A stretch of DNA of 64,000 nt from Rubritalea squalenifaciens DSM 18772 (GTDB lineage Bacteria; Verrucomicrobiota; Verrucomicrobiia; Verrucomicrobiales; Akkermansiaceae). Shown here one piece after another: positions 1-64,000 of this stretch. The position numbers and the translations under genes are program-made. The notes below the pieces were generated by a model. It was not told the origin of the DNA and ran no database searches. It saw only the letters and a program-made list of their open reading frames with translations. How positions within the stretch are numbered: position 1 is the first letter of the stretch; every line of letters begins with the position of its first letter. Location of the stretch: assembly GCF_900141815.1 (NCBI RefSeq), contig NZ_FQYR01000007.1:1-64000 (forward strand). Reading direction: 5' to 3'.

Positions 1-3000
1 TCTACGGTGAGCGTGTAGCTGCTGGTAGTTTCGTAGTCGAGACCGGCTGCCGTGGTGATCACACCTGTGCTGCTGTTGATAGCAAAGGAGCCGTCGTTGC
101 CCGCCGTGATCGCATAAGTCGCGGAGTCACCGGCATCAGGGTCGCTCGAGGTCACGGTAGCCACGGTAGAGCCTACGGCTGCATCTTCATTCACGTTGCC
201 ACTGGCACCGTTGGCGACAGGGGCTTCGTTCACGTTGGTCACGTCCACGGTGATGGTCGCGGTGTCGGTGAGGGAGCCGTCGCTTACCTCCACGGTCAGC
301 ACGTACTGGGCTGCAGCCTCGTAGTCGAGAGCTGTGGTCGTGGTGATTTCACCGGTGGAGGAGTTGATGGCAAACTCGCCACCGCCATTACCTGCCGTGA
401 TGCTATAGGTGAGGATATCCTCTACATCTGGATCTGTCGCATTGACTGTGGCAACAGCCGTACCCACAACCGCATCCTCTGCGAGACTCACTGTAGCATT
501 GTCCGCCAAAGGTGCAGAATTAGGATATTGAACGGCTGTAATCTTGAAACCTGAGACACTTGCCCTGTTTCCTCCTCCTAGACTTCTGTCGGTATGAAAA
601 GTAATCGCATCTCCGGTGAACAACCCATCCGCGATTCTCACCAGACGTGAACCTCCGCCCGCGCCTGAACCATCAGTTAAGGTAGCAGGCATACTCTCCA
701 GAAGAGTCCCACTGGTGTCCGAGCCATCGTAGATATTCATCTGAGCGAAGTTATTGTTAGACGCGTCAGAACCCTGGTAAAAGGTCACTGTATAGTTGCT
801 GGCACCCACACCACTCAGCCATTGGTTCAGCCCTGAGACAGAGATTTGTGGTCCAGCCCCACCATCATCCAGATACTTTCTAAAGAGCTGATCTACCAAT
901 GTTGTAGAGTTACCAGACTGATACATATTAGAAGATGACCAAGCAACGGATACCATGGACGCATTGATCGGAGTCGTCACAGCCCAAGAGTCAGTACTAT
1001 TGGCCGCCACAGTGCCGTTAGGAGCTGCGTGATCCACACTATCTGTCCATTGGTCAGTACCAAAGATACTTCCATCCCCTTGCACCATTGTTGAATCCCC
1101 CCTCTGGGAGAAGTTCCAAGCGATAGCCCCCACAGCCTTAAAGACGATTACGTCCAATGTGGCCGTGTCCGAAGCACCGCCCAAATCAGTGGCTGTAACC
1201 TCTAGCGAATAGATGCCTGTGACTGTTGAATCCAGACTAGTGGCAGTCGTGACACGGCCAGTCGAACTATCGATCACAAACGCCCCACCAATATTACCTG
1301 CTGTGATGCTGAATGAAACGCTATCTCCATCCTCAGGATCAAAGGCGCTCATTTGTGCTACGAGTGTTCCTGCTACAACATCGTCTACTACCTTGGCATC
1401 TACATCTGCCATGATTGGCGCCACATCATAGGCATTGTCCACGGTAATGGCGACAAGTGCAGTATCACTGAGTGCTGGTGAGCCATTGTCTGTGACCGTA
1501 ACCTCTAATAAATAACCATTGAGGTACTCATAGTCCAGCCCCCCCGCAGTCGAGATCTCGCCTGTAGCTGTATTGATAGTGAATACATTCTCCGTGTTTC
1601 CTGCCGTAATGGCATAGCTCAGTGCCGTACCCACATCGGGGTCTGTCGCAGTGACTGAACCCACGGAGGTTCCCACGGTTACACCTTCTGACAAGCTGAA
1701 TGAAGCATCGGTCGCCACGGGTGACTGATTTGTAAAACTCAGATCAGCACCTTGGCTAAGTACCTGACCATACTCATTTCTAATCATACAGGTATAAGTA
1801 CCCGCATCGGCAGCGCTGGCTGAAGCAATACTGTATGTGGCAGCATTTGCACCCGGTACCACAACGCCGTTCTTCATCCACTGGTAACTGAGCGACCCAG
1901 CACCACCTGCTACTAGAGAGAAGGACGCTGGTTGACCAGCAGTCGCCACCACAGCGCTAGGTTGGCTGGTGATAGCCGGGTATACGTAGTTTACATTGGT
2001 ATTGACCCCGCCAACAACAGTAGAGAAGTACGACTCACCAATACCCGCCGTGCCATTTGCTGGTGCCGCAGTGTCACTCGGTTTTTTCCAAGCAATCGCG
2101 CAGTTGTCTCCACCGCCACCTTCTGCATGGAGTAGCTCGATGTAGTATTTCTTCCCTGCTATCAGACTGACTGGAGCAGATATGGCTCCCCCACTCCAGT
2201 TGTATGCTGAAGTCCATGTGTACTTGGAAGCGATAAGCCCCTTATTGCTCGGATGCTCATCAGTGCTCAAATAGAGCTCCACCTGATCATCCGCAGCAGC
2301 ATAGAAAACAAAGTCACCTGTCTCATCCGGAGTGATCCAACCCGTCCAGCGCTGACCATAGTTGTCTCCGATATTGCTCCCTGAGTCCGCTTCATACAAA
2401 AAACCACTGTAGGAAGGTGAATCCGGATAGTTCACATTTGATGTCAGAGCCGCAATGGTGCCTGAGGACAATCCATTATACTTCTCCTGCCAGAGTCTCC
2501 AGTGTGTGGACACGCCATCTTCGTGGTTTTGCGCCACCTCGGTCTCGCTGGAACCGTAAGCATTATAGAAGACCTGGATATCTGTGATGTTAGGCGTATA
2601 ACCACTACCATTGGTCTGCCAGTAAATCCTGAGTTTCTGTACAGTGTAGTCGCCGAAATAATCAGGACCGGTGAAAAAGCCTCCAGAGAATATCTGCGTC
2701 CACTCACCACCAATCTCGGCCTCTACTTTGTAGACGTTGTAACCCTGATCTTCGATCAGAATGCCATTAATCAATTTGGCGGAACCGAGATCCATCTCAA
2801 AACCAGCCCAAGTCTGCCCTGACTGAGTTTGTGAACGGGAAGAAGTCCCCACGTTCGCATCAAGCAAGTTATCGATATCTCCCTGAGTCATCGTTGCGCC
2901 GGGGGTAGCGGAGAAAGCTACACCACGATACCAAGTCAGAGGTGACCCAAGTGTCGTCGCATTTCTATGGCCTCCCAATGCAAGATTGAGCTGTTTGAAC

Positions 3001-5861
3001 TCCACACTGACTTTCTCACCTTGGTGGAAAACTGCTGGGAGCGGTCCATGCATTTGGAGATATTCACCGGTACGCTCCATCTCTACCACGAGTTCGTCCC
3101 CCTTAGTCTTACGGAGAACTCTACATGATGGGATCGTCACGTATCGGGCGTCCTCTACGTTTCCGCCCAGCCCAGCTTCAAAGGTGACATCTCTCGTGTA
3201 GCTAATGCTGTGGCTGCCCACTGTGTAGCTAATCTGTACCGGCAAGGTAAATGTATTTGCTCCATCCAGACGAGTGACCTGTACGGTGCCCAAACTAGAC
3301 GAGTAGCCCTGCTTCATATCTGTTCCAGCTGTACTACTATCAAAGGCAATAGTCACATCGCTGCTGAGAGCCCCTCCATTCGCGATGCTGATGCTTCCTG
3401 AAGTAATGTAAGAGGCATTGGCCTTCCAAGCATTCTGGGTTGCTGAATCTGCCCAGCGGTTTCTCTCGCGCAGCGGCCAATAAGCGGAAAGACTGACGTC
3501 GGCGAGATCCGTATCTTTCTCTGTTACTTGGATATTGAGATCCATCCCCAACAACATCTCGATCGCTTCTGCCTTCAGCTGATCAGAGACTCCTGTGAGT
3601 GCATTGATATCCCCCACCGCTGTCAAAGCATGCGTTTCCAAGGCTGCATAAATATCATCATGCAGTTCATTCAGCGCACCATCATAACTCACTGTCTTTA
3701 GTGCATTATAGCCAGTGTATAGACTAGCCGGAGCATCATCACCGAGAAGCTCAATCGCCACCGACCAAGCACGCATCCAGAAACGGTGAGTCTCCATGTC
3801 CCAAACATGCGTATAGTGACCTGGCTTCATCGTTGCAGCCTGCAGCTCGCTCTTTCCGGTAATTGCCAGATTTTTGCGACCCGCCGCCAATGTAAGCACC
3901 TGGATGGCCGTTGCCATACGTGGACGGAAGAAGCCCTCCGCGCCCATGAACTCATTCCTGCATTCACTTGCGATGACACCGCCGGCATAATAGCGCTGCA
4001 GAATCATCTTGGGCATCGTGAGTTCCTGATGTCGTAGATAGAGCGCGTCTCCCAAATTAATGGTAGAGAGTGTACCGCCAAACAAACCGTAGGTCTGACT
4101 GGAGTGACCAAAGTCCAACCCGCCCACGCTACGCTCCATAGCAGCCTTAGACAAATCAAAGAACCTTTGTGAAGTACCAGTAATACTATTTGCTGCAACA
4201 CAAGGCCCAGTCATAGCCACTGCGTTCACAGCTCCAGCATTAGCGTTAAATGTGGTACTTGTGGAGCGACCGTATCCAATCGTTCCATTCACAGCCATCG
4301 CGTCCATCCGCACTAGCATTTTATCCAGCAGGTTCTTATCCACCTCCACTGGAGTGCGAGATGCTACCGCCAACCCCATAGCCATGTAGGAGAATCCAGA
4401 GTTCTGTCCACCAGTCCCATAACCGTAGCCGATTTTGTGACCAGCATAGCCCTGGGCCAACAAATTCTGCTCCACCATATTCACTGCGACCTGCAAACCT
4501 GGTAGAATCCCTTCATCGCCAGTCCTCAGGTAATATTCACCAAGAAAGGTCAAAACGATGCCTCTCGGCGAGCTCCAGTCAGTCACCCTTCCCTCATTCA
4601 CGATGTAATAAGCAGCCCGTTTCGCAGCCTCATCAAATCGAGGCTCATCCGCAGCAAGCATCGCCAACCCAATGTATGCTGTATCCCAGATATCAGAGGT
4701 ATAGCTTCCCAAACTACTCCAACCGCCATCGGCACGCTGCTCACCCAGAAGCCATGCGGACTGAGACACAATCATCTGCTCAAGCTTATGTTCTCTCTCC
4801 GCACCTCCTGCTAGATAGCTACCTATCTTTGCCACCGGAATGGTGACATCTGTAATGTATTGCTCAAGATCTCCGTAATCGACTTCAACGGCGGATGTCT
4901 TAAGAGAACCAATAATACTACCATAGGAATTGTTTCTCAGCGTAACGCGAAACTTATCCATTCCATCTGGCACTTTGAACAGCACCTCACTTGGAGCATG
5001 GGCAAAGAGTGAGTTTGTTGTCGTTCCTCCGGAATAGGTAATTTGGTTCCCCCACGTAGGGCTGCCGTAGCCTACTGAAATACTCAACCATTCTTGGTCC
5101 GTCACCAAGACCTCTGTCCCGTCTGTCTTTACCCACCGAGCCTCCAGCCAGTATGCGTGGTCGTTACCATTACCATCACCCGCGTTTTCAGCAATGAGCT
5201 TCATCATACCTGCTGCACTAACATCGATCTCGATATTTCTATCCTCATAGTTATCGACCAAATCCGTGCGGTGTACCTCTACATAGCGGTCTGGAATCGT
5301 CGTTGTCGGCGGTAAATTAGCAGGCAAACGCATCACATTGAATGTGATACTGCCTGTTCCCTCCGCTCGATCGATCGCATCTCCAAGACACTCGAACAAG
5401 GTGCGGGTATTCTTGGTACTGTAGTCGTTATCAGGATTATAGAGGCTACCACTCTTGAGATCCACACCATCAACCCCAACAATAAGGTCGCCAGCCAATA
5501 GAAAACTAGCTGCAGGTGCCTTAGGGTCTACTCCCAGCACCTCATAATAGGGAATTTCGATTTCACCATGACTAGACCTCAATGCGGGATTGGTTATCGC
5601 CTTACATGACTCGCGATACATGTACTCCGGCACATGGGCCAGACCTTGCACCCCGAGTGGACCTAAGTAGAGGTAACGCTGCCTAGCCTCAGTTTGCTGG
5701 TCGATCCCTGATGGGAACCAGCCGCCATGCGGGCCGGGGTAATACGTGTTTAGATGAGAAACGTCCAAGGGCTTGAACACCTGAGGTAAGTTCTCCAACT
5801 GGGCTTGAGACAAGCCGGCGGAAGATAGAAATACTGTAAATAGACAGTCTCGTAGTTTCAT
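1..5861 (-). CDS. Giant secreted multidomain surface protein (PDZ, helical toroid, discoidin, PA14, Ig, cadherin), partial
   Basis: A single uninterrupted minus-strand frame starts at the ATG at 5861 and is still open at the window edge, giving at least 1952 residues. A signal peptide (about 1-20) is followed by a PDZ-like segment (about 100-190, with AGDLIVGVDGVDL), a helical-toroid-like region (about 370-690, with repeats such as RADGGWSSLGSYTSDIWDTA), a discoidin-like region (about 990-1095), a PA14-like domain (about 1135-1275, ending in a GWITPDETGDFVFYAAADDQ-type strand), an Ig-like domain (about 1290-1375) and cadherin-like repeats carrying ATDPD and LDYE motifs. The repeats are split by an unrecognised insert at about 1570-1775. 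The N-terminal half resembles Verrucomicrobial DUF6288-type proteins (recalled, not checked). The C terminus, and so any anchor, lies outside. It starts 29 bp after the YdjY-like gene, probably in one operon. The domain set suggests a cell-surface protein binding glycans or other surfaces. Confidence 0.85.
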   Translation of the reverse strand, partial: MKLRDCLFTVFLSSAGLSQAQLENLPQVFKPLDVSHLNTYYPGPHGGWFPSGIDQQTEARQRYLYLGPLGVQGLAHVPEYMYRESCKAITNPALRSSHGEIEIPYYEVLGVDPKAPAASFLLAGDLIVGVDGVDLKSGSLYNPDNDYSTKNTRTLFECLGDAIDRAEGTGSITFNVMRLPANLPPTTTIPDRYVEVHRTDLVDNYEDRNIEIDVSAAGMMKLIAENAGDGNGNDHAYWLEARWVKTDGTEVLVTDQEWLSISVGYGSPTWGNQITYSGGTTTNSLFAHAPSEVLFKVPDGMDKFRVTLRNNSYGSIIGSLKTSAVEVDYGDLEQYITDVTIPVAKIGSYLAGGAEREHKLEQMIVSQSAWLLGEQRADGGWSSLGSYTSDIWDTAYIGLAMLAADEPRFDEAAKRAAYYIVNEGRVTDWSSPRGIVLTFLGEYYLRTGDEGILPGLQVAVNMVEQNLLAQGYAGHKIGYGYGTGGQNSGFSYMAMGLAVASRTPVEVDKNLLDKMLVRMDAMAVNGTIGYGRSTSTTFNANAGAVNAVAMTGPCVAANSITGTSQRFFDLSKAAMERSVGGLDFGHSSQTYGLFGGTLSTINLGDALYLRHQELTMPKMILQRYYAGGVIASECRNEFMGAEGFFRPRMATAIQVLTLAAGRKNLAITGKSELQAATMKPGHYTHVWDMETHRFWMRAWSVAIELLGDDAPASLYTGYNALKTVSYDGALNELHDDIYAALETHALTAVGDINALTGVSDQLKAEAIEMLLGMDLNIQVTEKDTDLADVSLSAYWPLRERNRWADSATQNAWKANASYITSGSISIANGGALSSDVTIAFDSSTAGTDMKQGYSSSLGTVQVTRLDGANTFTLPVQISYTVGSHSISYTRDVTFEAGLGGNVEDARYVTIPSCRVLRKTKGDELVVEMERTGEYLQMHGPLPAVFHQGEKVSVEFKQLNLALGGHRNATTLGSPLTWYRGVAFSATPGATMTQGDIDNLLDANVGTSSRSQTQSGQTWAGFEMDLGSAKLINGILIEDQGYNVYKVEAEIGGEWTQIFSGGFFTGPDYFGDYTVQKLRIYWQTNGSGYTPNITDIQVFYNAYGSSETEVAQNHEDGVSTHWRLWQEKYNGLSSGTIAALTSNVNYPDSPSYSGFLYEADSGSNIGDNYGQRWTGWITPDETGDFVFYAAADDQVELYLSTDEHPSNKGLIASKYTWTSAYNWSGGAISAPVSLIAGKKYYIELLHAEGGGGDNCAIAWKKPSDTAAPANGTAGIGESYFSTVVGGVNTNVNYVYPAITSQPSAVVATAGQPASFSLVAGGAGSLSYQWMKNGVVVPGANAATYSIASASAADAGTYTCMIRNEYGQVLSQGADLSFTNQSPVATDASFSLSEGVTVGTSVGSVTATDPDVGTALSYAITAGNTENVFTINTATGEISTAGGLDYEYLNGYLLEVTVTDNGSPALSDTALVAITVDNAYDVAPIMADVDAKVVDDVVAGTLVAQMSAFDPEDGDSVSFSITAGNIGGAFVIDSSTGRVTTATSLDSTVTGIYSLEVTATDLGGASDTATLDVIVFKAVGAIAWNFSQRGDSTMVQGDGSIFGTDQWTDSVDHAAPNGTVAANSTDSWAVTTPINASMVSVAWSSSNMYQSGNSTTLVDQLFRKYLDDGGAGPQISVSGLNQWLSGVGASNYTVTFYQGSDASNNNFAQMNIYDGSDTSGTLLESMPATLTDGSGAGGGSRLVRIADGLFTGDAITFHTDRSLGGGNRASVSGFKITAVQYPNSAPLADNATVSLAEDAVVGTAVATVNATDPDVEDILTYSITAGNGGGEFAINSSTGEITTTTALDYEAAAQYVLTVEVSDGSLTDTATITVDVTNVNEAPVANGASGNVNEDAAVGSTVATVTSSDPDAGDSATYAITAGNDGSFAINSSTGVITTAAGLDYETTSSYTLTV

Positions 5862-5890
5862 TGTGTGTAGCTTAAGGGTTATGAGAGAAA

Positions 5891-6799
5891 TTAATCTTTG
5901 CCGATAGATTCAGCCGTAGAGCTTGAGCTAGTATCCTTATTCGGATACTCATAGAGCTTGAGTTTGATGCGAACTGGTGTGCCCTTGTTAGGCAGTAGAT
6001 CCTTCTTGGCGCTCTGGTTACCGTGCATATGCGGTTTCGGCTGGCCTTCTTGATTCTCGTCAGCAGCTTGACCTCCACTCGAGTTATTCTGAGGATCCTG
6101 CTTGATCCAAACATTGTTCACCAAGGCCGCCGGATCTTTCATCAATGCAATCAAAGAACCCTCATACTCCAGATTCACAGGCCCGCTTCTATCCACGACA
6201 TCACCGCAATACCTCCATGTATTCTCAGGAAGCTTAGCCTCATTTGACTTTCTTGAATCCCCGCTACCCAGCTCTAGCAACTCGAGCAGATTTGAACGCT
6301 TATCGCTCCCATCTTTACCTTTCCACTCAAGGATCACCTCCATCGGCACCCCCCTGACAGCCCCATCCTTGCCCTTCATCCCCAGAAGCAGCATCGCCAC
6401 ATGGACATTTTTCGCACTGGCAACGGTAGTAAAGATGGACTCATGAACTTTTCCCTCATCGTGTACCAAGACATACTCCACTAGTCCTTTAGGCATGTTT
6501 ACCTCAGCAGGAATCACAATCTCCTTCTTCTGAATATCGAACTCCACATCCCCCATGCTATAGCGCCCCTCGCCCAGCTTTTTCACCGGCACCTTACTGC
6601 CATTGGTCGCTAATTGTGCCGTGTCAGCCTCACCAGAATCAGGCTGTGCCACCAAACTGGTAGAGATAACAGACCACACAATAAACACAAAAGAAAGGCC
6701 TTTACGGACGTCTATCCGATCAAAGAATCTACGACATACTAATCTATCTCCTTCAAAATCAGACCTGATCTTACTATAGTTTTTTTCCTGCTCATACAT
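5891..6799 (-). CDS. YdjY domain-like secreted protein
   Basis: A 302-residue protein read from the ATG at 6799; the frame also allows a TTG start 9 bp upstream, which is less likely. A hydrophobic stretch at about 33-51 (LSFVFIVWSVISTSLVA) acts as signal peptide or anchor after an unusually long charged N terminus. The body has the features of the YdjY family: VEFDIQKKEIVIPAEVNMPK, then VEYVLVHDEGKVHESIFTT and a following helix with HVAMLLLG. The C-terminal third is proline-, glutamine- and serine-rich and looks partly disordered. The role of the family is not established. It lies 29 bp upstream of the giant surface protein on the same strand, so co-transcription and a shared role in the envelope are likely. 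Confidence 0.7.
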   Translation of the reverse strand: MYEQEKNYSKIRSDFEGDRLVCRRFFDRIDVRKGLSFVFIVWSVISTSLVAQPDSGEADTAQLATNGSKVPVKKLGEGRYSMGDVEFDIQKKEIVIPAEVNMPKGLVEYVLVHDEGKVHESIFTTVASAKNVHVAMLLLGMKGKDGAVRGVPMEVILEWKGKDGSDKRSNLLELLELGSGDSRKSNEAKLPENTWRYCGDVVDRSGPVNLEYEGSLIALMKDPAALVNNVWIKQDPQNNSSGGQAADENQEGQPKPHMHGNQSAKKDLLPNKGTPVRIKLKLYEYPNKDTSSSSTAESIGKD

Positions 6800-6983
6800 A
6801 GGCGTCAACGGAATTTTAGGAGACAGACCATAGATCCCCCTTTCTGGATGAACACATGAAAGCCATCCTACACCTGAGACCCTAGAGGACGCAGATTATT
6901 CAGAGTTACTCACTTCTCCCCACAGCTCTCTATTCCATACAATACATTAATGCCCCCCTGCTCACATACACACGCAAACTCCC

Positions 6984-8087
6984 ATGAAGTCACCGGACCG
7001 CATTCCACTTGGTAGACGAACAGCAGACATACTCGAACAAGAAATACTCAATCAAAGGTGGACAAAACAACTCCCAGGCTATCGCGAGCTATGCGCTAGA
7101 ATGGGCGTCAGCCGTCGCACCATGGAGACTGCTCTTCAAATTCTCACCAGAAGAGAAATCATCCTTCCAGCTGAAGGCAAAAAAGCGCGACTAATCAACC
7201 CAGATCTAGCCAAGCTTAATGCTCCATCCCCATCAGAGAGAAAGTCACTGCTCATTTACTCCCCAAAGGCACTTCAGGATCTGGACGTGGTCGTCCGCAA
7301 AATCCTGGAAAAAGTAACACAACGCTTTAACAAAAAAGGTTGGTCTATCGAGTTCCATCACAACTCGGAATTCGCCAAAGGAAAACCCGGTCTTATCACA
7401 GAACGTCTTCAGAGAGACTGCCCGAACCACCGATGGATACTCATCCTTCCCAAGTATGAAATGATCCAATGGTGCATGGAGAAACAACTGCGCATCATCT
7501 GCCTCGGAGGTGAACCGGTAGAGCTCAGACCGCCACTTGTGGCGGTGTGCTATTCCAGCCTCCTCTCCAGTGCTGCTGACAATCTGATCAAGCTAGGCCA
7601 TCGTAGACTAAGCATTCTGCTCACAAACACCTCTAACAATGGTAGAGACAAAATAGCCAATCACCTGAAGTCCACGCTTACGAAACACCAGATCCATTTC
7701 CACTCAAACTATCACTTACCTCACATCGAACACGATAACGTCCAGAGCCATTGGGAATGCCTGTCAAAGCTCTTTGCTGTCTCCCCACCCACAGCCCTGA
7801 TTGCTACCGAACCTCAGCAGATCAGCACTGTTTACTCCTTTTGTATGAGTAAAGGTATCCGCATCCCTCAGGATTTATCATTCATCATCGTCAAAGAATG
7901 CGATAACCTCTCTTGGTTCTGCCCTACACCTGCTCACTACATTTTCCCTGTCGCCGAATTCGTCAGGCAAATTTGCCAATGGGTGGAAAACTATCCAACT
8001 AACATCGATGGACACAATCTGCTAGAAGCAAAACTGGAACCTGGCAGTTCGATCGCCCCCATATCCTCAGCACTACAAAACAAATAA
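6984..8087 (+). CDS. GntR-type transcriptional regulator with LacI-like sensor domain
   Basis: A 367-residue protein. Residues about 5-70 form a GntR winged helix-turn-helix (LGRRTADILEQEILNQRW, LPGYRELCARMGVSRRTMET, then RREIILPAEGKKARLI). Residues about 85-350 look like a periplasmic-binding-protein fold as used by LacI/GalR regulators to sense sugars (LIKLGHRRLSILL, PTALIATEPQQISTVYSFC, GIRIPQDLSFIIV). It is divergent from the YdjY/giant-protein pair across a 175-bp gap, so it may control those genes, itself, or a remote sugar-use regulon. No operator repeat was obvious in the gap. Its 3' end is 5 bp from that of tilS, which converges on it. The ligand is unknown. Confidence 0.85.
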   Translation: MKSPDRIPLGRRTADILEQEILNQRWTKQLPGYRELCARMGVSRRTMETALQILTRREIILPAEGKKARLINPDLAKLNAPSPSERKSLLIYSPKALQDLDVVVRKILEKVTQRFNKKGWSIEFHHNSEFAKGKPGLITERLQRDCPNHRWILILPKYEMIQWCMEKQLRIICLGGEPVELRPPLVAVCYSSLLSSAADNLIKLGHRRLSILLTNTSNNGRDKIANHLKSTLTKHQIHFHSNYHLPHIEHDNVQSHWECLSKLFAVSPPTALIATEPQQISTVYSFCMSKGIRIPQDLSFIIVKECDNLSWFCPTPAHYIFPVAEFVRQICQWVENYPTNIDGHNLLEAKLEPGSSIAPISSALQNK

Positions 8088-8092
8088 AACAA

Positions 8093-9049
8093 CTACTCCC
8101 CCCACTCCACGAACAGGCGCTTCTCTTTTCTCCGCATCCAACCTCCACCGGGCAAGTTCACCTTGGCCACGCCGTGCACATGACACAGGGCCACACAGCT
8201 ATGCACCACTCCACGGGATAAATCCTTCACTCCTTTCTCCTTCAAGAACCAGTGGATTACACGCCCTTGGACGGCTTCGTGCTGTTTCTCCAAGAGTGGT
8301 AAAAATAACCGGCCTTGCGGATCAAGCATCTGGTGAAAATTGATCTGGCTATCTAGAAAGTCATCCATTTGATAGCAGGCTTCCCAGGCATTGTTGATCG
8401 CACTCACCACGTCACGCCCCATCACGTCTGACAGCAGAGGCATAACTTCGTGCCTAATACGATTACGCGGGGTAAAAGGCTCATTATTCGTCTCATCCTC
8501 TCGATACTCTAACTCGTACTCCTGCACATAGCGGTCAATAGTGGATCGCCTAGCGCCCAACATAGGACGGTAAACCTTTAGGAAGATTGGATCCACATAC
8601 AGTTCATTCTCTAACTTCATTCCCTTGAACCCGTCAGAGCCACGCAGTAGCTTAAAAAGTACAGTTTCAGCCTGATCGTCAGCATGATGACCTAGCGCCA
8701 CACCTTCACAGCCATAGGCGGTCACCCCTTTTACATATGCAGCCAGGCGAACCTCTCTGGCAACCAACTCAAGGCCTTTCCCGGATGAACTTGCTATCCC
8801 ACCAACATCTTCTTTTGTGAGGAGAAAGGGTAACCCATACCTGTCAGCCAAATCTGCAACAAAATGCTCGTCAGCATCTGACGCCTCTCCACGCAAACTA
8901 TGATTCACGTGCAGAACCACCAAATTCTCTACGCCCTCACGGACCAGGGAATCCAGAAGGACTACTGAATCACGACCTCCAGAGACAGCCACTAACCAGC
9001 GTTTATCTCTAGCTCTCTCCAACCATCGACTGTCGAGCACTTCGACCAT
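8093..9049 (-). CDS. tilS: tRNA(Ile)-lysidine synthase
   Basis: A 318-residue PP-loop ATPase. The ATP-pyrophosphatase motif SGGRDSVVLLDSL sits at about residues 24-36, followed by VLHVNHSLRGEASDADEHFV, ALGHHADDQAETVLFKLLRG and a PRNRIRHEVMPLL segment, all typical of TilS. The enzyme attaches lysine to C34 of the AUA-reading tRNA-Ile in the cytoplasm and is essential in most bacteria. The protein is shorter than the roughly 430-residue Escherichia coli enzyme and seems to lack most of the C-terminal tRNA-binding domain, a shorter layout known in other bacteria. It stands alone between unrelated genes. Confidence 0.93.
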   Translation of the reverse strand: MVEVLDSRWLERARDKRWLVAVSGGRDSVVLLDSLVREGVENLVVLHVNHSLRGEASDADEHFVADLADRYGLPFLLTKEDVGGIASSSGKGLELVAREVRLAAYVKGVTAYGCEGVALGHHADDQAETVLFKLLRGSDGFKGMKLENELYVDPIFLKVYRPMLGARRSTIDRYVQEYELEYREDETNNEPFTPRNRIRHEVMPLLSDVMGRDVVSAINNAWEACYQMDDFLDSQINFHQMLDPQGRLFLPLLEKQHEAVQGRVIHWFLKEKGVKDLSRGVVHSCVALCHVHGVAKVNLPGGGWMRRKEKRLFVEWGE

Positions 9050-9106
9050 GCTTATAGTCTATAAGCACAAGAGGAACTACGGAACACCAAAATCCTATGC
9101 AAAGAC

Positions 9107-10051
9107 TTACTCTTTATCAGAAACTGGCTGGATCCAGACATTACGGTACACAGTCGGGTTGCCGTGATTTTGAAAGTAGATAGGTCCACGTGCCACTTGC
9201 TTTCTGAGAGCTCCAGCTCCAGTTCCGGTTTTCAGCTCCACATCATCATGAATCTTCACACCATTATGCCACAGTGTGAGGCGGGCATTTTTCACCTTTG
9301 CCTCCCCTTCCATGACTGGGGCAGTAAACTCAATATCATAGGTCTGCCACGTCAAAGGTGGGTAGGACATGTTGAGGTCTGCTTTCTTCATTTTGTAGAG
9401 ACATCCACACCACTGCTCATTTGCAGACTCCAACTTGATCTTATTCGCCTCACGGTTTTTGTAATCTAGACCAAAGGAATCCAACACCTGGATCTCATAG
9501 TTATTAAAGATATAGATACCGCTGTTTCCTTTATCCTGATTGCTCGGGTTACGATGCGGCTTGAATGGCAAGAGAAACTCCACATGCATCTTGAAAGAGC
9601 CGAATTCGTCTCGACTTTTTCCACCAGCTTGCAACAAGCCATCTTTGACCTTTGTGAAGCCATCAGGCATCGTCACAGCTCCTGTGGGAGCCTTTTTACC
9701 CAGAGTTGGACTCTGGCGCTGCACTTTCTCATAACCTTTCAGGGCGTCCACAAGCGCCTTCTCATTCAATACAGAAATTTCAGAATTTTTACCGTCCCAC
9801 CCCTCACCAGGTAATCCACCCGCAAATGCCCTTACATAAAACGTGCCATCCTTGAGCACAGTGACCTGTATTCCGCGGTCCTTGGCTGCATTCAAGTACT
9901 CACCAATGTAATCAAATTTACCAAACTCACTCGCAGCTCGCTTAGCGTCTGTCCATGTCTTCTTCGGAACCTCTCCCAGAGCGAAAGTTGCTAACGATGC
10001 GATTGAGAATAATACAGTCAAGGTATGCGGTACCTGCTTCATAAACAGCAT
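9107..10051 (-). CDS. Secreted DUF1080 (3-keto-disaccharide hydrolase-like) protein
   Basis: I chose the ATG at 10051 because a purine-rich AAGAGAAG lies about 10 bases before it; the frame also permits a TTG start at 10078 and an ATG at 10042. The first 26 residues are a signal peptide ending near ATFALG. After about 100 residues of unclear fold comes a DUF1080 beta-sandwich: FGSFKMHVEFLLPF, NSGIYIFNNYEIQVLDSFG, WQTYDIEFTAP, LTLWHNGVKIHDDVEL and the C-terminal GPIYFQNHGNPTVYRNVWI. DUF1080 proteins are abundant in Verrucomicrobiota and Planctomycetota, and some characterised members act on 3-keto-glycosides; the substrate here cannot be read from sequence. The neighbouring BNR enzyme candidate suggests a role in polysaccharide breakdown. 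Confidence 0.85.
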   Translation of the reverse strand: MLFMKQVPHTLTVLFSIASLATFALGEVPKKTWTDAKRAASEFGKFDYIGEYLNAAKDRGIQVTVLKDGTFYVRAFAGGLPGEGWDGKNSEISVLNEKALVDALKGYEKVQRQSPTLGKKAPTGAVTMPDGFTKVKDGLLQAGGKSRDEFGSFKMHVEFLLPFKPHRNPSNQDKGNSGIYIFNNYEIQVLDSFGLDYKNREANKIKLESANEQWCGCLYKMKKADLNMSYPPLTWQTYDIEFTAPVMEGEAKVKNARLTLWHNGVKIHDDVELKTGTGAGALRKQVARGPIYFQNHGNPTVYRNVWIQPVSDKE

Positions 10052-10144
10052 TACGCCTGAACTTCTCTTACTAATCAAAAAAATACGGCTCAGATACTTT
10101 TAGATCACGACAGTCCTGTAGTAGTACACGGCTCTCAGCTCTCC

Positions 10145-12427
10145 TTACTCCAAGCTTAAATTCAATCGATAGAAAGTCTTCTCATCCGGCAAATCTGGCT
10201 CCACAAAGAGCTCTCCGTTGCTTTCCTGAATACCAAAACCCACTCTCTGTATCTGAAATCGTGATCCGTATAGGCTGCTAGCTAAAGTCTCCCAGTCCAG
10301 GAGATTGTCACTCACTTCCAGCACGGCTTTTAAAGAGGAACTTTCAAACATAGATGGCAGCTGCAAAATTTCACCATCCATCGCCAATAGATCTCGAGCA
10401 TTCGCGATACCTGCTGTAAATGCCGCATATTCTACGAGGTTGGAGATACCATCCGCATTGTCATCATCATCATCTCCTCCCAGATAGCCTTTCATGAGCA
10501 TCCAGTCGTTGAAGCTTGTTTGAGTACTTCCAAACTTTCCGTTCACCTTGGTATTGTAATTCTGATAGCTTGAATACGTACCCTGGAGCCAAAGCACGCT
10601 CTCACCAAGGCCATGACCTCTCGGAACAAAAGGCCGGATATTGTCTACTGATGAATCCACCGTAACGGGTTCCCATTCGAAACTCGCTCCCCCATCCGTA
10701 GTCGTACCTTTCCAGATTTCATAACGGTTGTTCGCATTCAATGGGACATTACTCAGACTGGATAACTGGAATGGCTCGGTAGCATTACTTGATAGATAGA
10801 CCACATTCGGTCTTTCTGGATCAATACAGATACCACCAGCATAGTCATCTTCAGACGAGTACAAGGGTCTCCCTGCATGGGCGATAAAGCGCTTTTCCCA
10901 CTGACTGCCATTCCATCTTGCGTAGTAGTAATAAATACGGTCACTCGTCCAATCTGAACCACCTGTGGCCAGATCCACCTGTACGGTAAAGACGATCACC
11001 GGATCGCCGTTTTTCTGGTACTGGATATCCCAAGTCCAAGCCCGACCACCAGGTATCCACTGATTCGGATCGCTTTGAGCTGAACTACTGTATTGATAGA
11101 CCACTGTCCCTCTCTCGGGTGTGGTTGCATCATGTAACAGTGGAGTGTCGGCCAATGGTTTGATCACAGTTCCATCTGAATGAAGAACATTTCCACCTTT
11201 GATGCGTGCATGGTAAATCGAATTATTCTCGTTTCTCGGATGACCGTCAGTGTAGATAAAATCTACCGCATCAAGCCCGTTGCCAGTGTATCTTACATAG
11301 GGTCTGGTACTACTCCCTCCATTTCTCACCAACTCCTGTAAAGTACTCCATGTGGCCCCTTGATCAGTCGATACGGTCCAGTTGGGATTCCACCCAATAC
11401 CTCGTGTAAAAGTATAGAGTTTACTACCCTCTGCACTCATCATGTAGGTATTCGCATAAGAATGCCTGGATCCAGAGCCGTGAGTTTGCTCAGCTCCCCA
11501 GTCGCTTAGACTTTGTGGATCGGTAACATTCGATATTCGATAATAAAAATAATTGTCACTAGAATGTCGTGCATAGCAGGCTAGCAGCTTGCCATTCGTC
11601 AAAACATGCAAGGAAGGATTATTGTGATCATCCACTTGAGTAACGCTGCTTAATTCACTCTCATGGCTTTGTCCTGTGGCAGGGTCATACTGGCTTACAC
11701 TGATGCGCCCATTCTTTTTCACATAGCCAATGTAGAGTTTGCTATTGTGCCAGACAGCCCTCTCATCATTAAACCATGTCCAAACTCCGTCCTCAACAAG
11801 CACAGGTTCGCTATTCCCGGGTACAGTAGTGTCTACTGGATCACTGTAAGACACTCCATCATACCAAGCCCGATCATTCGTTGATGAGGCACCTGTATCA
11901 TCTATATATACCTTAATTTGACCATTGGCATCCGCATTAGTATTTCCAATAAACGCCCTTAACTGATTACGGTTACTGCCAGCCACTGACGTCAGCCCCA
12001 AATTTTCAACATTATTACCACTGGGAGAATAGACACTTAAACTATCAGAAGTGAGCCCCGCTTGCACACTCCAGTTGGCCCCACTCGCAGAGAGAAAGTT
12101 GACGTACACACCATACTCCGTTCCGGCATCTAGTCCCGTGATCGTAGTAACCAGCTTGGCGGCATCACCATAACCACCTGACGCCCCGTCTTTCTCATAA
12201 ATGCCATTGTTTCCAGCTACATCAAAGCCAAAACCGTCTCTAAATCTCCATAGATTATCGCTCGTAATGCTTGTGGTCCAAAAAGGTGATGGTGTACCGC
12301 CTACTGCTTCAGTGTTCGCAGCATTCGCATCCACGTATGTTGGAGTAGCAGCTTGTGCGACCATAGCAATCAGCAGGCTAAACACTGCGACCCACCCATG
12401 TTTATTAAATCTCTTGGCTCCTAACAT
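10145..12427 (-). CDS. Secreted BNR-repeat beta-propeller protein, candidate ulvan-lyase-like enzyme
   Basis: A 760-residue secreted protein with a signal peptide (1-27, cut after VAQAA). Residues 28-195 are a module shared with the two PEP-CTERM proteins downstream on the same strand. From about 205 a BNR_4-type propeller begins: WTWFNDERAV (216-225), DDHNNPSLH (266-274), YARHSSD (285-291), YTFTRG (338-343) and YTDGHPRN (392-399). The H268/H288 spacing and a following Tyr and Arg342 resemble the catalytic set I recall for PL24/PL25 ulvan lyases. The C terminus has an Asp-rich DDDDDNADGISNLVEYA segment and a domain ending FYRLNLSLE, common at the ends of Verrucomicrobial secreted proteins. 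No PEP-CTERM anchor is present. Lyase activity is inference; a different polysaccharide substrate is equally possible. Confidence 0.75.
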   Translation of the reverse strand: MLGAKRFNKHGWVAVFSLLIAMVAQAATPTYVDANAANTEAVGGTPSPFWTTSITSDNLWRFRDGFGFDVAGNNGIYEKDGASGGYGDAAKLVTTITGLDAGTEYGVYVNFLSASGANWSVQAGLTSDSLSVYSPSGNNVENLGLTSVAGSNRNQLRAFIGNTNADANGQIKVYIDDTGASSTNDRAWYDGVSYSDPVDTTVPGNSEPVLVEDGVWTWFNDERAVWHNSKLYIGYVKKNGRISVSQYDPATGQSHESELSSVTQVDDHNNPSLHVLTNGKLLACYARHSSDNYFYYRISNVTDPQSLSDWGAEQTHGSGSRHSYANTYMMSAEGSKLYTFTRGIGWNPNWTVSTDQGATWSTLQELVRNGGSSTRPYVRYTGNGLDAVDFIYTDGHPRNENNSIYHARIKGGNVLHSDGTVIKPLADTPLLHDATTPERGTVVYQYSSSAQSDPNQWIPGGRAWTWDIQYQKNGDPVIVFTVQVDLATGGSDWTSDRIYYYYARWNGSQWEKRFIAHAGRPLYSSEDDYAGGICIDPERPNVVYLSSNATEPFQLSSLSNVPLNANNRYEIWKGTTTDGGASFEWEPVTVDSSVDNIRPFVPRGHGLGESVLWLQGTYSSYQNYNTKVNGKFGSTQTSFNDWMLMKGYLGGDDDDDNADGISNLVEYAAFTAGIANARDLLAMDGEILQLPSMFESSSLKAVLEVSDNLLDWETLASSLYGSRFQIQRVGFGIQESNGELFVEPDLPDEKTFYRLNLSLE

Positions 12428-12457
12428 ATTAATTGATCTATCTTTGATCAGGATAGA

Positions 12458-12483
12458 GAAGGCGCCAGAGATCCAGCGCCTTC
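12458..12483 (-). terminator. Hairpin downstream of the 12.5-kb PEP-CTERM gene
   Basis: A perfect 8-bp inverted repeat, GAAGGCGC and GCGCCTTC, with a 10-base loop, sits 30 bp after the stop of the PEP-CTERM gene. The run following it on the minus strand is TCTATCC, so the U-tract is poor. It may be a weak terminator or a 3' stabilising stem; it lies in the 85-bp gap ahead of the BNR gene. Confidence 0.45.
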
Positions 12484-12512
12484 AATAGAAGACGATTTTG
12501 GTACTCAAGCCA

Positions 12513-13205
12513 TTATCGGCGACGATGCCAGATACAGCCTAGAAGCCCCAAACCAAGAAGCGCAGAAGAACTAGGCTCCGGTACGGCGGCCAGTTCATAG
12601 CCTACCCCGTCGTACCAAGTACGGTCATCGTTCCCCGGATTGTCATCTATATAGACATAGATATTGCCCGAGCCATCAGCGGTAAATGTCCCAAGACTAG
12701 CTTGGTAAAGGTCTCTATTACCCTCTTCCACCATGACACCACCACCATTCGTGAACTCCACCGTATTCATCACGGTGCCATCATTAGCGTTTCCATCACC
12801 CAAGCTAGTCGCCGTATTATAATCAAAGACAGTCAAGTTGCCTGATTCAGTTCCAGCCTGAATGTCCCACTGTCCATTGCCCGTCGTGCCAGCAACCCAG
12901 AAGTAAGCATACAGAGTATATGTCTCGCCAGAGTTCAACCCTGAGATAGTGGTGCGAAGTTCAGGTGCATCTTCACCCGGATTACTATTACTATCATTAG
13001 CAGTATAAACCGCTCCACTGTTACCAAACGTTGAACGCAGTGACCATTGGTCATCATCATTAATCGTCGTTCCAGTCGGTGAATAGGAATTACCATTAGC
13101 TAAATCGGTGTTGGCTTCCGTTGCATCCACATAGGTAATGGCTGCGTGGCTGAGTGACGCAGATGCCAATATGGCGAGGCTGGTGTATATTGAGGTGTTT
13201 TTCAT
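12513..13205 (-). CDS. PEP-CTERM sorting domain-containing secreted protein (first of two)
   Basis: Read from the ATG at 13205, which begins a clean signal peptide (MKNTSIYTSLAILASASLSH); a GTG 39 bp upstream is in frame but would spoil it. The roughly 170-residue body matches the N-terminal module of the BNR protein (TYVDATEANTD, TTISGLNSGETYTLYAYF, GNIYVYIDD, RTWYDGVGY). The C terminus is a textbook PEP-CTERM: VPEPSSSA, a hydrophobic helix (LLGLGLLGCIW) and HRRR. Exosortases recognise this signal and process the protein at the inner membrane for export to the surface, usually with exopolysaccharide. A candidate exosortase lies at 24.5-26.2 kb. Function of the body is unknown; it looks like a beta-sandwich. 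Confidence 0.88.
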   Translation of the reverse strand: MKNTSIYTSLAILASASLSHAAITYVDATEANTDLANGNSYSPTGTTINDDDQWSLRSTFGNSGAVYTANDSNSNPGEDAPELRTTISGLNSGETYTLYAYFWVAGTTGNGQWDIQAGTESGNLTVFDYNTATSLGDGNANDGTVMNTVEFTNGGGVMVEEGNRDLYQASLGTFTADGSGNIYVYIDDNPGNDDRTWYDGVGYELAAVPEPSSSALLGLGLLGCIWHRRR

Positions 13206-13334
13206 ATGTTTTTGAGTATTTTCTCCTCCGACGAACAGCTTCACATCTTATTCACCGAAAGAGATATTCACTAATCAATAACACAGGTTCTCAAAGGTTA
13301 GTCATATCGTGGAAAATTTTCAGCTATCACTCAA

Positions 13335-13360
13335 AGAGGGGCAACCGTAGTTGCCCCTCT
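13335..13360 (-). terminator. Strong 11-bp hairpin downstream of the second PEP-CTERM gene
   Basis: A perfect stem, AGAGGGGCAAC paired with GTTGCCCCTCT around a 4-base loop, lies 24 bp after the stop of the gene ending at 13384. Only TTTGAG follows on the minus strand, so it is either a terminator with a poor U-tract or a stem protecting the transcript's 3' end. It separates the two PEP-CTERM genes. Confidence 0.6.
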
Positions 13361-13383
13361 CACTAAATAATATGTATTCAACC

Positions 13384-14040
13384 TTAGCGGCGGCGGCGCA
13401 ATATCATGCCAAGACCAGCGATACCCAATAAAGCTGAAGTACCTGGCTCTGGTACTGCTGCCAGTCCATAGGAGGCACCATCAAGCCAGATTCTCTCCTC
13501 GATACCGCCAGACAAGCCATCGTCATCCATGAAAATCTGAATTTGGCCTGAACCGTCAGCCACAGCCGTTCCCAAGTAACCGCGCAAACCCACTCGATCA
13601 CTTGCAGCATGGCCTGTCAGCTCAGAAAAGCCAACAACGCCGCTAGTACCACCAGCTCCGTTGAATGTGGTAAAATCAATCCCGTTCAGTGATGCACGTA
13701 CACCTCCACGATTGCCATCCGCATCAGCTCCAGCTCCAAAGCGAATATAGTTCGTATAGATGTCGTAAGTCTCTCCAATCGCCAACCCTGTCAGGGTCAT
13801 GGTGAGAATAGCCACATCCTCCGTATCATTCCAGGCTTCCAACACCGTGATACCTCCTTCACCGAACCCATCACGTTGCCTCCAAAAATCATCAACTTGT
13901 GAGTTCGTCGTATTGATCTCTGAGTTAGGACTAATGTTACTCAGATCATCAGCTACCGAGACAAATGTAATCGCTCCGTGAGTTATCATGCTACTCATCA
14001 ACATGCCGCCGAGCGTAGCGGTAAGTGTATTTAATTTCAT
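13384..14040 (-). CDS. PEP-CTERM sorting domain-containing secreted protein (second of two)
   Basis: A 218-residue protein with a signal peptide (1-22, through MLMSSMITHG). The body is a diverged copy of the module in the neighbouring PEP-CTERM protein and BNR protein: DDFWRQRDGFGEGG, TMTLTGLAIGETYDIYTNYI, SGQIQIFMDDD and RIWLDGASY. It ends in VPEPGTSA, a short hydrophobic helix (LLGIAGLGMIL) and RRRR, so it should be an exosortase substrate. It lies 109 bp downstream of the FecR/LamG gene; that gap holds a 10-bp inverted repeat. The sigma/FecR pair directly upstream is a plausible controller of its expression. Role unknown; a matrix or enzyme-accessory protein is one possibility. Confidence 0.87.
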   Translation of the reverse strand: MKLNTLTATLGGMLMSSMITHGAITFVSVADDLSNISPNSEINTTNSQVDDFWRQRDGFGEGGITVLEAWNDTEDVAILTMTLTGLAIGETYDIYTNYIRFGAGADADGNRGGVRASLNGIDFTTFNGAGGTSGVVGFSELTGHAASDRVGLRGYLGTAVADGSGQIQIFMDDDGLSGGIEERIWLDGASYGLAAVPEPGTSALLGIAGLGMILRRRR

Positions 14041-14058
14041 TCTAGTGTGTTACTTTGA

Positions 14059-14127
14059 GGTTATTAGGCGCCTGTTTAGCTAACAAAAAGTTAACTCATC
14101 AACGTGTTCACCTATTACCTAATAACC
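14059..14127. promoter_or_regulatory. Separated inverted repeat upstream of the second PEP-CTERM gene
   Basis: GGTTATTAGG at 14059-14068 and CCTAATAACC at 14118-14127 form a perfect 10-bp inverted repeat with 49 bp between the arms, filling most of the gap between FecR/LamG and the PEP-CTERM start. It could be a pair of operator half-sites or a long stem-loop in the leader. A 9-mer, AGGTTAGTC, just outside it (14139-14147) recurs at 13295-13303 upstream of the other PEP-CTERM gene. Confidence 0.4.
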
Positions 14128-14149
14128 CTGAAATCAGTAGGTTAGTCTG

Positions 14150-15715
14150 CTACTCGAATTTATTTTCAAGCATCAGCTTCTGGATTTGCGTCTCACTAAG
14201 GACACCGCGAAAAATATAAAGTTCGTCTATGTCTCCGTCCACAGATTGGGCTCCTTCTTTGTTTTCTATTGCCGCCCCAACCCTCAAAGGCATAGCACCC
14301 GCAGAAGCAACATCTGTATTGATCTCCGTTTTTTTCTCGAACGATTTGGGATACAAGAGCTCTCCATTCACGTAATGATAAACCTCAGGAAACCCATCTT
14401 GCCTAACCTTGCCTGTATAGACACTAGCTATATGAATCCACTTCCCATCTATACCCCTACTACCCAGCGGTGAATACACAGCACTATGCATCGCTGACGT
14501 AAAGAGTCTCAAATCATTGTCACCTTTTTCCAAGAATACTTTCCATAATCTGCCACTCTCACGCTTACCCCAACTGCAGTATGGAGTGCGCCCACCTAAT
14601 CCATAGCTATCACCACGGTGTCTGACCCAAGCCGCGATGGTACGGGGCGTATTACCTCCAATCGCCTTCAACTGCGTCTCTCCATATACCCCATCACCAT
14701 TCAGGGAAAAGCAACTACCGAATCGGCCGGCAGCAACATAAGACGCCTCGTCATCAACTTGCTCTCCAAACAACTTCTTGAGTTCAAGACGAGCAAGTTC
14801 AGGCTCACGCTCACTTATATTCCCTTCAGCAGCAAATGCTCCATCATCCAGCTTATCAAAACTCCAGTGCATGTAGGGCAGATCACGGTCAAAGGCTTTC
14901 CTAAAATTCTGAACTTGAAAATCCTGCTCCAGCATTCCGCCTAACGGGCTAACTTTGACAGCCTGGCCTTCTAGCAAGATTTCACTCTCTTCTTTGTAGA
15001 AAACACGCACCTTCCCTTTGCCGACATGTACCTGCTCAAATCCGTCTGAATCAAACCAGACACCAAACTCAGTGCCTAAGTCCTCCACAACCATTGTTTC
15101 TGTTACCACCTTGAAACCCACACCCTCAGGGGGAACTTTGAACCAGGCCAAGCCCTCCTTCATTTGCACAGACGTGTCACTCAACACCTTCAACTTGCTC
15201 GGACCCTCCACTATAGCTTGCACACCATTTGGAAAAGTAAATCTTACTAGCCCATGACGCAAAGTCACTTGATATCCCACCTTGAGCTGATCTTGAGGCG
15301 AAAGATCTTTCCCGTCATAGCTAACAGATAGAGAAGCATGGTTAGAATACTCAAAAGCTATCACATCCTCGCTGGGAGGAGCTGGTATGAACTGAGTCTT
15401 TACCAGTAAAGCCGCGAGACCTATTAGCAGCATAGCCGCCAATCCATAAACTACGGACTTCAGAGCCCCTTTCTTGCGCTCGGCCAAGACCATATCCGGG
15501 CTCACTGGCATAGTCCCTAACTTGACACGATCTTCGGCAGTTTGCTTCAACAAGGACACGAGCTGCATATGCTCCAGATACAGCAGACGTACTGCTGAAT
15601 CATTGCGGAGAATCTCCATAAGCTCTTGGTGACCAGCCTCACTGATCGTACCGTCCTCAAGCTCTTGGATTAATTCTTCGGCACGCTCATTCTTTTTAAT
15701 TTCTGCAGGCCTCAT
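14150..15715 (-). CDS. FecR-domain membrane protein with C-terminal LamG domain (putative anti-sigma regulator)
   Basis: Read from the ATG at 15715, which overlaps the sigma factor stop in an ATGA junction and implies translational coupling (521 residues). Residues 1-85 are cytoplasmic and rich in charged helices (AEELIQELEDGTISEAGHQE), a typical anti-sigma-like N terminus. A membrane segment follows at 86-108 (SVVYGLAAMLLIGLAALLV). A periplasmic FecR domain spans about 140-255 (VRFTFPNGVQAIVEGPS, MVVEDLGTEFGVWFD, HVGKGKVRVF). The rest is a LamG/concanavalin-like sandwich (TIAAWVRHRGD, GKWIHIASVYTG, GDIDELYIFRGVLSETQIQ). FecR proteins relay a periplasmic or surface signal to their partner sigma factor. 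The LamG part may sense a carbohydrate; that is inference. Confidence 0.88.
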   Translation of the reverse strand: MRPAEIKKNERAEELIQELEDGTISEAGHQELMEILRNDSAVRLLYLEHMQLVSLLKQTAEDRVKLGTMPVSPDMVLAERKKGALKSVVYGLAAMLLIGLAALLVKTQFIPAPPSEDVIAFEYSNHASLSVSYDGKDLSPQDQLKVGYQVTLRHGLVRFTFPNGVQAIVEGPSKLKVLSDTSVQMKEGLAWFKVPPEGVGFKVVTETMVVEDLGTEFGVWFDSDGFEQVHVGKGKVRVFYKEESEILLEGQAVKVSPLGGMLEQDFQVQNFRKAFDRDLPYMHWSFDKLDDGAFAAEGNISEREPELARLELKKLFGEQVDDEASYVAAGRFGSCFSLNGDGVYGETQLKAIGGNTPRTIAAWVRHRGDSYGLGGRTPYCSWGKRESGRLWKVFLEKGDNDLRLFTSAMHSAVYSPLGSRGIDGKWIHIASVYTGKVRQDGFPEVYHYVNGELLYPKSFEKKTEINTDVASAGAMPLRVGAAIENKEGAQSVDGDIDELYIFRGVLSETQIQKLMLENKFE

Positions 15716-16260
15716 GAGTTTACCTTCCCTGCTACTAAGCTTTGCTTGATCTCCATACAAGTCTTCAAACTTCCCCTGATACGGTGTAAAGCTACTTTCA
15801 GGGCACCTACACTTCTCTTGGTCGCCCTAGCGTAATCTGACAGTCCAGCCTTCTTCCAATAGCGGTGTAATATCAACTCCTGATCTTTGATCGACAGGCG
15901 CCCGATACAGTCCTGCAGGTCTGCCATTTTACGATTCAAATTCTGCTCATCCAGGCCAGATGCCTCCTCCGCAAGCATGTCCAGCACATCGTCATCTAGC
16001 ATCACGCATTTACTGCGTCTTACTTTCTGCTGCTGAGCCATGACTTGGAACCGAGCTATCGATAAAGCCCAAGCTTTAAAGTTAGTGCCTAGCTCAAATT
16101 CATCCTTCTTGCGCCACAGTACCTCATTCGTGTTCTGGATCACATCATCCACCTCCGGAGCTCCTGGTAGCAACGAAATCACAAAAGCCCGGATCATCGA
16201 CTGGTGATTTACCAGCAGATGAACGAACTCGCTTTCAGGATCTCGGGAAGCATTCTCCAT
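15712..16260 (-). CDS. ECF-type RNA polymerase sigma factor
   Basis: A 182-residue sigma-70-family protein read from the ATG at 16260, with an in-frame GTG one codon upstream. Region 2 (about 12-81) contains APEVDDVIQNTNEVLWRK and FKAWALSIARFQVM. Region 4 (about 121-172) contains LSIKDQELILHRYWKKAGLS and a recognition helix RSVGALKVALHRIRGSL. There is no region 1 or 3, as expected for extracytoplasmic-function sigma factors. The type matches sigma factors expanded in Planctomycetota and Verrucomicrobiota. It overlaps the FecR/LamG gene by 4 bp, so the two form a regulatory pair. Targets probably include the PEP-CTERM and BNR genes just downstream, but no promoter motif could be assigned with confidence. 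Confidence 0.92.
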   Translation of the reverse strand: MENASRDPESEFVHLLVNHQSMIRAFVISLLPGAPEVDDVIQNTNEVLWRKKDEFELGTNFKAWALSIARFQVMAQQQKVRRSKCVMLDDDVLDMLAEEASGLDEQNLNRKMADLQDCIGRLSIKDQELILHRYWKKAGLSDYARATKRSVGALKVALHRIRGSLKTCMEIKQSLVAGKVNS

Positions 16261-16333
16261 CACCTAAGAGATAACACCTCTCAAGCTAAGGTTACAATTT
16301 AATCTTACTTTCGCCAGCGAACCTACTGGACAC

Positions 16334-16363
16334 AAAAAAAGCCCCACGGTTTCCCGTGAGGCT
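16334..16363 (-). terminator. Rho-independent terminator of rpsA
   Basis: On the minus strand AGCCTCACGG, a GAAA tetraloop and CCGTGGGGCT form a 10-bp stem with one mismatch or wobble, followed by seven T. It lies 31 bp after the rpsA stop and ahead of the sigma factor gene, so the two are separate transcription units. Confidence 0.92.
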
Positions 16364-16394
16364 TTGTTTTGAATCTTCTCTGTAGCGAGAGGAA

Positions 16395-18083
16395 TTAGTC
16401 TTCGGATGGGCTCCACTCTTCGCCACCACCGGAGGCGAGGTTGAAGGCCTGCTCGAGACCAACCATTTCGCTGGAAGGCTTGAGTGTCTCGAAGGACTGG
16501 GACTCCTTGCGGAGTTGCTCTTCGCTGTACTCGACAGCCTTGATGGAAAGACCGATGCGGCGCTCGACTTTGTCCACCTTGATAACGCGGGCTTCCACGT
16601 CGTCGCCAACCTTGAGAACGTCTTTCACGCGCTCTACGTGATCTTCGCTCAGCTGGGAAATGTGGATGAGACCGTCGATGTCGTCCTGCAGGTTCACGAA
16701 AGCACCGAAGGATGCGATCTTAGCAACCTGACCCTTAACGAGGTCACCAACCTTGAACTTGTCGTCGATGTCGGACCATGGATCGTTCTCAGCTTGCTTC
16801 ACGCCGAGAGATACACGCTGGTTCTCCTTGTCGATGCTAAGAACAACTGCCTCAACTTCGTCGCCCTTCTTGAGGACTTCAGATGGGTGGTTGATCTTGC
16901 GTGTCCAGGAAAGATCAGAAACGTGGATCATACCGTCGATGCCTTCCTCGAGACCTACGAATGCACCGTAAGTAGTGAGGTTACGCACAGTACCGGTGAT
17001 GCGCTGACCGATTGGGTAGCGAGCTTCGATCTCGTCCCATGGGTTCTCTTCGAGCTGGCGTACGCCGAGGGAGATCTTCTGCTCTTCGATGGAGATACCG
17101 AGAACAACTGCTTCGATCTCTTGGTCGAGTTCGAGAACGTCGGATGGACGTGTGATGCGCTTGACCCAGGAAAGTTCGGAAACGTGTACGAGACCTTCGA
17201 CACCCTTCTCGATTTCCACGAAAGCACCGTAAGGAAGAAGCTTGGTAACCTTGCCCTTGACGCGCTGGCCCATTGGGAACTTGGCTTCGATGTCTTCCCA
17301 TGGGTTCTCAGTCATCTGCTTGAGACCAAGGGAAACACGCTCCTTGTCACGATCTACGTCGAGGATCTGCACGTCGAGTGCCTGACCGATGTGGAGCATC
17401 TCGGATGGGTGAGAGATACGGCCCCAGCTCATGTCTGTGATGTGAAGGAGACCGTCCATACCCTGGAGATCAACGAATGCACCGAAGTCTGTGATGTTCT
17501 TCACAACACCTTCGACCTTGTCGCCAACCTTCACAGTCTGAAGGAACTGCTGACGCATTTCAGCGCGCTCAGCTTCGATAACTTCACGGCGGGAAAGAAC
17601 GATATTCTTACGCTCGTCGTTAACTTTAACGATCTTGAATTCGAAAATTTTACCAACGTACTCGCCGAGGTCTTTTGGTGGGATGATGTCCACCTGGGAA
17701 CCTGGAAGGAATGCTTCCACGCCAACGTTGACCATGAGGCCCCCCTTGACCACACTCTTGACCTTGCCTTTGACAAGACCACCGTCTTCGTAAACTTTGA
17801 CGATCTTCTCCCAGTTCTGCTTGTGAGCAGCCTTTTCTTTGGAGAGAACAACCATACCATTGTCATCCTCAAGCTTCATGAGGAGAACTTCCACACCGTC
17901 ACCTACTTCGATTTCATCGTCTTCGAACTCGGAGGATGGGATTGCGCCTTCGGACTTGTAGCCGATGTCGACAAGAACGACCTGTGGGCGGATATCAATA
18001 ATAGTACCATTAACGATGGTACCTTCTTTAAATTCACGGAACTTGGAATCGATCAAGTCCGAGAGTTCAGCATTAATGCTCAT
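16395..18083 (-). CDS. rpsA: 30S ribosomal protein S1
   Basis: A 562-residue protein with six S1 RNA-binding repeats at about residues 15-85, 103-168, 188-257, 273-343, 360-430 and 447-517. Repeats 3-6 carry the clear VxGxVxxxxxxGAFVxL and GLxHxSxLSW patterns (for example DFGAFVDLQGMDGLLHITDM). The length matches the six-domain S1 of Gram-negative bacteria. S1 binds mRNA leaders on the small subunit and helps initiation on transcripts with weak ribosome-binding sites, which fits the many genes here without a clear Shine-Dalgarno. Repeat sequences are strongly codon-biased, as expected for a highly expressed gene. A structured leader precedes it and a strong terminator follows. Confidence 0.97.
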   Translation of the reverse strand: MSINAELSDLIDSKFREFKEGTIVNGTIIDIRPQVVLVDIGYKSEGAIPSSEFEDDEIEVGDGVEVLLMKLEDDNGMVVLSKEKAAHKQNWEKIVKVYEDGGLVKGKVKSVVKGGLMVNVGVEAFLPGSQVDIIPPKDLGEYVGKIFEFKIVKVNDERKNIVLSRREVIEAERAEMRQQFLQTVKVGDKVEGVVKNITDFGAFVDLQGMDGLLHITDMSWGRISHPSEMLHIGQALDVQILDVDRDKERVSLGLKQMTENPWEDIEAKFPMGQRVKGKVTKLLPYGAFVEIEKGVEGLVHVSELSWVKRITRPSDVLELDQEIEAVVLGISIEEQKISLGVRQLEENPWDEIEARYPIGQRITGTVRNLTTYGAFVGLEEGIDGMIHVSDLSWTRKINHPSEVLKKGDEVEAVVLSIDKENQRVSLGVKQAENDPWSDIDDKFKVGDLVKGQVAKIASFGAFVNLQDDIDGLIHISQLSEDHVERVKDVLKVGDDVEARVIKVDKVERRIGLSIKAVEYSEEQLRKESQSFETLKPSSEMVGLEQAFNLASGGGEEWSPSED

Positions 18084-18445
18084 TTGTTTGTTGTTAAGGT
18101 TAAGTTCCTTGGTTTATATTTCCTTCCTGCATTGCCCCAGAATCGCTGACCGGCACCGGGGCTCCAACCACCGGTCAACTGGAAGAAAAGTACCCCTTGC
18201 GGGGACGGGCAATCTAGTCACCTGCCCCCTTATAGCAAGCAGAATCACCGCTTTTGAGCACTATTTTGCCCATTTTTAGCGCCAAAACCGCCTATCCCCT
18301 CGCTCCCAAGCCACCAGAGTGTCGTATCCATGCTGAAGAAAGCTCAAATTTTCTTTAAGTTATCCATAGTTTACGACAGCCAATCCCCCTCGCACATAGG
18401 AGAAATTAGCTGGAGATTTTCAAATCCAGAGCTAATATCCGAAGT
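18084..18445 (-). promoter_or_regulatory. 362-bp intergenic region with structured rpsA leader
   Basis: No gene is visible here. Read toward rpsA, a -10-like TATAAG lies at 18234-18229 without a convincing -35. The presumed leader then holds a CCCC-GCAA-GGGG hairpin with a GNRA loop (18193-18204) and a longer stem closed by GACCGG and CCGGTC (18148-18176). The last 60 bases before the ATG are A-rich and unstructured. Such a layout would suit autogenous control by S1, but that is inference. The other half of the gap (about 18300-18445) should hold the promoter of the divergent addiction module; none was assigned. Confidence 0.45.
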
Positions 18446-18676
18446 ATGGCGACACTCTCCGAACTCGAAAACGAGGTACTCAGATTACCCAAGGACCAAC
18501 GTGTTTCTTTGATTCACCGCATCCTTGAAAAATCAGAACTGCCCGAAAACTCGGACGTCAAGAACCTGTGGAACGCAGAGATTCTTGAGAGGATCGAGCG
18601 CCTTGACGCAAACTCCACTGAGTGCCACTCCGCCTCCGATGTCTTCCAAGCTATCGACGAGCAGTTTGCACAATGA
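18446..18676 (+). CDS. Addiction-module antitoxin component
   Basis: A 76-residue protein of the putative addiction-module family (Unstab_antitox type). The start ATLSELENEVLRLPKDQRVS and the following LIHRILEKSEL are the usual N-terminal helices; the C-terminal part (ASDVFQAIDEQF) is the presumed toxin-binding tail. Its stop overlaps the start of the ParE-like toxin in an ATGA junction, the normal arrangement for a type II pair where antitoxin is made first. It is divergent from rpsA. Antitoxins of this kind usually bind their toxin and repress their own promoter; no operator was recognised. Confidence 0.85.
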   Translation: MATLSELENEVLRLPKDQRVSLIHRILEKSELPENSDVKNLWNAEILERIERLDANSTECHSASDVFQAIDEQFAQ

Positions 18677-18963
18677 GAATAGAATTCATCTCGGAAGCTC
18701 GGGAGGACTTTCTGGACGCCATTGGCTACTATGAATCCATGGACCAAGGTCTGGGACTTCGCCTACGTGACGAGGTTGCCTTTCTACTGGAAACCGTATC
18801 ATCTGCCCCACTACTATGGAGGGAGAGGAAGGGTGGATACCGCCGGGTTAACTCTCCCATTTCCCCCTACTACATTGCCTACGTTATCCGCGATGAAACC
18901 ATCGTTATCATAGCCCTAGCATCGAACCACAGAAAGCCTAACTATTGGCACAAAAGAATCTGA
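18673..18963 (+). CDS. RelE/ParE-superfamily toxin
   Basis: A 96-residue protein read from the ATG at 18673, which overlaps the antitoxin stop. Longer starts in the frame would overlap the antitoxin gene heavily and are rejected. The pattern IEFISEAREDFLDAIGYYES, a central helix LGLRLRDEVAFLLETV, then WRERKGGYRRVN, YYIAYVIRDETIVIIALAS and a C-terminal HRKPNYWHKR is typical of ParE-type toxins. Members poison DNA gyrase or cleave mRNA; which applies here cannot be told. Together with the gene before it this is a type II toxin-antitoxin pair, and no mobile element is visible around it. Confidence 0.87.
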   Translation: MRIEFISEAREDFLDAIGYYESMDQGLGLRLRDEVAFLLETVSSAPLLWRERKGGYRRVNSPISPYYIAYVIRDETIVIIALASNHRKPNYWHKRI

Positions 18964-18986
18964 TTTCACTAACACACATTCCTAAC

Positions 18987-19292
18987 ATGTACATCCTCAC
19001 CTACCACGCCACCCCCACTAAAGAGCACGAACAACACGGCACTATCGAGGGAGCTTATGTCGCCGCCTGGATCCCAAGCGTAGACGCAGCAAACCACATC
19101 GCCGCTGACAATATGGCTCGCGCCAACATTCATGCCAAACACTGGAACATCGACGAGATGACCGATCACACGATCATTCCCGAGGAAGGATTCCAGCCAA
19201 GTAAGGAAAACCGCCAAGCCTACGAAACCGTGCTCTCCGGCGAGCAAGCCTACATCTTCAGCAGCTACGGCTTTGTCAACGAGGCTGAATAA
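18987..19292 (+). CDS. Small conserved-looking protein of unknown function
   Basis: A 101-residue soluble protein read from the ATG at 18987, because MYILTYHATPTKEHEQHGTI begins with a regular beta-strand; an upstream ATG would overlap the toxin gene. The composition is acidic, with no membrane segment or signal peptide. The pattern (YVAAWIPSVDAANHIAADNM, HWNIDEMTDHTIIPEEGF) suggests an alpha/beta fold of the type found in small stress or unknown-function proteins, but I do not recognise the family. It lies 23 bp after the toxin gene on the same strand and could share its transcript. Confidence 0.6.
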   Translation: MYILTYHATPTKEHEQHGTIEGAYVAAWIPSVDAANHIAADNMARANIHAKHWNIDEMTDHTIIPEEGFQPSKENRQAYETVLSGEQAYIFSSYGFVNEAE

Positions 19293-19316
19293 GCCTCTTG
19301 CAGACACTTCCACTGC

Positions 19317-19718
19317 ATGTCCGGGCTCTTCCACATCGTCTACCTTATTCTAAAAGGAATCTCTGAACTTACCGGGTTCACTTACAATGAGATAAATATC
19401 ATTACCTACTACATCGTTCTTCCCTTTATCTATGTAGCGCTCGCGGACAAAATTTGGAAAAAACATATCCTTAAAATCACCTACATTGCAGCAGTCATTA
19501 CGGGCCTATTCCTCATCCCGGACTTTGAGTCATTTTCAGACCGGCTCTTCGACCAATCCGTGATCTTCCTGAAATCTTTCCAAACCATCGGATGGAGCTA
19601 TGTCGAAGCATCAGTCTGGATCTGCGTCATCTTCCCCGGCATTGTCCTCTGCATCATGCTCTGCTACGCCTACCCAAAATTCAGAGAGATCCTAACAGGC
19701 AAAAAAAGCGCAGGATAG
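19317..19718 (+). CDS. Small inner-membrane protein of unknown function
   Basis: A 133-residue protein with about three or four predicted membrane helices: residues 4-18, 27-46 (NIITYYIVLPFIYVALAD), 52-68 (LKITYIAAVITGLFLIP) and 100-121 (VWICVIFPGIVLCIMLCYAY). It ends in a basic tail (REILTGKKSAG), which would lie in the cytoplasm. No family was recognised. It begins 24 bp after the preceding small gene on the same strand and may be part of that transcript. Confidence 0.6.
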   Translation: MSGLFHIVYLILKGISELTGFTYNEINIITYYIVLPFIYVALADKIWKKHILKITYIAAVITGLFLIPDFESFSDRLFDQSVIFLKSFQTIGWSYVEASVWICVIFPGIVLCIMLCYAYPKFREILTGKKSAG

Positions 19719-19832
19719 TACCTAGCACACTGAAGCAGGGCTAACAACTTTTCCGCAATATAGGCGTAGACTGGAAGAAAATACATCAAATGTTGACCCT
19801 CTGGCCTAAGCAAACCACGTAACTCCGTCGCA

Positions 19833-19861
19833 TTGACACAAAATCATTGATAGCTTAAAAT
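19833..19861 (+). promoter_or_regulatory. Near-consensus housekeeping promoter for the DUF1254 gene
   Basis: TTGACA at 19833-19838 and TAAAAT at 19856-19861 are separated by exactly 17 bp, so it fits the primary sigma factor consensus. The -10 box ends 47 bp before the chosen ATG of the DUF1254/DUF1214 gene. No other feature explains the element. Confidence 0.7.
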
Positions 19862-19908
19862 AAGACACTTGCTGTCACAAGAACAGCAATCACGTGTCGT
19901 ATATCATT

Positions 19909-20913
19909 ATGAAAGCTATCCCAACATATGCCATCGCCTTGCTCTCTATTTATAGCTTGCAAGCAGAAGAAAAAGTAACCGCCGAAAATTATATCAGAGC
20001 CGAGACAGACTTTGCCTTCGCGGATTTCCAGAAGAATGCTGGAGGAAAAATAAACAGCTTTTTCTACATTACAAAACCCACTCCTCTGGACCAGCAAAGT
20101 GTTGTCCGCATGAACAAGGACACTCTCTATGCCGGCTCCGTTGTGGATACTGAGGGAGGCGCCACGGTCACCATTCCTGAGTTTCCAGATGACCGCTACT
20201 TCTCAGTATACGTCATTGACAATGACCATTATGCAGCCGCCGTCTTCTATGAACCAGGCACCCACAAAATACCAGACGATACAAAGTATGTGACACTCAT
20301 CCAAAGAATCCAACTTATGGACTCCTCTGATGAAAAAGATGTGGAATTGGTCAACCAACTACAGAAAAGTATTAAGATCACGGCTTCCAGTGCAGACCCC
20401 TTCCCTACTCCAAAATGGGACAAAGACTCCATGCTGGCACTCAGAGCGGAATACGAAAAAGAATTCCAAAAATATAATCAATACGAGCCCGGCTGGATGG
20501 GACCAAGAGGAGAAGCTGATGAAAAAACACGCCATCTTGGCGTAGCTGGGGCGTGGGGCTTATTTCCCGAGAAAGATGCTGTATATATCAACTACACAGG
20601 CCCGTCAGATCCCAACAAATGCTACAAGGCAACTTATAAAGTCCCTGAAAACAACGCATTTTGGTCCATCACCGTATATGGTAAAGACGGTTTTATGAAG
20701 TCAGATAACAACATCGTTAATGATCGCAATGTGACGCTTAACGACGATGGTACATTTACCGTATATTTTGGCTCAAAAGAAAACTGCGGAGACAAACCGA
20801 ACAGGCTAGACATCACAGAAGGATGGAATTTCCTCATGCGCGTGTACCGTCCCGGCGAATCTGTCATCAACCGAGTGTACAAGCTACCTGATGTTGAGGA
20901 AGTGACCAAATAG
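19909..20913 (+). CDS. DUF1254/DUF1214 domain-containing secreted protein
   Basis: A 334-residue protein read from the ATG at 19909, which starts a short signal peptide (MKAIPTYAIALLSIYSLQA). The DUF1254 part follows: NFFYITKP-like FFYITKPTPLDQQSVVRMN, DTLYAGSVVDTEGGATVTIP, and YFSVYVIDNDHY. The C-terminal DUF1214 part has INYTGPSDPNKCYKATYKVP, NAFWSITVYGKDGF, NDDGTFTVYFG and the closing NFLMRVYRPGESV. The two domains in this order are common in bacterial periplasmic proteins of unknown activity. It stands alone behind a strong promoter; the next gene converges on it. Confidence 0.88.
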   Translation: MKAIPTYAIALLSIYSLQAEEKVTAENYIRAETDFAFADFQKNAGGKINSFFYITKPTPLDQQSVVRMNKDTLYAGSVVDTEGGATVTIPEFPDDRYFSVYVIDNDHYAAAVFYEPGTHKIPDDTKYVTLIQRIQLMDSSDEKDVELVNQLQKSIKITASSADPFPTPKWDKDSMLALRAEYEKEFQKYNQYEPGWMGPRGEADEKTRHLGVAGAWGLFPEKDAVYINYTGPSDPNKCYKATYKVPENNAFWSITVYGKDGFMKSDNNIVNDRNVTLNDDGTFTVYFGSKENCGDKPNRLDITEGWNFLMRVYRPGESVINRVYKLPDVEEVTK

Positions 20914-20965
20914 CAAAGATCTGTTTCTGACGAGAGGCGTATCCCCCCATTACGCAGGCTGCCCA

Positions 20966-22459
20966 CTACTGGCCTCGACCAAATACCATCATGTAGACGG
21001 TCTTGATGACGATCGCCACGTCGAGCGCCAAGGAATAGCGACGGACGTAGTAGAGATCATAATAGAGCTTCTCCAGAGTATCCTCGTTGCTTGCTCCGTA
21101 GGAATAGTTGACCTGAGCCCAGCCTGTGATGCCCGGCTTCACTGCATGACGGAAATGATAATACGGGAAAATTGCCTCGTAGCGCTCGACTAGATCCACC
21201 CATTCGGCCCTTGGACCGATCAGGCTCAAGTCCCCTTTCAGTACATTCCAAAGCTGTGGAAGCTCATCCAGTCTCGTCTTACGGATGAATTTCCCAATCG
21301 GGGTAAACCGCACATCGTCAGGAGAAGTATACTTAGAGCCTTTCTCGGAGCCTACAGTCATGGACCTAAACTTGTAGATCATGAATGGCTTCTCGCGCAG
21401 ACCTGTACGAGCCTGCTTGAAAATGATCGGACCTGGGCTGGTCACCTTGACCGCTATCGCCGTGCCGATCAGGACTGGTGCAGCCAGCACGATCCCAATC
21501 AAAGAAGCCACGATATCGCCTGCCCGCTTCATGCGGTCATAGGTCATGCTACGGCTAAGCCTGAAGCCCTCTTGCAGCGGCCAACTCACTGAAAGTTGTC
21601 CGGGAGGAATGATCCTAAATTGGTGCTCCAGATAGTGCTCGTAGGAATAGACTCGGTTGTTGTTAAAGAAAGACACTACCAATTTCCGACTCACCTCATC
21701 AGGAAGCTCATTCATGTCCGCCGCCACCACATAAGCTTCAACGTACTTCTTACGAATCGAGGAGTGGGTCTCCAGAACATCAAAGTTCTCCACTATCGGG
21801 GAATCCTCAGCTTCTGGGATAAACTTCTTCCCGATTCGGTGATCATCCATGCTGAGAACCACATAATCATGTCTCGTCCCTTCAGCCTTGAGTCTCTTGT
21901 AGACATCCTTCGCTCTATCTCCAGCACCGATGATACAAACCACATTCCCTTGCTCGTAATAGCGCTGGAGTTTGGTCAGCATGATCCGGTACACCATGGC
22001 GCATAAAGGAAAAATCACCAAAGTACCTGCCACGATGATGCGCGAGGATCTGAGCGGCACCCCATAGGCAACCACCGCATAGATCAGACCAAAGGCCACG
22101 ACAAATACCGCCGTAGCCATGATGATGTACTCACTCAAAAAGCGGTACTTGGCCTTGTCTGTCGAATAACTGTAGCCCCCAGCCACAAACAGACCAAAAA
22201 AGCTCGGCACTGCGATCGCTAATAGTACTCGGCGGCTTACCGCATCCATCAGAGACACATCATAGCGCATCGCTACAAAGAGACCGAAAACTAGACAAAC
22301 GAGCAGAGCATCGATCAAAAACAGCACATAGGGATACATCTGAATGACCAAATGCCTCTTCCAGTGCAGAGGTTTATGACTCTCTGTACCGCATTCGGAA
22401 AAGATCGAGCCGTGGCTGGCCCTCTTTACCGGTTCTTCGCTAATGTTCTGTTTACTCAT
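20966..22459 (-). CDS. Exopolysaccharide initiating sugar-phosphate transferase (polyprenyl glycosylphosphotransferase)
   Basis: A 497-residue membrane enzyme from the ATG at 22459; the frame stays open to 22534, so a longer form cannot be excluded. Several N-terminal membrane helices (about 40-150) precede a soluble nucleotide-binding-like region with VVCIIGAGDRAKDVYKRLKA. The C-terminal catalytic part (about 310-497) is that of the WcaJ/PglC type: KRAGDIVASLIGIVLAAPV, SPGPIIFKQARTG, YKFRSM, TRLDELPQLWNVLKGDLSLI and GPRAEW. The enzyme moves a sugar phosphate from a UDP-sugar to undecaprenyl phosphate at the inner membrane, the first step of repeat-unit assembly. It is the last gene of the 27-kb glycan locus. 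The sugar cannot be read from sequence. Confidence 0.92.
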   Translation of the reverse strand: MSKQNISEEPVKRASHGSIFSECGTESHKPLHWKRHLVIQMYPYVLFLIDALLVCLVFGLFVAMRYDVSLMDAVSRRVLLAIAVPSFFGLFVAGGYSYSTDKAKYRFLSEYIIMATAVFVVAFGLIYAVVAYGVPLRSSRIIVAGTLVIFPLCAMVYRIMLTKLQRYYEQGNVVCIIGAGDRAKDVYKRLKAEGTRHDYVVLSMDDHRIGKKFIPEAEDSPIVENFDVLETHSSIRKKYVEAYVVAADMNELPDEVSRKLVVSFFNNNRVYSYEHYLEHQFRIIPPGQLSVSWPLQEGFRLSRSMTYDRMKRAGDIVASLIGIVLAAPVLIGTAIAVKVTSPGPIIFKQARTGLREKPFMIYKFRSMTVGSEKGSKYTSPDDVRFTPIGKFIRKTRLDELPQLWNVLKGDLSLIGPRAEWVDLVERYEAIFPYYHFRHAVKPGITGWAQVNYSYGASNEDTLEKLYYDLYYVRRYSLALDVAIVIKTVYMMVFGRGQ

Positions 22460-22789
22460 GATAGCAACTTTCTGTGCAAAGTCGCCCTGGTTTACCCGTC
22501 GAATCAATGTTTTGAGCTGAGCGATACACCTCATAATCTCTATGAGATGTGGCTACATCATTACATCAATCGCTTCCTGAGGATGTTGTGCAGTGATACT
22601 CACTCTCAGGCCTTGGCCCTTGATAGTGAATCAGTTGAATCTTGGGGTAGCTGCAACCTTTGGGATGCGCAGAACTTGCCCCTAGTTCTGATGGATTTCA
22701 AGACTTATCCACACTTCTTACAATATTCAAAGTCATCAGTGATCAACAAAGCCGAAATATCGGCAGCTTCACAGACGCATCCGAGCGCA
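22460..22789 (-). other. 330-bp gap between TPR/exosortase genes and the sugar transferase
   Basis: No gene is supported in this gap. An imperfect inverted repeat, CACCTCATA with TATGAGATG, lies at about 22527-22549, close to the possible upstream start of the transferase. This stretch may hold the transferase promoter, but no convincing -35/-10 pair was found. A 150-codon plus-strand frame crossing it has no coding features. Confidence 0.4.
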
Positions 22790-24496
22790 TCAGCGTTTCC
22801 TTGAGAGCTTGTCCAAACTTTCCAGCTCGGTGCGGTATTTCTCCACATCGACCATTTTCCCCTGAGCCTGGCTGGCCTGAATCAGGATCCGGTAACCAAT
22901 CTCCGCATCATCAGGCTCCCAGTCACCTACATGTGAATCCATCATCGCCACGATCTCCTGCCAGCTCTCGTCCGCAGCATACAACCTGGCGCGCTCGATC
23001 ATCACATCCGCTTCCCTGCTTGGATCAATCCTGACCTGCTCCTCGAACAAGCGATGAACTTTGGAAATCTCAGACTCTTCCGTACCACGGAAGACTCGCT
23101 CGGCATCCTTCGCCCTGGCCCTCTTCACACGGTCGAGAGTCGCCAAGTGCAATACCGTGACCATATTTTTGGGATGTAGCCACTTAGCTACCTGCATATG
23201 TCTCCTGGCCTGTTCGAAATCTCCTTGATCCCATGACCTTAAGCTCAAGGCCAGATGGGAAATCGCACCACCATACTCAGCCACCGAAGCATCCAAATTA
23301 CCAAGTCGGAATGAAAGCTCGGAGTTCTCATCCGCCAAGTCATTGACCATCCCTCCCACAAAGGGATGGATGCTCGTACCAGAAATCGCTTCCTCCGCAC
23401 ACTGATACACCAGTGACTTGCCATCAGTCTGACGAGAATACTCCAGGATCAGTTTCACCTGAAGACCTGAATACCATTCATCGAGCAAAGCAATATTGGC
23501 ATCAGCCTTGTTCTTTTCTTTAGCCACCATCAGCAAAGCATCCTCAAGATGCTTCACCGCATCCTCTACGGTATCGGTTTGTGAGGCCAGTACCACCTTA
23601 CATTCAGCCCAGTGCGACAGGTAGGTTTCAAACATCGGATCCTCACGCGCAATCTGCGCCAGAGTCGCCTCCAGATTCTTCTTGGCCTCTTGACGTTGAT
23701 CGTCCAGCACATAGAGAACACTGAGTTGAGACCGCTCTTCCACCGTGGGAGAGTTCACATCTTCCAGCAGGTCGATGGCATCGTCCACACGTCCTAATCT
23801 TTGGTAGAGTTTAGCCAGCCTCACTCGCCAGGCACTCCCCCAGCTAGCCGTCTCACCAGATTCCACCATCTCCAGGCAGATCTTCATGAGTTCGTTGGTG
23901 AGCTGCTGATCGTTTGGATTTAGGCGCTGCATCATCGTGGATACGTACCATGCCTTGGCCGGCTCGTAATTCAGCTCACCGACCAATCTTACCCGGAGAT
24001 CATTGAATCGGAAAAAGTTTCCATTAGCATAAGCTGCTACCATTGCGCGGTAGAGCACCTGTGGATCATCCTTGTAACGACGGTAATGCAGCACCTTGGC
24101 GAAAAGGAAATCGGCCTTCTTGTAATCACCGCCAGTCAGAGCCTCGTTGGCGTTCTCATAGTATTTCTCTTCGCTACCACCGCGGTTACGGTTCACGCTA
24201 ATAAAGTAGATACTCGATACCGCCAAGATACCTAGCAAGATCGGCAGCGCAAAGACTAGCTTACCGTAGGGACGAGAGCGAAACCAATAGCCTATAAATC
24301 GAAAGACCCCTGCGACTGGTGCCATCGGCCCTCGGGTCCAATGGATCTGAGCCATCTTGTCACCTAGCCACTCACCTCCACGCTGAAGACACCAGTATAG
24401 GTACTCGGGCAAACGTAGAAGCGCGGCCAGTGGATAAATGATCTTCCACTCGCGTCGCAGACGGCGCATGCCTCTGGTGTGATACGGGTTCCTCAT
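22790..24496 (-). CDS. Membrane-anchored TPR-like protein of the exosortase operon
   Basis: A 568-residue protein with a long basic N terminus, a membrane helix at about 80-100 (KLVFALPILLGILAVSSIYF) and then an all-helical region with TPR-like repeats (for example KYYENANEALTGGDYKKADF, RLAKLYQRLGRVDDAIDLLE, SQLSVLYVLDDQRQEAKKNL). Its start overlaps the exosortase stop in an ATGA junction. The family is not one I can name. TPR proteins in polysaccharide and sorting loci commonly scaffold membrane complexes, as PrsT/EpsX-type proteins do beside exosortases. A matching role here is inference from position and layout; a second TPR protein lies on the other side of the exosortase. Confidence 0.75.
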   Translation of the reverse strand: MRNPYHTRGMRRLRREWKIIYPLAALLRLPEYLYWCLQRGGEWLGDKMAQIHWTRGPMAPVAGVFRFIGYWFRSRPYGKLVFALPILLGILAVSSIYFISVNRNRGGSEEKYYENANEALTGGDYKKADFLFAKVLHYRRYKDDPQVLYRAMVAAYANGNFFRFNDLRVRLVGELNYEPAKAWYVSTMMQRLNPNDQQLTNELMKICLEMVESGETASWGSAWRVRLAKLYQRLGRVDDAIDLLEDVNSPTVEERSQLSVLYVLDDQRQEAKKNLEATLAQIAREDPMFETYLSHWAECKVVLASQTDTVEDAVKHLEDALLMVAKEKNKADANIALLDEWYSGLQVKLILEYSRQTDGKSLVYQCAEEAISGTSIHPFVGGMVNDLADENSELSFRLGNLDASVAEYGGAISHLALSLRSWDQGDFEQARRHMQVAKWLHPKNMVTVLHLATLDRVKRARAKDAERVFRGTEESEISKVHRLFEEQVRIDPSREADVMIERARLYAADESWQEIVAMMDSHVGDWEPDDAEIGYRILIQASQAQGKMVDVEKYRTELESLDKLSRKR

Positions 24497-26187
24497 GGTG
24501 TCGGCATTTGCTCGATTTGCTGCTTCACCTGATTACGGAAGTCCCCGTACATTTGGCGTACCTCTTCCCTCTGCTCTTCGCTCAGCGGGAAACTACTTCT
24601 CACCATGACCTGGCACTGGTAGAACGTGTTCTTATCCTTGTTCACAGAAGTACCATATGGAGCCTTCCATTGCTTCGGGTGCAGGTAGTAGAGCACCATA
24701 TCAAACTGGTGGGCAGTCGGCTTGGCCTGCACTGGCTCGCCAATATGGGACAGGTGACTACACATGATGAATCCATAGTCTCCAGTCGGCAGACTCATCT
24801 CCGTTTCGGATGCTCCCCAGCCATTGTAGGATGGCAGGTCGGTCAGACGTTCCTCATCGATCTTCCAGCCTTCGTTGGAGTAGCAAACCTTCACGTCGTG
24901 CCACTTATCGAAGGGATAATCCAAAGCCACGATGACGAACAGATCCTCATACTTGAGCTTCCAAATGAGAGAAAACTGTCCCCAGATGCTAGCAAACTCA
25001 CGCTCCTCATAGGTCTTTTCCAGTACTTGCCAGCCTGGGCGTTCAAAGGTGATACTCTCTTGATCGATCACTTTGAGCTCATCCCTGCTGTGCATGAATT
25101 TCGTTCTCCCCTCACCCTCAGCCGTCCATTCGTAGTATAGAATAGAGCCCGCAAAGCCTGCCATCACCAGCAGGCCTGAGAAAACCGCCACCGGGAGCCA
25201 GCGACCACCGCTGGCCTCAACGCCCTTGGCCTTGAAGATTTTGGTCAATGAGCGCGCACCAAAATGGCAGAGATGATTCCAGCCACGCACCAGAAGATTT
25301 TTCTGAGCGCGCTCCTCTTCCACTTCGGCAAAGAAAAACCCAAAGAAGGCATCAAAGCTCAGTAGCAAGAGGAAACTTAATGCCAGAGACACGGCCAGCA
25401 AGAGCCAGAGCCATCCGGTCTCCATGATATTCACCTCGGTAGCATTGGTAATCATACACACCACGGCGACTCGGATACCATTCACAACAGCGGCGACCAA
25501 GGTACTGCTGGCGAGCACACAGAGCGCATACAGCAGAGGTCTTTGCTTCCACACGACATAGAGCGCTGCCATGAAGACCATCATGTAGATGGAGTAGAAG
25601 CCATTACAAATGATTCTGATATCCACCACGGCCGCATCCAGCACCATTTCACTAGCCTGGGAGACGTGGTAGACTCCTCGCCACTCAAGAATAGCAGATC
25701 CTATCCTCGAACTTAGCTCCTCAAATACGCGGAGCAGACGCCCTTCCAGTTGGTTCGGAAGACGCACCAAGAGAAAGAGCAAGGCCCAGGTACCGAAGGC
25801 GTGCAGCATACGCCTCTGTCGGCTCAAATGCAGAACCAAAAGCCCCACCGTACAGATCGCCGCAACAATCGCCACCCAACCTGTAAAGTAAAGGTAGGCC
25901 ACCCCGATTTGAATAAATACAGCCAGATAACCTATCACAGAGATCCACGTGGGAGCCACTCGCTCCGGCTTCTCAGCCTGGCGCCACTGCAGCCAGAGAG
26001 AAACGACCACCCATACCACCAGAATCGCACACCAACGGTAGTGAACCCTGCCCCACAGAATTCCAAAGTGCTCTGAGAGTAGCGGACTCAAGACGCCCAG
26101 AATGGCAAAGGTCACCAGCCACGGCCAGATCAGGCCTCGCCTGCTGGACGCGCTGTCTTGAGCTATGGAAGTTTCCTGTGTTGTCAT
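24493..26187 (-). CDS. Exosortase with fused C-terminal EpsI-like domain
   Basis: A 564-residue protein. Residues about 20-290 form an exosortase/archaeosortase core with eight or so membrane helices. The presumed catalytic cysteine is C194 in RIICNGFYSIYMMV and the conserved arginine is R239 in VVNGIRVAVV. The third catalytic position, normally His or Arg just before a Gly-containing helix, reads NIMETGWLWLL, with no His. After a second membrane helix (about 335-355) comes a periplasmic EpsI/DUF3485-like domain (FERPGWQVLEKTYEERE, VCYSNEGWKIDE, YYLHP, QCQVMVRSSFPLS). Exosortases cleave PEP-CTERM signals at the inner membrane. The layout resembles the XrtU type of Planctomycetota and Verrucomicrobiota (from memory). 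Likely substrates are the PEP-CTERM proteins at 12.5-14.0 kb. Confidence 0.85.
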   Translation of the reverse strand: MTTQETSIAQDSASSRRGLIWPWLVTFAILGVLSPLLSEHFGILWGRVHYRWCAILVVWVVVSLWLQWRQAEKPERVAPTWISVIGYLAVFIQIGVAYLYFTGWVAIVAAICTVGLLVLHLSRQRRMLHAFGTWALLFLLVRLPNQLEGRLLRVFEELSSRIGSAILEWRGVYHVSQASEMVLDAAVVDIRIICNGFYSIYMMVFMAALYVVWKQRPLLYALCVLASSTLVAAVVNGIRVAVVCMITNATEVNIMETGWLWLLLAVSLALSFLLLLSFDAFFGFFFAEVEEERAQKNLLVRGWNHLCHFGARSLTKIFKAKGVEASGGRWLPVAVFSGLLVMAGFAGSILYYEWTAEGEGRTKFMHSRDELKVIDQESITFERPGWQVLEKTYEEREFASIWGQFSLIWKLKYEDLFVIVALDYPFDKWHDVKVCYSNEGWKIDEERLTDLPSYNGWGASETEMSLPTGDYGFIMCSHLSHIGEPVQAKPTAHQFDMVLYYLHPKQWKAPYGTSVNKDKNTFYQCQVMVRSSFPLSEEQREEVRQMYGDFRNQVKQQIEQMPTP

Positions 26188-26287
26188 GGTATTAGAATGA
26201 TAAAGCCGTTATCTCCTGACGATGAGTAATCTAGACTTGCTGTAGAATACTGAGGATGAGCGAAGAGAGAAACTTTAGGTGGACCAC

Positions 26288-27799
26288 TTAGCGGATCATC
26301 TTTTCGTGAGTCGAAGCCAAGGCTAGCTCCCCGTGGCTTTTGTAGATAGTCGCGAGCAAGCGATGGATTTTCTGGATTTCCGCTTCAGAGGCATAAACCT
26401 TCCCCACCAGTGCTCGCTCCAGCATTTGCAGGGCTTCGTCAGATTTTCCTTCTTTCCAAGCCAACTCCCCGAGTGCCAACTCCAGTCTCATCTTGCGGGC
26501 TCCAGTCTGGGACTTGCTGTCCAACACCAGCTGAGCCTCTTTCGCTAAACTTGGACCATCGATCTGACTTCCCTCTCTCAGCGCCTCTTGCAAGAGAGCG
26601 GTCAGTACCTCGGGATTCCCTGGCTTCAATTGATGTGCCATCGTCAAATATTCCGTGCTCTTTTCAGGAAAGAGCTGAGCCATCACCAGACACCAGCTCA
26701 GTCCTGCGGCCCCCATCTCTTGGATACGGCTGGTTGAGGTGTTCTTCAGCACCTCCAGAATTCTGGCCTTCTGGTCCGGATGGCGCTCAGCCAGCAGTTC
26801 CAGAGCAGCTACATAGTGTTTCTCAGCCGGCTGGGCCGCATAGGCCTTGATCAGCTCATCCACCACATCAGCAGGCACCGTGTTCGTCTGATTCAATAGC
26901 GTGATTGCTCTAAAATAATGATGCAGAGATTTCAGGCGGGCCATTCTCGCCTCACCTTCCTTGCCCGTTCCGAAATCGCCTTCAAATTTCTGCAGGGCTA
27001 CATCGGCCAATTCCTGCTTGTCCAGGAGATAGATCAGCATCAAATAGCGCACCCTCGCATTCAGGTCACTGCGCTTTCCTCGGGTCACCTCTCTGCCCAG
27101 AGTCGTCAGCTCCAGCCAAGCCTGCTCCTGTAGTCCAAGTTCATCGCCTGTAAAAGCAATCGAATTCGCCAAAAGCACCCCCATCTTCAGATCATCCGCA
27201 TTTTGAGCAGACACCCTGTCCAGCAGGAGCTCAATCGCTTCATTGCGCTGCTTTGAAGCCACCAAAAGCTCCGCCAAGAGACTAGCAGCCTCTCCCAATT
27301 CAGGCTCCAGCTCGATAGCATCCTCTAGGTGCCTGCGGGATTGCTCAATGAAATCCGCCTGAGGCAGCGGCCCGTTGTAGGCCCAGCGCCCACCTGCAGC
27401 ACGCTTAAGTTCACTGCGTCCCTCCACTGGCAGCACCTCAAGATATCCTCCCAGACCACCAGCCAGCATATCCTTAGCCAGCCAGAGATGAGCCTTGGCA
27501 TATCCCTCGGCCTTCTTACCCACCTCCGCGAGCGGAGCCAAGCGCAGCATGATCTTGCGCGCCTCGGCCGGCTGCCCCTCTTTGATCAGGTCCTCAGCTT
27601 TCGCGTAGGCCACGGTCGCCTCTTCCATCGCAATGGATGACACCCGGGCATCACCGAAATCCTGCTGTACCGGCTTTTCATCAGTTGTCAGGGCATACCA
27701 CGCCCCAAAGCCCAGGAATCCCCCCACTACGATGACAATCAGCAAGACACGGAGCCAGCGCTCAAGCCATCGCTTTATTTTCTTCAGGGGTCTCTTCAT
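26288..27799 (-). CDS. Membrane-anchored TPR-repeat protein upstream of the exosortase
   Basis: A 503-residue protein with a basic start (KRPLKKIKRWLERWLR), a single membrane helix (about 18-36, LLIVIVVGGFLGFGAWYAL) and a periplasmic helical region of TPR-like repeats (AEDLIKEGQPAEARKIMLRL, HLEDAIELEPELGEAASLLA, AELLVASKQRNEAIELLLDR, and near the end LGELAWKEGKSDEALQMLER). Its layout parallels the 568-residue TPR protein on the other side of the exosortase, though the two are not obvious copies. It ends 100 bp before the exosortase start. A scaffold role in export or sorting of surface polymer is inferred from context only. Confidence 0.75.
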   Translation of the reverse strand: MKRPLKKIKRWLERWLRVLLIVIVVGGFLGFGAWYALTTDEKPVQQDFGDARVSSIAMEEATVAYAKAEDLIKEGQPAEARKIMLRLAPLAEVGKKAEGYAKAHLWLAKDMLAGGLGGYLEVLPVEGRSELKRAAGGRWAYNGPLPQADFIEQSRRHLEDAIELEPELGEAASLLAELLVASKQRNEAIELLLDRVSAQNADDLKMGVLLANSIAFTGDELGLQEQAWLELTTLGREVTRGKRSDLNARVRYLMLIYLLDKQELADVALQKFEGDFGTGKEGEARMARLKSLHHYFRAITLLNQTNTVPADVVDELIKAYAAQPAEKHYVAALELLAERHPDQKARILEVLKNTSTSRIQEMGAAGLSWCLVMAQLFPEKSTEYLTMAHQLKPGNPEVLTALLQEALREGSQIDGPSLAKEAQLVLDSKSQTGARKMRLELALGELAWKEGKSDEALQMLERALVGKVYASEAEIQKIHRLLATIYKSHGELALASTHEKMIR

Positions 27800-28153
27800 A
27801 TCTCAATGGGCAGGGTTTGATGGGGTTTGCTGTAATCGTTTTGAACGAAAGAAGAAAGGGTAAGTTTCATTTTTTTGGGGGAGGAAACAGCGCTCTTTCG
27901 AGCCTGAACGTTAAGCTCTCAGCTCTCTTAGAGTGTGATCTTAGGCGGCTGTATCAACCACCGTAACCAGACTGTAGCTAAACCTTCACGATGATAGTTA
28001 GCAAAGATAAAATACAGAGAGGTCTTGTTTACCTACATCATATCTCGTCCAAATCAACAGCCGGGTGTCGTTCAAACGTTTATAGGACGTCGCGACAAGA
28101 AACCTCCACACACGGCAGTTCTCTCACTGCCATGCATGGATCTGAGAACCAGT
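27800..28153. other. 354-bp gap upstream of the TPR/exosortase genes
   Basis: No gene, clear promoter or terminator is supported. The stretch beside the TPR gene start is A/T-rich on the minus strand (a run of seven A within the leader). The rest is mixed sequence without repeats I could detect. It probably holds the promoter of the TPR/exosortase operon. Confidence 0.4.
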
Positions 28154-28591
28154 TTACTTGAGTGACTGCATTTCAGCCTCAATCGCGGCGACACGCTTGC
28201 GAGCCTCTTCCAGCTCCTGCTGTTTTTGCTTGAGCTGCTCCTCCTTGGAGGCTTCCGCAATCAATTCTTCCACCCCATAAGACTGGGAACCCACGGTAAC
28301 CTTGACCTCAATCGCAATTGCATTGGCATTCTTCGGAGCCGCCTTTTGCACCTTGGAAAGACTTGGCCAGAGCAGCTTCTTCACCGCTGCCTCCAGCTGC
28401 TTACTGGTCGTCACCCCCTCCTCTACCGGAGCACTGGACTTTCGGCTGCGGCCGATACCGGCCTCTTTGCGGATCTTGGAGATCGAGGGAACACTCACTC
28501 CCGTCTTCTCTGCAATGTCAGCCAGGGTCACACCTTCCTGAGACAGGCGGATGATCTCCTCCTTCGTCTTTGTATCAATTCGTTTTGCCAT
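28154..28591 (-). CDS. Small HTH protein with C-terminal coiled coil
   Basis: A 145-residue protein. Residues 1-45 form a resolvase/transposase-like helix-turn-helix (TKEEIIRLSQEGVTLADIAE, TGVSVPSISKIRKEAG). A basic linker with serine and alanine follows, then a strand-rich segment (AIAIEVKVTVGSQSYGVEEL) and a long C-terminal coiled coil (ASKEEQLKQKQQELEEARKR, VAAIEAEMQSLK). No catalytic domain is present. It lies inside the glycan locus between a glycosyltransferase and the TPR/exosortase genes, with 46 bp to the upstream gene. It may be a local DNA-binding regulator or structuring protein; the target is unknown. Confidence 0.65.
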   Translation of the reverse strand: MAKRIDTKTKEEIIRLSQEGVTLADIAEKTGVSVPSISKIRKEAGIGRSRKSSAPVEEGVTTSKQLEAAVKKLLWPSLSKVQKAAPKNANAIAIEVKVTVGSQSYGVEELIAEASKEEQLKQKQQELEEARKRVAAIEAEMQSLK

Positions 28592-28637
28592 ATCTTCGTT
28601 CTAGATCATTAAAATACTTAAGTCGTGAAGCCGTGCT

Positions 28638-29390
28638 TTAAGATGCACGTCGTTTAAAAAACTGAGGAATTTTGGACAGGTTCTTCCTCAGTAAAGTACT
28701 GAGCCCGAGTCCATTTTCACGCATCACCTGATAATCCTCCTGAGACTTCTGCAGGATATTTTTCAAGCTGCGGTTACTGGCACCTCCCGTGCGCATTTTC
28801 ATGAGTACTTTGGGAAGATAGACGGCTCTCAACTGATGCTTCCATAGATAACGCACCATACTGTCGTAATCTGCGGCTATCTTGTATTTGAGATGAAAAC
28901 CTCCGAGTTGCTCGTAATACTTTCGCCTCATGTAAAATGCTGGATGGGGTGGCATCCATCCCTTGCGGAAGTTCTCGCGATCATACTCCCCACTCACCCA
29001 GTGCCTGACTATTTTGTCAGTGTTCTCGGAGGATACATAATCCAGATCACCGTAAACCGCGTCCACACTGGGATCCTCAAAAGCCTTCGCGACCTCTTCA
29101 AGCACATCCTCAGTCGGATAAAAGTCATCAGAGTGCAAGAGACCTATCACTTCTCCACTCGCCAACTTCAGCCCCTTGTTGAGGGCATCATAAATACCCT
29201 TATCGGGCTCAGAGACGAGGACATCAGGCTGGCGCTGTCCCTGCTTGAGCACTTCCAAGGTGGCATCCTTCGACCCTCCATCAATGACTACCCACTCCAA
29301 ATCGGAATAAGTCTGTGCAGCCATGGACTCACAGACCTCTCCTACTGTTTTTTCGCGGTTGTAAGTCGCTGTGATAATACTGATTTTCAT
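28638..29390 (-). CDS. Family 2 glycosyltransferase (WcaA-like)
   Basis: A 250-residue GT-A fold enzyme. It opens with KISIITATYNREKTVGEVCE, has the nucleotide-binding VVIDGGSKDATLEVL and the metal-binding SDD at residues 87-89 (LLHSDDFYP), and an acceptor segment AFYMRRKYYEQLGGFHLKYK followed by AADYDSMVRY. This is the usual pattern of cytoplasmic GT2 enzymes that add one sugar to a lipid-linked repeat unit. Its ATG overlaps the upstream glycosyltransferase stop (ATGA), so the two are co-translated. Sugar and linkage unknown. Confidence 0.9.
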   Translation of the reverse strand: MKISIITATYNREKTVGEVCESMAAQTYSDLEWVVIDGGSKDATLEVLKQGQRQPDVLVSEPDKGIYDALNKGLKLASGEVIGLLHSDDFYPTEDVLEEVAKAFEDPSVDAVYGDLDYVSSENTDKIVRHWVSGEYDRENFRKGWMPPHPAFYMRRKYYEQLGGFHLKYKIAADYDSMVRYLWKHQLRAVYLPKVLMKMRTGGASNRSLKNILQKSQEDYQVMRENGLGLSTLLRKNLSKIPQFFKRRAS

Positions 29391-30196
29391 GATATACGAC
29401 CCTCCTTCATCTTCAAGCTGATCATGTATTCATAGATCGAGCGCATAAGACTAAAGTGAAAGCCCGCTCTACCATCTAAAAAACCCATCTTCACGAAATA
29501 CAGAAAGCAGAATGTCAAAGCTGGCCTCATGGGCATCCTATATGCCAACGCCTTAAAAGCCTTACGCCTTAGCATTGGATCATGGTTCAAGAAGTCCTTC
29601 CACCTAATCTTCGACTGCTGCTCCGCAGCCAATTTAACGGCCTCCATACTTGAATAGCGGTTATGCCTCTCAAACCAATAGTCTATCCCCTTGTTGAAGG
29701 GATAATGTATGAGGTGCTCCTTCATCAGGCCAATCTCTCCATCAGTATAATACTCCTCATTGATCTCACGCTCTACCCTAACACATCCTTTTTTAAATAA
29801 TCGCCCAAACCAGGTAGGATATCCACTCGAACGCTTTATCCATTTCCCCATAAACATATCTTTGCGTCTCATCCTGTAAAGAGTCACAGGGTTATTTGTT
29901 AGCCTAGTTAGAGATGCCATTTCCTCAACAAACATATCATCCACACGCTCATCAGCATCCAACATAAGGATCCAGTCATGTTTAAAATCATGGGATAATC
30001 CAAAATTTCTCTGGGCTGCATAATTGTCGAATGGCCTAGTGAGGATTGTCGCTCCAGCATCTTGAGCAATTTTCAGAGTAGAATCCGTGCTCTCAGAATC
30101 CAAAATCACTATATCATCACAAAATTGTAGAGAGTCGAGACACCCTTGGATATTAACTTCCTCATTATAGGTAAGAATGAGAACAGAAACATTCAT
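29387..30196 (-). CDS. Family 2 glycosyltransferase (WaaE/KdtX-like)
   Basis: A 269-residue enzyme. SVLILTYNEEVNIQGCLDSL, then DIVILDSESTDSTLKIA and the metal-binding DADER near residue 78-82 mark a GT2 domain of the group related to lipopolysaccharide core glucosyltransferases WaaE/KdtX (YAAQRNFGLS and the later HYPFNKGIDYWFERHNRYSS are characteristic). The enzyme should transfer one sugar to a lipid-linked glycan on the cytoplasmic face. It overlaps by 4 bp both the acetyltransferase gene before it and the glycosyltransferase after it, so these three form one tightly coupled unit. Confidence 0.9.
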   Translation of the reverse strand: MNVSVLILTYNEEVNIQGCLDSLQFCDDIVILDSESTDSTLKIAQDAGATILTRPFDNYAAQRNFGLSHDFKHDWILMLDADERVDDMFVEEMASLTRLTNNPVTLYRMRRKDMFMGKWIKRSSGYPTWFGRLFKKGCVRVEREINEEYYTDGEIGLMKEHLIHYPFNKGIDYWFERHNRYSSMEAVKLAAEQQSKIRWKDFLNHDPMLRRKAFKALAYRMPMRPALTFCFLYFVKMGFLDGRAGFHFSLMRSIYEYMISLKMKEGRIS

Positions 30197-30741
30197 CTTT
30201 TAATCTGCCTTTCCTTTAAGAATTTCGCTGGATTGCCTCCATAGACACCCCACGGCTCTAGATCTCTAACAGCCACACTTCGAGCAGCCAAGACAGCTCC
30301 TTCACCGACTGTAACACCTGGGCCTACAAAAGCCTCCGCGCAAACCCAAGCATTTGACTCGATGGTGATCGGAGAATGAATTAACTGATGACTTTCGCTT
30401 TCGATATCATGAGAAGCGGTACACAAATAGCTTCTCTGACTGACTGTGGAGCTATTCCCCAGTGTGATTAGAGCAACATTGTAACAATCAACTCCCGATG
30501 CAAGGCAACTATTTTCATGCATAACCAAATTCCAAGGCGCCCAAACTTTTGCTGATGGGTATATGTTTGCCCCCTTGGACAACTTTGCCCCAAAAACACG
30601 CAACAAAAATCTACGCCACCATTGACACCCCAGTGTCGGAGATAATCTGAATAATACGTGGTACGTACACAACCATATCAAGCGCGCAAGCTTTGTACGT
30701 AAACAAATAACACTGTAAGAATATCTATTAGATTGATGCAT
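30193..30741 (-). CDS. WcaF-like hexapeptide-repeat acetyltransferase
   Basis: A 182-residue protein of the left-handed beta-helix acyltransferase superfamily. Hexapeptide turns are visible (GANIYPSAKVWAPWNLVMHE, AEAFVGPGVTVGEGAVLAAR) and the C terminus WGVYGGNPAKFLKER is the usual acetyl-CoA/trimer signature. The start with a hydrophobic helix and the LGNSSTVSQRSYLCTASHD stretch fit colanic-acid-type WcaF enzymes, which O-acetylate a repeat-unit sugar. The 4-bp overlap with the following glycosyltransferase supports a shared pathway. The acetylated sugar is unknown. Confidence 0.87.
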   Translation of the reverse strand: MHQSNRYSYSVICLRTKLARLIWLCTYHVLFRLSPTLGCQWWRRFLLRVFGAKLSKGANIYPSAKVWAPWNLVMHENSCLASGVDCYNVALITLGNSSTVSQRSYLCTASHDIESESHQLIHSPITIESNAWVCAEAFVGPGVTVGEGAVLAARSVAVRDLEPWGVYGGNPAKFLKERQIKR

Positions 30742-30748
30742 AGTTGCA

Positions 30749-31975
30749 CTATTTCATTTTAACGCATTTAGGCTTTTCTGTTTTACCAAGCAACCAATCA
30801 TATACTGAGTTCATTTGCTTAGCTATATGATCCCAAGTAAATTTATTCTCGACTAACTTTCTTCCTCTCATCCCCATAGCAATTCTATCATCATCACTCA
30901 TCTCCATTACTACTTGCAAGCCTTGCACAATATCTATGGAATTCGGAACATCACTTTCAAATATAACCTCTATAGCAGCCTCTTCTTGCTTGCCTTCCGG
31001 CAGATTACAGAAAGGTGTTATTAGTACAGGCAGACAGTAGGACCACGCTTCTAATATTGACATGGGAAGACCTTCACTAAAACTCGTAAGCGCAAAAACA
31101 TCAGAAACTTGCAACAGGGAATTCTTTTGCTCTCCAAAGACAGGCCCCACAAAATAGACACTACTTCCAGTCATACTGGATTGTTGACTTACAAAATCGT
31201 CAACACTCATTTGTTGATTAGCGATATCCAAGTTATCACACAGCTCAATCAATTCATCTTGATGATTTAATTGACTCCATCCAGCGATTACCAGGTTCCA
31301 ATTTTCAGTAATTTCTTTTGCCTGTTTGGACCAAGCCGTAATTAATTCTTTTATCCCCTTTTTAGGATGGATTCTGCCTATGAAAACTATATTCCGAACA
31401 TTTTTTCCAGATCTACTAACACTTGGTAAGCTTGGTAAATCAATTCCGTTAGGTATTATACATACCGGGTTAGTAAGACCAAATTGCCTAATTGAATCAT
31501 ATTCCGATTCACATAAAGCATGAATGCATGATGCAGATTTTAAATGTTCGTATTCATACCACCTACCAACAATTTCCTTTTTCCACCGTGAATTGCGAAT
31601 TGCCCATGGATCTAGCATTCCGTGAGGAGAGATTATATAGGGCCGCTGATTTCCCTTATGGTACTTTAAACTGGCGAGTGATGTCCCTTGCCAAATACCA
31701 TGGACGTGTACAATGTCAGGATTTTCTCTCCGTAAGGCTTTAATCAAGCCTGGGCTAAATAAAAGGCTACGAGGGCCAATGTGTTTCTCTAGGATTAATT
31801 CAGTATTACCCCACAAATCTAAATCGTCATCAATACACTCATCAACGATGCTAAGCACTTGATTATCGATGTATTGATCTAATCTACTATTCAAACACCG
31901 GACGACCTCGAATACACCGCCTGCATTGCGAGAAGCTGATGAAATTAGAGTTGATAGTTTTTTCTTCTTCATCAT
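30749..31975 (-). CDS. Family 4 glycosyltransferase
   Basis: A 408-residue GT-B enzyme. The N-terminal half has DIVHVHGIWQGTSL and YIISPHGMLDPWAI; the C-terminal half has the donor-binding NIVFIGRIHPKKGIKELITA and the E-x7-E motif in SFSEGLPMSILEAWSYCLP. This retaining enzyme would add one sugar in repeat-unit assembly. It opens with a basic MMKKKKLS and is noticeably AT-rich, as are its upstream neighbours. It lies 10 bp after the next glycosyltransferase gene upstream and 7 bp before the acetyltransferase gene. Confidence 0.92.
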   Translation of the reverse strand: MMKKKKLSTLISSASRNAGGVFEVVRCLNSRLDQYIDNQVLSIVDECIDDDLDLWGNTELILEKHIGPRSLLFSPGLIKALRRENPDIVHVHGIWQGTSLASLKYHKGNQRPYIISPHGMLDPWAIRNSRWKKEIVGRWYEYEHLKSASCIHALCESEYDSIRQFGLTNPVCIIPNGIDLPSLPSVSRSGKNVRNIVFIGRIHPKKGIKELITAWSKQAKEITENWNLVIAGWSQLNHQDELIELCDNLDIANQQMSVDDFVSQQSSMTGSSVYFVGPVFGEQKNSLLQVSDVFALTSFSEGLPMSILEAWSYCLPVLITPFCNLPEGKQEEAAIEVIFESDVPNSIDIVQGLQVVMEMSDDDRIAMGMRGRKLVENKFTWDHIAKQMNSVYDWLLGKTEKPKCVKMK

Positions 31976-31985
31976 TAGATCTGTT

Positions 31986-33059
31986 TTAGCAGTGGATAAT
32001 TTCTTGTATAAAATCCAACCATTGTTTCGCGATTTCTTCAGAGTCTAGTCTACTAACAATCTTACTCGCCTCGCTCCCATATAATGACCTCAAATCTTCA
32101 TCTTCCGCAAGTTGCCGGAGAGCGCAAGCCAGATCGTTTATATTTCCGACTTCCGTTAATAAGCCATTAAATTTAGAATTAACTAATTCGCTAGGGCCGG
32201 TAGGACAGTCAGTCGATACACAGGCCAAACCAGCAGCCATCGCCTCGCATAATGCGTTCGGAAAACCCTCAAAATATGAGGATAAGACAAAAATTGAGGA
32301 TCTGGCGAAATATTCGTCAACGTTTCTCTGAGTTCCTGGCATCTCTACCCTCCCCTCAAGATTCATCTGAGATATCAGTTCTTCCAAGGAATTGCGTAAA
32401 TAGCCTTCACCTAGAATACATAGTTTCCATTTTTTATCAGGTAAGAGCGCGAAAGCGCGTATAAGATCTTCATGCCCTTTCTGTTCCACCAAACGTCCAA
32501 TATTTAAAATGACATTTTGCCTTTCAATATTTGGGTATCTGATGACTTCCCTTATCGGATTCTCAATTACATGTACTGGTAATTTATTGTTCAGAAGTAG
32601 CTGAATAGTTTCTTTGGACTTAGTAGTTTGTGCAACGACTCCCTGAGCCCATGAATATGTCGCTTTTTTAAAAAACACCCTTAGTGATGAAATATCGGCA
32701 CTTGGATTATTTCTATCTGATACAATCACTGGTACATTAAGAAAACGAGTGCATAATAGATTCAACTCATTATACTTTTCTAGAAAAGATACAATACAAT
32801 CAGGTCGTACTTCCTTTATAACTTTTCGCATTCTAACAGCTACACGAAAAGAAGCGTGCACTTTGCTCAAAGCCCCTTTGTACGGATAACAAATTTTGTG
32901 TACATTTACTTCCTCTGCGAGATCGTAAAAGACTTCATCACTAGCCGTCAAAACGATATCAACATCGTGCCCCAGTTTAACAAACTCTGATGCTAGAATA
33001 CTGAGGACTCGCTCAGCTCCACCTGATTTCAAGCTAGGAATAAGAATACAAATTTTCAT
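31986..33059 (-). CDS. Family 4 glycosyltransferase
   Basis: A 357-residue GT-B enzyme. It starts KICILIPSLKSGGAERVLSI, a classical GT4 opening. The donor site has VILNIGRLVEQKGHEDLIRA and the E-x7-E motif in SYFEGFPNALCEAMAAGLAC. The gene is AT-rich. It follows the polymerase gene by 40 bp and precedes the other GT4 gene. Members with this pattern include N-acetylgalactosamine and glucose transferases of O-antigen pathways; the sugar here is not known. Confidence 0.92.
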   Translation of the reverse strand: MKICILIPSLKSGGAERVLSILASEFVKLGHDVDIVLTASDEVFYDLAEEVNVHKICYPYKGALSKVHASFRVAVRMRKVIKEVRPDCIVSFLEKYNELNLLCTRFLNVPVIVSDRNNPSADISSLRVFFKKATYSWAQGVVAQTTKSKETIQLLLNNKLPVHVIENPIREVIRYPNIERQNVILNIGRLVEQKGHEDLIRAFALLPDKKWKLCILGEGYLRNSLEELISQMNLEGRVEMPGTQRNVDEYFARSSIFVLSSYFEGFPNALCEAMAAGLACVSTDCPTGPSELVNSKFNGLLTEVGNINDLACALRQLAEDEDLRSLYGSEASKIVSRLDSEEIAKQWLDFIQEIIHC

Positions 33060-33099
33060 GTAGCTAAACTGCTGTATATAAAAATAATTAGTCAGTTGG

Positions 33100-34524
33100 T
33101 TAATTTGCAGTCTCTCCCTCGGATGAACTAAGTGTTTTTACAGTAGTACAAAACTTAGCGATGAGATACGTCCATACCAATGGTCGAAGAAAGATCAAAT
33201 AGCCAGCACGAGAAGAATAAAAAGCTACCGTTGCTAATGCTGCTGCCATTACTACCCACTTGAAACCCTCACGCCTAACAATACCTTGTGTCACTCGTTG
33301 ATAAAGCACTCCAAGAGCAAACATGAATATCACAACTCCTGCGGTGCCCCAGTTGTGATACAAATCAGCAATAATAGTAGATCCAGAGCCAATTTTGGAA
33401 TCCTCACCAAATGAAAGATATGTCAATCTACCGGAGGAACTCACATCATGGTTTTTCAAACCAAAAGTAGTCATCGTGTATTTCCCTAATAGAGGTACAA
33501 GAGAAAAAATATCTCCTCTCCATAGCTTACCCCAATAGATACCTCCTGAGCTGTTTACATCGGCAATAGACCCATGTAAACAGGTGACACTGTCAGCCAA
33601 GGTTAGAGTATAGATATAGAATCCTTGATCGTCTCTTTCTTGAATTTTTTCAATGCCCGCTTCTATAATGTTTCTCTTACCCTTCTCATCAAGCGAAGAT
33701 CTACCCCATCCAATCACTGTAAGTACGAATGCCCCCACTAGAGCTAAAATAATGAATTGTTTGGCTGTGATGGGTTTTACAAAAACGCCGTACAATATAA
33801 GAACTACACTGGCAGCTTGAACTGCTCCACCTCTGTCACCGACAGCCAAGTACATAAATATATAACCAGCTACAGCAATGGGGATAAACTTATCAACCTT
33901 TCCCCACCACCCTCTGCCATTTCTGATATATGCACCAGACATTGGCATGAAGTAAGCTAAGAGGACTGCTAATACTAAACCTAAAAGTAACTGAATATAG
34001 GAAGCAATACCACCTGCAGCTCCGGAGTAGTCCCCCCCCTCAAGCTCACCTCGGTAAATCGCCCCTGTTAGATAGTCCCTTCCGGCTGTAATCAAGAACA
34101 ATACAAATAATAGTACAAATGCTATTTTTAATTTCTTGTACTCTACTTTAATGATCCGTTTGCGAGGTTGCTTTTTAAAAGTAAAAGCTCCCCAACCGGC
34201 ATTCCACGCAATGAGCCCCAATGCTGACAACCAAGTTCCATAGTTAATACTCGATATTGACGCCTCAACACTCATCTTTCGCATCTCGACGCCAAATAAA
34301 AACATCAGAGGCCATTGAAAATGAACAATGAAAAAGCCCAGAATAAATAACACATCGAGTCTAAAAAAGTTTTTTTGGCGGCCATAAATACACCATTCGG
34401 TCAAAACCGATGCTACGGTAAGACCTGTTAAAAGACTAACACGAAGCGGATCAAAGGAGCTAACAAGATCAGGCTTTAGAATTAAAGCCAAAACAAAGTA
34501 AAACAACTGTATATAAACCCTCAC
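33100..34524 (-). CDS. Repeat-unit polymerase (Wzy-like membrane protein)
   Basis: A 474-residue integral membrane protein with about 10-12 helices, read from a GTG at 34524. The large periplasmic loop between later helices (about 285-385, containing GFYIYTLTLADSVTCLHGSI and GSTIIADLYHNWGTAGVVIF) fits oligosaccharide repeat-unit polymerases. Wzy proteins have little sequence identity, so the assignment rests on topology, the conserved loop arrangement and its place between flippase and glycosyltransferases. It would join lipid-linked repeat units on the outer face of the inner membrane. AT-rich like its neighbours. Confidence 0.8.
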   Translation of the reverse strand: MRVYIQLFYFVLALILKPDLVSSFDPLRVSLLTGLTVASVLTEWCIYGRQKNFFRLDVLFILGFFIVHFQWPLMFLFGVEMRKMSVEASISSINYGTWLSALGLIAWNAGWGAFTFKKQPRKRIIKVEYKKLKIAFVLLFVLFLITAGRDYLTGAIYRGELEGGDYSGAAGGIASYIQLLLGLVLAVLLAYFMPMSGAYIRNGRGWWGKVDKFIPIAVAGYIFMYLAVGDRGGAVQAASVVLILYGVFVKPITAKQFIILALVGAFVLTVIGWGRSSLDEKGKRNIIEAGIEKIQERDDQGFYIYTLTLADSVTCLHGSIADVNSSGGIYWGKLWRGDIFSLVPLLGKYTMTTFGLKNHDVSSSGRLTYLSFGEDSKIGSGSTIIADLYHNWGTAGVVIFMFALGVLYQRVTQGIVRREGFKWVVMAAALATVAFYSSRAGYLIFLRPLVWTYLIAKFCTTVKTLSSSEGETAN

Positions 34525-34563
34525 AACAATATAGTTATATTTTAAATAAACTTAAAACCAAAT

Positions 34564-35097
34564 CTAGGATAAGCTTTCATCACCATCAAAAAACTTTTTA
34601 AGAAGATAGTTTCTCTTATCACTCTTTGAATACATTTTCGTATTAACCTTTTTATCTCCTAGAGCATCGAGATAATCATCTATGTTTTTAATTTTTCTAA
34701 CAGGAACTCCTGCATATACGCCATTAGCTTCAAGTACACCTCTAACCAAGCTTCCTGCACCAATAACCACGTTATCTTGTATTTCTGTGCCAGGCATCAC
34801 AATGCAATCTGTACCAATAAATACATTGCTACCAACATTAATTGGAGCGATGACGTCCAAATCTGGGTACCGATCTCTAAACACCCAAACGCCGCCATCA
34901 TGCGTAATGAATTTCGAATTCGTTATACTCACATGATGTCCAAGTCTTATTAAATAAGGCTCTGACCCCCAATCAATCAATCCGCACAGCCTACAATCCG
35001 TACCTATGGATACTCCGATGCTCTTGGATGCCTTGATAGGATTTAGTTTGTATCGCACACGATATAACAACGATTTAATTAGTAGGTGAATTTTCAT
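34564..35097 (-). CDS. Hexapeptide-repeat acyltransferase
   Basis: A 177-residue protein with left-handed beta-helix repeats (NVFIGTDCIVMPGTEIQDNV, VIGAGSLVRGVLEANGVYAG) and the closing VPVRKIKNIDDYLD. This places it with sugar O-acetyltransferases of polysaccharide loci, likely using acetyl-CoA. It would modify a sugar of the repeat unit. The gene lies 18 bp after the flippase and is AT-rich. The final 40 residues are basic and lysine-rich. Confidence 0.85.
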   Translation of the reverse strand: MKIHLLIKSLLYRVRYKLNPIKASKSIGVSIGTDCRLCGLIDWGSEPYLIRLGHHVSITNSKFITHDGGVWVFRDRYPDLDVIAPINVGSNVFIGTDCIVMPGTEIQDNVVIGAGSLVRGVLEANGVYAGVPVRKIKNIDDYLDALGDKKVNTKMYSKSDKRNYLLKKFFDGDESLS

Positions 35098-35115
35098 TAC
35101 AGAGGACCTCCATAT

Positions 35116-36399
35116 TCAGCCAACGTTAACACGATTACTCAAGACTTTTAATTTACACCACCAATAAATCACCAAAATAAAATAGAACAATAATGAAATT
35201 AACGAATAATAAGCAATAACACATACTGAGCTTTCAAGTAAACTGGGCAATAAAAACAAGCTCACAAACCTGGCGACTCCTAATACAAAATCATAAATCA
35301 GTAATTTTTTTTGCTCTTGATATACAGTAAACAACATCATCGAAGGCGGATTTACAAAAGCCCCACCTATCCACAGCGCCATCCATTCAGTAAATTGCCC
35401 AGCCAATAGCCATTCTTCTCCGAAAAACCAAAGAAATAAATATTTCCCATACAAAAAAATAAGGCAAACAGGAGCAATAACAGCAAGAGACAAGCCTACA
35501 GTAAATCTTTTGTATATTGAAAAAACCTTGGAATAATTATCTCTATAACTAGAAGCTTCTTTATAAAAAACTTGTCTGAGTGACTGACCAAAAACGGCAA
35601 CAGGCAGTTGTAAAATTCGAATAGCAAACCAATATGCACCGACTGCTTCGATCCCATAATAATAACCCAGTCCAAAAACAGGTAACTGTGTAGAAATAGC
35701 ACTAAGAGCACTCTGTGGTGTAGAATAGAGTGGAAATTTATAATATTCTCGAGCTAAGCTCAATACAGAATCTTCACCTTTGCTCCCCTTATAAAAAAAT
35801 TTATTGCTGGCAACAAATAAAATTATGGAAGCTATTACTCCTCCTGTAACATTCCCTATAATCAACCCAAGTGCGTGGGCTCCACAAAAACCCATTATCA
35901 GTTGAATTACTGTTTGGCCAACACGTCTATATATTAAAGAAATAGAAATAGCTCTATAGTCTCTTTCTCTGTTCAACACTGAACTAAGAACATTAGTAAA
36001 ACCTACTAAAAAAACCAATGGAACAACCCATTTTATATACAAATATGCTTGATCACTAACACAACTCCCCACAAAACCAGGAAAGAAAAATATACAACAA
36101 GACAATAGAAAAGAAACGAAAATCAGCAAAATAATACACAGCTGTCTCAGCCTATAGGCTTTATAATTATCGTTTTCTAAAATTATAGCCATTTCGTATT
36201 TCAATGTACATACCATTGAAAGAACTCCAACTATTGCCATCAATGAACCCATCACACCAAATTCCTCCGGCGTGTACAATCTCGACAGAAGAGGCGAACA
36301 CAGTATACCTACTAATTCAGCTAGTGCTGAACCGCTCATCAAAATCATCAAACTCTTAATGATTTGATTTCTTTTTAAGCTGGCAAGAAATTGCCTCAT
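35116..36399 (-). CDS. Oligosaccharide flippase (Wzx-type)
   Basis: A 427-residue integral membrane protein with about 12 helices. The opening KSLMILMSGSALAELVGILC, SPLLSRLYTPEEFGVMGSLM, and the later YRDNYSKVFSIYKRFTVGLS segment are typical of polysaccharide-type MOP exporters. Wzx moves the lipid-linked repeat unit from the inner to the outer face of the inner membrane. The DNA is extremely AT-rich; one counted 60-base line (35161-35220) has 13 G/C. It precedes the acyltransferase and polymerase genes. Confidence 0.92.
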   Translation of the reverse strand: MRQFLASLKRNQIIKSLMILMSGSALAELVGILCSPLLSRLYTPEEFGVMGSLMAIVGVLSMVCTLKYEMAIILENDNYKAYRLRQLCIILLIFVSFLLSCCIFFFPGFVGSCVSDQAYLYIKWVVPLVFLVGFTNVLSSVLNRERDYRAISISLIYRRVGQTVIQLIMGFCGAHALGLIIGNVTGGVIASIILFVASNKFFYKGSKGEDSVLSLAREYYKFPLYSTPQSALSAISTQLPVFGLGYYYGIEAVGAYWFAIRILQLPVAVFGQSLRQVFYKEASSYRDNYSKVFSIYKRFTVGLSLAVIAPVCLIFLYGKYLFLWFFGEEWLLAGQFTEWMALWIGGAFVNPPSMMLFTVYQEQKKLLIYDFVLGVARFVSLFLLPSLLESSVCVIAYYSLISLLFYFILVIYWWCKLKVLSNRVNVG

Positions 36400-36463
36400 C
36401 TACTAAGCAAATTACTTTTTTACATCCTAAATAGTCACAAATATTATAACGACAAAATACAGC

Positions 36464-37138
36464 CTAATATTTATAATTTAAAAACTGTATCTCCTCTTGG
36501 TAGAATCGATCAATTATTTCCTTTGTAACTTTATTAAATCTTGATCTATAATTCACCTCGCCACTATTGAGTTCATGAGGCAACTTGACAAAATCAACTC
36601 CTAACTGATCTATGATTCGATTATAATCTTCCTCAAGATTTTCAAATCGCGCTATATAATTCATATCGATTTGACCTTTAAAATTCTTCAGCCAGTATAA
36701 CTGAGGCCGAAGAAAGCCACTTCCTATGAAACGTTTCAGAAACTCTTCAAATTCAATATCCTCACTTATCCCTAGATGCTTGCGATGCAATTCATCACGT
36801 GTAGCATTTTTATACCATGAATAAGCTCTATCCCAAGGATCTCGTACTACTGTAAACTTAAAGTAGTCTATATATTGCTGATATGAAGCCGTAATAACGT
36901 TATTAGGGTTACGGTCATTACGTCTAGCATACTTAATTCGCCTTAATACATCTTTAATATTTTCAAAACTTCTCAGACAAGCGAATTGAGGAAAAGGCTG
37001 CTCAATCATACGAACACTTCGATGATCTTGTCCCCCCCTGCCCTCATGACCATCAAAATGGCCCAGAGCCTTCTCAATACTGGTACCAGCACATTTAGGA
37101 ATGTGGATGAAAATGCATTTATGTTTGTGTGAAATCAT
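36464..37138 (-). CDS. PAPS-dependent carbohydrate sulfotransferase (sulfotransferase family 2-like)
   Basis: A 224-residue protein. The 5'-phosphosulfate loop is CIFIHIPKCAGTSIEKAL near the N terminus (about 9-26), and the 3'-phosphate site is FTVVRDPWDRAYSWYK (about 112-127). These are the two PAPS-binding elements of Golgi-type and bacterial Stf sulfotransferases. The enzyme would transfer sulfate to a hydroxyl of the glycan. It lies between the epimerase (10 bp) and the flippase, inside the glycan operon, so the exported polysaccharide is probably sulfated. The gene is AT-rich (17 G/C of 60 bases in 36481-36540). No PAPS-synthesis genes are in the window. Confidence 0.9.
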   Translation of the reverse strand: MISHKHKCIFIHIPKCAGTSIEKALGHFDGHEGRGGQDHRSVRMIEQPFPQFACLRSFENIKDVLRRIKYARRNDRNPNNVITASYQQYIDYFKFTVVRDPWDRAYSWYKNATRDELHRKHLGISEDIEFEEFLKRFIGSGFLRPQLYWLKNFKGQIDMNYIARFENLEEDYNRIIDQLGVDFVKLPHELNSGEVNYRSRFNKVTKEIIDRFYQEEIQFLNYKY

Positions 37139-37148
37139 GGGAACGATT

Positions 37149-38117
37149 CTATAATTGTATTTTGTTCAACCAGCTTTCCTCTGACAGATGCCATAGCACC
37201 GTTTTCTTAAAACCCTCCATTGGGCAAACAACTGGCTCCCAGCCTAGATTACTCTTCGCCTTATCGATCGTCGCAGACGTATCCTGCATGTCTGCACTGT
37301 TCATGGGCTGGTAGTCGATAAGCGCCTTCTTCCCCAGATGTGTTTCCATCTGCTCAATCATCTGATTGATACTGATCGGTTCATTGCCTCCTCCCAGGTT
37401 ATAGATCTCATAACCTTGAGTCTGAAGAGCTGCGATGGTGCCACTGGCGATGTCGTCGATGTAGGTAAAGTCTCTGGTCTGCTCTCCAGTGCCGTAGAGA
37501 GTGATGGGCTCACCACGCTTGATCCACTCGATAAACCTAAAGGGGCTCATATCTGGACGACCAGCAGGTCCGTAGACGGTAAAGTAGCGTACAATGGCGA
37601 CATCCAAGTCATGAAGATGATGGTAGCTGTAGGCCATTGCCTCTGCTCCAAGCTTGCTTGCGGCATAGGGAGAGAGTGGTCTACGCACATCCATACTCTC
37701 GACAAAGGGCATGTCACAGCCGGCATAGAGTGAGGATGTGGAAGCCATGAGGTATTTTTTGAGCCCATGCTTCACCATGAGATCCAGTAAATTCAAACTT
37801 CCCAGGGTATTGGTGGCGAGATAGACATAAGGGTCTTCAATGCTGGCTCTCACTCCAGCACGTGCCGCCAAATTCATCACAGCGTCAAAAGAATGCTCTT
37901 TGAAAAGAGCGTCCAAGGCATCGCGATTTTCGATATCTATTTGATGGAACACAAAGCCATCAAGCTCTTGCAGTCTACCGAGTCGATATTCTTTCACGCG
38001 GACATCGTAGTAGTCATTGAGGTTATCGACACCAAGCACTGAATGACCTTGCTCTAGCAACATCTCAGCTGTTCTTGCGCCGATAAAACCAGCGACTCCT
38101 GTTAATAAAATCTTCAT
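37149..38117 (-). CDS. NAD-dependent nucleotide-sugar epimerase (UDP-glucuronate 4-epimerase-like)
   Basis: A 322-residue short-chain dehydrogenase/reductase. The Rossmann motif GVAGFIGARTA (7-17) is followed by VDNLNDYYDVRVKEYRLGRL, which with DMPFVESMDVRRPLSPYAAS resembles UDP-glucuronate 4-epimerases. The Y-x3-K pair is in YAASK, with the Ser in ASTSSLYAG. The product would be UDP-galacturonate or a related donor for the glycan. It is the first normal-GC gene after the AT-rich cassette and lies 77 bp downstream of the first wzc-like gene. Confidence 0.87.
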   Translation of the reverse strand: MKILLTGVAGFIGARTAEMLLEQGHSVLGVDNLNDYYDVRVKEYRLGRLQELDGFVFHQIDIENRDALDALFKEHSFDAVMNLAARAGVRASIEDPYVYLATNTLGSLNLLDLMVKHGLKKYLMASTSSLYAGCDMPFVESMDVRRPLSPYAASKLGAEAMAYSYHHLHDLDVAIVRYFTVYGPAGRPDMSPFRFIEWIKRGEPITLYGTGEQTRDFTYIDDIASGTIAALQTQGYEIYNLGGGNEPISINQMIEQMETHLGKKALIDYQPMNSADMQDTSATIDKAKSNLGWEPVVCPMEGFKKTVLWHLSEESWLNKIQL

Positions 38118-38194
38118 AGGGGTCAGTTGAAGCGATTGCTCGCATAAAGCTGATTTGTCTCAGCTGTATTATTTTTTAGACTAAACAGATGGAT

Positions 38195-40246
38195 TTATTC
38201 ATCCCCGTAGTACCCATACTCGCCATTGTACTCACCATAGCCCTTGTAGCCGTAGTAGCCTGATCCGGTGGACTTCTTGAGGCCGTTGATGACTACACCT
38301 GCTGGTGGTTTACCTGCAGACTTGAGCAAGTTGATGGAGCGTAAGACCGCCCCCACTGGGGCCTTGCGTGCACGCACCACCATCACGATGGACTGGGCAA
38401 ACTTCGCGAGCACTCGTGTATCCGAGACGGGTAAGATCGGTGCCGAATCGATCACGATGCGGTCAAAATTACCGGCCAGTCTGCTAAAGAGATCGTGAAG
38501 CTCTTCTTCATGAAGGAGTTCGGAGGGATTTGAGCACCTACCTCCAGAGCCCAAGAGATAAAGATTCTCCACGTGATTGAGCATCACGCAATCTTTTAAC
38601 TCAGCTTGGCCAGCTAAGACCTCGGTAACACCAGTTCTGTCCTTAAGTTCAGGGAACATGCCTTCCAAACGGGGTTTACGTAGATCCAAGCCCACCAGCA
38701 AGGTACGTTCTTTGTTCATCGCGAAGGAAGCGGCGAGTTCGGAGGCCACAGTGGTTTTTCCTTCACCAGGTATCGCACTCGTCACCAAGATCATTTTGTG
38801 GCGATGCTTTTGACCAAGCAGCACGATACTGGCACGCAAGTTACGGATCGCCTCTGCATTGGCCGAGTTCTTGTCTTTGATCAGTACAGGCTGCCACTCC
38901 TTACCCTTGCGCAGGAAGGTGCTGTGCATCGGCACGGCCGCCATGCAGCCGATGCCGGTGATTTCCTCCACCGAACGGACGTCGTAAATCTTGTAGTCAA
39001 TGACTCCAAGCAAGTAGGCGAGGCCAAAGCCCCCTACCGCTCCGAGAATGGATCCTCCTGCAAGATAGATGAGACGCAGGGAATCCTCAGTCAGTCCAAT
39101 GAAAGCGGACTGAATAATCTTGTACTCATCAATGCTTTCCTCGTCCGCAACATTCAGCTCAGTAAGACGCTCTGTTAGGCGATCATAGAGTTTCTGACCT
39201 TGCTCAATGCGTGCGTTCAGAAGATTCGCGCGAGTCGAGAGAGCATTCTGTGCGACGGCCAGCCATTCATCGGCAGCTTCGCCAGTGCTATCCTGCTCCT
39301 CAATAATCTTTTCATCGAGCTCCTGCAGCCGGTCCTTGTACTTCATCCAAAAGGCTTTCTCGCTCTCGGTGGAGGAGGCTCGGAGGATTTCGCGTCGAAA
39401 GCGCTTGTTGAGGTCCTTGTAGACTGTAGAGAACTGCACCAACTTGGGATGCTTCGATTTATAGCGCTGGCGTAAGCTGATTAGCTCAGCGCGAGCCACC
39501 TGGATCTGCTCACTCAGCTTGGTCGCAGCCACGTAGACCTGTACCGAATTCTGAGCCTCCTCAAGATCTACACGAGCATCTTCGGCTTCTTTCTTAATGG
39601 ACTGAAAAACAGCACTGGCCCCCCCACTCTTGCTACTTTCTTCCTCTTCCAAGAAGACTTTAAGAATCGTATCCGCGATCACACGAGCTGACTCGGAGTC
39701 AGGATGACTCACTTTCACGTCAATCAAGGAGGTATTGCGACGACCACTGATATTGACCCAAGATTTGGACATTTTGTCGACCAGATCAACGGTTTCCACC
39801 TGGGAAGCTGGAGTGAAGGCGAGATCTTGCTCGCTTCTCCAGTAGCGTGGTTTGAAGGAAAACTCCGGTGGCATCACCCGTTGCAGAGCCTGTACCTCAG
39901 GACTTTCTGCCACTTTGGCCAAGATAGCTGGTGACGTGAGCTTACTGGCAGTGGTGGCCAAAACAAGCTCTGGACTCAAGCGTTCCGTTTCTAACTCTTC
40001 GCCCATCACCTGACGCTGCTTGATGTCCACCTCAAGTACCGCAATGGCTTCGTTCTTGGTAGGCACAATGGACATATAATAGAGAGCGGCTGCATAGCCC
40101 AAGGCTCCAAAAATGAGCATCATCCACCAGCGAGACAGGGCTTGGCGTATACTGCCGCTTCCGAAACGGTTGGCGCTCTGTTGCTCTACTTGGGGTTCTG
40201 GGGAATCTTGAAGCTCGGCAAAGGGGTCGATATCCTCGTTATTCAT
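38195..40246 (-). CDS. Wzc-like polysaccharide co-polymerase/tyrosine autokinase (copy 1)
   Basis: Read from the ATG at 40246 (683 residues), which matches the start of the paralog; a TTG 12 bp upstream is in frame. Domains: an N-terminal membrane helix (about 42-62, WWMMLIFGALGYAAALYYM), a periplasmic Wzz-like domain with long coiled-coil helices (about 65-395), a second membrane helix (about 410-435), then a BY-kinase. Walker A is IPGEGKTT (about 490), Walker A' is LLVGLDLRKPRL and Walker B is RIVIDSAPILPVSD. The C terminus is a tyrosine cluster (GYYGYKGYGEYNGEYGYYGD). This protein controls chain length and drives polymer export by cycles of autophosphorylation. A close paralog lies 960 bp upstream. 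Confidence 0.95.
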   Translation of the reverse strand: MNNEDIDPFAELQDSPEPQVEQQSANRFGSGSIRQALSRWWMMLIFGALGYAAALYYMSIVPTKNEAIAVLEVDIKQRQVMGEELETERLSPELVLATTASKLTSPAILAKVAESPEVQALQRVMPPEFSFKPRYWRSEQDLAFTPASQVETVDLVDKMSKSWVNISGRRNTSLIDVKVSHPDSESARVIADTILKVFLEEEESSKSGGASAVFQSIKKEAEDARVDLEEAQNSVQVYVAATKLSEQIQVARAELISLRQRYKSKHPKLVQFSTVYKDLNKRFRREILRASSTESEKAFWMKYKDRLQELDEKIIEEQDSTGEAADEWLAVAQNALSTRANLLNARIEQGQKLYDRLTERLTELNVADEESIDEYKIIQSAFIGLTEDSLRLIYLAGGSILGAVGGFGLAYLLGVIDYKIYDVRSVEEITGIGCMAAVPMHSTFLRKGKEWQPVLIKDKNSANAEAIRNLRASIVLLGQKHRHKMILVTSAIPGEGKTTVASELAASFAMNKERTLLVGLDLRKPRLEGMFPELKDRTGVTEVLAGQAELKDCVMLNHVENLYLLGSGGRCSNPSELLHEEELHDLFSRLAGNFDRIVIDSAPILPVSDTRVLAKFAQSIVMVVRARKAPVGAVLRSINLLKSAGKPPAGVVINGLKKSTGSGYYGYKGYGEYNGEYGYYGDE

Positions 40247-40516
40247 GGGATTAAACAACTGTATAGAGTCAGTCGTTAGGAGTTTAGATTTTATATCGGC
40301 AATCTGAAAACAGTGATGCGGAGGGGCCTGCTTTCCATCGTACGCAGGGGGTTGTGGACGTCCTGACTCTACTTTGCCAGAACAAAAATCTTTATTACAA
40401 AGTTTTAATCTTTAAGATGAAAGAATCATTAAGCTAGCTATCAAAAAGGATCAATGAAGTTCATGGACCAGGTTCTCGCTGGTTGCCAGCTGACCCCTGC
40501 TCGGTGGTTCGGAAGC

Positions 40517-40544
40517 GTAGCTAGTAGGGAGTAGGAAGTAGCCT
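40517..40544. repeat. Degenerate 7-bp tandem repeat, four units
   Basis: Four consecutive heptamers read GTAGCTA, GTAGGGA, GTAGGAA and GTAGCCT. All start with GTAG. A perfect 8-bp hairpin (CTCTCCGG, GTTAA, CCGGAGAG; 40543-40563) begins at the last unit. Confidence 0.75.
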
Positions 40545-40608
40545 CTCCGGGTTAACCGGAGAGCATTGATTCATGCTAGGAGGATACTGACAACGTTAAG
40601 GAAGACCT

Positions 40609-40680
40609 CTCGCCACTCGCTAGTTACAACGCTTTATGGTGGGCTCTGGCCGTAGCGAGTAGCGGGTGGCTAGTAGCTGA
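40609..40680. repeat. Heptamer repeats in inverted and direct orientation
   Basis: On the plus strand 40653-40680 is TAGCGAG, TAGCGGG, TGGCTAG, TAGCTGA. On the minus strand 40622-40609 reads TAGCGAG, TGGCGAG. The two sets face each other and can pair into a stem around 30 bases. The direct set opens the duplicated block; a shorter form recurs in its second copy (GTAGCGGGTGGCCAGTAGCT at 41009-41028). Confidence 0.7.
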
Positions 40681-40847
40681 TGTAAAGTTCCTCCAGCAAT
40701 GGACTTAGTCACTCCCCTACTACATCCCGGTAAGGGCCACCCTCCTAAATAAAAAAGCTACCCCAAAGGGATCGCTTAGACAAAATTATCACGCTTGATT
40801 GCTCACTATTGACCTTTGACCAATGACAAGTCCATAGGACTTCATCT
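40630..40847. repeat. Duplicated intergenic block, copy A
   Basis: About 215 bp repeated downstream in order and orientation at 40986-41196. Both copies run from CGCTTTAT(G/A)GTGGGCTCTG through a CTCCAGC segment, a TACATCCCGG segment, a hairpin followed by a T-run on the minus strand, and a 7-bp repeat run (ATTGACC, TTTGACC, AATGACA at 40808-40828) to GACTTCATC. Copy A has extra heptamers near its start and several substitutions. Confidence 0.85.
40751..40776 (-). terminator. Degraded terminator hairpin in block A
   Basis: On the minus strand AGCGATCCC, TTT, GGGGTAGCT and then a T-run. It matches the intact hairpin of block B except for a change that breaks one pair near the stem base, so it should be weaker. 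Confidence 0.55.
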
Positions 40848-40878
40848 GTGGCTATAATGCATCAAGCAAGATTTCATC

Positions 40879-40906
40879 AGTAATTAGTAATCACGAATCA
40901 GTAATT
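40879..40906. repeat. Degenerate 7-bp tandem repeat AGTAATY, four units
   Basis: AGTAATT, AGTAATC, ACGAATC and AGTAATT in uninterrupted succession, between blocks A and B. It is followed by GCACCCATTCAGGGCGCTA, an altered version of the hairpin found at 41204-41220 next to the stop codon of wzc copy 2. Confidence 0.75.
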
Positions 40907-40985
40907 GCACCCATTCAGGGCGCTACCTACCGAACACACTCCGAAGGAACTAAATTTGACCTTAAGGGGAAATAGGGCACTGCTG

Positions 40986-41196
40986 CGCTTTATAGTGGGC
41001 TCTGGCCGTAGCGGGTGGCCAGTAGCTGATGTGGAGCTCCTCCAGCCATGGATTTAGTCCCTCCCCTATTACATCCCGGCACGGGCCATCCTCCCTGAAT
41101 AAAAAAGCGACCCCAAAGGGATCGCTTAGACAAAATCATCATGCTGGATGGCACACTATTGACCTTTGACCAATGACAAGTCCGCAGGACTTCATC
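40986..41196. repeat. Duplicated intergenic block, copy B
   Basis: Second copy of the block at 40630-40847. It contains the ATTGACC, TTTGACC, AATGACA heptamers at 41158-41178 and an intact terminator. It is followed by a perfect hairpin, GCACCCT-TTC-AGGGTGC (41204-41220), whose last base is the final base of the wzc copy 2 stop codon. Confidence 0.85.
41101..41126 (-). terminator. Rho-independent terminator downstream of wzc copy 2
   Basis: On the minus strand AGCGATCCC and GGGGTCGCT pair over 9 bp (one G-T wobble) around a TTT loop, followed by at least six T. It lies about 95 bp after the stop of the wzc-like gene ending at 41220 and should limit transcription into the second wzc copy. Confidence 0.8.
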
Positions 41197-41219
41197 AGTA
41201 ATCGCACCCTTTCAGGGTG

Positions 41220-43265
41220 CTAGTCTGAGTAATAACCTTCGGTGGCGTACTCACCATAGCCTTTGTAGCCGTAGTAGGTAGAACCACCGCTGACCTTGAG
41301 ACCGTTGATCACCACACCCACTGGCTTCTTGCCAGCATGGTCGAGCAATTGGATGGAGCGAAGCAGTGCTCCTACAGGAGCCTTACGGGAGCGCACCACG
41401 AGGACGACAGAGTCAACAAACTCGGTAAGCAGACGGGTATCGCAGACTGGGAGGAGCGGAGCCGAATCAATAATCACGCGCTCGTAGCGGCTTCTCAGAT
41501 CACCAAACAACTTCTCAAGCTCATCTTCATGCAATAGCTCTGAAGGATTCGGGCATTTGCCACCGGACGGCAGAACATCCAGATTATCGATCCCTGATGG
41601 GACGATACATTCATCGAGCGAGTTCTGGCCGGCAAGCACCTCGGTGAGACCGATCTTGTCATCAATGGATGGGAAGTAGGCGTTGAGGCGAGGCTTTCTG
41701 AGATCCATCCCCACCAGCAAGGTCTTTTCCTTATTCATGGCGAAGACCGAGGCTAGCTCGGCCGCCATGGTAGTCTTCCCTTCCCCAGGCTGGGCACTGG
41801 TCATCAGGAGGAATTTGTGACGGTCTTTTCTACCAAGCAAAACAATTGAGGCTCTCAGGTTACGGATGGCTTCCGCATTGGCTGAATGTGGCTCACGCTG
41901 CAAAATGGGTTTCCAGTTTCCTTTACGGGCAAAGCCTGAATCGGTTGGGACGGCTGCCATGCAGGTCAAACCAGTCGCCTCCTCGACGGAGCGAACATCG
42001 TAGATTTTGAAATCGATAACCCCCATCAGGTAGGCAAAGCCAAAGCCCACTGCAGCACCAAGAACCGTGCCCGCAGCCAAGTAAATCAAACGCAAAGAAT
42101 CCTCAGCCAGCCCGATGAAGGCAGACTGGACGATCTTGTAATCATCCACATTCTCTTCATCAGCCACGTCTAGCTCGGTCAGACGCTGGGTGAGCTTCTC
42201 ATAAAGCTGCTGACCCTGTGTAATTCGAGCGTTGAGCAAGTGAGCACGAGTCGCCAGGGCATTTTGGGCTATAGACAGCCATTCGTCTGAGGATTTCCCT
42301 AAATGATCATCCTCCTGCTTGATTTTGGCATCCAGCTGATCAAGTTGCTCACTGTACTTCAGCCAGAAGGCTTTTTCACTGGCCGTATTGGAAGCACGCT
42401 TAATCTCGATGCGGAAACGCTGATTCAAATCCTTGTAGACGGCGGTGAACTGGACGAGTTTCGGATGTTTGGATTTATAACGCTGCCGGAGATTAATCAA
42501 TTCAGCACGAGCCACCTGAATCTGTTCGCTCAACTTGGTGGCCGCGACATAGACCTGTAAAGAGTTCTGTGCCTCTTCGAGATCTTCGCGAGCCGCTTCC
42601 GCCTCCTGCTTCAGAGACTGAAATACGGCACTGGCACCACCACTCTTGGACTCTTCCTCCTGATCCATAAAGACTCGCAGGATGGTATCGGCAATGGTAC
42701 GAGCTGCCTCGGGATCAGGATGCTTGACCTTGATATCGATCAGAGAGGTATTTCGGCGGCCACTAATGCTCACCCACTCTTTTGCCATCATGTCGACGAT
42801 CTCGACGGTCTCTACCGCAGAAGCGGGCTTAAACTCCAGTTCATCTTCCGCACGCCAGTAGCGAGGCTTGAAGGAAAACTCGGGAGGAACGACACGCTGC
42901 AGGGCCTGAACTTCGGGGCTGTTGGCCACTTTAGCCAAAATGGCAGGTGAAGTCAGTTTGCTCGCCGTAGTCGCCAAAACCAACTCAGGAGACATACGAT
43001 CGGTCTCCAGCTCTTCCCCCATGACTTGGCGCTGCTTGATATCCACCTCAAGAACCGCCACAGCTTCTGTTTTTAGCGGCATGATGGACATGTAGTAGAG
43101 GGCTGCAGCGTAGCCCAAGCCACCAAAGACGAGCATCATCCACCAGCGAGATAGAGCCTGGCGAATACTGCCACTACCAAAACGGCTCACCACTACCTCA
43201 TCCATATCCCCTTTGCGCTCATTGCTGCTCTCCACATCGGCAAATGGATCAATATCGTTCTTCAT
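41220..43265 (-). CDS. Wzc-like polysaccharide co-polymerase/tyrosine autokinase (copy 2)
   Basis: A 681-residue paralog of the gene at 38195-40246; most residues are identical by eye over the whole length. It has the same layout: membrane helix at about 39-59, periplasmic Wzz-like coiled coil (SGRRNTSLIDIKVKHPDPEA, KLSEQIQVARAELINLRQRY), second membrane helix, then a kinase with Walker A QPGEGKTT, Walker A' LLVGMDLRKPRL, Walker B RVIIDSAPLLPVCD and a tyrosine tail (YYGYKGYGEYATEGYYSD). It lies 221 bp downstream of the Wza-like export gene, the natural partner order. The tail is shorter and has a different tyrosine spacing from copy 1, so the two may differ in phosphorylation control. Confidence 0.95.
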   Translation of the reverse strand: MKNDIDPFADVESSNERKGDMDEVVVSRFGSGSIRQALSRWWMMLVFGGLGYAAALYYMSIMPLKTEAVAVLEVDIKQRQVMGEELETDRMSPELVLATTASKLTSPAILAKVANSPEVQALQRVVPPEFSFKPRYWRAEDELEFKPASAVETVEIVDMMAKEWVSISGRRNTSLIDIKVKHPDPEAARTIADTILRVFMDQEEESKSGGASAVFQSLKQEAEAAREDLEEAQNSLQVYVAATKLSEQIQVARAELINLRQRYKSKHPKLVQFTAVYKDLNQRFRIEIKRASNTASEKAFWLKYSEQLDQLDAKIKQEDDHLGKSSDEWLSIAQNALATRAHLLNARITQGQQLYEKLTQRLTELDVADEENVDDYKIVQSAFIGLAEDSLRLIYLAAGTVLGAAVGFGFAYLMGVIDFKIYDVRSVEEATGLTCMAAVPTDSGFARKGNWKPILQREPHSANAEAIRNLRASIVLLGRKDRHKFLLMTSAQPGEGKTTMAAELASVFAMNKEKTLLVGMDLRKPRLNAYFPSIDDKIGLTEVLAGQNSLDECIVPSGIDNLDVLPSGGKCPNPSELLHEDELEKLFGDLRSRYERVIIDSAPLLPVCDTRLLTEFVDSVVLVVRSRKAPVGALLRSIQLLDHAGKKPVGVVINGLKVSGGSTYYGYKGYGEYATEGYYSD

Positions 43266-43298
43266 AGGTATGAAATTTAAATGGAGCTGACGCCAGCC

Positions 43299-43332
43299 AG
43301 CTCAGAAACTTGTTAAGCTCAGAAACTTGTTA
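43299..43332. repeat. 17-bp perfect tandem duplication upstream of wzc copy 2
   Basis: AGCTCAGAAACTTGTTA occurs twice in direct succession, 34 bp before the wzc copy 2 ATG. Depending on transcription start it would double a stretch of the leader or a promoter-proximal site. Confidence 0.85.
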
Positions 43333-43486
43333 AAATCTTATCGAGGCCCTTAACACAGCAAATCACCAGATACAGTGAGAGCTGTCACTAAAGACACACA
43401 CGTTCTAGTCAGGTGCTGATTCATTTCAACGAAGAAAAACAAGAAGCTTCATGAATCAGCACTAAAAATAAGTAGGACTATAAATA

Positions 43487-44284
43487 CTACCAACGGCTTT
43501 CTTGCACGATCACCAGGTCACCAGCTCTCAAGTAAAACATCTTGGCAGAGCCTCGCTCGATGTCTTTCAAGCTGACTGTGTACTGCTTCTTGTCGCGACG
43601 CACAATCACCTCTTTGGTATTCGCAATACGTGTAAACCCACCAGCTTGGGCAATGGCGGTCACAATATCCAGACTACCTACTTTGGGGAATTCGATGATA
43701 CCCGGGCGGTTGACGTTACCAGAAACTGTCACGGTGGATCGATTCAGCGTACTACGACCGACAGTCACACTGTCCCCGTGCTTGAGTACTACGCTACCGG
43801 ATCCATCCAAGCTGAGTGTACGGACATTACCGTCCTTAGAGCGCACCACAATACTGCTGGTATTGGCAGATTCTGCGACTCCTCCGGCCTGAGCGATCGC
43901 TCCTCGCAAGTCAAGAGCACCCTCCTCAGGCATGTTAATGGTTCCTGGACGACGTACATCACCACCGACAATCACCCACTTTTCAGCATAAGCGAGAACC
44001 GCGATATTTACCTGAGCATTGACCAGATAGTCTTTCTCGTAAAGATCCCTGACTTTTTGCTCAGCATCTTTTACCGAGAGACCAACCAGCTGAACATTTC
44101 CAATCAGCGGGAAAGAAACGGCACCGGATTTTCCGATCTGAGCTTGAGTCGCCAGCTCGTCTTCCTGGAAGACCGTCATACGGACAGTGTCATCCTTTTT
44201 AAGCACATATTCCCCCTCTGCATAAGCAGATGGGAAGAGATTCAACAAAAAGAGCAAGGCACTGAGGGCTAGCAAGGTCTTCAT
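43487..44284 (-). CDS. Polysaccharide export protein (Wza-like, SLBB domains)
   Basis: A 265-residue periplasmic or outer-membrane protein with a signal peptide (1-22, through PSAYA). The poly-export domain spans about 24-100 (YVLKKDDTVRMTVFQEDEL, GAVSFPLIGNVQLVGLSVKD). Two SLBB domains follow at about 105-165 and 185-245 (WVIVGGDVRRPGTINMPEEG and VTVSGNVNRPGIIEFPKVGS, each with AIAQAGG). It would form the export channel with the Wzc kinases. It lacks the lipobox cysteine of Escherichia coli Wza and the C-terminal amphipathic helix is not evident, so the outer-membrane pore may be provided by another protein such as the barrel encoded upstream. Confidence 0.92.
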   Translation of the reverse strand: MKTLLALSALLFLLNLFPSAYAEGEYVLKKDDTVRMTVFQEDELATQAQIGKSGAVSFPLIGNVQLVGLSVKDAEQKVRDLYEKDYLVNAQVNIAVLAYAEKWVIVGGDVRRPGTINMPEEGALDLRGAIAQAGGVAESANTSSIVVRSKDGNVRTLSLDGSGSVVLKHGDSVTVGRSTLNRSTVTVSGNVNRPGIIEFPKVGSLDIVTAIAQAGGFTRIANTKEVIVRRDKKQYTVSLKDIERGSAKMFYLRAGDLVIVQESRW

Positions 44285-44317
44285 GGCAGCAATTGAGGAG
44301 ATTTAGAGGTGAGGATG

Positions 44318-44346
44318 AAAAAGGCGGTGGGTTTGACCCCACCACC
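44318..44346 (-). terminator. Terminator after the small secreted protein gene
   Basis: On the minus strand GGTGGTGGG and CCCACCGCC pair over 9 bp (one wobble) around a 6-base loop, followed by five T. It lies 80 bp after the stop of the 179-residue protein gene and 33 bp before the export gene start, so the small gene can be made in excess of the rest. Confidence 0.82.
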
Positions 44347-44426
44347 TCGTGTAAAATTTGGGATACTGTCAGATTGTAAGGCAATCTCGCCATTAATCAA
44401 ATGACAGCTCCGAAATGATCAAATGA

Positions 44427-44966
44427 TTAGTCGTTGCCGTCGGTCTGGTTTGGACCGAGAACGTTACTTGGGTTCACGCCGGTATTCCCGTTCGGACCAT
44501 TGTTCTTCTTACCACCAGTGGCAGTAGCTGGACCAGGAATCACATTCACCTTATCAAGTGCTGTAATCACACTCATGGCACCGTTCAGAGTTTCGTAACC
44601 GGAAACATCAAGAACTGCTACCTCAACAGCTGAATCTACGGTGTAGTGAGTGACTGCCACTTTGCCATTGTCCTTCACCTTGGTGACGCGAACTTCACAA
44701 CCTTTGGTGAGCTTGACCTTGGTAGCTCCTTCTGGAATGAATCCTGAGTTACCTGGGAGAATCTTGTATTCCTGACCGCCGACAGTGTACTTCACAGTAC
44801 CTGAACCTTCTGGAACAGTCACAGTAAGTCCGCTCTTCTGTGCAGTTTGAGTTGCACCCTGAGTCTCTTTCACAGCTTGCTGGGCGGACACATTGGCCAC
44901 CATCGCACCAGTGAGGAGGAGAGCTGTAGTGACACCACCAAAGGCGAATTTTTGAGAAATTTTCAT
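44427..44966 (-). CDS. Small secreted protein of unknown function in the glycan locus
   Basis: A 179-residue protein with a signal peptide (1-28, ending VANVSA). The mature part has a beta-rich region (GTVKYTVGGQEYKILPGNSG, TKVKLTKGCEVRVTKVKDNG, KVAVTHYTVDSAVEVAVLDV) that resembles a FecR-like or cupin-like fold, but I cannot name the family. The C terminus is a low-complexity Gly/Asn/Pro tail ending QTDGND. There is no PEP-CTERM anchor. It lies between the outer-membrane barrel and the export gene and has its own terminator, which suggests high expression. A matrix or periplasmic accessory role is inference. Confidence 0.7.
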   Translation of the reverse strand: MKISQKFAFGGVTTALLLTGAMVANVSAQQAVKETQGATQTAQKSGLTVTVPEGSGTVKYTVGGQEYKILPGNSGFIPEGATKVKLTKGCEVRVTKVKDNGKVAVTHYTVDSAVEVAVLDVSGYETLNGAMSVITALDKVNVIPGPATATGGKKNNGPNGNTGVNPSNVLGPNQTDGND

Positions 44967-45037
44967 AATCTAGTTATTTCGAGGTTTCTGAGAGTAAATG
45001 AATCTCTTAGAGCTTTGTCCAGAGTAATTTATCCCGA

Positions 45038-46249
45038 TTAAAATTCGTAGGTTGCATTCACCAAGAACTGGAAGTTCTCGTAGTCGTAGATGGATGAATC
45101 AGCCCCATTCTCGCGGTAGAGAGCGGAAGCCCCAAAAGTCCAGTCTTCATTGAAGCGGTAGTCACCACCCACACGAATGTAGTAGTAGTCAGCATCTCTA
45201 TCCTCGGAAGTACCACCGGACTGAGTCGCGTAATAATCAGTCACCTCAAAGGCTGCGAGGCCGAAGAAGTTAAGCTTTTCAGAGTATTGGTAATCGGTAC
45301 GGAAGTTGATACCTGTGGTCTCGAAACCTTCCAGACCGGAGCTGTAAGAAGGCTGGGAGTTGCGGTAGATAGCACCAGAGAAGCGAGTCTTAGCTGTGTA
45401 CTGGTGAGTAGCACCTACTTCGTAGACGAAAGCATTGCGGTCGTCACCGTTATCACCATTGAACTCACGGTTTTCCCAACCGAAGAAACCAGTCAAGAGA
45501 GTCTTACCAGTAGCCTGATACTCGAACTTGGCACCAGCACCGTAAGCTTCGTGGTCCACACCACCGACAACGTCGATGTTCTCGTAGGAAACGTAAGGAC
45601 CGACATTAATCTTACCAGTCACCTGATAAACTCCACCTAGGCGAAGGAAGTACTTGGTACGGTCGAAAATGTTGGATGCGTCAAACTCATTGACGTCGTA
45701 GACGAAGTTGGCATCAAGACGAGTCTTTCCGCTGAGAGAGTGGCTCACGTTGGACTTGAGACCGTAGTTGGTGGAATCGATGTAACCAGAGACGTAACGG
45801 TTACTACCAGAAGCCAGTGAGTAGTATGCGTGAGCGTCGAAGCTTGTCTTCGGAAGACGCTTGGCGTACTTGGCATTCACATCGTGATCAAGACTATCGA
45901 GATCGCTGTTATCGAAGTAGAAACGAGCAGCTGGAGTGTAGTCGAAGGACCACTGGTTGGTGGCGTCTTCGGAGTTTGCGATGGAGAGAGTTGGAGCCAA
46001 GGAAGCGATCAAGTCACTCTCCTCATCTTCCTCCTGAAGGAAAATGTTATCATCGTAACGCAGGCTACCAGAGATAGTAGCGCTTACCCAATCACGCCAA
46101 TCAGAGGAGGATTGCTGCTCCATCACTACTGGTGTTACTGGCTCCTCATCGGAGAATCCACCAGCTACACAGAGTGGGCTGGTCATGGCGGCAGCCATCA
46201 ACAGTAGTGCTGTGCGGCCTTGTGTTGTGATCATAGGATTTTTAGTCAT
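45038..46249 (-). CDS. Outer-membrane beta-barrel protein (putative exopolysaccharide porin)
   Basis: A 403-residue protein with a signal peptide (about 1-30, through SPLCVAG). The remainder is alternating beta-strands with aromatic girdles (SLRYDDNIFLQEEDEESDLI, WSFDYTPAARFYFDNSD, VSYENIDVVGG) and a C-terminal strand ending in Phe (FLVNATYEF), the outer-membrane assembly signal. It resembles the barrel proteins of exopolysaccharide operons (BBP2/EpsL-like). It could supply the outer-membrane exit pore for the polymer. Located between the ligase-like gene and the small secreted protein. Confidence 0.85.
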   Translation of the reverse strand: MTKNPMITTQGRTALLLMAAAMTSPLCVAGGFSDEEPVTPVVMEQQSSSDWRDWVSATISGSLRYDDNIFLQEEDEESDLIASLAPTLSIANSEDATNQWSFDYTPAARFYFDNSDLDSLDHDVNAKYAKRLPKTSFDAHAYYSLASGSNRYVSGYIDSTNYGLKSNVSHSLSGKTRLDANFVYDVNEFDASNIFDRTKYFLRLGGVYQVTGKINVGPYVSYENIDVVGGVDHEAYGAGAKFEYQATGKTLLTGFFGWENREFNGDNGDDRNAFVYEVGATHQYTAKTRFSGAIYRNSQPSYSSGLEGFETTGINFRTDYQYSEKLNFFGLAAFEVTDYYATQSGGTSEDRDADYYYIRVGGDYRFNEDWTFGASALYRENGADSSIYDYENFQFLVNATYEF

Positions 46250-46522
46250 AAATAATCGTTTGATGTGTTAGTACGGCATAAGTCAGCAAGCTAGAGGGCT
46301 AGCGTCAAGCACGATCTTTAAGATGAACGAAATGTCATGCCTAGATAGCTCGGTGATTTCTTGAGCCTCCAGACCAACATATAAATTGATAGACAGCACC
46401 AGATGAGGAACTTACCCTTCACCTGCGAAACTCGCAGCCAAAACATGATACTAATTTAGCGCTTCGAGCCAACCTACCCTGACGAGAAATCACGACAAAG
46501 AACGGAAGAAGTTCACCCCAAG

Positions 46523-47992
46523 TTAAGCAGGAACAACTTCTTCTTCCTGCTCAGCCTTAGGCTTTTTAGAAGAACGCCGACCATATCCAACACCACCCCA
46601 GGCCACACCAAGCAGAGCCGCCAGAGTGATCGCTATGGATTCGATCTGATAAGGAAAATCAACACAGGCGTGAATCAAACTCACTAGGATCGCGATGAAC
46701 ATCCCCCGCTGCATCACGCGCCCTCGGCGACTTAGCCCCCCTTTTTCCGCTGCATAGGAATGACTGAGCAAGATCAAGCAAGCCCCAGCAATGAGAACTA
46801 CGAAGAGAGCAAAACCTACCGAGCCCCACTCCACCAGAGTCTGGAAGTGGTCGTTATGAGCGTAGACGACAATGCCTTTCAGCTCCGCATTGTGACTGTA
46901 ATAAGGAAACAAGGGATGGAAAGAGCCCGGCCCAAAGCCAAGCACGCTCCAGTCTGGATCTTTCATCATCTTGATTTGCACCGTATTGATCGCTGAGCGG
47001 GCATCCAGAGTCGTGTACTCCTTATCCATGGCGTCTTGCCATCGAACCACCGTGGTCTCGGCCCAACTCAGGCCAGAAAGAATCAAGATAAGCGCTACAG
47101 CGCCAAATAGGAGATTTCTCTCCAATGGACTGCCACTCGGTAAGAGTGAGGCTGATTGCTTCAGGACATCCCACAAAGCCCGCCAATTCATCACGCCCCA
47201 GAGGATCAAAGTGACCCCGGTCATGACCATACCCGCTTTAGAACCTGCCCCCATGACGCCATTGAATAGAACCACCACTCCAACTAGATAGAGCATGGCG
47301 AAGCCCAATCCACGACGATCTCTTAGCACTCCGCATAACGCACGCAGGAAGAGAGACAAACCCAAAGCCAGGGCGATATTCATATACACCGTGGCAATCG
47401 CTGGACTGCGGAAGGTGGCGAAAAAGAGATTATACTGTGAACCTTTTTCAGCAGACATCCAGTAGGCCGCCTCAGCATTCGTCCAACGCATGGCTAGGCC
47501 CAAGACCGCTACCAAGGCCCCAGTGACAAAGATCGTCTGGCAGATCCAGATGCCTACCGCTGGTTTACGAGACACCCAGCGCGCTACCCCCCAGATGAGT
47601 AACAAAGCCGGACAAATATAGGTCAGACGATCCCAGGCCTCATTCTTTGCGGCAGCTCCTGGCATATCAGGAAAGGGCACATTTTCTACAGGCAGCATAC
47701 TCCAGGGAACCCCACCACTCACCTCCGTGGACTGCTGGACAAAATCCCAACGCGCATTCCACCACATCCAGATACCTTGGGCAGCGAGCGCCACCAGACT
47801 GAGAGCCAAAACCACCATACCCAGCCGGCCACGCTTCAAGCGCGCCCCCGTGGGAACAATCGTCAGCATGACTCCAGCTAGTAATGAGATGTAGATCAAC
47901 GGCCAGCGGTACTCACCGTAATAAGACCCCATATAGAGAGGCCCAATAACCAAGCTAAGTAACAAGAGTCCGATGGTGATTATCCGTAACAC
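46523..47992 (-). CDS. O-antigen ligase/polymerase family membrane protein
   Basis: A 489-residue protein with about 12 membrane helices, read from a GTG at 47992 because no ATG precedes the first helix (LRIITIGLLLLSLVIGPLYM). The large periplasmic loop contains VLGFGPGSFHPLFPYYSHNA and VVYAHNDHFQTLVEWGSVGF, the signature of the Wzy_C/O-antigen ligase superfamily. It may polymerise the chain or attach it to another carrier. A separate Wzy-like protein lies at 33.1-34.5 kb, so the locus has two such enzymes. It is the most upstream gene of the glycan locus. Confidence 0.88.
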   Translation of the reverse strand: MLRIITIGLLLLSLVIGPLYMGSYYGEYRWPLIYISLLAGVMLTIVPTGARLKRGRLGMVVLALSLVALAAQGIWMWWNARWDFVQQSTEVSGGVPWSMLPVENVPFPDMPGAAAKNEAWDRLTYICPALLLIWGVARWVSRKPAVGIWICQTIFVTGALVAVLGLAMRWTNAEAAYWMSAEKGSQYNLFFATFRSPAIATVYMNIALALGLSLFLRALCGVLRDRRGLGFAMLYLVGVVVLFNGVMGAGSKAGMVMTGVTLILWGVMNWRALWDVLKQSASLLPSGSPLERNLLFGAVALILILSGLSWAETTVVRWQDAMDKEYTTLDARSAINTVQIKMMKDPDWSVLGFGPGSFHPLFPYYSHNAELKGIVVYAHNDHFQTLVEWGSVGFALFVVLIAGACLILLSHSYAAEKGGLSRRGRVMQRGMFIAILVSLIHACVDFPYQIESIAITLAALLGVAWGGVGYGRRSSKKPKAEQEEEVVPA

Positions 47993-48066
47993 GCGTGCAC
48001 CATGTCAGGCCGATCCAAAGTTTCAAGCTAGCGCTTGAGGAATTTAACCATGGCTAAGTAGTAGTC

Positions 48067-49272
48067 TCACTTCCCCCAATTTGCCCTCACCTCAGGAATC
48101 AAAAGGCAGGAGGATAGCAGCATCAATGATCCTCCGATGATCCCCAGTGCAGTCGGCCCCAGAATCAAGGCAATTTGGAAAGCAGCAAAGGCTGAAATCA
48201 CCCCACGAATCCCGGTAAAACAGGTATGCACACTCATGTACTCCCCTACCCGGTCCGCTGGCGCAAACTTGGTCACCCAGAGACTCCAGAGCACATTTCC
48301 GCCAGCTTTGCCCATTCCGTGTAAAGCCATGCCAATGCAGAGCCCCAGATAGCCCGGCGAGAGATAGTAAACGAGCACACCTGCGATGAAGAATAGATTC
48401 ACAATGACCCGCAAACGATAAAATTCCACCCGGTCGTATATCACCCCCCAGACAATGACAGAGAGAATGAAGGCCAGCATAGGAACCGTGGTCGTCACCA
48501 TACTCACCTTCTCCGCGCCAAAACCAAAGCCATAGAGTGGATTGGTGATGTATTCCACGAAGAGGGCCATGCAGATCAAGTTGCCAAGCCCAAGCAACAT
48601 CCAGGTCAGGATCAACTTCCGGAATGGCGCGTCATCGCGCAAATGCTCGAAAGCAGAGAGTAGCGACAATTTACCGGTTTTCCTTAAATACACCCGGTCC
48701 ATACAAAGTGTGAAGACCGCCTTTAAGAGACTACAGCCCGCAAACACCCAGAACAGCCCGCTATAATCAACCCCCTGAGCTACCAGCCAGCGACCACCAT
48801 AAAACCCGAACAAGGCAGCCGCTCCCGCCCGCACAAAACCCACGCTTGAGAATAATTTGCCGCGTATCTTATCCGGGTACAACTGCCGGTAGATCTGAGA
48901 CTGCAAAGGCGAAGCCAAGGTGTGGGTCAAAGCTGCCAAGACGATGCCAAAGACATAGATGCCGGCCTGGTGCGGAAATAGAGCCGCAGCGGCAAAACTC
49001 GCCGCACTCACGCCCCAACCAAGTGCCGACGCCACATTCACTGACATCCCCATGCGCCGCACCATGGCCACACTAAACAGACTGATCAGCAGCCCCAAGG
49101 CAGGACCACCAATGATCGCACTCTTCGAGAGGGTGCCAACTTCAAGAATACCCACCGCCACAAACATGGCGAAGGTAGAGCCGACCGTCTCCACAATCCC
49201 CATCGGAACCGCCCGGAGCAGATCCAAACCAAAGGTCTTTTGCCAGACTTTCTTTTCTACGACTTCCGTCAC
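48067..49272 (-). CDS. Major facilitator superfamily transporter
   Basis: A 401-residue protein with about 12 membrane helices, starting at a GTG that overlaps the heme A synthase stop in a GTGA junction. MFS features include ALGLLISLFSVAMVRRMGMS between helices 2 and 3, YRQLYPDKIRGKLFSSVGFV and a PADRVGEYMSVHTCFTGIRG segment in the second half. The substrate is unknown; the family pattern resembles bacterial MFS proteins without characterised function. Coupling to the heme A synthase gene may be only operon economy. Confidence 0.87.
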   Translation of the reverse strand: MTEVVEKKVWQKTFGLDLLRAVPMGIVETVGSTFAMFVAVGILEVGTLSKSAIIGGPALGLLISLFSVAMVRRMGMSVNVASALGWGVSAASFAAAALFPHQAGIYVFGIVLAALTHTLASPLQSQIYRQLYPDKIRGKLFSSVGFVRAGAAALFGFYGGRWLVAQGVDYSGLFWVFAGCSLLKAVFTLCMDRVYLRKTGKLSLLSAFEHLRDDAPFRKLILTWMLLGLGNLICMALFVEYITNPLYGFGFGAEKVSMVTTTVPMLAFILSVIVWGVIYDRVEFYRLRVIVNLFFIAGVLVYYLSPGYLGLCIGMALHGMGKAGGNVLWSLWVTKFAPADRVGEYMSVHTCFTGIRGVISAFAAFQIALILGPTALGIIGGSLMLLSSCLLIPEVRANWGK

Positions 49273-50270
49273 GCAGTCTTCTCTCTATTAAATGCCCCAA
49301 GCAGCCAGTGGAAAAAGACGCAGGCCAAGATGGAACTCAAGCCAATGTGCAATACCTGTACCACCGCCAAAATGCCAACCTGTGAAAGCACCAGCCCGAG
49401 AACCATTTGCGCCAGCACAATCCCCAAGATGACATGCTCATGCCACCCGCGACCACCTTCACGCTTTTGCCCACTCAAGACATAGAAAGCGATGGCGGAG
49501 AGCAAGACTACCCAGGAGAAACTACGATGCACGAGGTACATCCAGGTATGCTCCAGCTCAGCCACCCACTCGATCCGTGGGGCATTGCCATGACTCTTCT
49601 TCAGAGCATCCGTCACCTCACGCACCTGACTCCCCATCACCCCTTCAAGAAGGATAAAGAGAAAGGCCGTCACTGCCACCCAGCGAAGAGTATTCCCTGA
49701 AGAAGAGTACTTGATAGCCCACTTCTTTTCAGCTGCAGCCCAGACCACAAAGGTCTGCACACACATCAGAAGAATGGCCAGCGCCATATGCGTAGTGATT
49801 GTTCCCGGCCTTAGACCCGAGTAGACGATCTTAGCTCCCATCCAAGCGTTGATTCCCACAAGTAGGACAGCCAGAAAAGCCCCTATCGTCACCGCCGGCC
49901 TCTTCTTGAGCCACCAGAGGGACATGATAAATGTGAGCATGGTAAAAATACCAATAGGTAAAGAGAATAGACGATTGATGAACTCCGTCCAGGTGTGCAC
50001 CGCATTAAACTCTGCCACGATGGATTCCTCGGTGATCGCATCCGGATCTCTTCCGTGCTTCTCCGCCTTCTCTTTGAATTTATCAATATCTAGCAGGCTC
50101 GTATCCAGCTCCTCCACACTCATAGGTGGAATGTATTGCCCGTAGCATTTCGGCCAATCTGGACAGCCCATTCCAGCACCAGACACACGTACGATGGCGC
50201 CGACAAATATCAGCATTACCACAAAAACCAGCGCTGCCAGCGCCACCTTTTGAAACCCGCTCATCCTCAT
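49269..50270 (-). CDS. Heme A synthase (COX15/CtaA family)
   Basis: A 333-residue protein read from the ATG at 50270, preceded by a GGGAGC ribosome-site candidate; longer in-frame starts exist. Eight membrane helices are visible. The signature GAGMGCPDWPKCYGQ follows the first helix. Heme-ligand histidines sit in FNAVHTWTEFINRLFSLPI, TTHMALAILLMCVQ, EHTWMYLVHRSFSWVVLL and VLHIGLSSILA. The enzyme oxidises heme O to heme A for aa3-type cytochrome oxidase in the inner membrane, so the organism respires oxygen. Overlaps the MFS gene by 4 bp. Confidence 0.92.
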   Translation of the reverse strand: MRMSGFQKVALAALVFVVMLIFVGAIVRVSGAGMGCPDWPKCYGQYIPPMSVEELDTSLLDIDKFKEKAEKHGRDPDAITEESIVAEFNAVHTWTEFINRLFSLPIGIFTMLTFIMSLWWLKKRPAVTIGAFLAVLLVGINAWMGAKIVYSGLRPGTITTHMALAILLMCVQTFVVWAAAEKKWAIKYSSSGNTLRWVAVTAFLFILLEGVMGSQVREVTDALKKSHGNAPRIEWVAELEHTWMYLVHRSFSWVVLLSAIAFYVLSGQKREGGRGWHEHVILGIVLAQMVLGLVLSQVGILAVVQVLHIGLSSILACVFFHWLLGAFNREKTA

Positions 50271-50397
50271 AAAGCTCCCATACCTCAGCTCTCCGACCCG
50301 CACAAGCCCAACACGCCACATTTCTCACCCATAGAATCACTGAAAACCATGAGGAAAAATCACTGACAAATCCTCACCCATCCATGAGAACTGATGC

Positions 50398-51354
50398 ATG
50401 AACATCACTTTCCTCGATTCCTCTACCCTCCATCACAAGAATGATCTCGATCTCTCACCATTGAAGCAGTTCGGAGATCTCACGCTTTATGAGACATCCA
50501 GCATCGAGGAAATTGCCACCAGAATAGCAGATGCGGAGATCGTCATCACCAACAAAGCCGTCCTCAACAAAGAGCTGATCGAGGGAGCCAAAAACCTGAA
50601 GCTCATCCTATCCGCCGCCACGGGCGTGAACCAGATTGATCTCGAAGCCGCTAAAGCCCACGACATCACCGTCTGCAATGTGGCCGGATACTCCACCCCC
50701 TCAGTAGCCCAGCATGCTTTCACCTTTCTACTCAACTTCGCTACGAGCATCCCGAAACTCGATTCCGAGAAGCAGCAATGGCCACAATCGCCCATTTTCA
50801 CTCGTTTGGACTATCCGGCATTCGACCTACAGGGCAAAACACTCGGAATCATTGGCTTGGGAGCCATCGGTAAAGAAGTAGCAAAGATAGCCCAAGCCTT
50901 TGGCATGAATGTCCAAGCTCTGAATAGTTCTGCCTCCAGCGCACCATCAGGAGAAATCCCCCGAGTAAACCTAGAGGCTTTACTAAAAACCTCGGATGTC
51001 ATTTCCCTCCACTGCCCGCTCACTGAAGAAACAAAACACCTCATCAACCGAGAGTCTCTCTCCATGATGAAATCCACCGCCTTCCTCATCAATACGGGTC
51101 GTGGACCACTCATCAATGAACCTGACCTCGCCGAAGCGCTGGACAAGGGCATCATTGCCGGTGCCGGTCTTGATGTGCTCTCCGTAGAACCACCCGCTGA
51201 GGACAACCCTTTGATCCATTCACAGCACCCGAATCTCTTCATCACACCACATACTGCTTGGGCGACAATCGAGGCCCGCCACCGCCTGCTGGACGGCCTC
51301 GTAGAAAACATCAAAAACTACCTCGCAGGATGCCCATCCAATCAGGTAGTATGA
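50398..51354 (+). CDS. D-2-hydroxyacid dehydrogenase (glycerate dehydrogenase-like)
   Basis: A 318-residue NAD-dependent enzyme. The Rossmann motif is LGIIGLGAIGKEVAKIAQAF. Catalytic residues are the Arg in NTGRGPLINEPDLAEALD, the Glu in SVEPPAEDNPL and the His in FITPHTAWATIEARHRL. The pattern VTNKAVLNKELIEGAKNL, with GVNQIDLEAAKAHDITVCNV, is closest to hydroxypyruvate/glycerate dehydrogenases (HprA type). It interconverts D-glycerate and hydroxypyruvate or a related pair. Its stop overlaps the next gene start (ATGA), so they form an operon. Confidence 0.9.
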   Translation: MNITFLDSSTLHHKNDLDLSPLKQFGDLTLYETSSIEEIATRIADAEIVITNKAVLNKELIEGAKNLKLILSAATGVNQIDLEAAKAHDITVCNVAGYSTPSVAQHAFTFLLNFATSIPKLDSEKQQWPQSPIFTRLDYPAFDLQGKTLGIIGLGAIGKEVAKIAQAFGMNVQALNSSASSAPSGEIPRVNLEALLKTSDVISLHCPLTEETKHLINRESLSMMKSTAFLINTGRGPLINEPDLAEALDKGIIAGAGLDVLSVEPPAEDNPLIHSQHPNLFITPHTAWATIEARHRLLDGLVENIKNYLAGCPSNQVV

Positions 51355-51635
51355 CAACAGCTTCAACGCTAACAAACACCATGGAAGATACAGATCTCGT
51401 CGCCTCCCTCATTCCCGCCATCGAACAACAACTCGAATCTCCAGAAACCCCTTTCGTCAAGAAGACCTATGAGCGCCTCATGAAAGACGAGGAAACCGAT
51501 GAAGAGGATGTCCTTTATATGATGGCTATCTGTCTGGCCGATGAGTCCAATCGCATGTTCATCGACAAACGGGATTTCGACATCGCTCGATACAAGGAGC
51601 TGCTCGACGCTCTCCCTGAGATTCCACAAGGATAG
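51351..51635 (+). CDS. Small acidic protein of unknown function
   Basis: A 94-residue protein. The ATG at 51351 overlaps the dehydrogenase stop; an alternative ATG at 51381 (MEDTDLVASLIPAIEQQLES) is possible. The sequence is helical and acidic (PFVKKTYERLMKDEETDEED, VLYMMAICLADESNRMFIDK), with no membrane segment. I do not recognise the family. It lies 18 bp before the DUF1460 gene on the same strand, in an apparent three-gene operon. Confidence 0.7.
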   Translation: MTTASTLTNTMEDTDLVASLIPAIEQQLESPETPFVKKTYERLMKDEETDEEDVLYMMAICLADESNRMFIDKRDFDIARYKELLDALPEIPQG

Positions 51636-51653
51636 AAATCCACACCATTCTCC

Positions 51654-52517
51654 ATGATGCGTATACTGCTCACCCTGCTTTTCCTAATACTTCCGCTTAC
51701 AGCTAGGGAGTTCCTACCACAATCGGTCACCTTCATTGGGAAAAGCAAATTCGAGAGCATTACGCGCAAGGCCATCGATGGCCGATGGAGCCAACTCCCT
51801 ATCGGTGATCGCATGGCTAAAATCGCCATGGAACTGGAAGGGATTCCTTACAAAGCCTACACCCTGGAAATTCACGACAAAATCGAATCCCCCTCCGTCA
51901 ATTTCCAAGGACTCGATTGCTGGACATTCTTTGAAACGGTTCTCGGCATGGCCCGCATGCTGGAAAAAGAAAAACCCAGCTACACCCCCTCCGATCTACT
52001 CGCTCAAATAGAGCACACCCGCTACCGTGACGGAAAGTGCCAAGGCAATTACCTTGATCGTCTCCACTACCTGATTGATTGGTACCGCGACAACGCAAAG
52101 CGCCGCACCATCACGGACATCACCAGAAAATTTCCTACATCCATCGCACAAAACCGATGTGAAGAGATGACTCAGCTCTGGAAACATTATCGCTACCTCA
52201 AGCACAATCCGGACCTCAGAACCGGCATGGCTCAGCACGAGAAGCGACTCACAGCGATGAAAGTGGAGTTCATCCCAAAATCAAAAGTAAAAGCGATCGA
52301 GTCACAGCTTCGTAATGGCGACATCATCGGCATCGTGCGCCACGACAATGGCTCCTACTGCTCGCACGTCGGCATAATCATCAGGGACTCCAACAAGGTA
52401 GCCCGCTTCATGCACGCCTCCACGACTTACAAGAAGGTCGTCGTAGACAAATCTATCTCAGACTATCTTCAGGACTTCAAAAAGCACGCGGGCATTGTCA
52501 TCGCTCGCCCTAAGTAA
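51654..52517 (+). CDS. DUF1460 (N-acetylmuramoyl-L-alanine amidase-like) secreted protein
   Basis: A 287-residue protein with a signal peptide (about 1-18, RILLTLLFLILPLTA). DUF1460 belongs to the NlpC/P60-like papain fold. The presumed nucleophile is the Cys in FQGLDCWTFFETVLGMARML and the His is in SYCSHVGIIIRD; HASTTYKKVVVDKSISDYL near the end is also typical. The family includes proteins thought to cut cell-wall peptides or amides. The substrate here is not known. Last gene of the operon that starts with the dehydrogenase. Confidence 0.87.
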   Translation: MMRILLTLLFLILPLTAREFLPQSVTFIGKSKFESITRKAIDGRWSQLPIGDRMAKIAMELEGIPYKAYTLEIHDKIESPSVNFQGLDCWTFFETVLGMARMLEKEKPSYTPSDLLAQIEHTRYRDGKCQGNYLDRLHYLIDWYRDNAKRRTITDITRKFPTSIAQNRCEEMTQLWKHYRYLKHNPDLRTGMAQHEKRLTAMKVEFIPKSKVKAIESQLRNGDIIGIVRHDNGSYCSHVGIIIRDSNKVARFMHASTTYKKVVVDKSISDYLQDFKKHAGIVIARPK

Positions 52518-52534
52518 TCCCGCTCATCAAAATA

Positions 52535-52589
52535 TTGACTTTAGTTAATATTATCTGCTAGGATGCTCGACACTCTATACCAGAGTGTC
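52535..52589 (+). promoter_or_regulatory. Promoter and operator-like palindrome upstream of the FadL-type gene
   Basis: TTGACT (52535-52540) and TAGGAT (52559-52564) with 18 bp between them resemble a housekeeping promoter. The perfect inverted repeat GACACTCT-ATACC-AGAGTGTC (52569-52589) begins about where transcription would start and ends 19 bp before the ATG. It could be a repressor site or a leader stem. Confidence 0.55.
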
Positions 52590-52608
52590 AATCCAATCCC
52601 CAAATGTC

Positions 52609-53835
52609 ATGAGCCATCCAAGATACTTAGCACCCGTTGCTATTACCTTCCTTGCTGTCCACTCAGCCCACTCAGCAGGCTTTGCCCTGCAAGAACGCTC
52701 CACCTCTGGCTTAGGCCGCGCATTTTCAGGTGAAGCCGCTATTGGAGATGATGCCACAGCTATCGCCTCCAACCCAGCCATCATGACCCTGCTGGGAGAT
52801 AATGCCGTCTCGGCAGGACTTGCCTTTATAAGCCCCGATCTGACAGTTAAAGGAAGAATCAACGGAGTCGTCCCCGCCAATGATGGAGGCCCAGGCCAGC
52901 ATGCTTTCGTCCCCCATCTTTACGCCACACACAAATTCAACGAAGAGTGGGCAGTCGGTTTAGCCCTTCACTCCAGATTTGGTCTCAGCACAGATTATGG
53001 AAATAGCTTCGCTGCGGGAGCAGTTGCAGACAACAGTGAGATCAAAACCATCTATATCAGCCCAAAGCTCAGCTACAAGGCAACTGACAGACTCTCACTA
53101 GGCGTAGGCTTTGATGCCGTTTATGCTGACGGAGAGCTCACCAACCAAGTCAACGGAGCAAAATTGCTGGGCCTCCAAGGAGATGACTGGGGCTACGGAT
53201 TCAATATCGGCTTACTCTACGAGTTTTCAGACAAAACCCGAATCGGTCTAGCCTATCACTCCAGTATTGATTTGAAGCTTGATGGTGACGCCAGTTCAGA
53301 CACCGGCTTCCCTCTCCTCATTCCACCCGGAGGAAAAAGCGATGCCACCCTGGAAGCCGAACTCCCGGATTCCATCGAATTCAGTGTCTATCACGAGATC
53401 AACAATTGCTGGGCAATCCACGGAGACATCCTTTGGACCCGCTGGAGCACGTTTGATGAGCTAGCTCCCCAGACAGACGACTTCGGTCCACTTCCTGTGA
53501 CACCAGAGAACTGGAAAGACACCTTCCGCTTGGCGGTAGGTGCCACCTATAAACACAATGACAAGTGGACATTCCGTGCTGGCGCGGCATTTGATGAATC
53601 CCCTGTCCGGAATGCCGAAGACCGCACCCTCCGTATTCCCGATTCTGACCGCTATTGGCTTAGTACAGGCGCCACCTACCAGATCAATGACTGCTACTCA
53701 GTCGATCTCGCCTTCACCTATATTTTCTCGGAAAAAGTCAAAATAGTCGAAGCCCTGGGGCCTGGAGCTACATTTGAGGGAACTTCCGAGGGGGACGTCA
53801 GTATCCTCGGCATCTCCGTGAACGGTAAGTTTTAA
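52609..53835 (+). CDS. Outer-membrane long-chain hydrocarbon/fatty acid transporter (FadL/OmpP1/TodX family)
   Basis: A 408-residue protein read from the ATG at 52609, which starts a signal peptide (MSHPRYLAPVAITFLAVHSA, cut near HSA). The mature N terminus AGFALQERSTSGLGRAFSGE, followed by AAIGDDATAIASNPAIMTLL, matches the hatch region of FadL, including the NPA motif. The rest is barrel strands, ending in SILGISVNGKF with a C-terminal Phe. Such porins take up fatty acids, hydrocarbons or aromatic compounds across the outer membrane. No acyl-CoA synthetase is near, so the ligand is open. The promoter with a palindrome suggests dedicated regulation. Confidence 0.92.
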   Translation: MSHPRYLAPVAITFLAVHSAHSAGFALQERSTSGLGRAFSGEAAIGDDATAIASNPAIMTLLGDNAVSAGLAFISPDLTVKGRINGVVPANDGGPGQHAFVPHLYATHKFNEEWAVGLALHSRFGLSTDYGNSFAAGAVADNSEIKTIYISPKLSYKATDRLSLGVGFDAVYADGELTNQVNGAKLLGLQGDDWGYGFNIGLLYEFSDKTRIGLAYHSSIDLKLDGDASSDTGFPLLIPPGGKSDATLEAELPDSIEFSVYHEINNCWAIHGDILWTRWSTFDELAPQTDDFGPLPVTPENWKDTFRLAVGATYKHNDKWTFRAGAAFDESPVRNAEDRTLRIPDSDRYWLSTGATYQINDCYSVDLAFTYIFSEKVKIVEALGPGATFEGTSEGDVSILGISVNGKF

Positions 53836-53837
53836 AA

Positions 53838-53889
53838 TCACCCAAACCCCGTAATCACCGCCTCATCTGAATTTTTATTTGGGTGAGGC
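53838..53889 (+). terminator. Candidate terminator after the FadL-type gene, with alternative stems
   Basis: TCACCCAAA (53838-53846) can pair with TTTGGGTGA (53878-53886), or GCCTCA (53860-53865) with TGAGGC (53884-53889). The second form is followed directly by TTTTT. The two overlap, so only one can form. A simple terminator is the likeliest reading. Confidence 0.5.
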
Positions 53890-53934
53890 TTTTTCTTATT
53901 TCTGCGAGGTCCATTTCTAACTACAATCACGCCC

Positions 53935-54897
53935 ATGGCGCGGAAGACCAAACGTATCCCTCACATCAGTGTCGGTAAATTCTATGAAAATCACGGAGAA
54001 GATCTCAAACTAGAGCTCATCACCTCAGATCACGGCTTCGAACGCACCATCTCTGAGCCCGCAGTGAACCGCCCCGGATTGGCCCTAGCTGGCTTTTTGG
54101 AGCATTTCGCCAAAAATCGGGTTCAAGTCCTTGGAAACTCTGAAGTTTCCTACCTACACTCGCAACCCTCAGCAGTGCGCGTGCAGCGAGTCAAGGACAT
54201 CTGCAGCACTGGCGTCCCCTGCCTAGTCGTATGCCGTGGAGCCAAACTTGAGCAAGATATGATCAACGCTGCCGAGTCACTCAACACCCCCATCTTCAAA
54301 ACTCCCCGCAGCACGATGCGATTCGCAAACGCAGCAACCTTTCACCTGGAACATGAGTTTGCACGCACCACGACAGCCCATGGGTGCATGATCGACTACC
54401 GCGGTATCGGCGTACTTATCAAAGGCAAGAGCGGCGCAGGTAAGAGTGAGACAGCCATTGGTTTGATTGAGCGCGGAGGCGCCCTGATCGCTGATGACCA
54501 TGTAAAAATCCGTAATGTCAACGGCCAGCTCACCGCCTTCACCGAAGGCTTCTCAAGAGGCTTCATCGAAATGCGAGGTATCGGCATCATCAACGTCACC
54601 AATATCTATGGCCTAGGCTCTTTGCGCCCCGACGCTCCACTAGATCTCATCGTCAACCTCAGACCCCACAGCGACTTGAACGAAGTCGACCGATTGGGAA
54701 TCACTCGAGAAAAAGAGAACGTACTCGGAGTCGAAGTCCCCTGCGTAGACATCCCTGTGGCTCCGGGACGAGACACCGTACGTCTAGTCGCCGTGACCGC
54801 CTTGGAACTTCAGCTTCGCAGGATGGGATTTGACATGGCTGAGGAGTTCAATCACCGCCTTCAGGAGAAACTCGCGGCCCAGCAAAACCATTTTTAG
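53935..54897 (+). CDS. hprK: HPr(Ser) kinase/phosphorylase
   Basis: A 320-residue protein, the usual length. The C-terminal kinase domain has the Walker A motif GKSGAGKSETAIGLIERGG (about 163-181), with ALIADDHVKI next, the family signature EMRGIGIINVTNIYGLGSLR, and DRLGITREKENVLGVEVPCV, then GRDTVRLVAVTALELQLRRM. The N-terminal domain is diverged but present. The enzyme phosphorylates and dephosphorylates a serine of HPr according to ATP, phosphate and metabolite levels. HPr and Enzyme I follow directly on the same strand. Confidence 0.95.
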   Translation: MARKTKRIPHISVGKFYENHGEDLKLELITSDHGFERTISEPAVNRPGLALAGFLEHFAKNRVQVLGNSEVSYLHSQPSAVRVQRVKDICSTGVPCLVVCRGAKLEQDMINAAESLNTPIFKTPRSTMRFANAATFHLEHEFARTTTAHGCMIDYRGIGVLIKGKSGAGKSETAIGLIERGGALIADDHVKIRNVNGQLTAFTEGFSRGFIEMRGIGIINVTNIYGLGSLRPDAPLDLIVNLRPHSDLNEVDRLGITREKENVLGVEVPCVDIPVAPGRDTVRLVAVTALELQLRRMGFDMAEEFNHRLQEKLAAQQNHF

Positions 54898-55023
54898 CCT
54901 AAAAACAGCACCGCAACCCCCTGAAAATAAACATTTTTCAGATTCTATAAAATTTTCCCTTCCCCAAGCCTAACTGACGCACTAAAGTCACCGCAGCCCC
55001 GACAAATTGCACCTATAACATAT

Positions 55024-55287
55024 ATGCCTACAAAGGAATTCACCATCACCAATAAGCTCGGTATTCACGCCAGACCTGCGGCTCAGTTCGTGAAGACAGC
55101 CAACGCCTATGAAGCAGACATCACTGTGGAAAAAGATGGTGAAGAAGTCGATGGCAAGAGCATTATGGGTCTGATGATGTTGGCGGCTGGACACGGCTCA
55201 CTCCTCACGATCACAACCGAAGGAACTGATGCAGATGCTGCACTTCAAGCTCTAGGTGACCTTATCGCCAGAGACTTTGAGGAGTAA
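55024..55287 (+). CDS. ptsH: HPr phosphocarrier protein
   Basis: An 87-residue protein. The phospho-acceptor histidine is in LGIHARPAAQFVKTAN (H16 by my count), and the regulatory serine is in DGKSIMGLMMLAAGHGS, so both phosphotransfer from Enzyme I and HprK control are possible. HPr carries phosphate from Enzyme I to sugar permeases or to regulatory targets. It lies 126 bp after hprK and 98 bp before ptsI. A -10-like TATAAA in the upstream gap hints at a promoter of its own. Confidence 0.96.
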   Translation: MPTKEFTITNKLGIHARPAAQFVKTANAYEADITVEKDGEEVDGKSIMGLMMLAAGHGSLLTITTEGTDADAALQALGDLIARDFEE

Positions 55288-55385
55288 GATTTCTGCCTCC
55301 TACGCTACAGGTAACTGCCAAACGCCGGTAACCTCACTGCGTTAACCTACGAATTTACGCGTTCAATTTGATCTGAGAAAACAAG

Positions 55386-57152
55386 ATGCCACTAATCCCA
55401 AACAACCAGGAAGTGATCTTTGAGGGCACTCCCGTATCTCCGGGGTTAGCATTTGCACCTGTGCACGTCATTGCCCGTGGCATGACAGCTCCTGAGGTCT
55501 ACGAGATCTCACCGAACAAAGTTGAAGCTGAAAAATTTCGATTTGCTGAAGCACTTGATCGCACCAAAGGACAGATCAACCAACTACAGAAGCACATCAA
55601 CGATATCTCCGGCGAGGCTGAAGGCCGGATCTTCGAGGCTCACATCATGATCCTTGAGGACAAGACACTCACCAAACGAGTAGACAAGGCTATCGAGGAA
55701 AGAAGGCAAAATGCCGAATACGCCTTCTACGCCGTCATTCAAAACTACGTCGAAGCCATGCGTAGGGTAAACGACCCCTACCTATCGGAACGAGCCGTAG
55801 ATATTGATGACATCGCCCAACGCGTTCTGAGAAACTTCTCCGCATCTGAGCAAGAGGAGGGCGATGACTCACCTGACCATCAGCATTTGGTGATCGCCTA
55901 CGACCTGACTCCGTCAGACACGGCCTCCATGGATCGCAGCCGCACACTTGGCTTCGCTACGGAACAAGGCAGCATCAACTCCCACACCGCGATTCTAGCC
56001 CGCTCCCTTGGCATTCCAGCCGTAGTGGGCCTCAAAGGAGCCGTGATTGAGGTACAATCTCTAAGCTTCGCCATTCTGGACGGCTACGAGGGTAAGATGA
56101 TCATCAACCCCAAGCCATCCACCATTGCGGCTTACCAGAACCTCAAGGACCAGAAAGATAAGGGAGACCAAGAACTTTCCAGTCTACGAGGAAGAGACAC
56201 CCACACGACCGACGAGAGAAAAATCACCCTCTCTGCCAACGTGGAATTCAAGCACGAGTTCCCACAGGTCGAAGAAAGCGGCGCAGAAGGCATTGGCCTC
56301 TTCCGCACGGAATTCTATCTACTCAGCGGCGGCGAAATCCCAGACGAACAACGCCAGTATGAAGTTTATGCGGAAGCCGCAAAATGCACTTCCCCGCATC
56401 AGGCCATTATTCGCACGCTAGACGCGGGCGGCGACAAACTACCAGCCGAGCCGCTACCTGAGCCCGAACCAAACCCGTTCTTAGGATGGCGTGGCATTCG
56501 CGTATCACTTGCCCGCAGAGGCATGTTCAAAGAGCAGCTCAGAGCCATCCTACGCGCAAGCGCGCATGGACGCATCGGCGTCATGTTCCCTCTCGTCTCC
56601 GGCATTGGTGAACTGATTGCAGCCAAGAGCGCACTCCACGAGTGCATGGACGAACTCGACAGAGAACGCATCCCGTACGATCCAGGCATCGAAATCGGCG
56701 TGATGATCGAAGTTCCCTCTGCCGCCATCATGGCTGACGAACTAGCCAAGGAAGTAGACTTTTTCTCTATCGGAACGAATGACCTCATTCAGTACACGAT
56801 AGCCGTGGACCGAGTGAACCCGCATGTTGCCGGCTTATACAAGCCAACCAACCCTGCCGTCATTCGACTCATCAAGCGCACTGTCGAGGCCGCCAATGCA
56901 AATGGCATCTGGACTGGCGTTTGTGGAGAAATGGCCAGCGACCTCAACCTCATACCACTCCTTATCGGGTTGGGTGTCGATGAACTCTCAGTGGGCACCC
57001 ACCAACTGCCAAAGATCAAGAAGGCCATTCGCTCCCTCTCCCATGCTGCCTGCTCAGTCATGGCCGATGAGGCCCTTGCTTGCCGATTCAGCAGTGAGGT
57101 GCTTGAGCTTAGCGTAGACTTGGCTAAACGCTCCTATCCGAGCTTGATGTAA
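55386..57152 (+). CDS. ptsI: Phosphoenolpyruvate-protein phosphotransferase, Enzyme I
   Basis: A 588-residue protein. The active histidine lies near residue 203 in TEQGSINSHTAILARSLGIP. PEP-binding and catalytic features follow: EGIGLFRTEFYLLSGGEIPD, RTLDAGGDKLP, FLGWRGIRVSLARRGMFKEQ, FFSIGTNDLIQYTIAVDR and GVCGEMASDLN. It takes phosphate from PEP and passes it to HPr in the cytoplasm. No Enzyme II sugar permease gene is in the window, so with hprK and ptsH this may be mainly a regulatory phosphorelay, as in many bacteria with incomplete PTS. Confidence 0.96.
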   Translation: MPLIPNNQEVIFEGTPVSPGLAFAPVHVIARGMTAPEVYEISPNKVEAEKFRFAEALDRTKGQINQLQKHINDISGEAEGRIFEAHIMILEDKTLTKRVDKAIEERRQNAEYAFYAVIQNYVEAMRRVNDPYLSERAVDIDDIAQRVLRNFSASEQEEGDDSPDHQHLVIAYDLTPSDTASMDRSRTLGFATEQGSINSHTAILARSLGIPAVVGLKGAVIEVQSLSFAILDGYEGKMIINPKPSTIAAYQNLKDQKDKGDQELSSLRGRDTHTTDERKITLSANVEFKHEFPQVEESGAEGIGLFRTEFYLLSGGEIPDEQRQYEVYAEAAKCTSPHQAIIRTLDAGGDKLPAEPLPEPEPNPFLGWRGIRVSLARRGMFKEQLRAILRASAHGRIGVMFPLVSGIGELIAAKSALHECMDELDRERIPYDPGIEIGVMIEVPSAAIMADELAKEVDFFSIGTNDLIQYTIAVDRVNPHVAGLYKPTNPAVIRLIKRTVEAANANGIWTGVCGEMASDLNLIPLLIGLGVDELSVGTHQLPKIKKAIRSLSHAACSVMADEALACRFSSEVLELSVDLAKRSYPSLM

Positions 57153-57232
57153 GCCCCTCCTCGGGAGATTCACCTAGTTCAATCTTTCATCTTCCGCAGC
57201 TACTGCCTCACTACACCATCTAATTCAGACTC

Positions 57233-57261
57233 AAAAAAGGGCTCAGATAAACCTGAGCCCT
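57233..57261 (-). terminator. Terminator of the VWA-domain protein gene
   Basis: On the minus strand AGGGCTCAG and CTGAGCCCT pair perfectly over 9 bp around a 6-base loop, followed by five further T. It lies 31 bp after the VWA gene stop and also separates it from the convergent ptsI gene. Confidence 0.88.
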
Positions 57262-57291
57262 TCGCTAAATACTCTGCGTCGGCTTGGACGA

Positions 57292-58374
57292 TTATTTTTC
57301 CTTGGGCTTAACAATCACGGTACTCTTACCGTTTTGATCAACGAGTGAGAATGCCCCACCAGTCTCCTGAGCCAAAGTAGCCATCGCCCCTTTCACCTGT
57401 GGCTCCATCAGAGCAATGGTATTAACCACTACACCACGACGCTTGGCCCTATGCCCCATGCGCTTGGCAATTTTCTCGGAATCAGGACCAGCACTACCAT
57501 CAGTCATGAAGAAAACCACATCCGGTGCAGGATTCATATCAAGAGCCATTTCGATTGGAGCCTCCCAAGCAGTTCCCCACACCAATGGAGTACTTTGGAT
57601 AGCACTGAGGCTACGCTGAATATTATCCTTAGTGGCAGGCTTCCACTGTGGCCTCATTTTTCTCCCCCTAGTATCCCAGTTGTGAGCACCACCGCTTGAC
57701 TTCCAATCAAGTTCACTATCCTGATGGAGAACCACTGCAGACTTTCTGTCCTTGGCCATCTCCACCCTGTCCCCTGCGACCCATGCTGGACCAGCAAAGA
57801 AGATCAGCTGATACTGAACACTCTCTGGAAGATTCTCAACAGACTTCTTCAGCTCCTCTTTAAGCAGCTGAATACGTCGACCAGTCATGGATTGTGAGTA
57901 GTCAATTACGAAGCAGATCTTTTCAGCCTTCACTGATTGCTCAAAGAAGGTAGCACCACTACCTCCGGCAGCACCAGTACCAGATCCACCACTACCCCAA
58001 CCTGCACCAAAGTCATCACCATCACCAAAATCCAAGGAAGGCTCAGGAGTGTCTACATCAACTTTGGGAACAGACACTGGTGAGGCTGCGTTTGAAACAA
58101 TCACTGATGCCATGGATGAAGATGGAGAAGATGGTTTTCTTTCCACCTGATTGGTGATTTCCGGCCTATCTACCACCTCATTTGTAGAAGATGGAGCTTG
58201 AAAGGTAATAATTTCAGGCGTCGACTTGGTCACCGTGGCGATCAAAATAAAGGCCATTATGACTCCCAAGAGAGCTGCAACCAAAAGTGCAATAATTACA
58301 CTCGTGATCGTGGCGTTTCTTTTTTGCGCCTCTAGGACTCTTTCCAATTCTGGATTAGTAGCGTGATAACTCAT
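57292..58374 (-). CDS. Membrane-anchored von Willebrand factor A domain protein
   Basis: A 360-residue protein. A cytoplasmic N terminus of about 22 residues precedes a membrane helix (about 24-49, TSVIIALLVAALLGVIMAFI), a disordered Ser/Pro-rich stretch and a Gly-rich linker (GAGWGSGGSGTGAAGGSG). A VWA domain fills the rest, with the metal-ion-dependent adhesion site DYSQS in KICFVIDYSQSMTGRRIQLL, and VVFFMTDGSAGPDSEKIAK. VWA domains bind protein partners through a metal ion. Many Verrucomicrobial and Planctomycete proteins share this layout without known function. It has its own terminator and stands alone. Confidence 0.87.
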   Translation of the reverse strand: MSYHATNPELERVLEAQKRNATITSVIIALLVAALLGVIMAFILIATVTKSTPEIITFQAPSSTNEVVDRPEITNQVERKPSSPSSSMASVIVSNAASPVSVPKVDVDTPEPSLDFGDGDDFGAGWGSGGSGTGAAGGSGATFFEQSVKAEKICFVIDYSQSMTGRRIQLLKEELKKSVENLPESVQYQLIFFAGPAWVAGDRVEMAKDRKSAVVLHQDSELDWKSSGGAHNWDTRGRKMRPQWKPATKDNIQRSLSAIQSTPLVWGTAWEAPIEMALDMNPAPDVVFFMTDGSAGPDSEKIAKRMGHRAKRRGVVVNTIALMEPQVKGAMATLAQETGGAFSLVDQNGKSTVIVKPKEK

Positions 58375-58611
58375 ATGTACAATAATGCTGGCAGTTTTTT
58401 AAACAGACTGAAATCTGAACGTCTACCTTAAAGTGTTTATTAGATAGATGTGCAAAAAATATATTTCGTTAACATAATTTAACACATTTTCGCATAATCA
58501 AAACCTGCAACTCAAATGCGCAAACACGCCCATAGAAGACTCGCCAGCAAAATGACTAATTTACCCAGCTAAAGCATTGCACATCCAGCGCTCACAGCCT
58601 ATCACGACAGC

Positions 58612-59697
58612 ATGTCCAGCACACTTGGCCAACTATTTCGTATTTCCACTTGGGGTGAATCCCATGGCGTAGGCGTAGGCGTCAATATCGACGGCTGCCC
58701 TCCAATGCTCGAAATCTCTCAAGAAGACATCCAGAAAGAACTCGACCGCCGCCGCCCAGGCCAGTCCGACATCGTCACCCCTCGCAAGGAAGGAGATGTG
58801 TGCGAAATCCTCTCTGGCGTATTTGAAGGCAAGACTCTCGGCTCACCGATCGGCATCCTCGTCCGCAACAAGGACCAGCGACCTTCTTCCTATGATGAAA
58901 TGAAGGACAAATACCGCCCTTCTCACGCGGACTACACCTATGACGCTAAGTACGGCATCCGAGCCTGGCACGGTGGCGGACGTGCTTCTGCACGTGAGAC
59001 TATCGGCCGTGTAGCCGCTGCTGCAGTTGCCAAGAAAGTCACCGATTCACTCTGCCCGGGCATTGAAACCATTGCCTACGTCAAGTCCATCAAGGACCTC
59101 GAGGCAAATGTCGACCCTGACACCGTAACATTCGACCAGGTAGAATCCAACATCGTCCGCACCGGCGATCCAGCCATGGTGGATCCGATGATCAACCTGA
59201 TCAAGGAAGTCCGTTCGGAGGGTAACTCTGTCGGCGGAGTGGTAGAGTGCGTGATCCGCAACGTCCCCGCTGGCCTCGGCGCTCCAGTTTTCGACAAGCT
59301 CGAGGCAGACCTAGCCAAAGCCATGATGTCTCTCCCTGCCACCAAAGGCTTTGAAATCGGCTCTGGATTCGGCGGCACACTCCTTACCGGCCGCGAGCAC
59401 AACGACCACTTCTTCATGGAAGGCGATAAAGTCCGCACCAAAACCAACCGCTCCGGCGGTGTACAAGGCGGCATCTCCAACGGGGAAAATATCATCTTCC
59501 GCGTCGCCTTCAAACCGACTGCGACTATCATGACCGAACAGCCTACAGTCTCCACTAGCCACGAAGACACAGAGCTGAAGGGCAGAGGCCGCCACGATGC
59601 CTGCGTTCTCCCGCGTGCAGTCCCGATGGTAGAGGCCATGGCTAACCTGATCCTCGTAGATCACCTACTTCGCCAGCGCGCGCAGTGTGGTCTATAA
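58612..59697 (+). CDS. aroC: Chorismate synthase
   Basis: A 361-residue protein, the usual length. Signatures: [77 protein letters not shown] and [20 protein letters not shown]. The enzyme converts EPSP to chorismate with reduced FMN, the last step of the shikimate pathway. Three small membrane-protein genes and gatB follow on the same strand. A 237-bp AT-rich gap precedes it. Confidence 0.97.
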
Positions 59698-59712
59698 TCC
59701 CTCAAGCAAACA

Positions 59713-60294
59713 ATGAGCGACACTCAAAACCCTTACGCTCCCCCTTCTGAGTCAAATCTGCAGAGCTTTGTACCCTCCAACACAGGTGCATACCAGGACA
59801 ATAAACTGCTGGTCCTTACAAGAGATTTCGAGAGCCCTCCTTGCTACATCGTCAGCGGAGCTCCGATTCCTGATGGACAAAAAACCCATAAGAAGCAGCT
59901 AACGTATGCCCACCCCGCATATCTGCTACTTTTACTGCTAGGCTTATTGCCTGCAATAATCATCATTCTAATCGTCCAGCAAAAGCTAAACACAAAAATC
60001 TATTACGAGAATAAGCTAAGACGTAAAAAAAACCTCATAGCCACTGTGGGTATCACGTGCTTTCTAGTTAGCTTAGCACTCTTCATTGCAGCTGGCACTA
60101 CTGAATCCGCACTACTCGGTTTTACTGCGCTGGCCTTATTGATCTGCTGGATCATACTGGCCATCATGAGCGCGTTCTTGCCAGTCATCAAAGTGAAGCG
60201 TGCCAAGAATAAGATCTTCTTCGTCAAGGGCGCACACCCTGACTTTCTGGCACTCTTCCCACCAATGCCGCCAGACATATTCCCAGTTAAATAA
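59713..60294 (+). CDS. Small membrane protein with NPYAPP-type N terminus (paralog 1)
   Basis: A 193-residue protein starting MSDTQNPYAPPSESNL, a pattern common in Planctomycetota and Verrucomicrobiota membrane proteins. There are about four membrane helices at residues 75-92, 112-130, 132-155 and further. The end is FVKGAHPDFLALFPPMPPDI. It is a diverged paralog of the next gene, with which it overlaps in a TAATG junction. No function is assigned; both may form one membrane complex with the CvpA-like protein after them. 15 bp downstream of aroC. Confidence 0.75.
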   Translation: MSDTQNPYAPPSESNLQSFVPSNTGAYQDNKLLVLTRDFESPPCYIVSGAPIPDGQKTHKKQLTYAHPAYLLLLLLGLLPAIIIILIVQQKLNTKIYYENKLRRKKNLIATVGITCFLVSLALFIAAGTTESALLGFTALALLICWIILAIMSAFLPVIKVKRAKNKIFFVKGAHPDFLALFPPMPPDIFPVK

Positions 60295-60836
60295 TGATGG
60301 AGGCGAACGCTGCCAATCCTTATACCACGCCACAGACCTCACCTGAGATCATCTCAGACGGTCCGTATTCCGCAGGCTCGGAGGTTATCACCAAGGTTAG
60401 TTTGCGCTCTTCAAACGGAAAAAGGTGCGTCATTACTGGAAAGCTTCTCCCTGGCAGCGCCAAGACCGAAAGCATTCATATCCCCATACGTAGTGGCCGC
60501 TTCAATCCTTTCGCACAACTCGTTACGTTCAACGGTCACATAGACCAGAAACAGATAGAGAAGTCTCGCCGCCAGAAGGCGAATATGATCATCCTGTCCA
60601 TTCTGCCTCTGGGTGCAGTTTTCATTCTTTGTTACAATATCGAATTTACCATCATCCCCACCCTACTCCTTGCTCCTTATTTGGTCGGATTTCATTACTT
60701 GAAAAGACGCTTATTCGCAATCAACAGAATCTTCGCTAAGAAAGAGCAAAACGATTACTATCGGATTTACAAACTACATCCTGACTTCGTTAGCTCACTG
60801 CCTGAGCACCCAGGTTCAACACTTCCGAGCAACTGA
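60294..60836 (+). CDS. Small membrane protein with NPYTTP-type N terminus (paralog 2)
   Basis: A 180-residue protein starting MMEANAANPYTTPQTSPEII. It parallels the preceding protein: a cytoplasmic or extracytoplasmic beta-like region (RSSNGKRCVITGKLLPGSAK versus the first protein's CYIVSGAPIPDGQ), two closely spaced membrane helices (about 95-135) and a closing KLHPDFVSSLPEHPG. The start overlaps the stop of paralog 1, and its own stop overlaps the next start (TGATG). Function unknown. Confidence 0.72.
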   Translation: MMEANAANPYTTPQTSPEIISDGPYSAGSEVITKVSLRSSNGKRCVITGKLLPGSAKTESIHIPIRSGRFNPFAQLVTFNGHIDQKQIEKSRRQKANMIILSILPLGAVFILCYNIEFTIIPTLLLAPYLVGFHYLKRRLFAINRIFAKKEQNDYYRIYKLHPDFVSSLPEHPGSTLPSN

Positions 60837-61651
60837 TGAATATTGACCCCAGCAACCTAACAGCATCTAGCCTACTTACAGCTATTGCCGTCGCTTTTGC
60901 TTTACTGGGTTTCATCAAGGGCACACTCAAGCTTGTACTCACCTTCATCACCCTGGGATCAGGGGCGGCAACAACCTACTTCACCTTCTTGGGGACAACT
61001 GACATATCAAAGAATCAGTTCCCCTCTCTCCCTGAATGGGTTCCTCTATTCATTTCACTCGTCGCCGGGCTCTGCACCTTCCTTTTGGTTCGTACCGTAC
61101 TGCGTTTCCTCCTCAATCCCTTCGACAACCTCTCAGCAAACGAGAAGAAAGGCTCGGGCGCATTTGGCATGATCCTCGGCACCGTACTTGCACTCGGCTC
61201 ACTCTGGTTCGGTATGAACCAGCTCATTGAGGTCGGCTCAAAGCAAGAGATCGAATACTGGCTCGCTCAGGACAGCGAAAACCCACCAACGGATCTCCCG
61301 CTCGTCTCCAAAATCAAGCAAGCCTTCGCCCACTCCACCGTCGGCAAGCATATTGCGGACTTCCACCCCATTCACGATCCAGTCGATCACACCCTCGTCA
61401 AGATCGCCGCAATGCGCATCACATCCACTGAGAATTACACCAAGCTGGCCACTACGCCGACCCTCAAGGAGACCCTGCTGCAGGAAAAAGTAACCGTCTT
61501 CATGATGAATCAGGAAGTCGTTAAAGCCATCGACGAGAATGACCTGAAGTCCCTGCTATCCTACCCGGAACTCTCGAATCTCATCAGCGATCCAGAGCTT
61601 AAGTCTGCCATTGCAGAAATCGACATTGAACAGACCCTGAACCTCCGCTAG
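60836..61651 (+). CDS. CvpA-like membrane protein
   Basis: A 271-residue protein. Four membrane helices within the first 135 residues (SLLTAIAVAFALLGFIKGTL, KLVLTFITLGSGAATTYFTF, WVPLFISLVAGLCTFLLVRT, GAFGMILGTVLALGSLWFG) have the arrangement of CvpA-family proteins, which have no settled function but are involved in membrane homeostasis. The C-terminal half is soluble and helical (STVGKHIADFHPIHDPVDHT), unlike CvpA itself, so the assignment is tentative. Its start overlaps the preceding stop. Confidence 0.6.
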   Translation: MNIDPSNLTASSLLTAIAVAFALLGFIKGTLKLVLTFITLGSGAATTYFTFLGTTDISKNQFPSLPEWVPLFISLVAGLCTFLLVRTVLRFLLNPFDNLSANEKKGSGAFGMILGTVLALGSLWFGMNQLIEVGSKQEIEYWLAQDSENPPTDLPLVSKIKQAFAHSTVGKHIADFHPIHDPVDHTLVKIAAMRITSTENYTKLATTPTLKETLLQEKVTVFMMNQEVVKAIDENDLKSLLSYPELSNLISDPELKSAIAEIDIEQTLNLR

Positions 61652-61687
61652 AAAGCCGCAGACAACGATTTTTAGACAAACCAGCCC

Positions 61688-63151
61688 ATGCCTCGCGAAG
61701 ACTACATCCCAACTATCGGCCTCGAAGTCCACTGCCAGATCAATTCTGAATCCAAGATGTTCTGCTCCTGCCGCGCAGGATATGGTCACGACCCTAACAC
61801 CAATGTCTGCCCTGTCTGCCTTGGCCTCCCTGGAGCTCTTCCCGTGCTCAACAAGCACGCTATCGAGCAAACCATCCTCGCAGGCATGCTACTCGGCTGC
61901 ACCACCCCGGAAGTCTCCAAGTGGGACCGTAAGAACTACTTCTACCCGGACATGCCGAAGAACTACCAGCTCACACAGTTCGATCTACCTCTGTGCATGG
62001 GCGGTGAAGTACCACTCTACGACCTCGCCTACCACAAGGACGCCCAGAAGCACATCGTCAATCCAGGCAAGGCCGTGAAGATGAACCGCATCCACCTCGA
62101 AGAAGATGTGGCCAAATCCACCCACCTCGCCAACGCTTCCACTATCGACTACAACCGTGCCGGCACACCTCTCATGGAGATCGTGACCGAGCCGGACATC
62201 GATTCCGCTGAGGAAGCCTACGCCTACCTCAAGTCCCTCCAGCAGATCCTCCAGTACGGCAAGATCTCAGACGCCGACATGGAGAAAGGCCAGATGCGCT
62301 GTGACGTAAACATCTCAGTCCGCAAGAAAGGCACAGACGAACTCGGCACCAAGCTTGAAATCAAGAACCTCAACTCCATTTCCGCCGTCCGTCTAGCAAT
62401 CTACTACGAGATTGATCGCCAGATCGAAGAACTCGACATGGGCATCGAGCAACAGCAGGCCACCCTGCGCTGGGATCCGAATACCGGTCAGACCTCCGTC
62501 ATGCGTATCAAGGAAGACTCCCACGACTACCGCTACTTTCCAGAGCCTGACCTTCTCCCCGTCCGCACCAGTGAGCTCGTAGAAAAAATGCGCTCCCACG
62601 TTCCTGAACTTCCACATGAAAAACGCGACCGCTTCGTCGCTGATTACGGGGTAAGCACATACGACGCCGGTGTTCTCACCTCAGAGTTCGCCCTCGCCGA
62701 CTACTTCGAAGCGGCTGCCACCGACAAGAAGACAGGCAAGAAGATCGCCAACTGGATCATTAACACTCTTCTCGGCAAACTCAACGACACCAGCCTCACA
62801 CTCGCTGACAACCCTCTCAAACCTGAATCGATTGGCCAACTCGTCGCCCTGGTCGAATCAGGCCAAGTTGCCAACAACCAGGCCAAGGAAATTTTCGACG
62901 TTCTTTGGGAAAACCCAGACAAAGAACCTGCCGCGATCGCCAAGGAGCTTGGCTTCGAGCCTGCAGATAGCTCGGAAATCGAGGGAATCGTCGACGAAGT
63001 CATTGCAGCCAACCCCGATAAAGTGGCCGAGATTCAAGGAGGGAACCCTAAGATGGCCAACTGGCTTACCGGACAGGTCATGAAGGCCTCCAAAGGGAAG
63101 GCCAACCCGAAAATCGTCACGGAAATCATCCAGAACAAACTTGGTCTCTAG
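61688..63151 (+). CDS. gatB: Aspartyl/glutamyl-tRNA amidotransferase subunit B
   Basis: A 487-residue protein. The signature runs from IPTIGLEVHCQINSESKMFC through CPVCLGLPGALPVLNKHAIE, RKNYFYPDMPKNYQLTQFDL, RAGTPLMEIVTEPDIDSAEE and RCDVNISVRK. The C-terminal YqeY-like tRNA-binding domain ends PNPKIV-type KANPKIVTEIIQNKL. It phosphorylates misacylated Glu-tRNA(Gln) or Asp-tRNA(Asn) so GatA can amidate it. gatA and gatC are not in the window. It lies 36 bp after the CvpA-like gene. Confidence 0.97.
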   Translation: MPREDYIPTIGLEVHCQINSESKMFCSCRAGYGHDPNTNVCPVCLGLPGALPVLNKHAIEQTILAGMLLGCTTPEVSKWDRKNYFYPDMPKNYQLTQFDLPLCMGGEVPLYDLAYHKDAQKHIVNPGKAVKMNRIHLEEDVAKSTHLANASTIDYNRAGTPLMEIVTEPDIDSAEEAYAYLKSLQQILQYGKISDADMEKGQMRCDVNISVRKKGTDELGTKLEIKNLNSISAVRLAIYYEIDRQIEELDMGIEQQQATLRWDPNTGQTSVMRIKEDSHDYRYFPEPDLLPVRTSELVEKMRSHVPELPHEKRDRFVADYGVSTYDAGVLTSEFALADYFEAAATDKKTGKKIANWIINTLLGKLNDTSLTLADNPLKPESIGQLVALVESGQVANNQAKEIFDVLWENPDKEPAAIAKELGFEPADSSEIEGIVDEVIAANPDKVAEIQGGNPKMANWLTGQVMKASKGKANPKIVTEIIQNKLGL

Positions 63152-63180
63152 ATTTCTGAGACTGCATCATCTTCATTGAG

Positions 63181-63208
63181 GGGCGGATTCATCGAATCCG
63201 CCCTTTTT
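63181..63208 (+). terminator. Terminator of gatB
   Basis: GGGCGGATTC and GAATCCGCCC pair perfectly over 10 bp around ATC, followed by five T. It lies 29 bp after the gatB stop and should end the aroC-gatB run. Confidence 0.95.
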
Positions 63209-63426
63209 GCGTTCCAGCTTGAGACTTAAAATCCAGTAATTCCCTTTTTTCAGTCATGTAGGCTAATAGAACCGGTGGTCTTATCGTTTACTTGAGTGGT
63301 ACCGGTTGCTATGTCTTTCACATTGTGTCCTCCCAGCAACAGATAGGCAACTAAGCCAGCAAATGAGCTACCAAGATGAATGTTATTGGTAACCTCTCTT
63401 CAAAAAACACCAACGCATACATACCT

Positions 63427-64000
63427 ATGAGACCCAATCTCACCAAAACCTTAGTTCCAGCTCTCCTCTTCTGCATGTTGCCACAAGCCAATGCAGACGA
63501 ACTCACCAATGCCGAACGAGAAAAACTCTCCAAGCGTCTGGAGGAACTCCTCCACAAAAGTCAGGAGACCCTCACTCAGAGACAGGCCACCGCCTATAAA
63601 GCCTACAAGCAAGCCATCCAATCTGAGACTGCTGCTATGGAACTTTACCTCAATTGCGTGGAACTCGCTGATTTCGAAAACCAGGGGAAGAAAAGCAGTG
63701 ATTTCCGTGATTGGAAAAGGAATCAAAAAGACCGCTATTCTGATCCATCTTTCAAGTGCGCCTTGCGCCACCAACTGAATTGGCTCGTGCTCACGATCGA
63801 GGCTGCACGATCAGAAGAAGACATCAACAAGCTGGGACCAAAAGCCAGACAGGCACTTCAGAACATCTTCAAGGATGCCAGTAAACTTAAAGGCCAAGAA
63901 AACATCCTCAGACAAGGTGCCAGCTCATCCGTCTTTGCCAGAGCCTATGGATTTGGCGCCATGAAGGTAGAAAATTGGCCTAGCTCCCCTCTCGCCATCA
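63427..64000 (+). CDS. Secreted helical protein of unknown function, partial at window end
   Basis: Starts at the ATG at 63427 and is open to the window edge (191 codons). A signal peptide (MRPNLTKTLVPALLFCMLPQ, cut near ANA) is followed by an all-helical, partly coiled-coil sequence (EREKLSKRLEELLHKSQETL, YKAYKQAIQSETAAMELYLN). No family is recognised. It follows the gatB terminator after 218 bp. That gap has a 7-bp inverted repeat, AACCGGT and ACCGGTT (63270-63276, 63301-63307), of unknown role. Confidence 0.75.
   Translation, partial: MRPNLTKTLVPALLFCMLPQANADELTNAEREKLSKRLEELLHKSQETLTQRQATAYKAYKQAIQSETAAMELYLNCVELADFENQGKKSSDFRDWKRNQKDRYSDPSFKCALRHQLNWLVLTIEAARSEEDINKLGPKARQALQNIFKDASKLKGQENILRQGASSSVFARAYGFGAMKVENWPSSPLAI

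What the first reader, a model, noticed from the sequence alone, without database searches (positions are those of the whole stretch)
40517..41178. Degenerate heptamer tandem repeats, resembling cyanobacterial STRR elements
At least four different runs have an exact 7-bp period: GTAGNNN (40517-40544), TAGCGAG-type (40653-40680, with an opposing set at 40609-40622), AGTAATY (40879-40906) and WTTGACC-type (40808-40828 and 41158-41178). The unit differs between runs but the period is constant. Short tandemly repeated heptamers like this are known from filamentous cyanobacteria; I do not know of them in this phylum. Their placement around hairpins and terminators between duplicated genes suggests a slippage or copy-based mechanism.
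Basis: partly seen in the sequence, partly recalled or inferred. Interest (0 to 1): 0.75.

Follow-up and report, generated by a model that had tools for sequence, protein, structure and literature searches.

The report
Hairpin-capped seven-base repeat cassettes
The short seven-base repeats in this gap between two genes are real; they belong to a family of small repeat elements, most often four seven-base units beside a DNA hairpin, that has multiplied mainly in one 220,000-base stretch of this bacterium's chromosome, apparently by copying whole blocks, with units now and then gained or lost seven bases at a time.

Summary
Observation confirmed: the 961-bp gap has three period-7 runs; shuffles average 0.003. 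They are the window's only ones.

They belong to a larger system. C2:280-500 kb holds 145 period-7 runs, against 4 in 330 kb sampled elsewhere. Several unrelated words occur. AGTAAT, GTAGC and TGAC arrays lie directly 5' of a hairpin (90 of 101); 49 of 90 CCCCGCAGGGG hairpins have a period-7 tract 5', five 3'. AACCATT arrays show no such cap. Length is usually four units; the window's two ~350-bp copies differ by exactly one unit in one array and three in another. TGAC arrays have four units in 45 of 51 cases over four congeneric species.

Bare heptamers are widespread in bacteria, so 'unknown in this phylum' fails. Among TGAC arrays, the hairpin cap was seen only in this genus: none of 24 readable arrays from other genomes of the order had one.

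Best reading: REP/STRR-like non-autonomous cassettes, spread by block copying, changed by whole units. The spreading agent and any function are unknown.

The parts
40517..40544 (+). GTAG heptamer array, 4 units (GTAGCTA GTAGGGA GTAGGAA GTAGCCT)
   Evidence: eleven C2 places match this part of the gap at 84-91% identity over 57-93 bp (12 of 44 candidates were scored)
40543..40563 (.). hairpin CTCTCCGG-GTTAA-CCGGAGAG abutting the array; in the island 19 of 20 hairpins of this type have a period-7 tract on the 5' side and none on the 3' side
   Evidence: sequence; island statistic
40608..40627 (-). opposing degenerate GTAG-type set; with the array above it resembles the island's inverted GTAGC dimer (15 pairs, starts 105-109 bp apart)
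   Evidence: the assignment to a dimer is inference
40652..40679 (+). GTAGC array, copy 1, 4 units
41008..41028 (+). GTAGC array, copy 2, 3 units: exactly one heptamer fewer than copy 1
   Evidence: (offset 356 to 349)
40807..40827 (+). TGAC heptamer array, copy 1, 3 units
40828..40842 (.). hairpin AAGTCC-ATA-GGACTT capping TGAC array 1
41157..41177 (+). TGAC heptamer array, copy 2, 3 units
41178..41192 (.). hairpin AAGTCC-GCA-GGACTT capping TGAC array 2
40879..40906 (+). AGTAAT array, copy 1, 4 units
40907..40923 (.). hairpin GCACCC-ATTCA-GGGCGC (one A-C mismatch) after array copy 1
   Evidence: read from the sequence printed
41197..41203 (+). AGTAAT array, copy 2, one unit only (three whole units fewer than copy 1)
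   Evidence: read from the sequence printed; the MAFFT alignment did not align this end
41204..41220 (.). hairpin GCACCC-TTTCA-GGGTGC (perfect stem) after array copy 2
   Evidence: read from the sequence printed
40841..40878 (+). two TTCATC motifs (40841, 40873) with 32 bp from one to the next; copy 2 has a single TTCATC (41191), so it lacks one such 32-bp step
40630..40923 (+). copy 1 of the ~350-bp imperfect tandem duplication
40986..41220 (+). copy 2 of the duplication

Best explanation
These are degenerate members of a lineage-specific family of small non-coding repeat cassettes that resemble REP elements in plan: often a short linker (TTYCATC..AGC..), then a tandem array of usually four heptamers, then (for most words) a hairpin, with fixed polarity. 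Several cassette types exist with their own heptamer word; three words (AGTAAT, YCTNNNN, GATTCT) occur in numbers on the same CCCCGCAGGGG hairpin. Shown: period, polarity for the main words, whole-unit steps, modularity, the island, and the four-unit TGAC cassette in congeneric species. Inferred: cassettes multiply mainly as whole blocks, by duplication and recombination between neighbouring modules and perhaps by an unknown transposition; unit number changes by whole units through slipped mispairing during replication. The window locus is an outpost of the C2 family. No cellular function beyond persistence is demonstrated; the prevalence of four units suggests some constraint on the ~28-nt tract.
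For: Island: 145 period-7 runs in C2:280-500 kb, 131 of them mostly outside ORFs of 100 aa or more, against 2 in the other 180 kb of C2 read and 4 in 330 kb of other stretches; periods 6 and 8 show no such excess. Polarity, array-centred (hairpin score of 8 or more within 35 bp, 3' against 5'): AGTAAT 40 against 16 of 45, GTAGC 38 against 2 of 43, TGACC 12 against 2 of 13. Polarity, hairpin-centred: 90 CCCCGCAGGGG hairpins oriented by their loop, 49 with a period-7 tract 5' and 5 with one 3'; 20 CTCCGG..CCGGAG hairpins, 19 against 0; 85 other CCCCNNAGGGG, 13 against 0; periods 6 and 8 zero throughout; ACCCCGGAGGGGT (51) and GACCC.AACG.GGGTC (37) zero on both sides. Whole-unit steps: AGTAAT arrays caught between linker and hairpin are 30 bp (17) or 23 bp (3); GTAGC arrays before the CCGG hairpin 28 bp in 16 of 21 and 21 bp in 2, and the three longer matches end in a normal four-unit array; window copies differ by one and by three units. 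Genus: TGAC arrays of four units in 32 of 38 (own island), 9 of 9 (G005), 3 of 3 (G002), 1 of 1 (G004). Stems of 5 bp or more follow 32 of 38 own TGAC arrays against 5.1% of 3,000 random island positions; 12 stem sequences occur, about seven after merging nested forms. Modularity: loose linker 95 times in 220 kb of island against 3 in 155 kb outside; 27 of 143 linker-bounded segments have a remote place where the same flanks meet without the segment, 0 in four unequal-shift controls.
Against: In the array-centred count AACCATT (1 of 8 with a 3' hairpin, 3 of 8 with a 5' one), CCTTT (4 against 5 of 10), unassigned runs (3 against 3 of 10) and, weakly, GATTCT (10 against 7 of 18) do not show the cap; for GATTCT the run often extends into the hairpin, so the count is low for a technical reason, for AACCATT I see no cap. 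26 of 90 CCCCGCAGGGG hairpins had no recognised word. The modulo-7 test uses anchors inside the array, so it mainly shows the absence of out-of-register indels. Equal-shift controls of the empty-site test gave 16, 27 and 36 of 143, so the joints cannot be placed exactly at the linker. In G005 only 1 of 9 TGAC hairpins has a stem of 5 bp or more (6 of 9 at 4 bp or more). The window's own TGAC arrays have three units. The TGAC counts need at least three units to be seen. No strain-level data exist, and block copies are not independent observations.
Confidence: 0.65

Rival explanations
1. Plain simple-sequence repeats made by polymerase slippage with a favoured 7-nt step (Mrazek's hypothesis as cited in PMC4679880 and PMC4692102); hairpins and clustering are incidental.
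For: Bare heptamer arrays are common outside the genus, 19 of 25 read having at most two distinct units; unit changes come in sevens; a long perfect array exists in the island (24 CAGTAGG units at C2:446534-446701).
Against: Polarity to hairpins; prevalence of four units in four species; unit-specific variants shared by many paralogues, e.g. CACC in unit 3 of AGTAAT arrays, which slippage should homogenise; most runs found lie in one 220-kb stretch. Period-9 arrays in the same island and period-8 arrays of the same word in 17 of 288 genomes of the order show that 7 is not the only step.
Confidence: 0.16
2. True REP elements moved by RAYT-type Y1 transposases, with the heptamer array as a reiterated GTAG-like tag recognised 5' of the hairpin.
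For: GTAG tag 5' of a hairpin and inverted dimers with tags outside are the REP plan (PMC3733652); 15 GTAGC dimers 105-109 bp apart; 9 Y1 matches in the genome, 7 of them on C2 at 238-656 kb, with REP-type hairpins beside those read.
Against: I read the flanks of seven of the nine (C2 at 238, 245, 322, 327 and 458 kb; C6; C9): none is bounded directly by heptamer arrays, although the two island copies (322, 327 kb) have arrays within about 200 bp beyond the flanking hairpins. The flanking hairpin types carry arrays in 0 of 51, 0 of 37 and 7 of 34 cases. Most words are not GTAG.
Confidence: 0.1
3. Regulatory RNA or protein-binding elements: spaced short cores plus a hairpin bound by an oligomeric regulator, as proposed for Geobacter and Beggiatoaceae heptamers.
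For: Conserved core with variable filler inside units and prevalence of four units in the genus; precedents proposed in PMC2700814 and PMC4679880.
Against: Concentration in one stretch and stacking of several cassette types in one gap fit mobile repeats better than a regulon; no Rfam match near gathering score in the window gap.
Confidence: 0.07

Closest known systems
Cyanobacterial STRR / heptanucleotide repeats (Calothrix, Nostoc); passages read in PMC4692102, the original papers not seen
   Same: tandem 7-bp units, degenerate, mostly intergenic, several words in Calothrix
   Different: here most arrays are hairpin-capped with fixed polarity, usually of four units, and concentrated in one 220-kb stretch
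Xanthomonas GGGAATC heptamer repeats (PMC4692102, section 10 and passages read)
   Same: heterogeneous units (GGGANTN)n, majority four units, 70 and 75 close inverted pairs in two species
   Different: one G-rich word, spread over the whole genome, 2-26 units; no hairpin cap described in the parts read
Geobacter metallireducens four-heptanucleotide elements (PMC2700814, passages read)
   Same: 49 dispersed copies of an element with four tandem heptamers; another class mostly with five
   Different: one word per class, intragenic as well, annotated there as putative regulatory elements
TAACTGA repeats of Beggiatoaceae (PMC4679880, abstract, introduction and passages read)
   Same: intergenic heptamer sets of 2-6; TTACTGA, a rotation of the reverse complement of the island word AGTAATC, differs from it by one base
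   Different: mostly just upstream of start codons; near-variants are rarely repeated there, whereas here many words coexist
GTAG-tagged REP elements, BIMEs and RAYTs (PMC3733652, abstract, sections 5, 7, 16 and passages read)
   Same: tag beside a hairpin, inverted dimers (20-100 bp apart in most), intergenic, present in the verrucomicrobium O. terrae
   Different: tag iterated at 7-bp steps, several unrelated tags, no matching transposase found

Membership tests
STRR / heptanucleotide simple repeats | tandem units with a 7-bp period above chance | tested here: met
STRR / heptanucleotide simple repeats | unit number changes in steps of 7 bp | tested here: met
   between copies within one genome only:
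STRR / heptanucleotide simple repeats | unit number differs between strains | not testable with these tools
   only one genome per species is held
STRR / heptanucleotide simple repeats | sequence identity with the Calothrix or Nostoc words | not tested
   the cyanobacterial words were not compared
GTAG REP element | GTAG tag adjoining a stem-loop, fixed polarity | tested here: met
   GTAGC cassettes only: 38 of 43 arrays with a 3' hairpin, 2 of 43 with a 5' one; 19 of 20 CTCCGG hairpins
GTAG REP element | a single terminal tag | tested here: not met
   tag iterated, usually four times
GTAG REP element | RAYT gene flanked by the same element | tested here: not met
   seven of nine Y1 genes inspected have other hairpins or repeats as flanks; two (C2:655 kb) were not read
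Integron cassette array (attC) | integron-type tyrosine integrase at the array | tested here: not met
   five PF00589 matches in the genome, four on C3 and one on C4, none on C2
Reverse-transcriptase-made repeats | RT gene near the arrays | tested here: not met
   one PF00078 match in the genome, on C3 (E 9.5e-6)

The most novel reading that the evidence does not exclude
A '4 x 7' rule: unrelated lineages (this genus, Xanthomonas, Geobacter) have each amplified dispersed elements of four tandem heptamers with unrelated words, which would mean that a widespread cellular process makes, measures or protects a 28-nt tract of four 7-nt steps irrespective of its sequence; in this genus the tract has been captured next to a hairpin and turned into exchangeable cassettes that share one hairpin but swap words.
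Probability: 0.12. Interest if true: 0.8.

Novelty: new variant of a known kind. Interest (0 to 1): 0.52.

Why it matters
Heptamers are described as the most abundant class of longer simple repeats in most of the genomes surveyed, yet they are little studied (introductions and passages of PMC4679880 and PMC4692102). This genus offers a natural experiment: one hairpin with different words, different words at the same four-unit length, and neighbouring duplicates that differ by a single unit. That makes it possible to separate slippage, block copying and selection on array length.

Tried and rejected
Superintegron: suggested by many short same-strand ORFs in the island; no PF00589 match on C2. 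RAYT mobilisation of the arrays: not supported. Template-driven synthesis by a reverse transcriptase: one match, on another contig. Known RNA family in the gap: best hit 19 bits against a gathering score of 80 (only window 40200-41300 searched). Viral vector: one 27-base island motif, 0 hits in viral contigs. tRNA-bounded island: one tRNA-Thr in the 14 stretches scanned, at C2:265.2 kb, about 1 kb before a masked stretch; not taken as proof. A covariance model was not built, because TGAC stems differ in length and did not align in register.

Controls that were not clean: the reversed-pattern control of the genome search is itself a heptamer word (CAGTNNN) and scored often in other genomes (for example G454 48 and 112, G024 15 and 45; six genomes), so it is no neutral background there; in the own genome it gave 1 against 33. 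A period-8 version of the TGAC pattern hit 17 of 288 genomes but 0 times in the own genome, against 36 of 288 and 33 for period 7. The CGCCC..GGGCG pattern has no orientation of its own, so its 7 against 7 says nothing. Equal-shift controls of the empty-site test were positive. Searches were literature listings used only for leads.

Full report
WHAT IS IN THE WINDOW. The gap 40259-41219 lies between two minus-strand genes whose products match AAA_31 and are 72% identical to each other; by size and context they look like Wzz/BY-kinase proteins (recall, no call names them so). Nearby genes match Poly_export/SLBB, Wzy_C, Epimerase and Polysacc_synt. At 15 of 21 matches it has three period-7 runs; 1,000 dinucleotide shuffles have a mean of 0.003 and none reaches three; lags 7, 14 and 21 are the three strongest of lags 2-60 (z 5.5, 4.3, 3.1; lag 4 follows at 2.9). 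The 64-kb window has only these three.

THE WINDOW'S INTERNAL DUPLICATION. The gap holds an imperfect ~350-bp tandem duplication. The offset between the copies changes from 356 to 349 inside the GTAGC array: copy 1 has four units and copy 2 three; a one-base indel further on makes it 350. The AGTAAT array has four units in copy 1 and one in copy 2, and copy 2 also lacks one 32-bp step between TTCATC motifs (read; the aligner did not resolve this end). So arrays change by whole heptamers, and a neighbouring module is missing between direct repeats. Loss or gain cannot be told apart.

RECURRENCE IN THE GENOME. The genome (4.32 Mb, 17 contigs) has 58 matches to AGTAATN x3 with up to two mismatches, against one for the reversed pattern: two in the window and 56 on C2, 54 of these at 292-487 kb and two at 595 kb. 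GTAGCNN x3 has 8 exact matches against 0, all on C2 at 303-429 kb. The window gap matches 12 C2 places between 321 and 441 kb, eleven at 84-91% identity over 57-93 bp and one 34-bp piece (12 of 44 candidates scored). I read C2:220-620 kb. In 280-500 kb there are 145 period-7 runs, in the other 180 kb 2 (two masked stretches, 7,983 and 1,280 bases). Seventeen further stretches (330 kb) give 4. Of the 145, 131 lie mostly outside ORFs of 100 aa or more.

ANATOMY. By word, the 147 runs of C2:220-620 kb fall into AGTAAT 45, GTAGC 43, GATTCT 18, TGACC 13, CCTTT 10, AACCATT 8 and 10 unassigned. A hairpin of score 8 or more within 35 bp lies on the 3' side of AGTAAT in 40, GTAGC in 38 and TGACC in 12 (5' side: 16, 2 and 2), of GATTCT in 10 of 18 (5': 7), CCTTT 4 of 10 (5': 5), AACCATT 1 of 8 (5': 3) and unassigned 3 of 10 (5': 3). 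So the cap is clear for three words, obscured for two and absent for AACCATT. To test polarity without using the array, I took the 90 CCCCGCAGGGG hairpins in the island and oriented them by their loop: 49 have a strong period-7 tract 5' and 5 have one 3'; periods 6 and 8 give none; 64 of 90 carry a recognisable word (AGTAAT 35, YCT/CTTTATC 14, GATTCT 11, TGACC 3 of which only one directly abuts, CACTG 1). CTCCGG..CCGGAG hairpins: 19 of 20 against 0; other CCCCNNAGGGG 13 of 85 against 0. Hairpins that look like ordinary REPs have none on either side (51 and 37), GAACCCC..GGGGTTC 7 of 34 against 0. A loose linker, TTYCATC..AGC, precedes many cassettes: 95 in the island against 3 in 155 kb outside; period-9 arrays (ATTCGTGNN 17, AATCTGTNN 6, TTCCGTGNN 6 of the 95) follow the same linker.

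LENGTH. The linker-to-hairpin pattern caught 20 AGTAAT arrays: 30 bp (17) or 23 bp (3), one class modulo 7; as its anchors lie inside the array, this mainly shows that no out-of-register indel occurred. GTAGC arrays before the CCGG hairpin are 28 bp in 16 of 21 matches and 21 bp in 2; the other three began at an upstream chance GTAG and end in a normal four-unit array. Fifteen GTAGC dimers have tags outside and starts 105-109 bp apart.

RELATIVES. A BLAST of an 871-bp island mosaic found 80 matches in the own genome and few, short ones in 15 of 38 relatives (11 in G005 of the genus, but also 11 in G024 and 9 in G028 of other genera), so parts of the mosaic occur more widely. In the congeners G002, G004 and G005 the TGAC cassette recurs with linker-like 5' flanks and a 3' hairpin, four units in 3 of 3, 1 of 1 and 9 of 9 arrays; in the own island 32 of 38 (five with three, one with five; arrays under three units are not counted; the window's two have three). 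These congener stretches were mostly chosen because they had hits. Stems of at least 5 bp follow 32 of 38 own arrays, 2 of 3, 1 of 1 and 1 of 9 (6 of 9 at 4 bp), against 5.1% of 3,000 random island positions; 12 stem sequences of that size occur in the own rows, about seven after merging nested forms. A fifth congener, G011, has a four-unit array with a 6-bp stem. Outside the genus I read one TGAC array from each of 25 genomes of the order (of 36 genomes with matches, 27 gave loci, two of them in the genus): none has such a stem, one had no 3' sequence to read, and 19 have at most two distinct units (4-39 units). The strict linker occurs 42 times in the own genome (40 on C2, 2 on C3) and 0-5 times in each of 57 relatives. 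So bare heptamers are common; for this word the cap was seen only in this genus, and the expansion is specific to this genome among those searched.

WIDER DISTRIBUTION. AGTAATN x3 occurs in 8 of 387 genomes of the phylum, own included; the loci that I printed show no abutting hairpin that I could see, two in G198 show an inverted array nearby. TGACYNN x4 occurs in 36 of 288 of the order, its period-8 counterpart in 17 of 288 but never in the own genome.

HOW IT PROBABLY WORKS. Block copying is shown indirectly: unit-specific variants (CACC in unit 3 of AGTAAT arrays) are shared by many paralogues, and 27 of 143 linker-bounded segments have a remote site where the same flanks meet without them; four unequal-shift controls give 0, but three equal-shift controls give 16, 27 and 36 of 143, so joints are located only to within about 20 bp. 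Whole-unit changes are shown. That slippage during replication causes them, favoured by the hairpin, is inference. The agent that spreads cassettes is unknown: the Y1 (REP-type) genes read are flanked by other hairpins or repeats (seven of nine), no integrase lies on C2 and the one reverse transcriptase match is on C3.

LITERATURE. PMC4692102 (one section and passages read) reports heterogeneous GGGANTN arrays, mostly of four units, with 70 and 75 close inverted pairs. PMC2700814 (passages) reports 49 elements with four tandem heptanucleotides in Geobacter metallireducens. PMC4679880 (abstract, introduction, passages) reports TAACTGA sets in Beggiatoaceae, Cyanobacteria and Bacteroidetes and cites the idea that 7 nt is the polymerase contact. 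PMC3733652 (abstract, three sections, passages) describes GTAG REPs and records them in the verrucomicrobium O. terrae. A full-text search for three heptamer terms with Verrucomicrobi- found 4 papers holding two or more terms, none holding Verrucomicrobi-; six example array sequences appear in no held paper. These searches cover open-licence PMC papers only. The original STRR papers were not seen.

VERDICT. Real, not chance, and larger than reported; a new variant (hairpin-capped, multi-word, island-amplified) of a known kind (dispersed heptamer repeats, REP-like elements).

Noticed in passing
C2:280-500 kb (loci L042-L052): The same island carries period-9 arrays (CACGAATNN, CACAGATTA and CCGTG types) behind the same linker; I noticed no hairpin cap on them but did not test it.
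   Followed up: partly
order relatives, e.g. G427, G436, G035, also G025, G521 and the congener G009: Octamer arrays of the same word (TTGACCTC, ATGACTCC and similar) occur in several related families: the same word with a different period.
   Followed up: no
C2:446534-446701 (L050): A perfect CAGTAGG array of 24 units just downstream of an ORF, unlike the usual four units.
   Followed up: no
C2:238449, 245212, 322348, 327325; C6:105634; C9:157: Y1 (IS200/REP-type) transposase genes flanked by inverted composite hairpins, REPtron-like, with two flank classes.
   Followed up: partly
C2:287624-290989 and C2:450285-456020: The island also holds a 1,121-aa Cas9-like protein near a masked stretch and a 1,911-aa RHS-repeat protein; 5 of the 6 small ORFs scanned had no Pfam match.
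   Followed up: no
C2:460-480 kb (L051): 31 ORFs of 100 aa or more, all on the plus strand, mean 159 aa; the two scanned had no family match. Possible gene array.
   Followed up: no
C2:458180-458480 (L050): Tandem blocks around CACGTATTAAAGAGACAGACAATTTAAGAGAAG upstream of a 360-aa protein with a partial Y1 domain.
   Followed up: no
window 43299-43333: A perfect 17-bp tandem duplication (AGCTCAGAAACTTGTTA) just upstream of the 41220-43265 gene.
   Followed up: no
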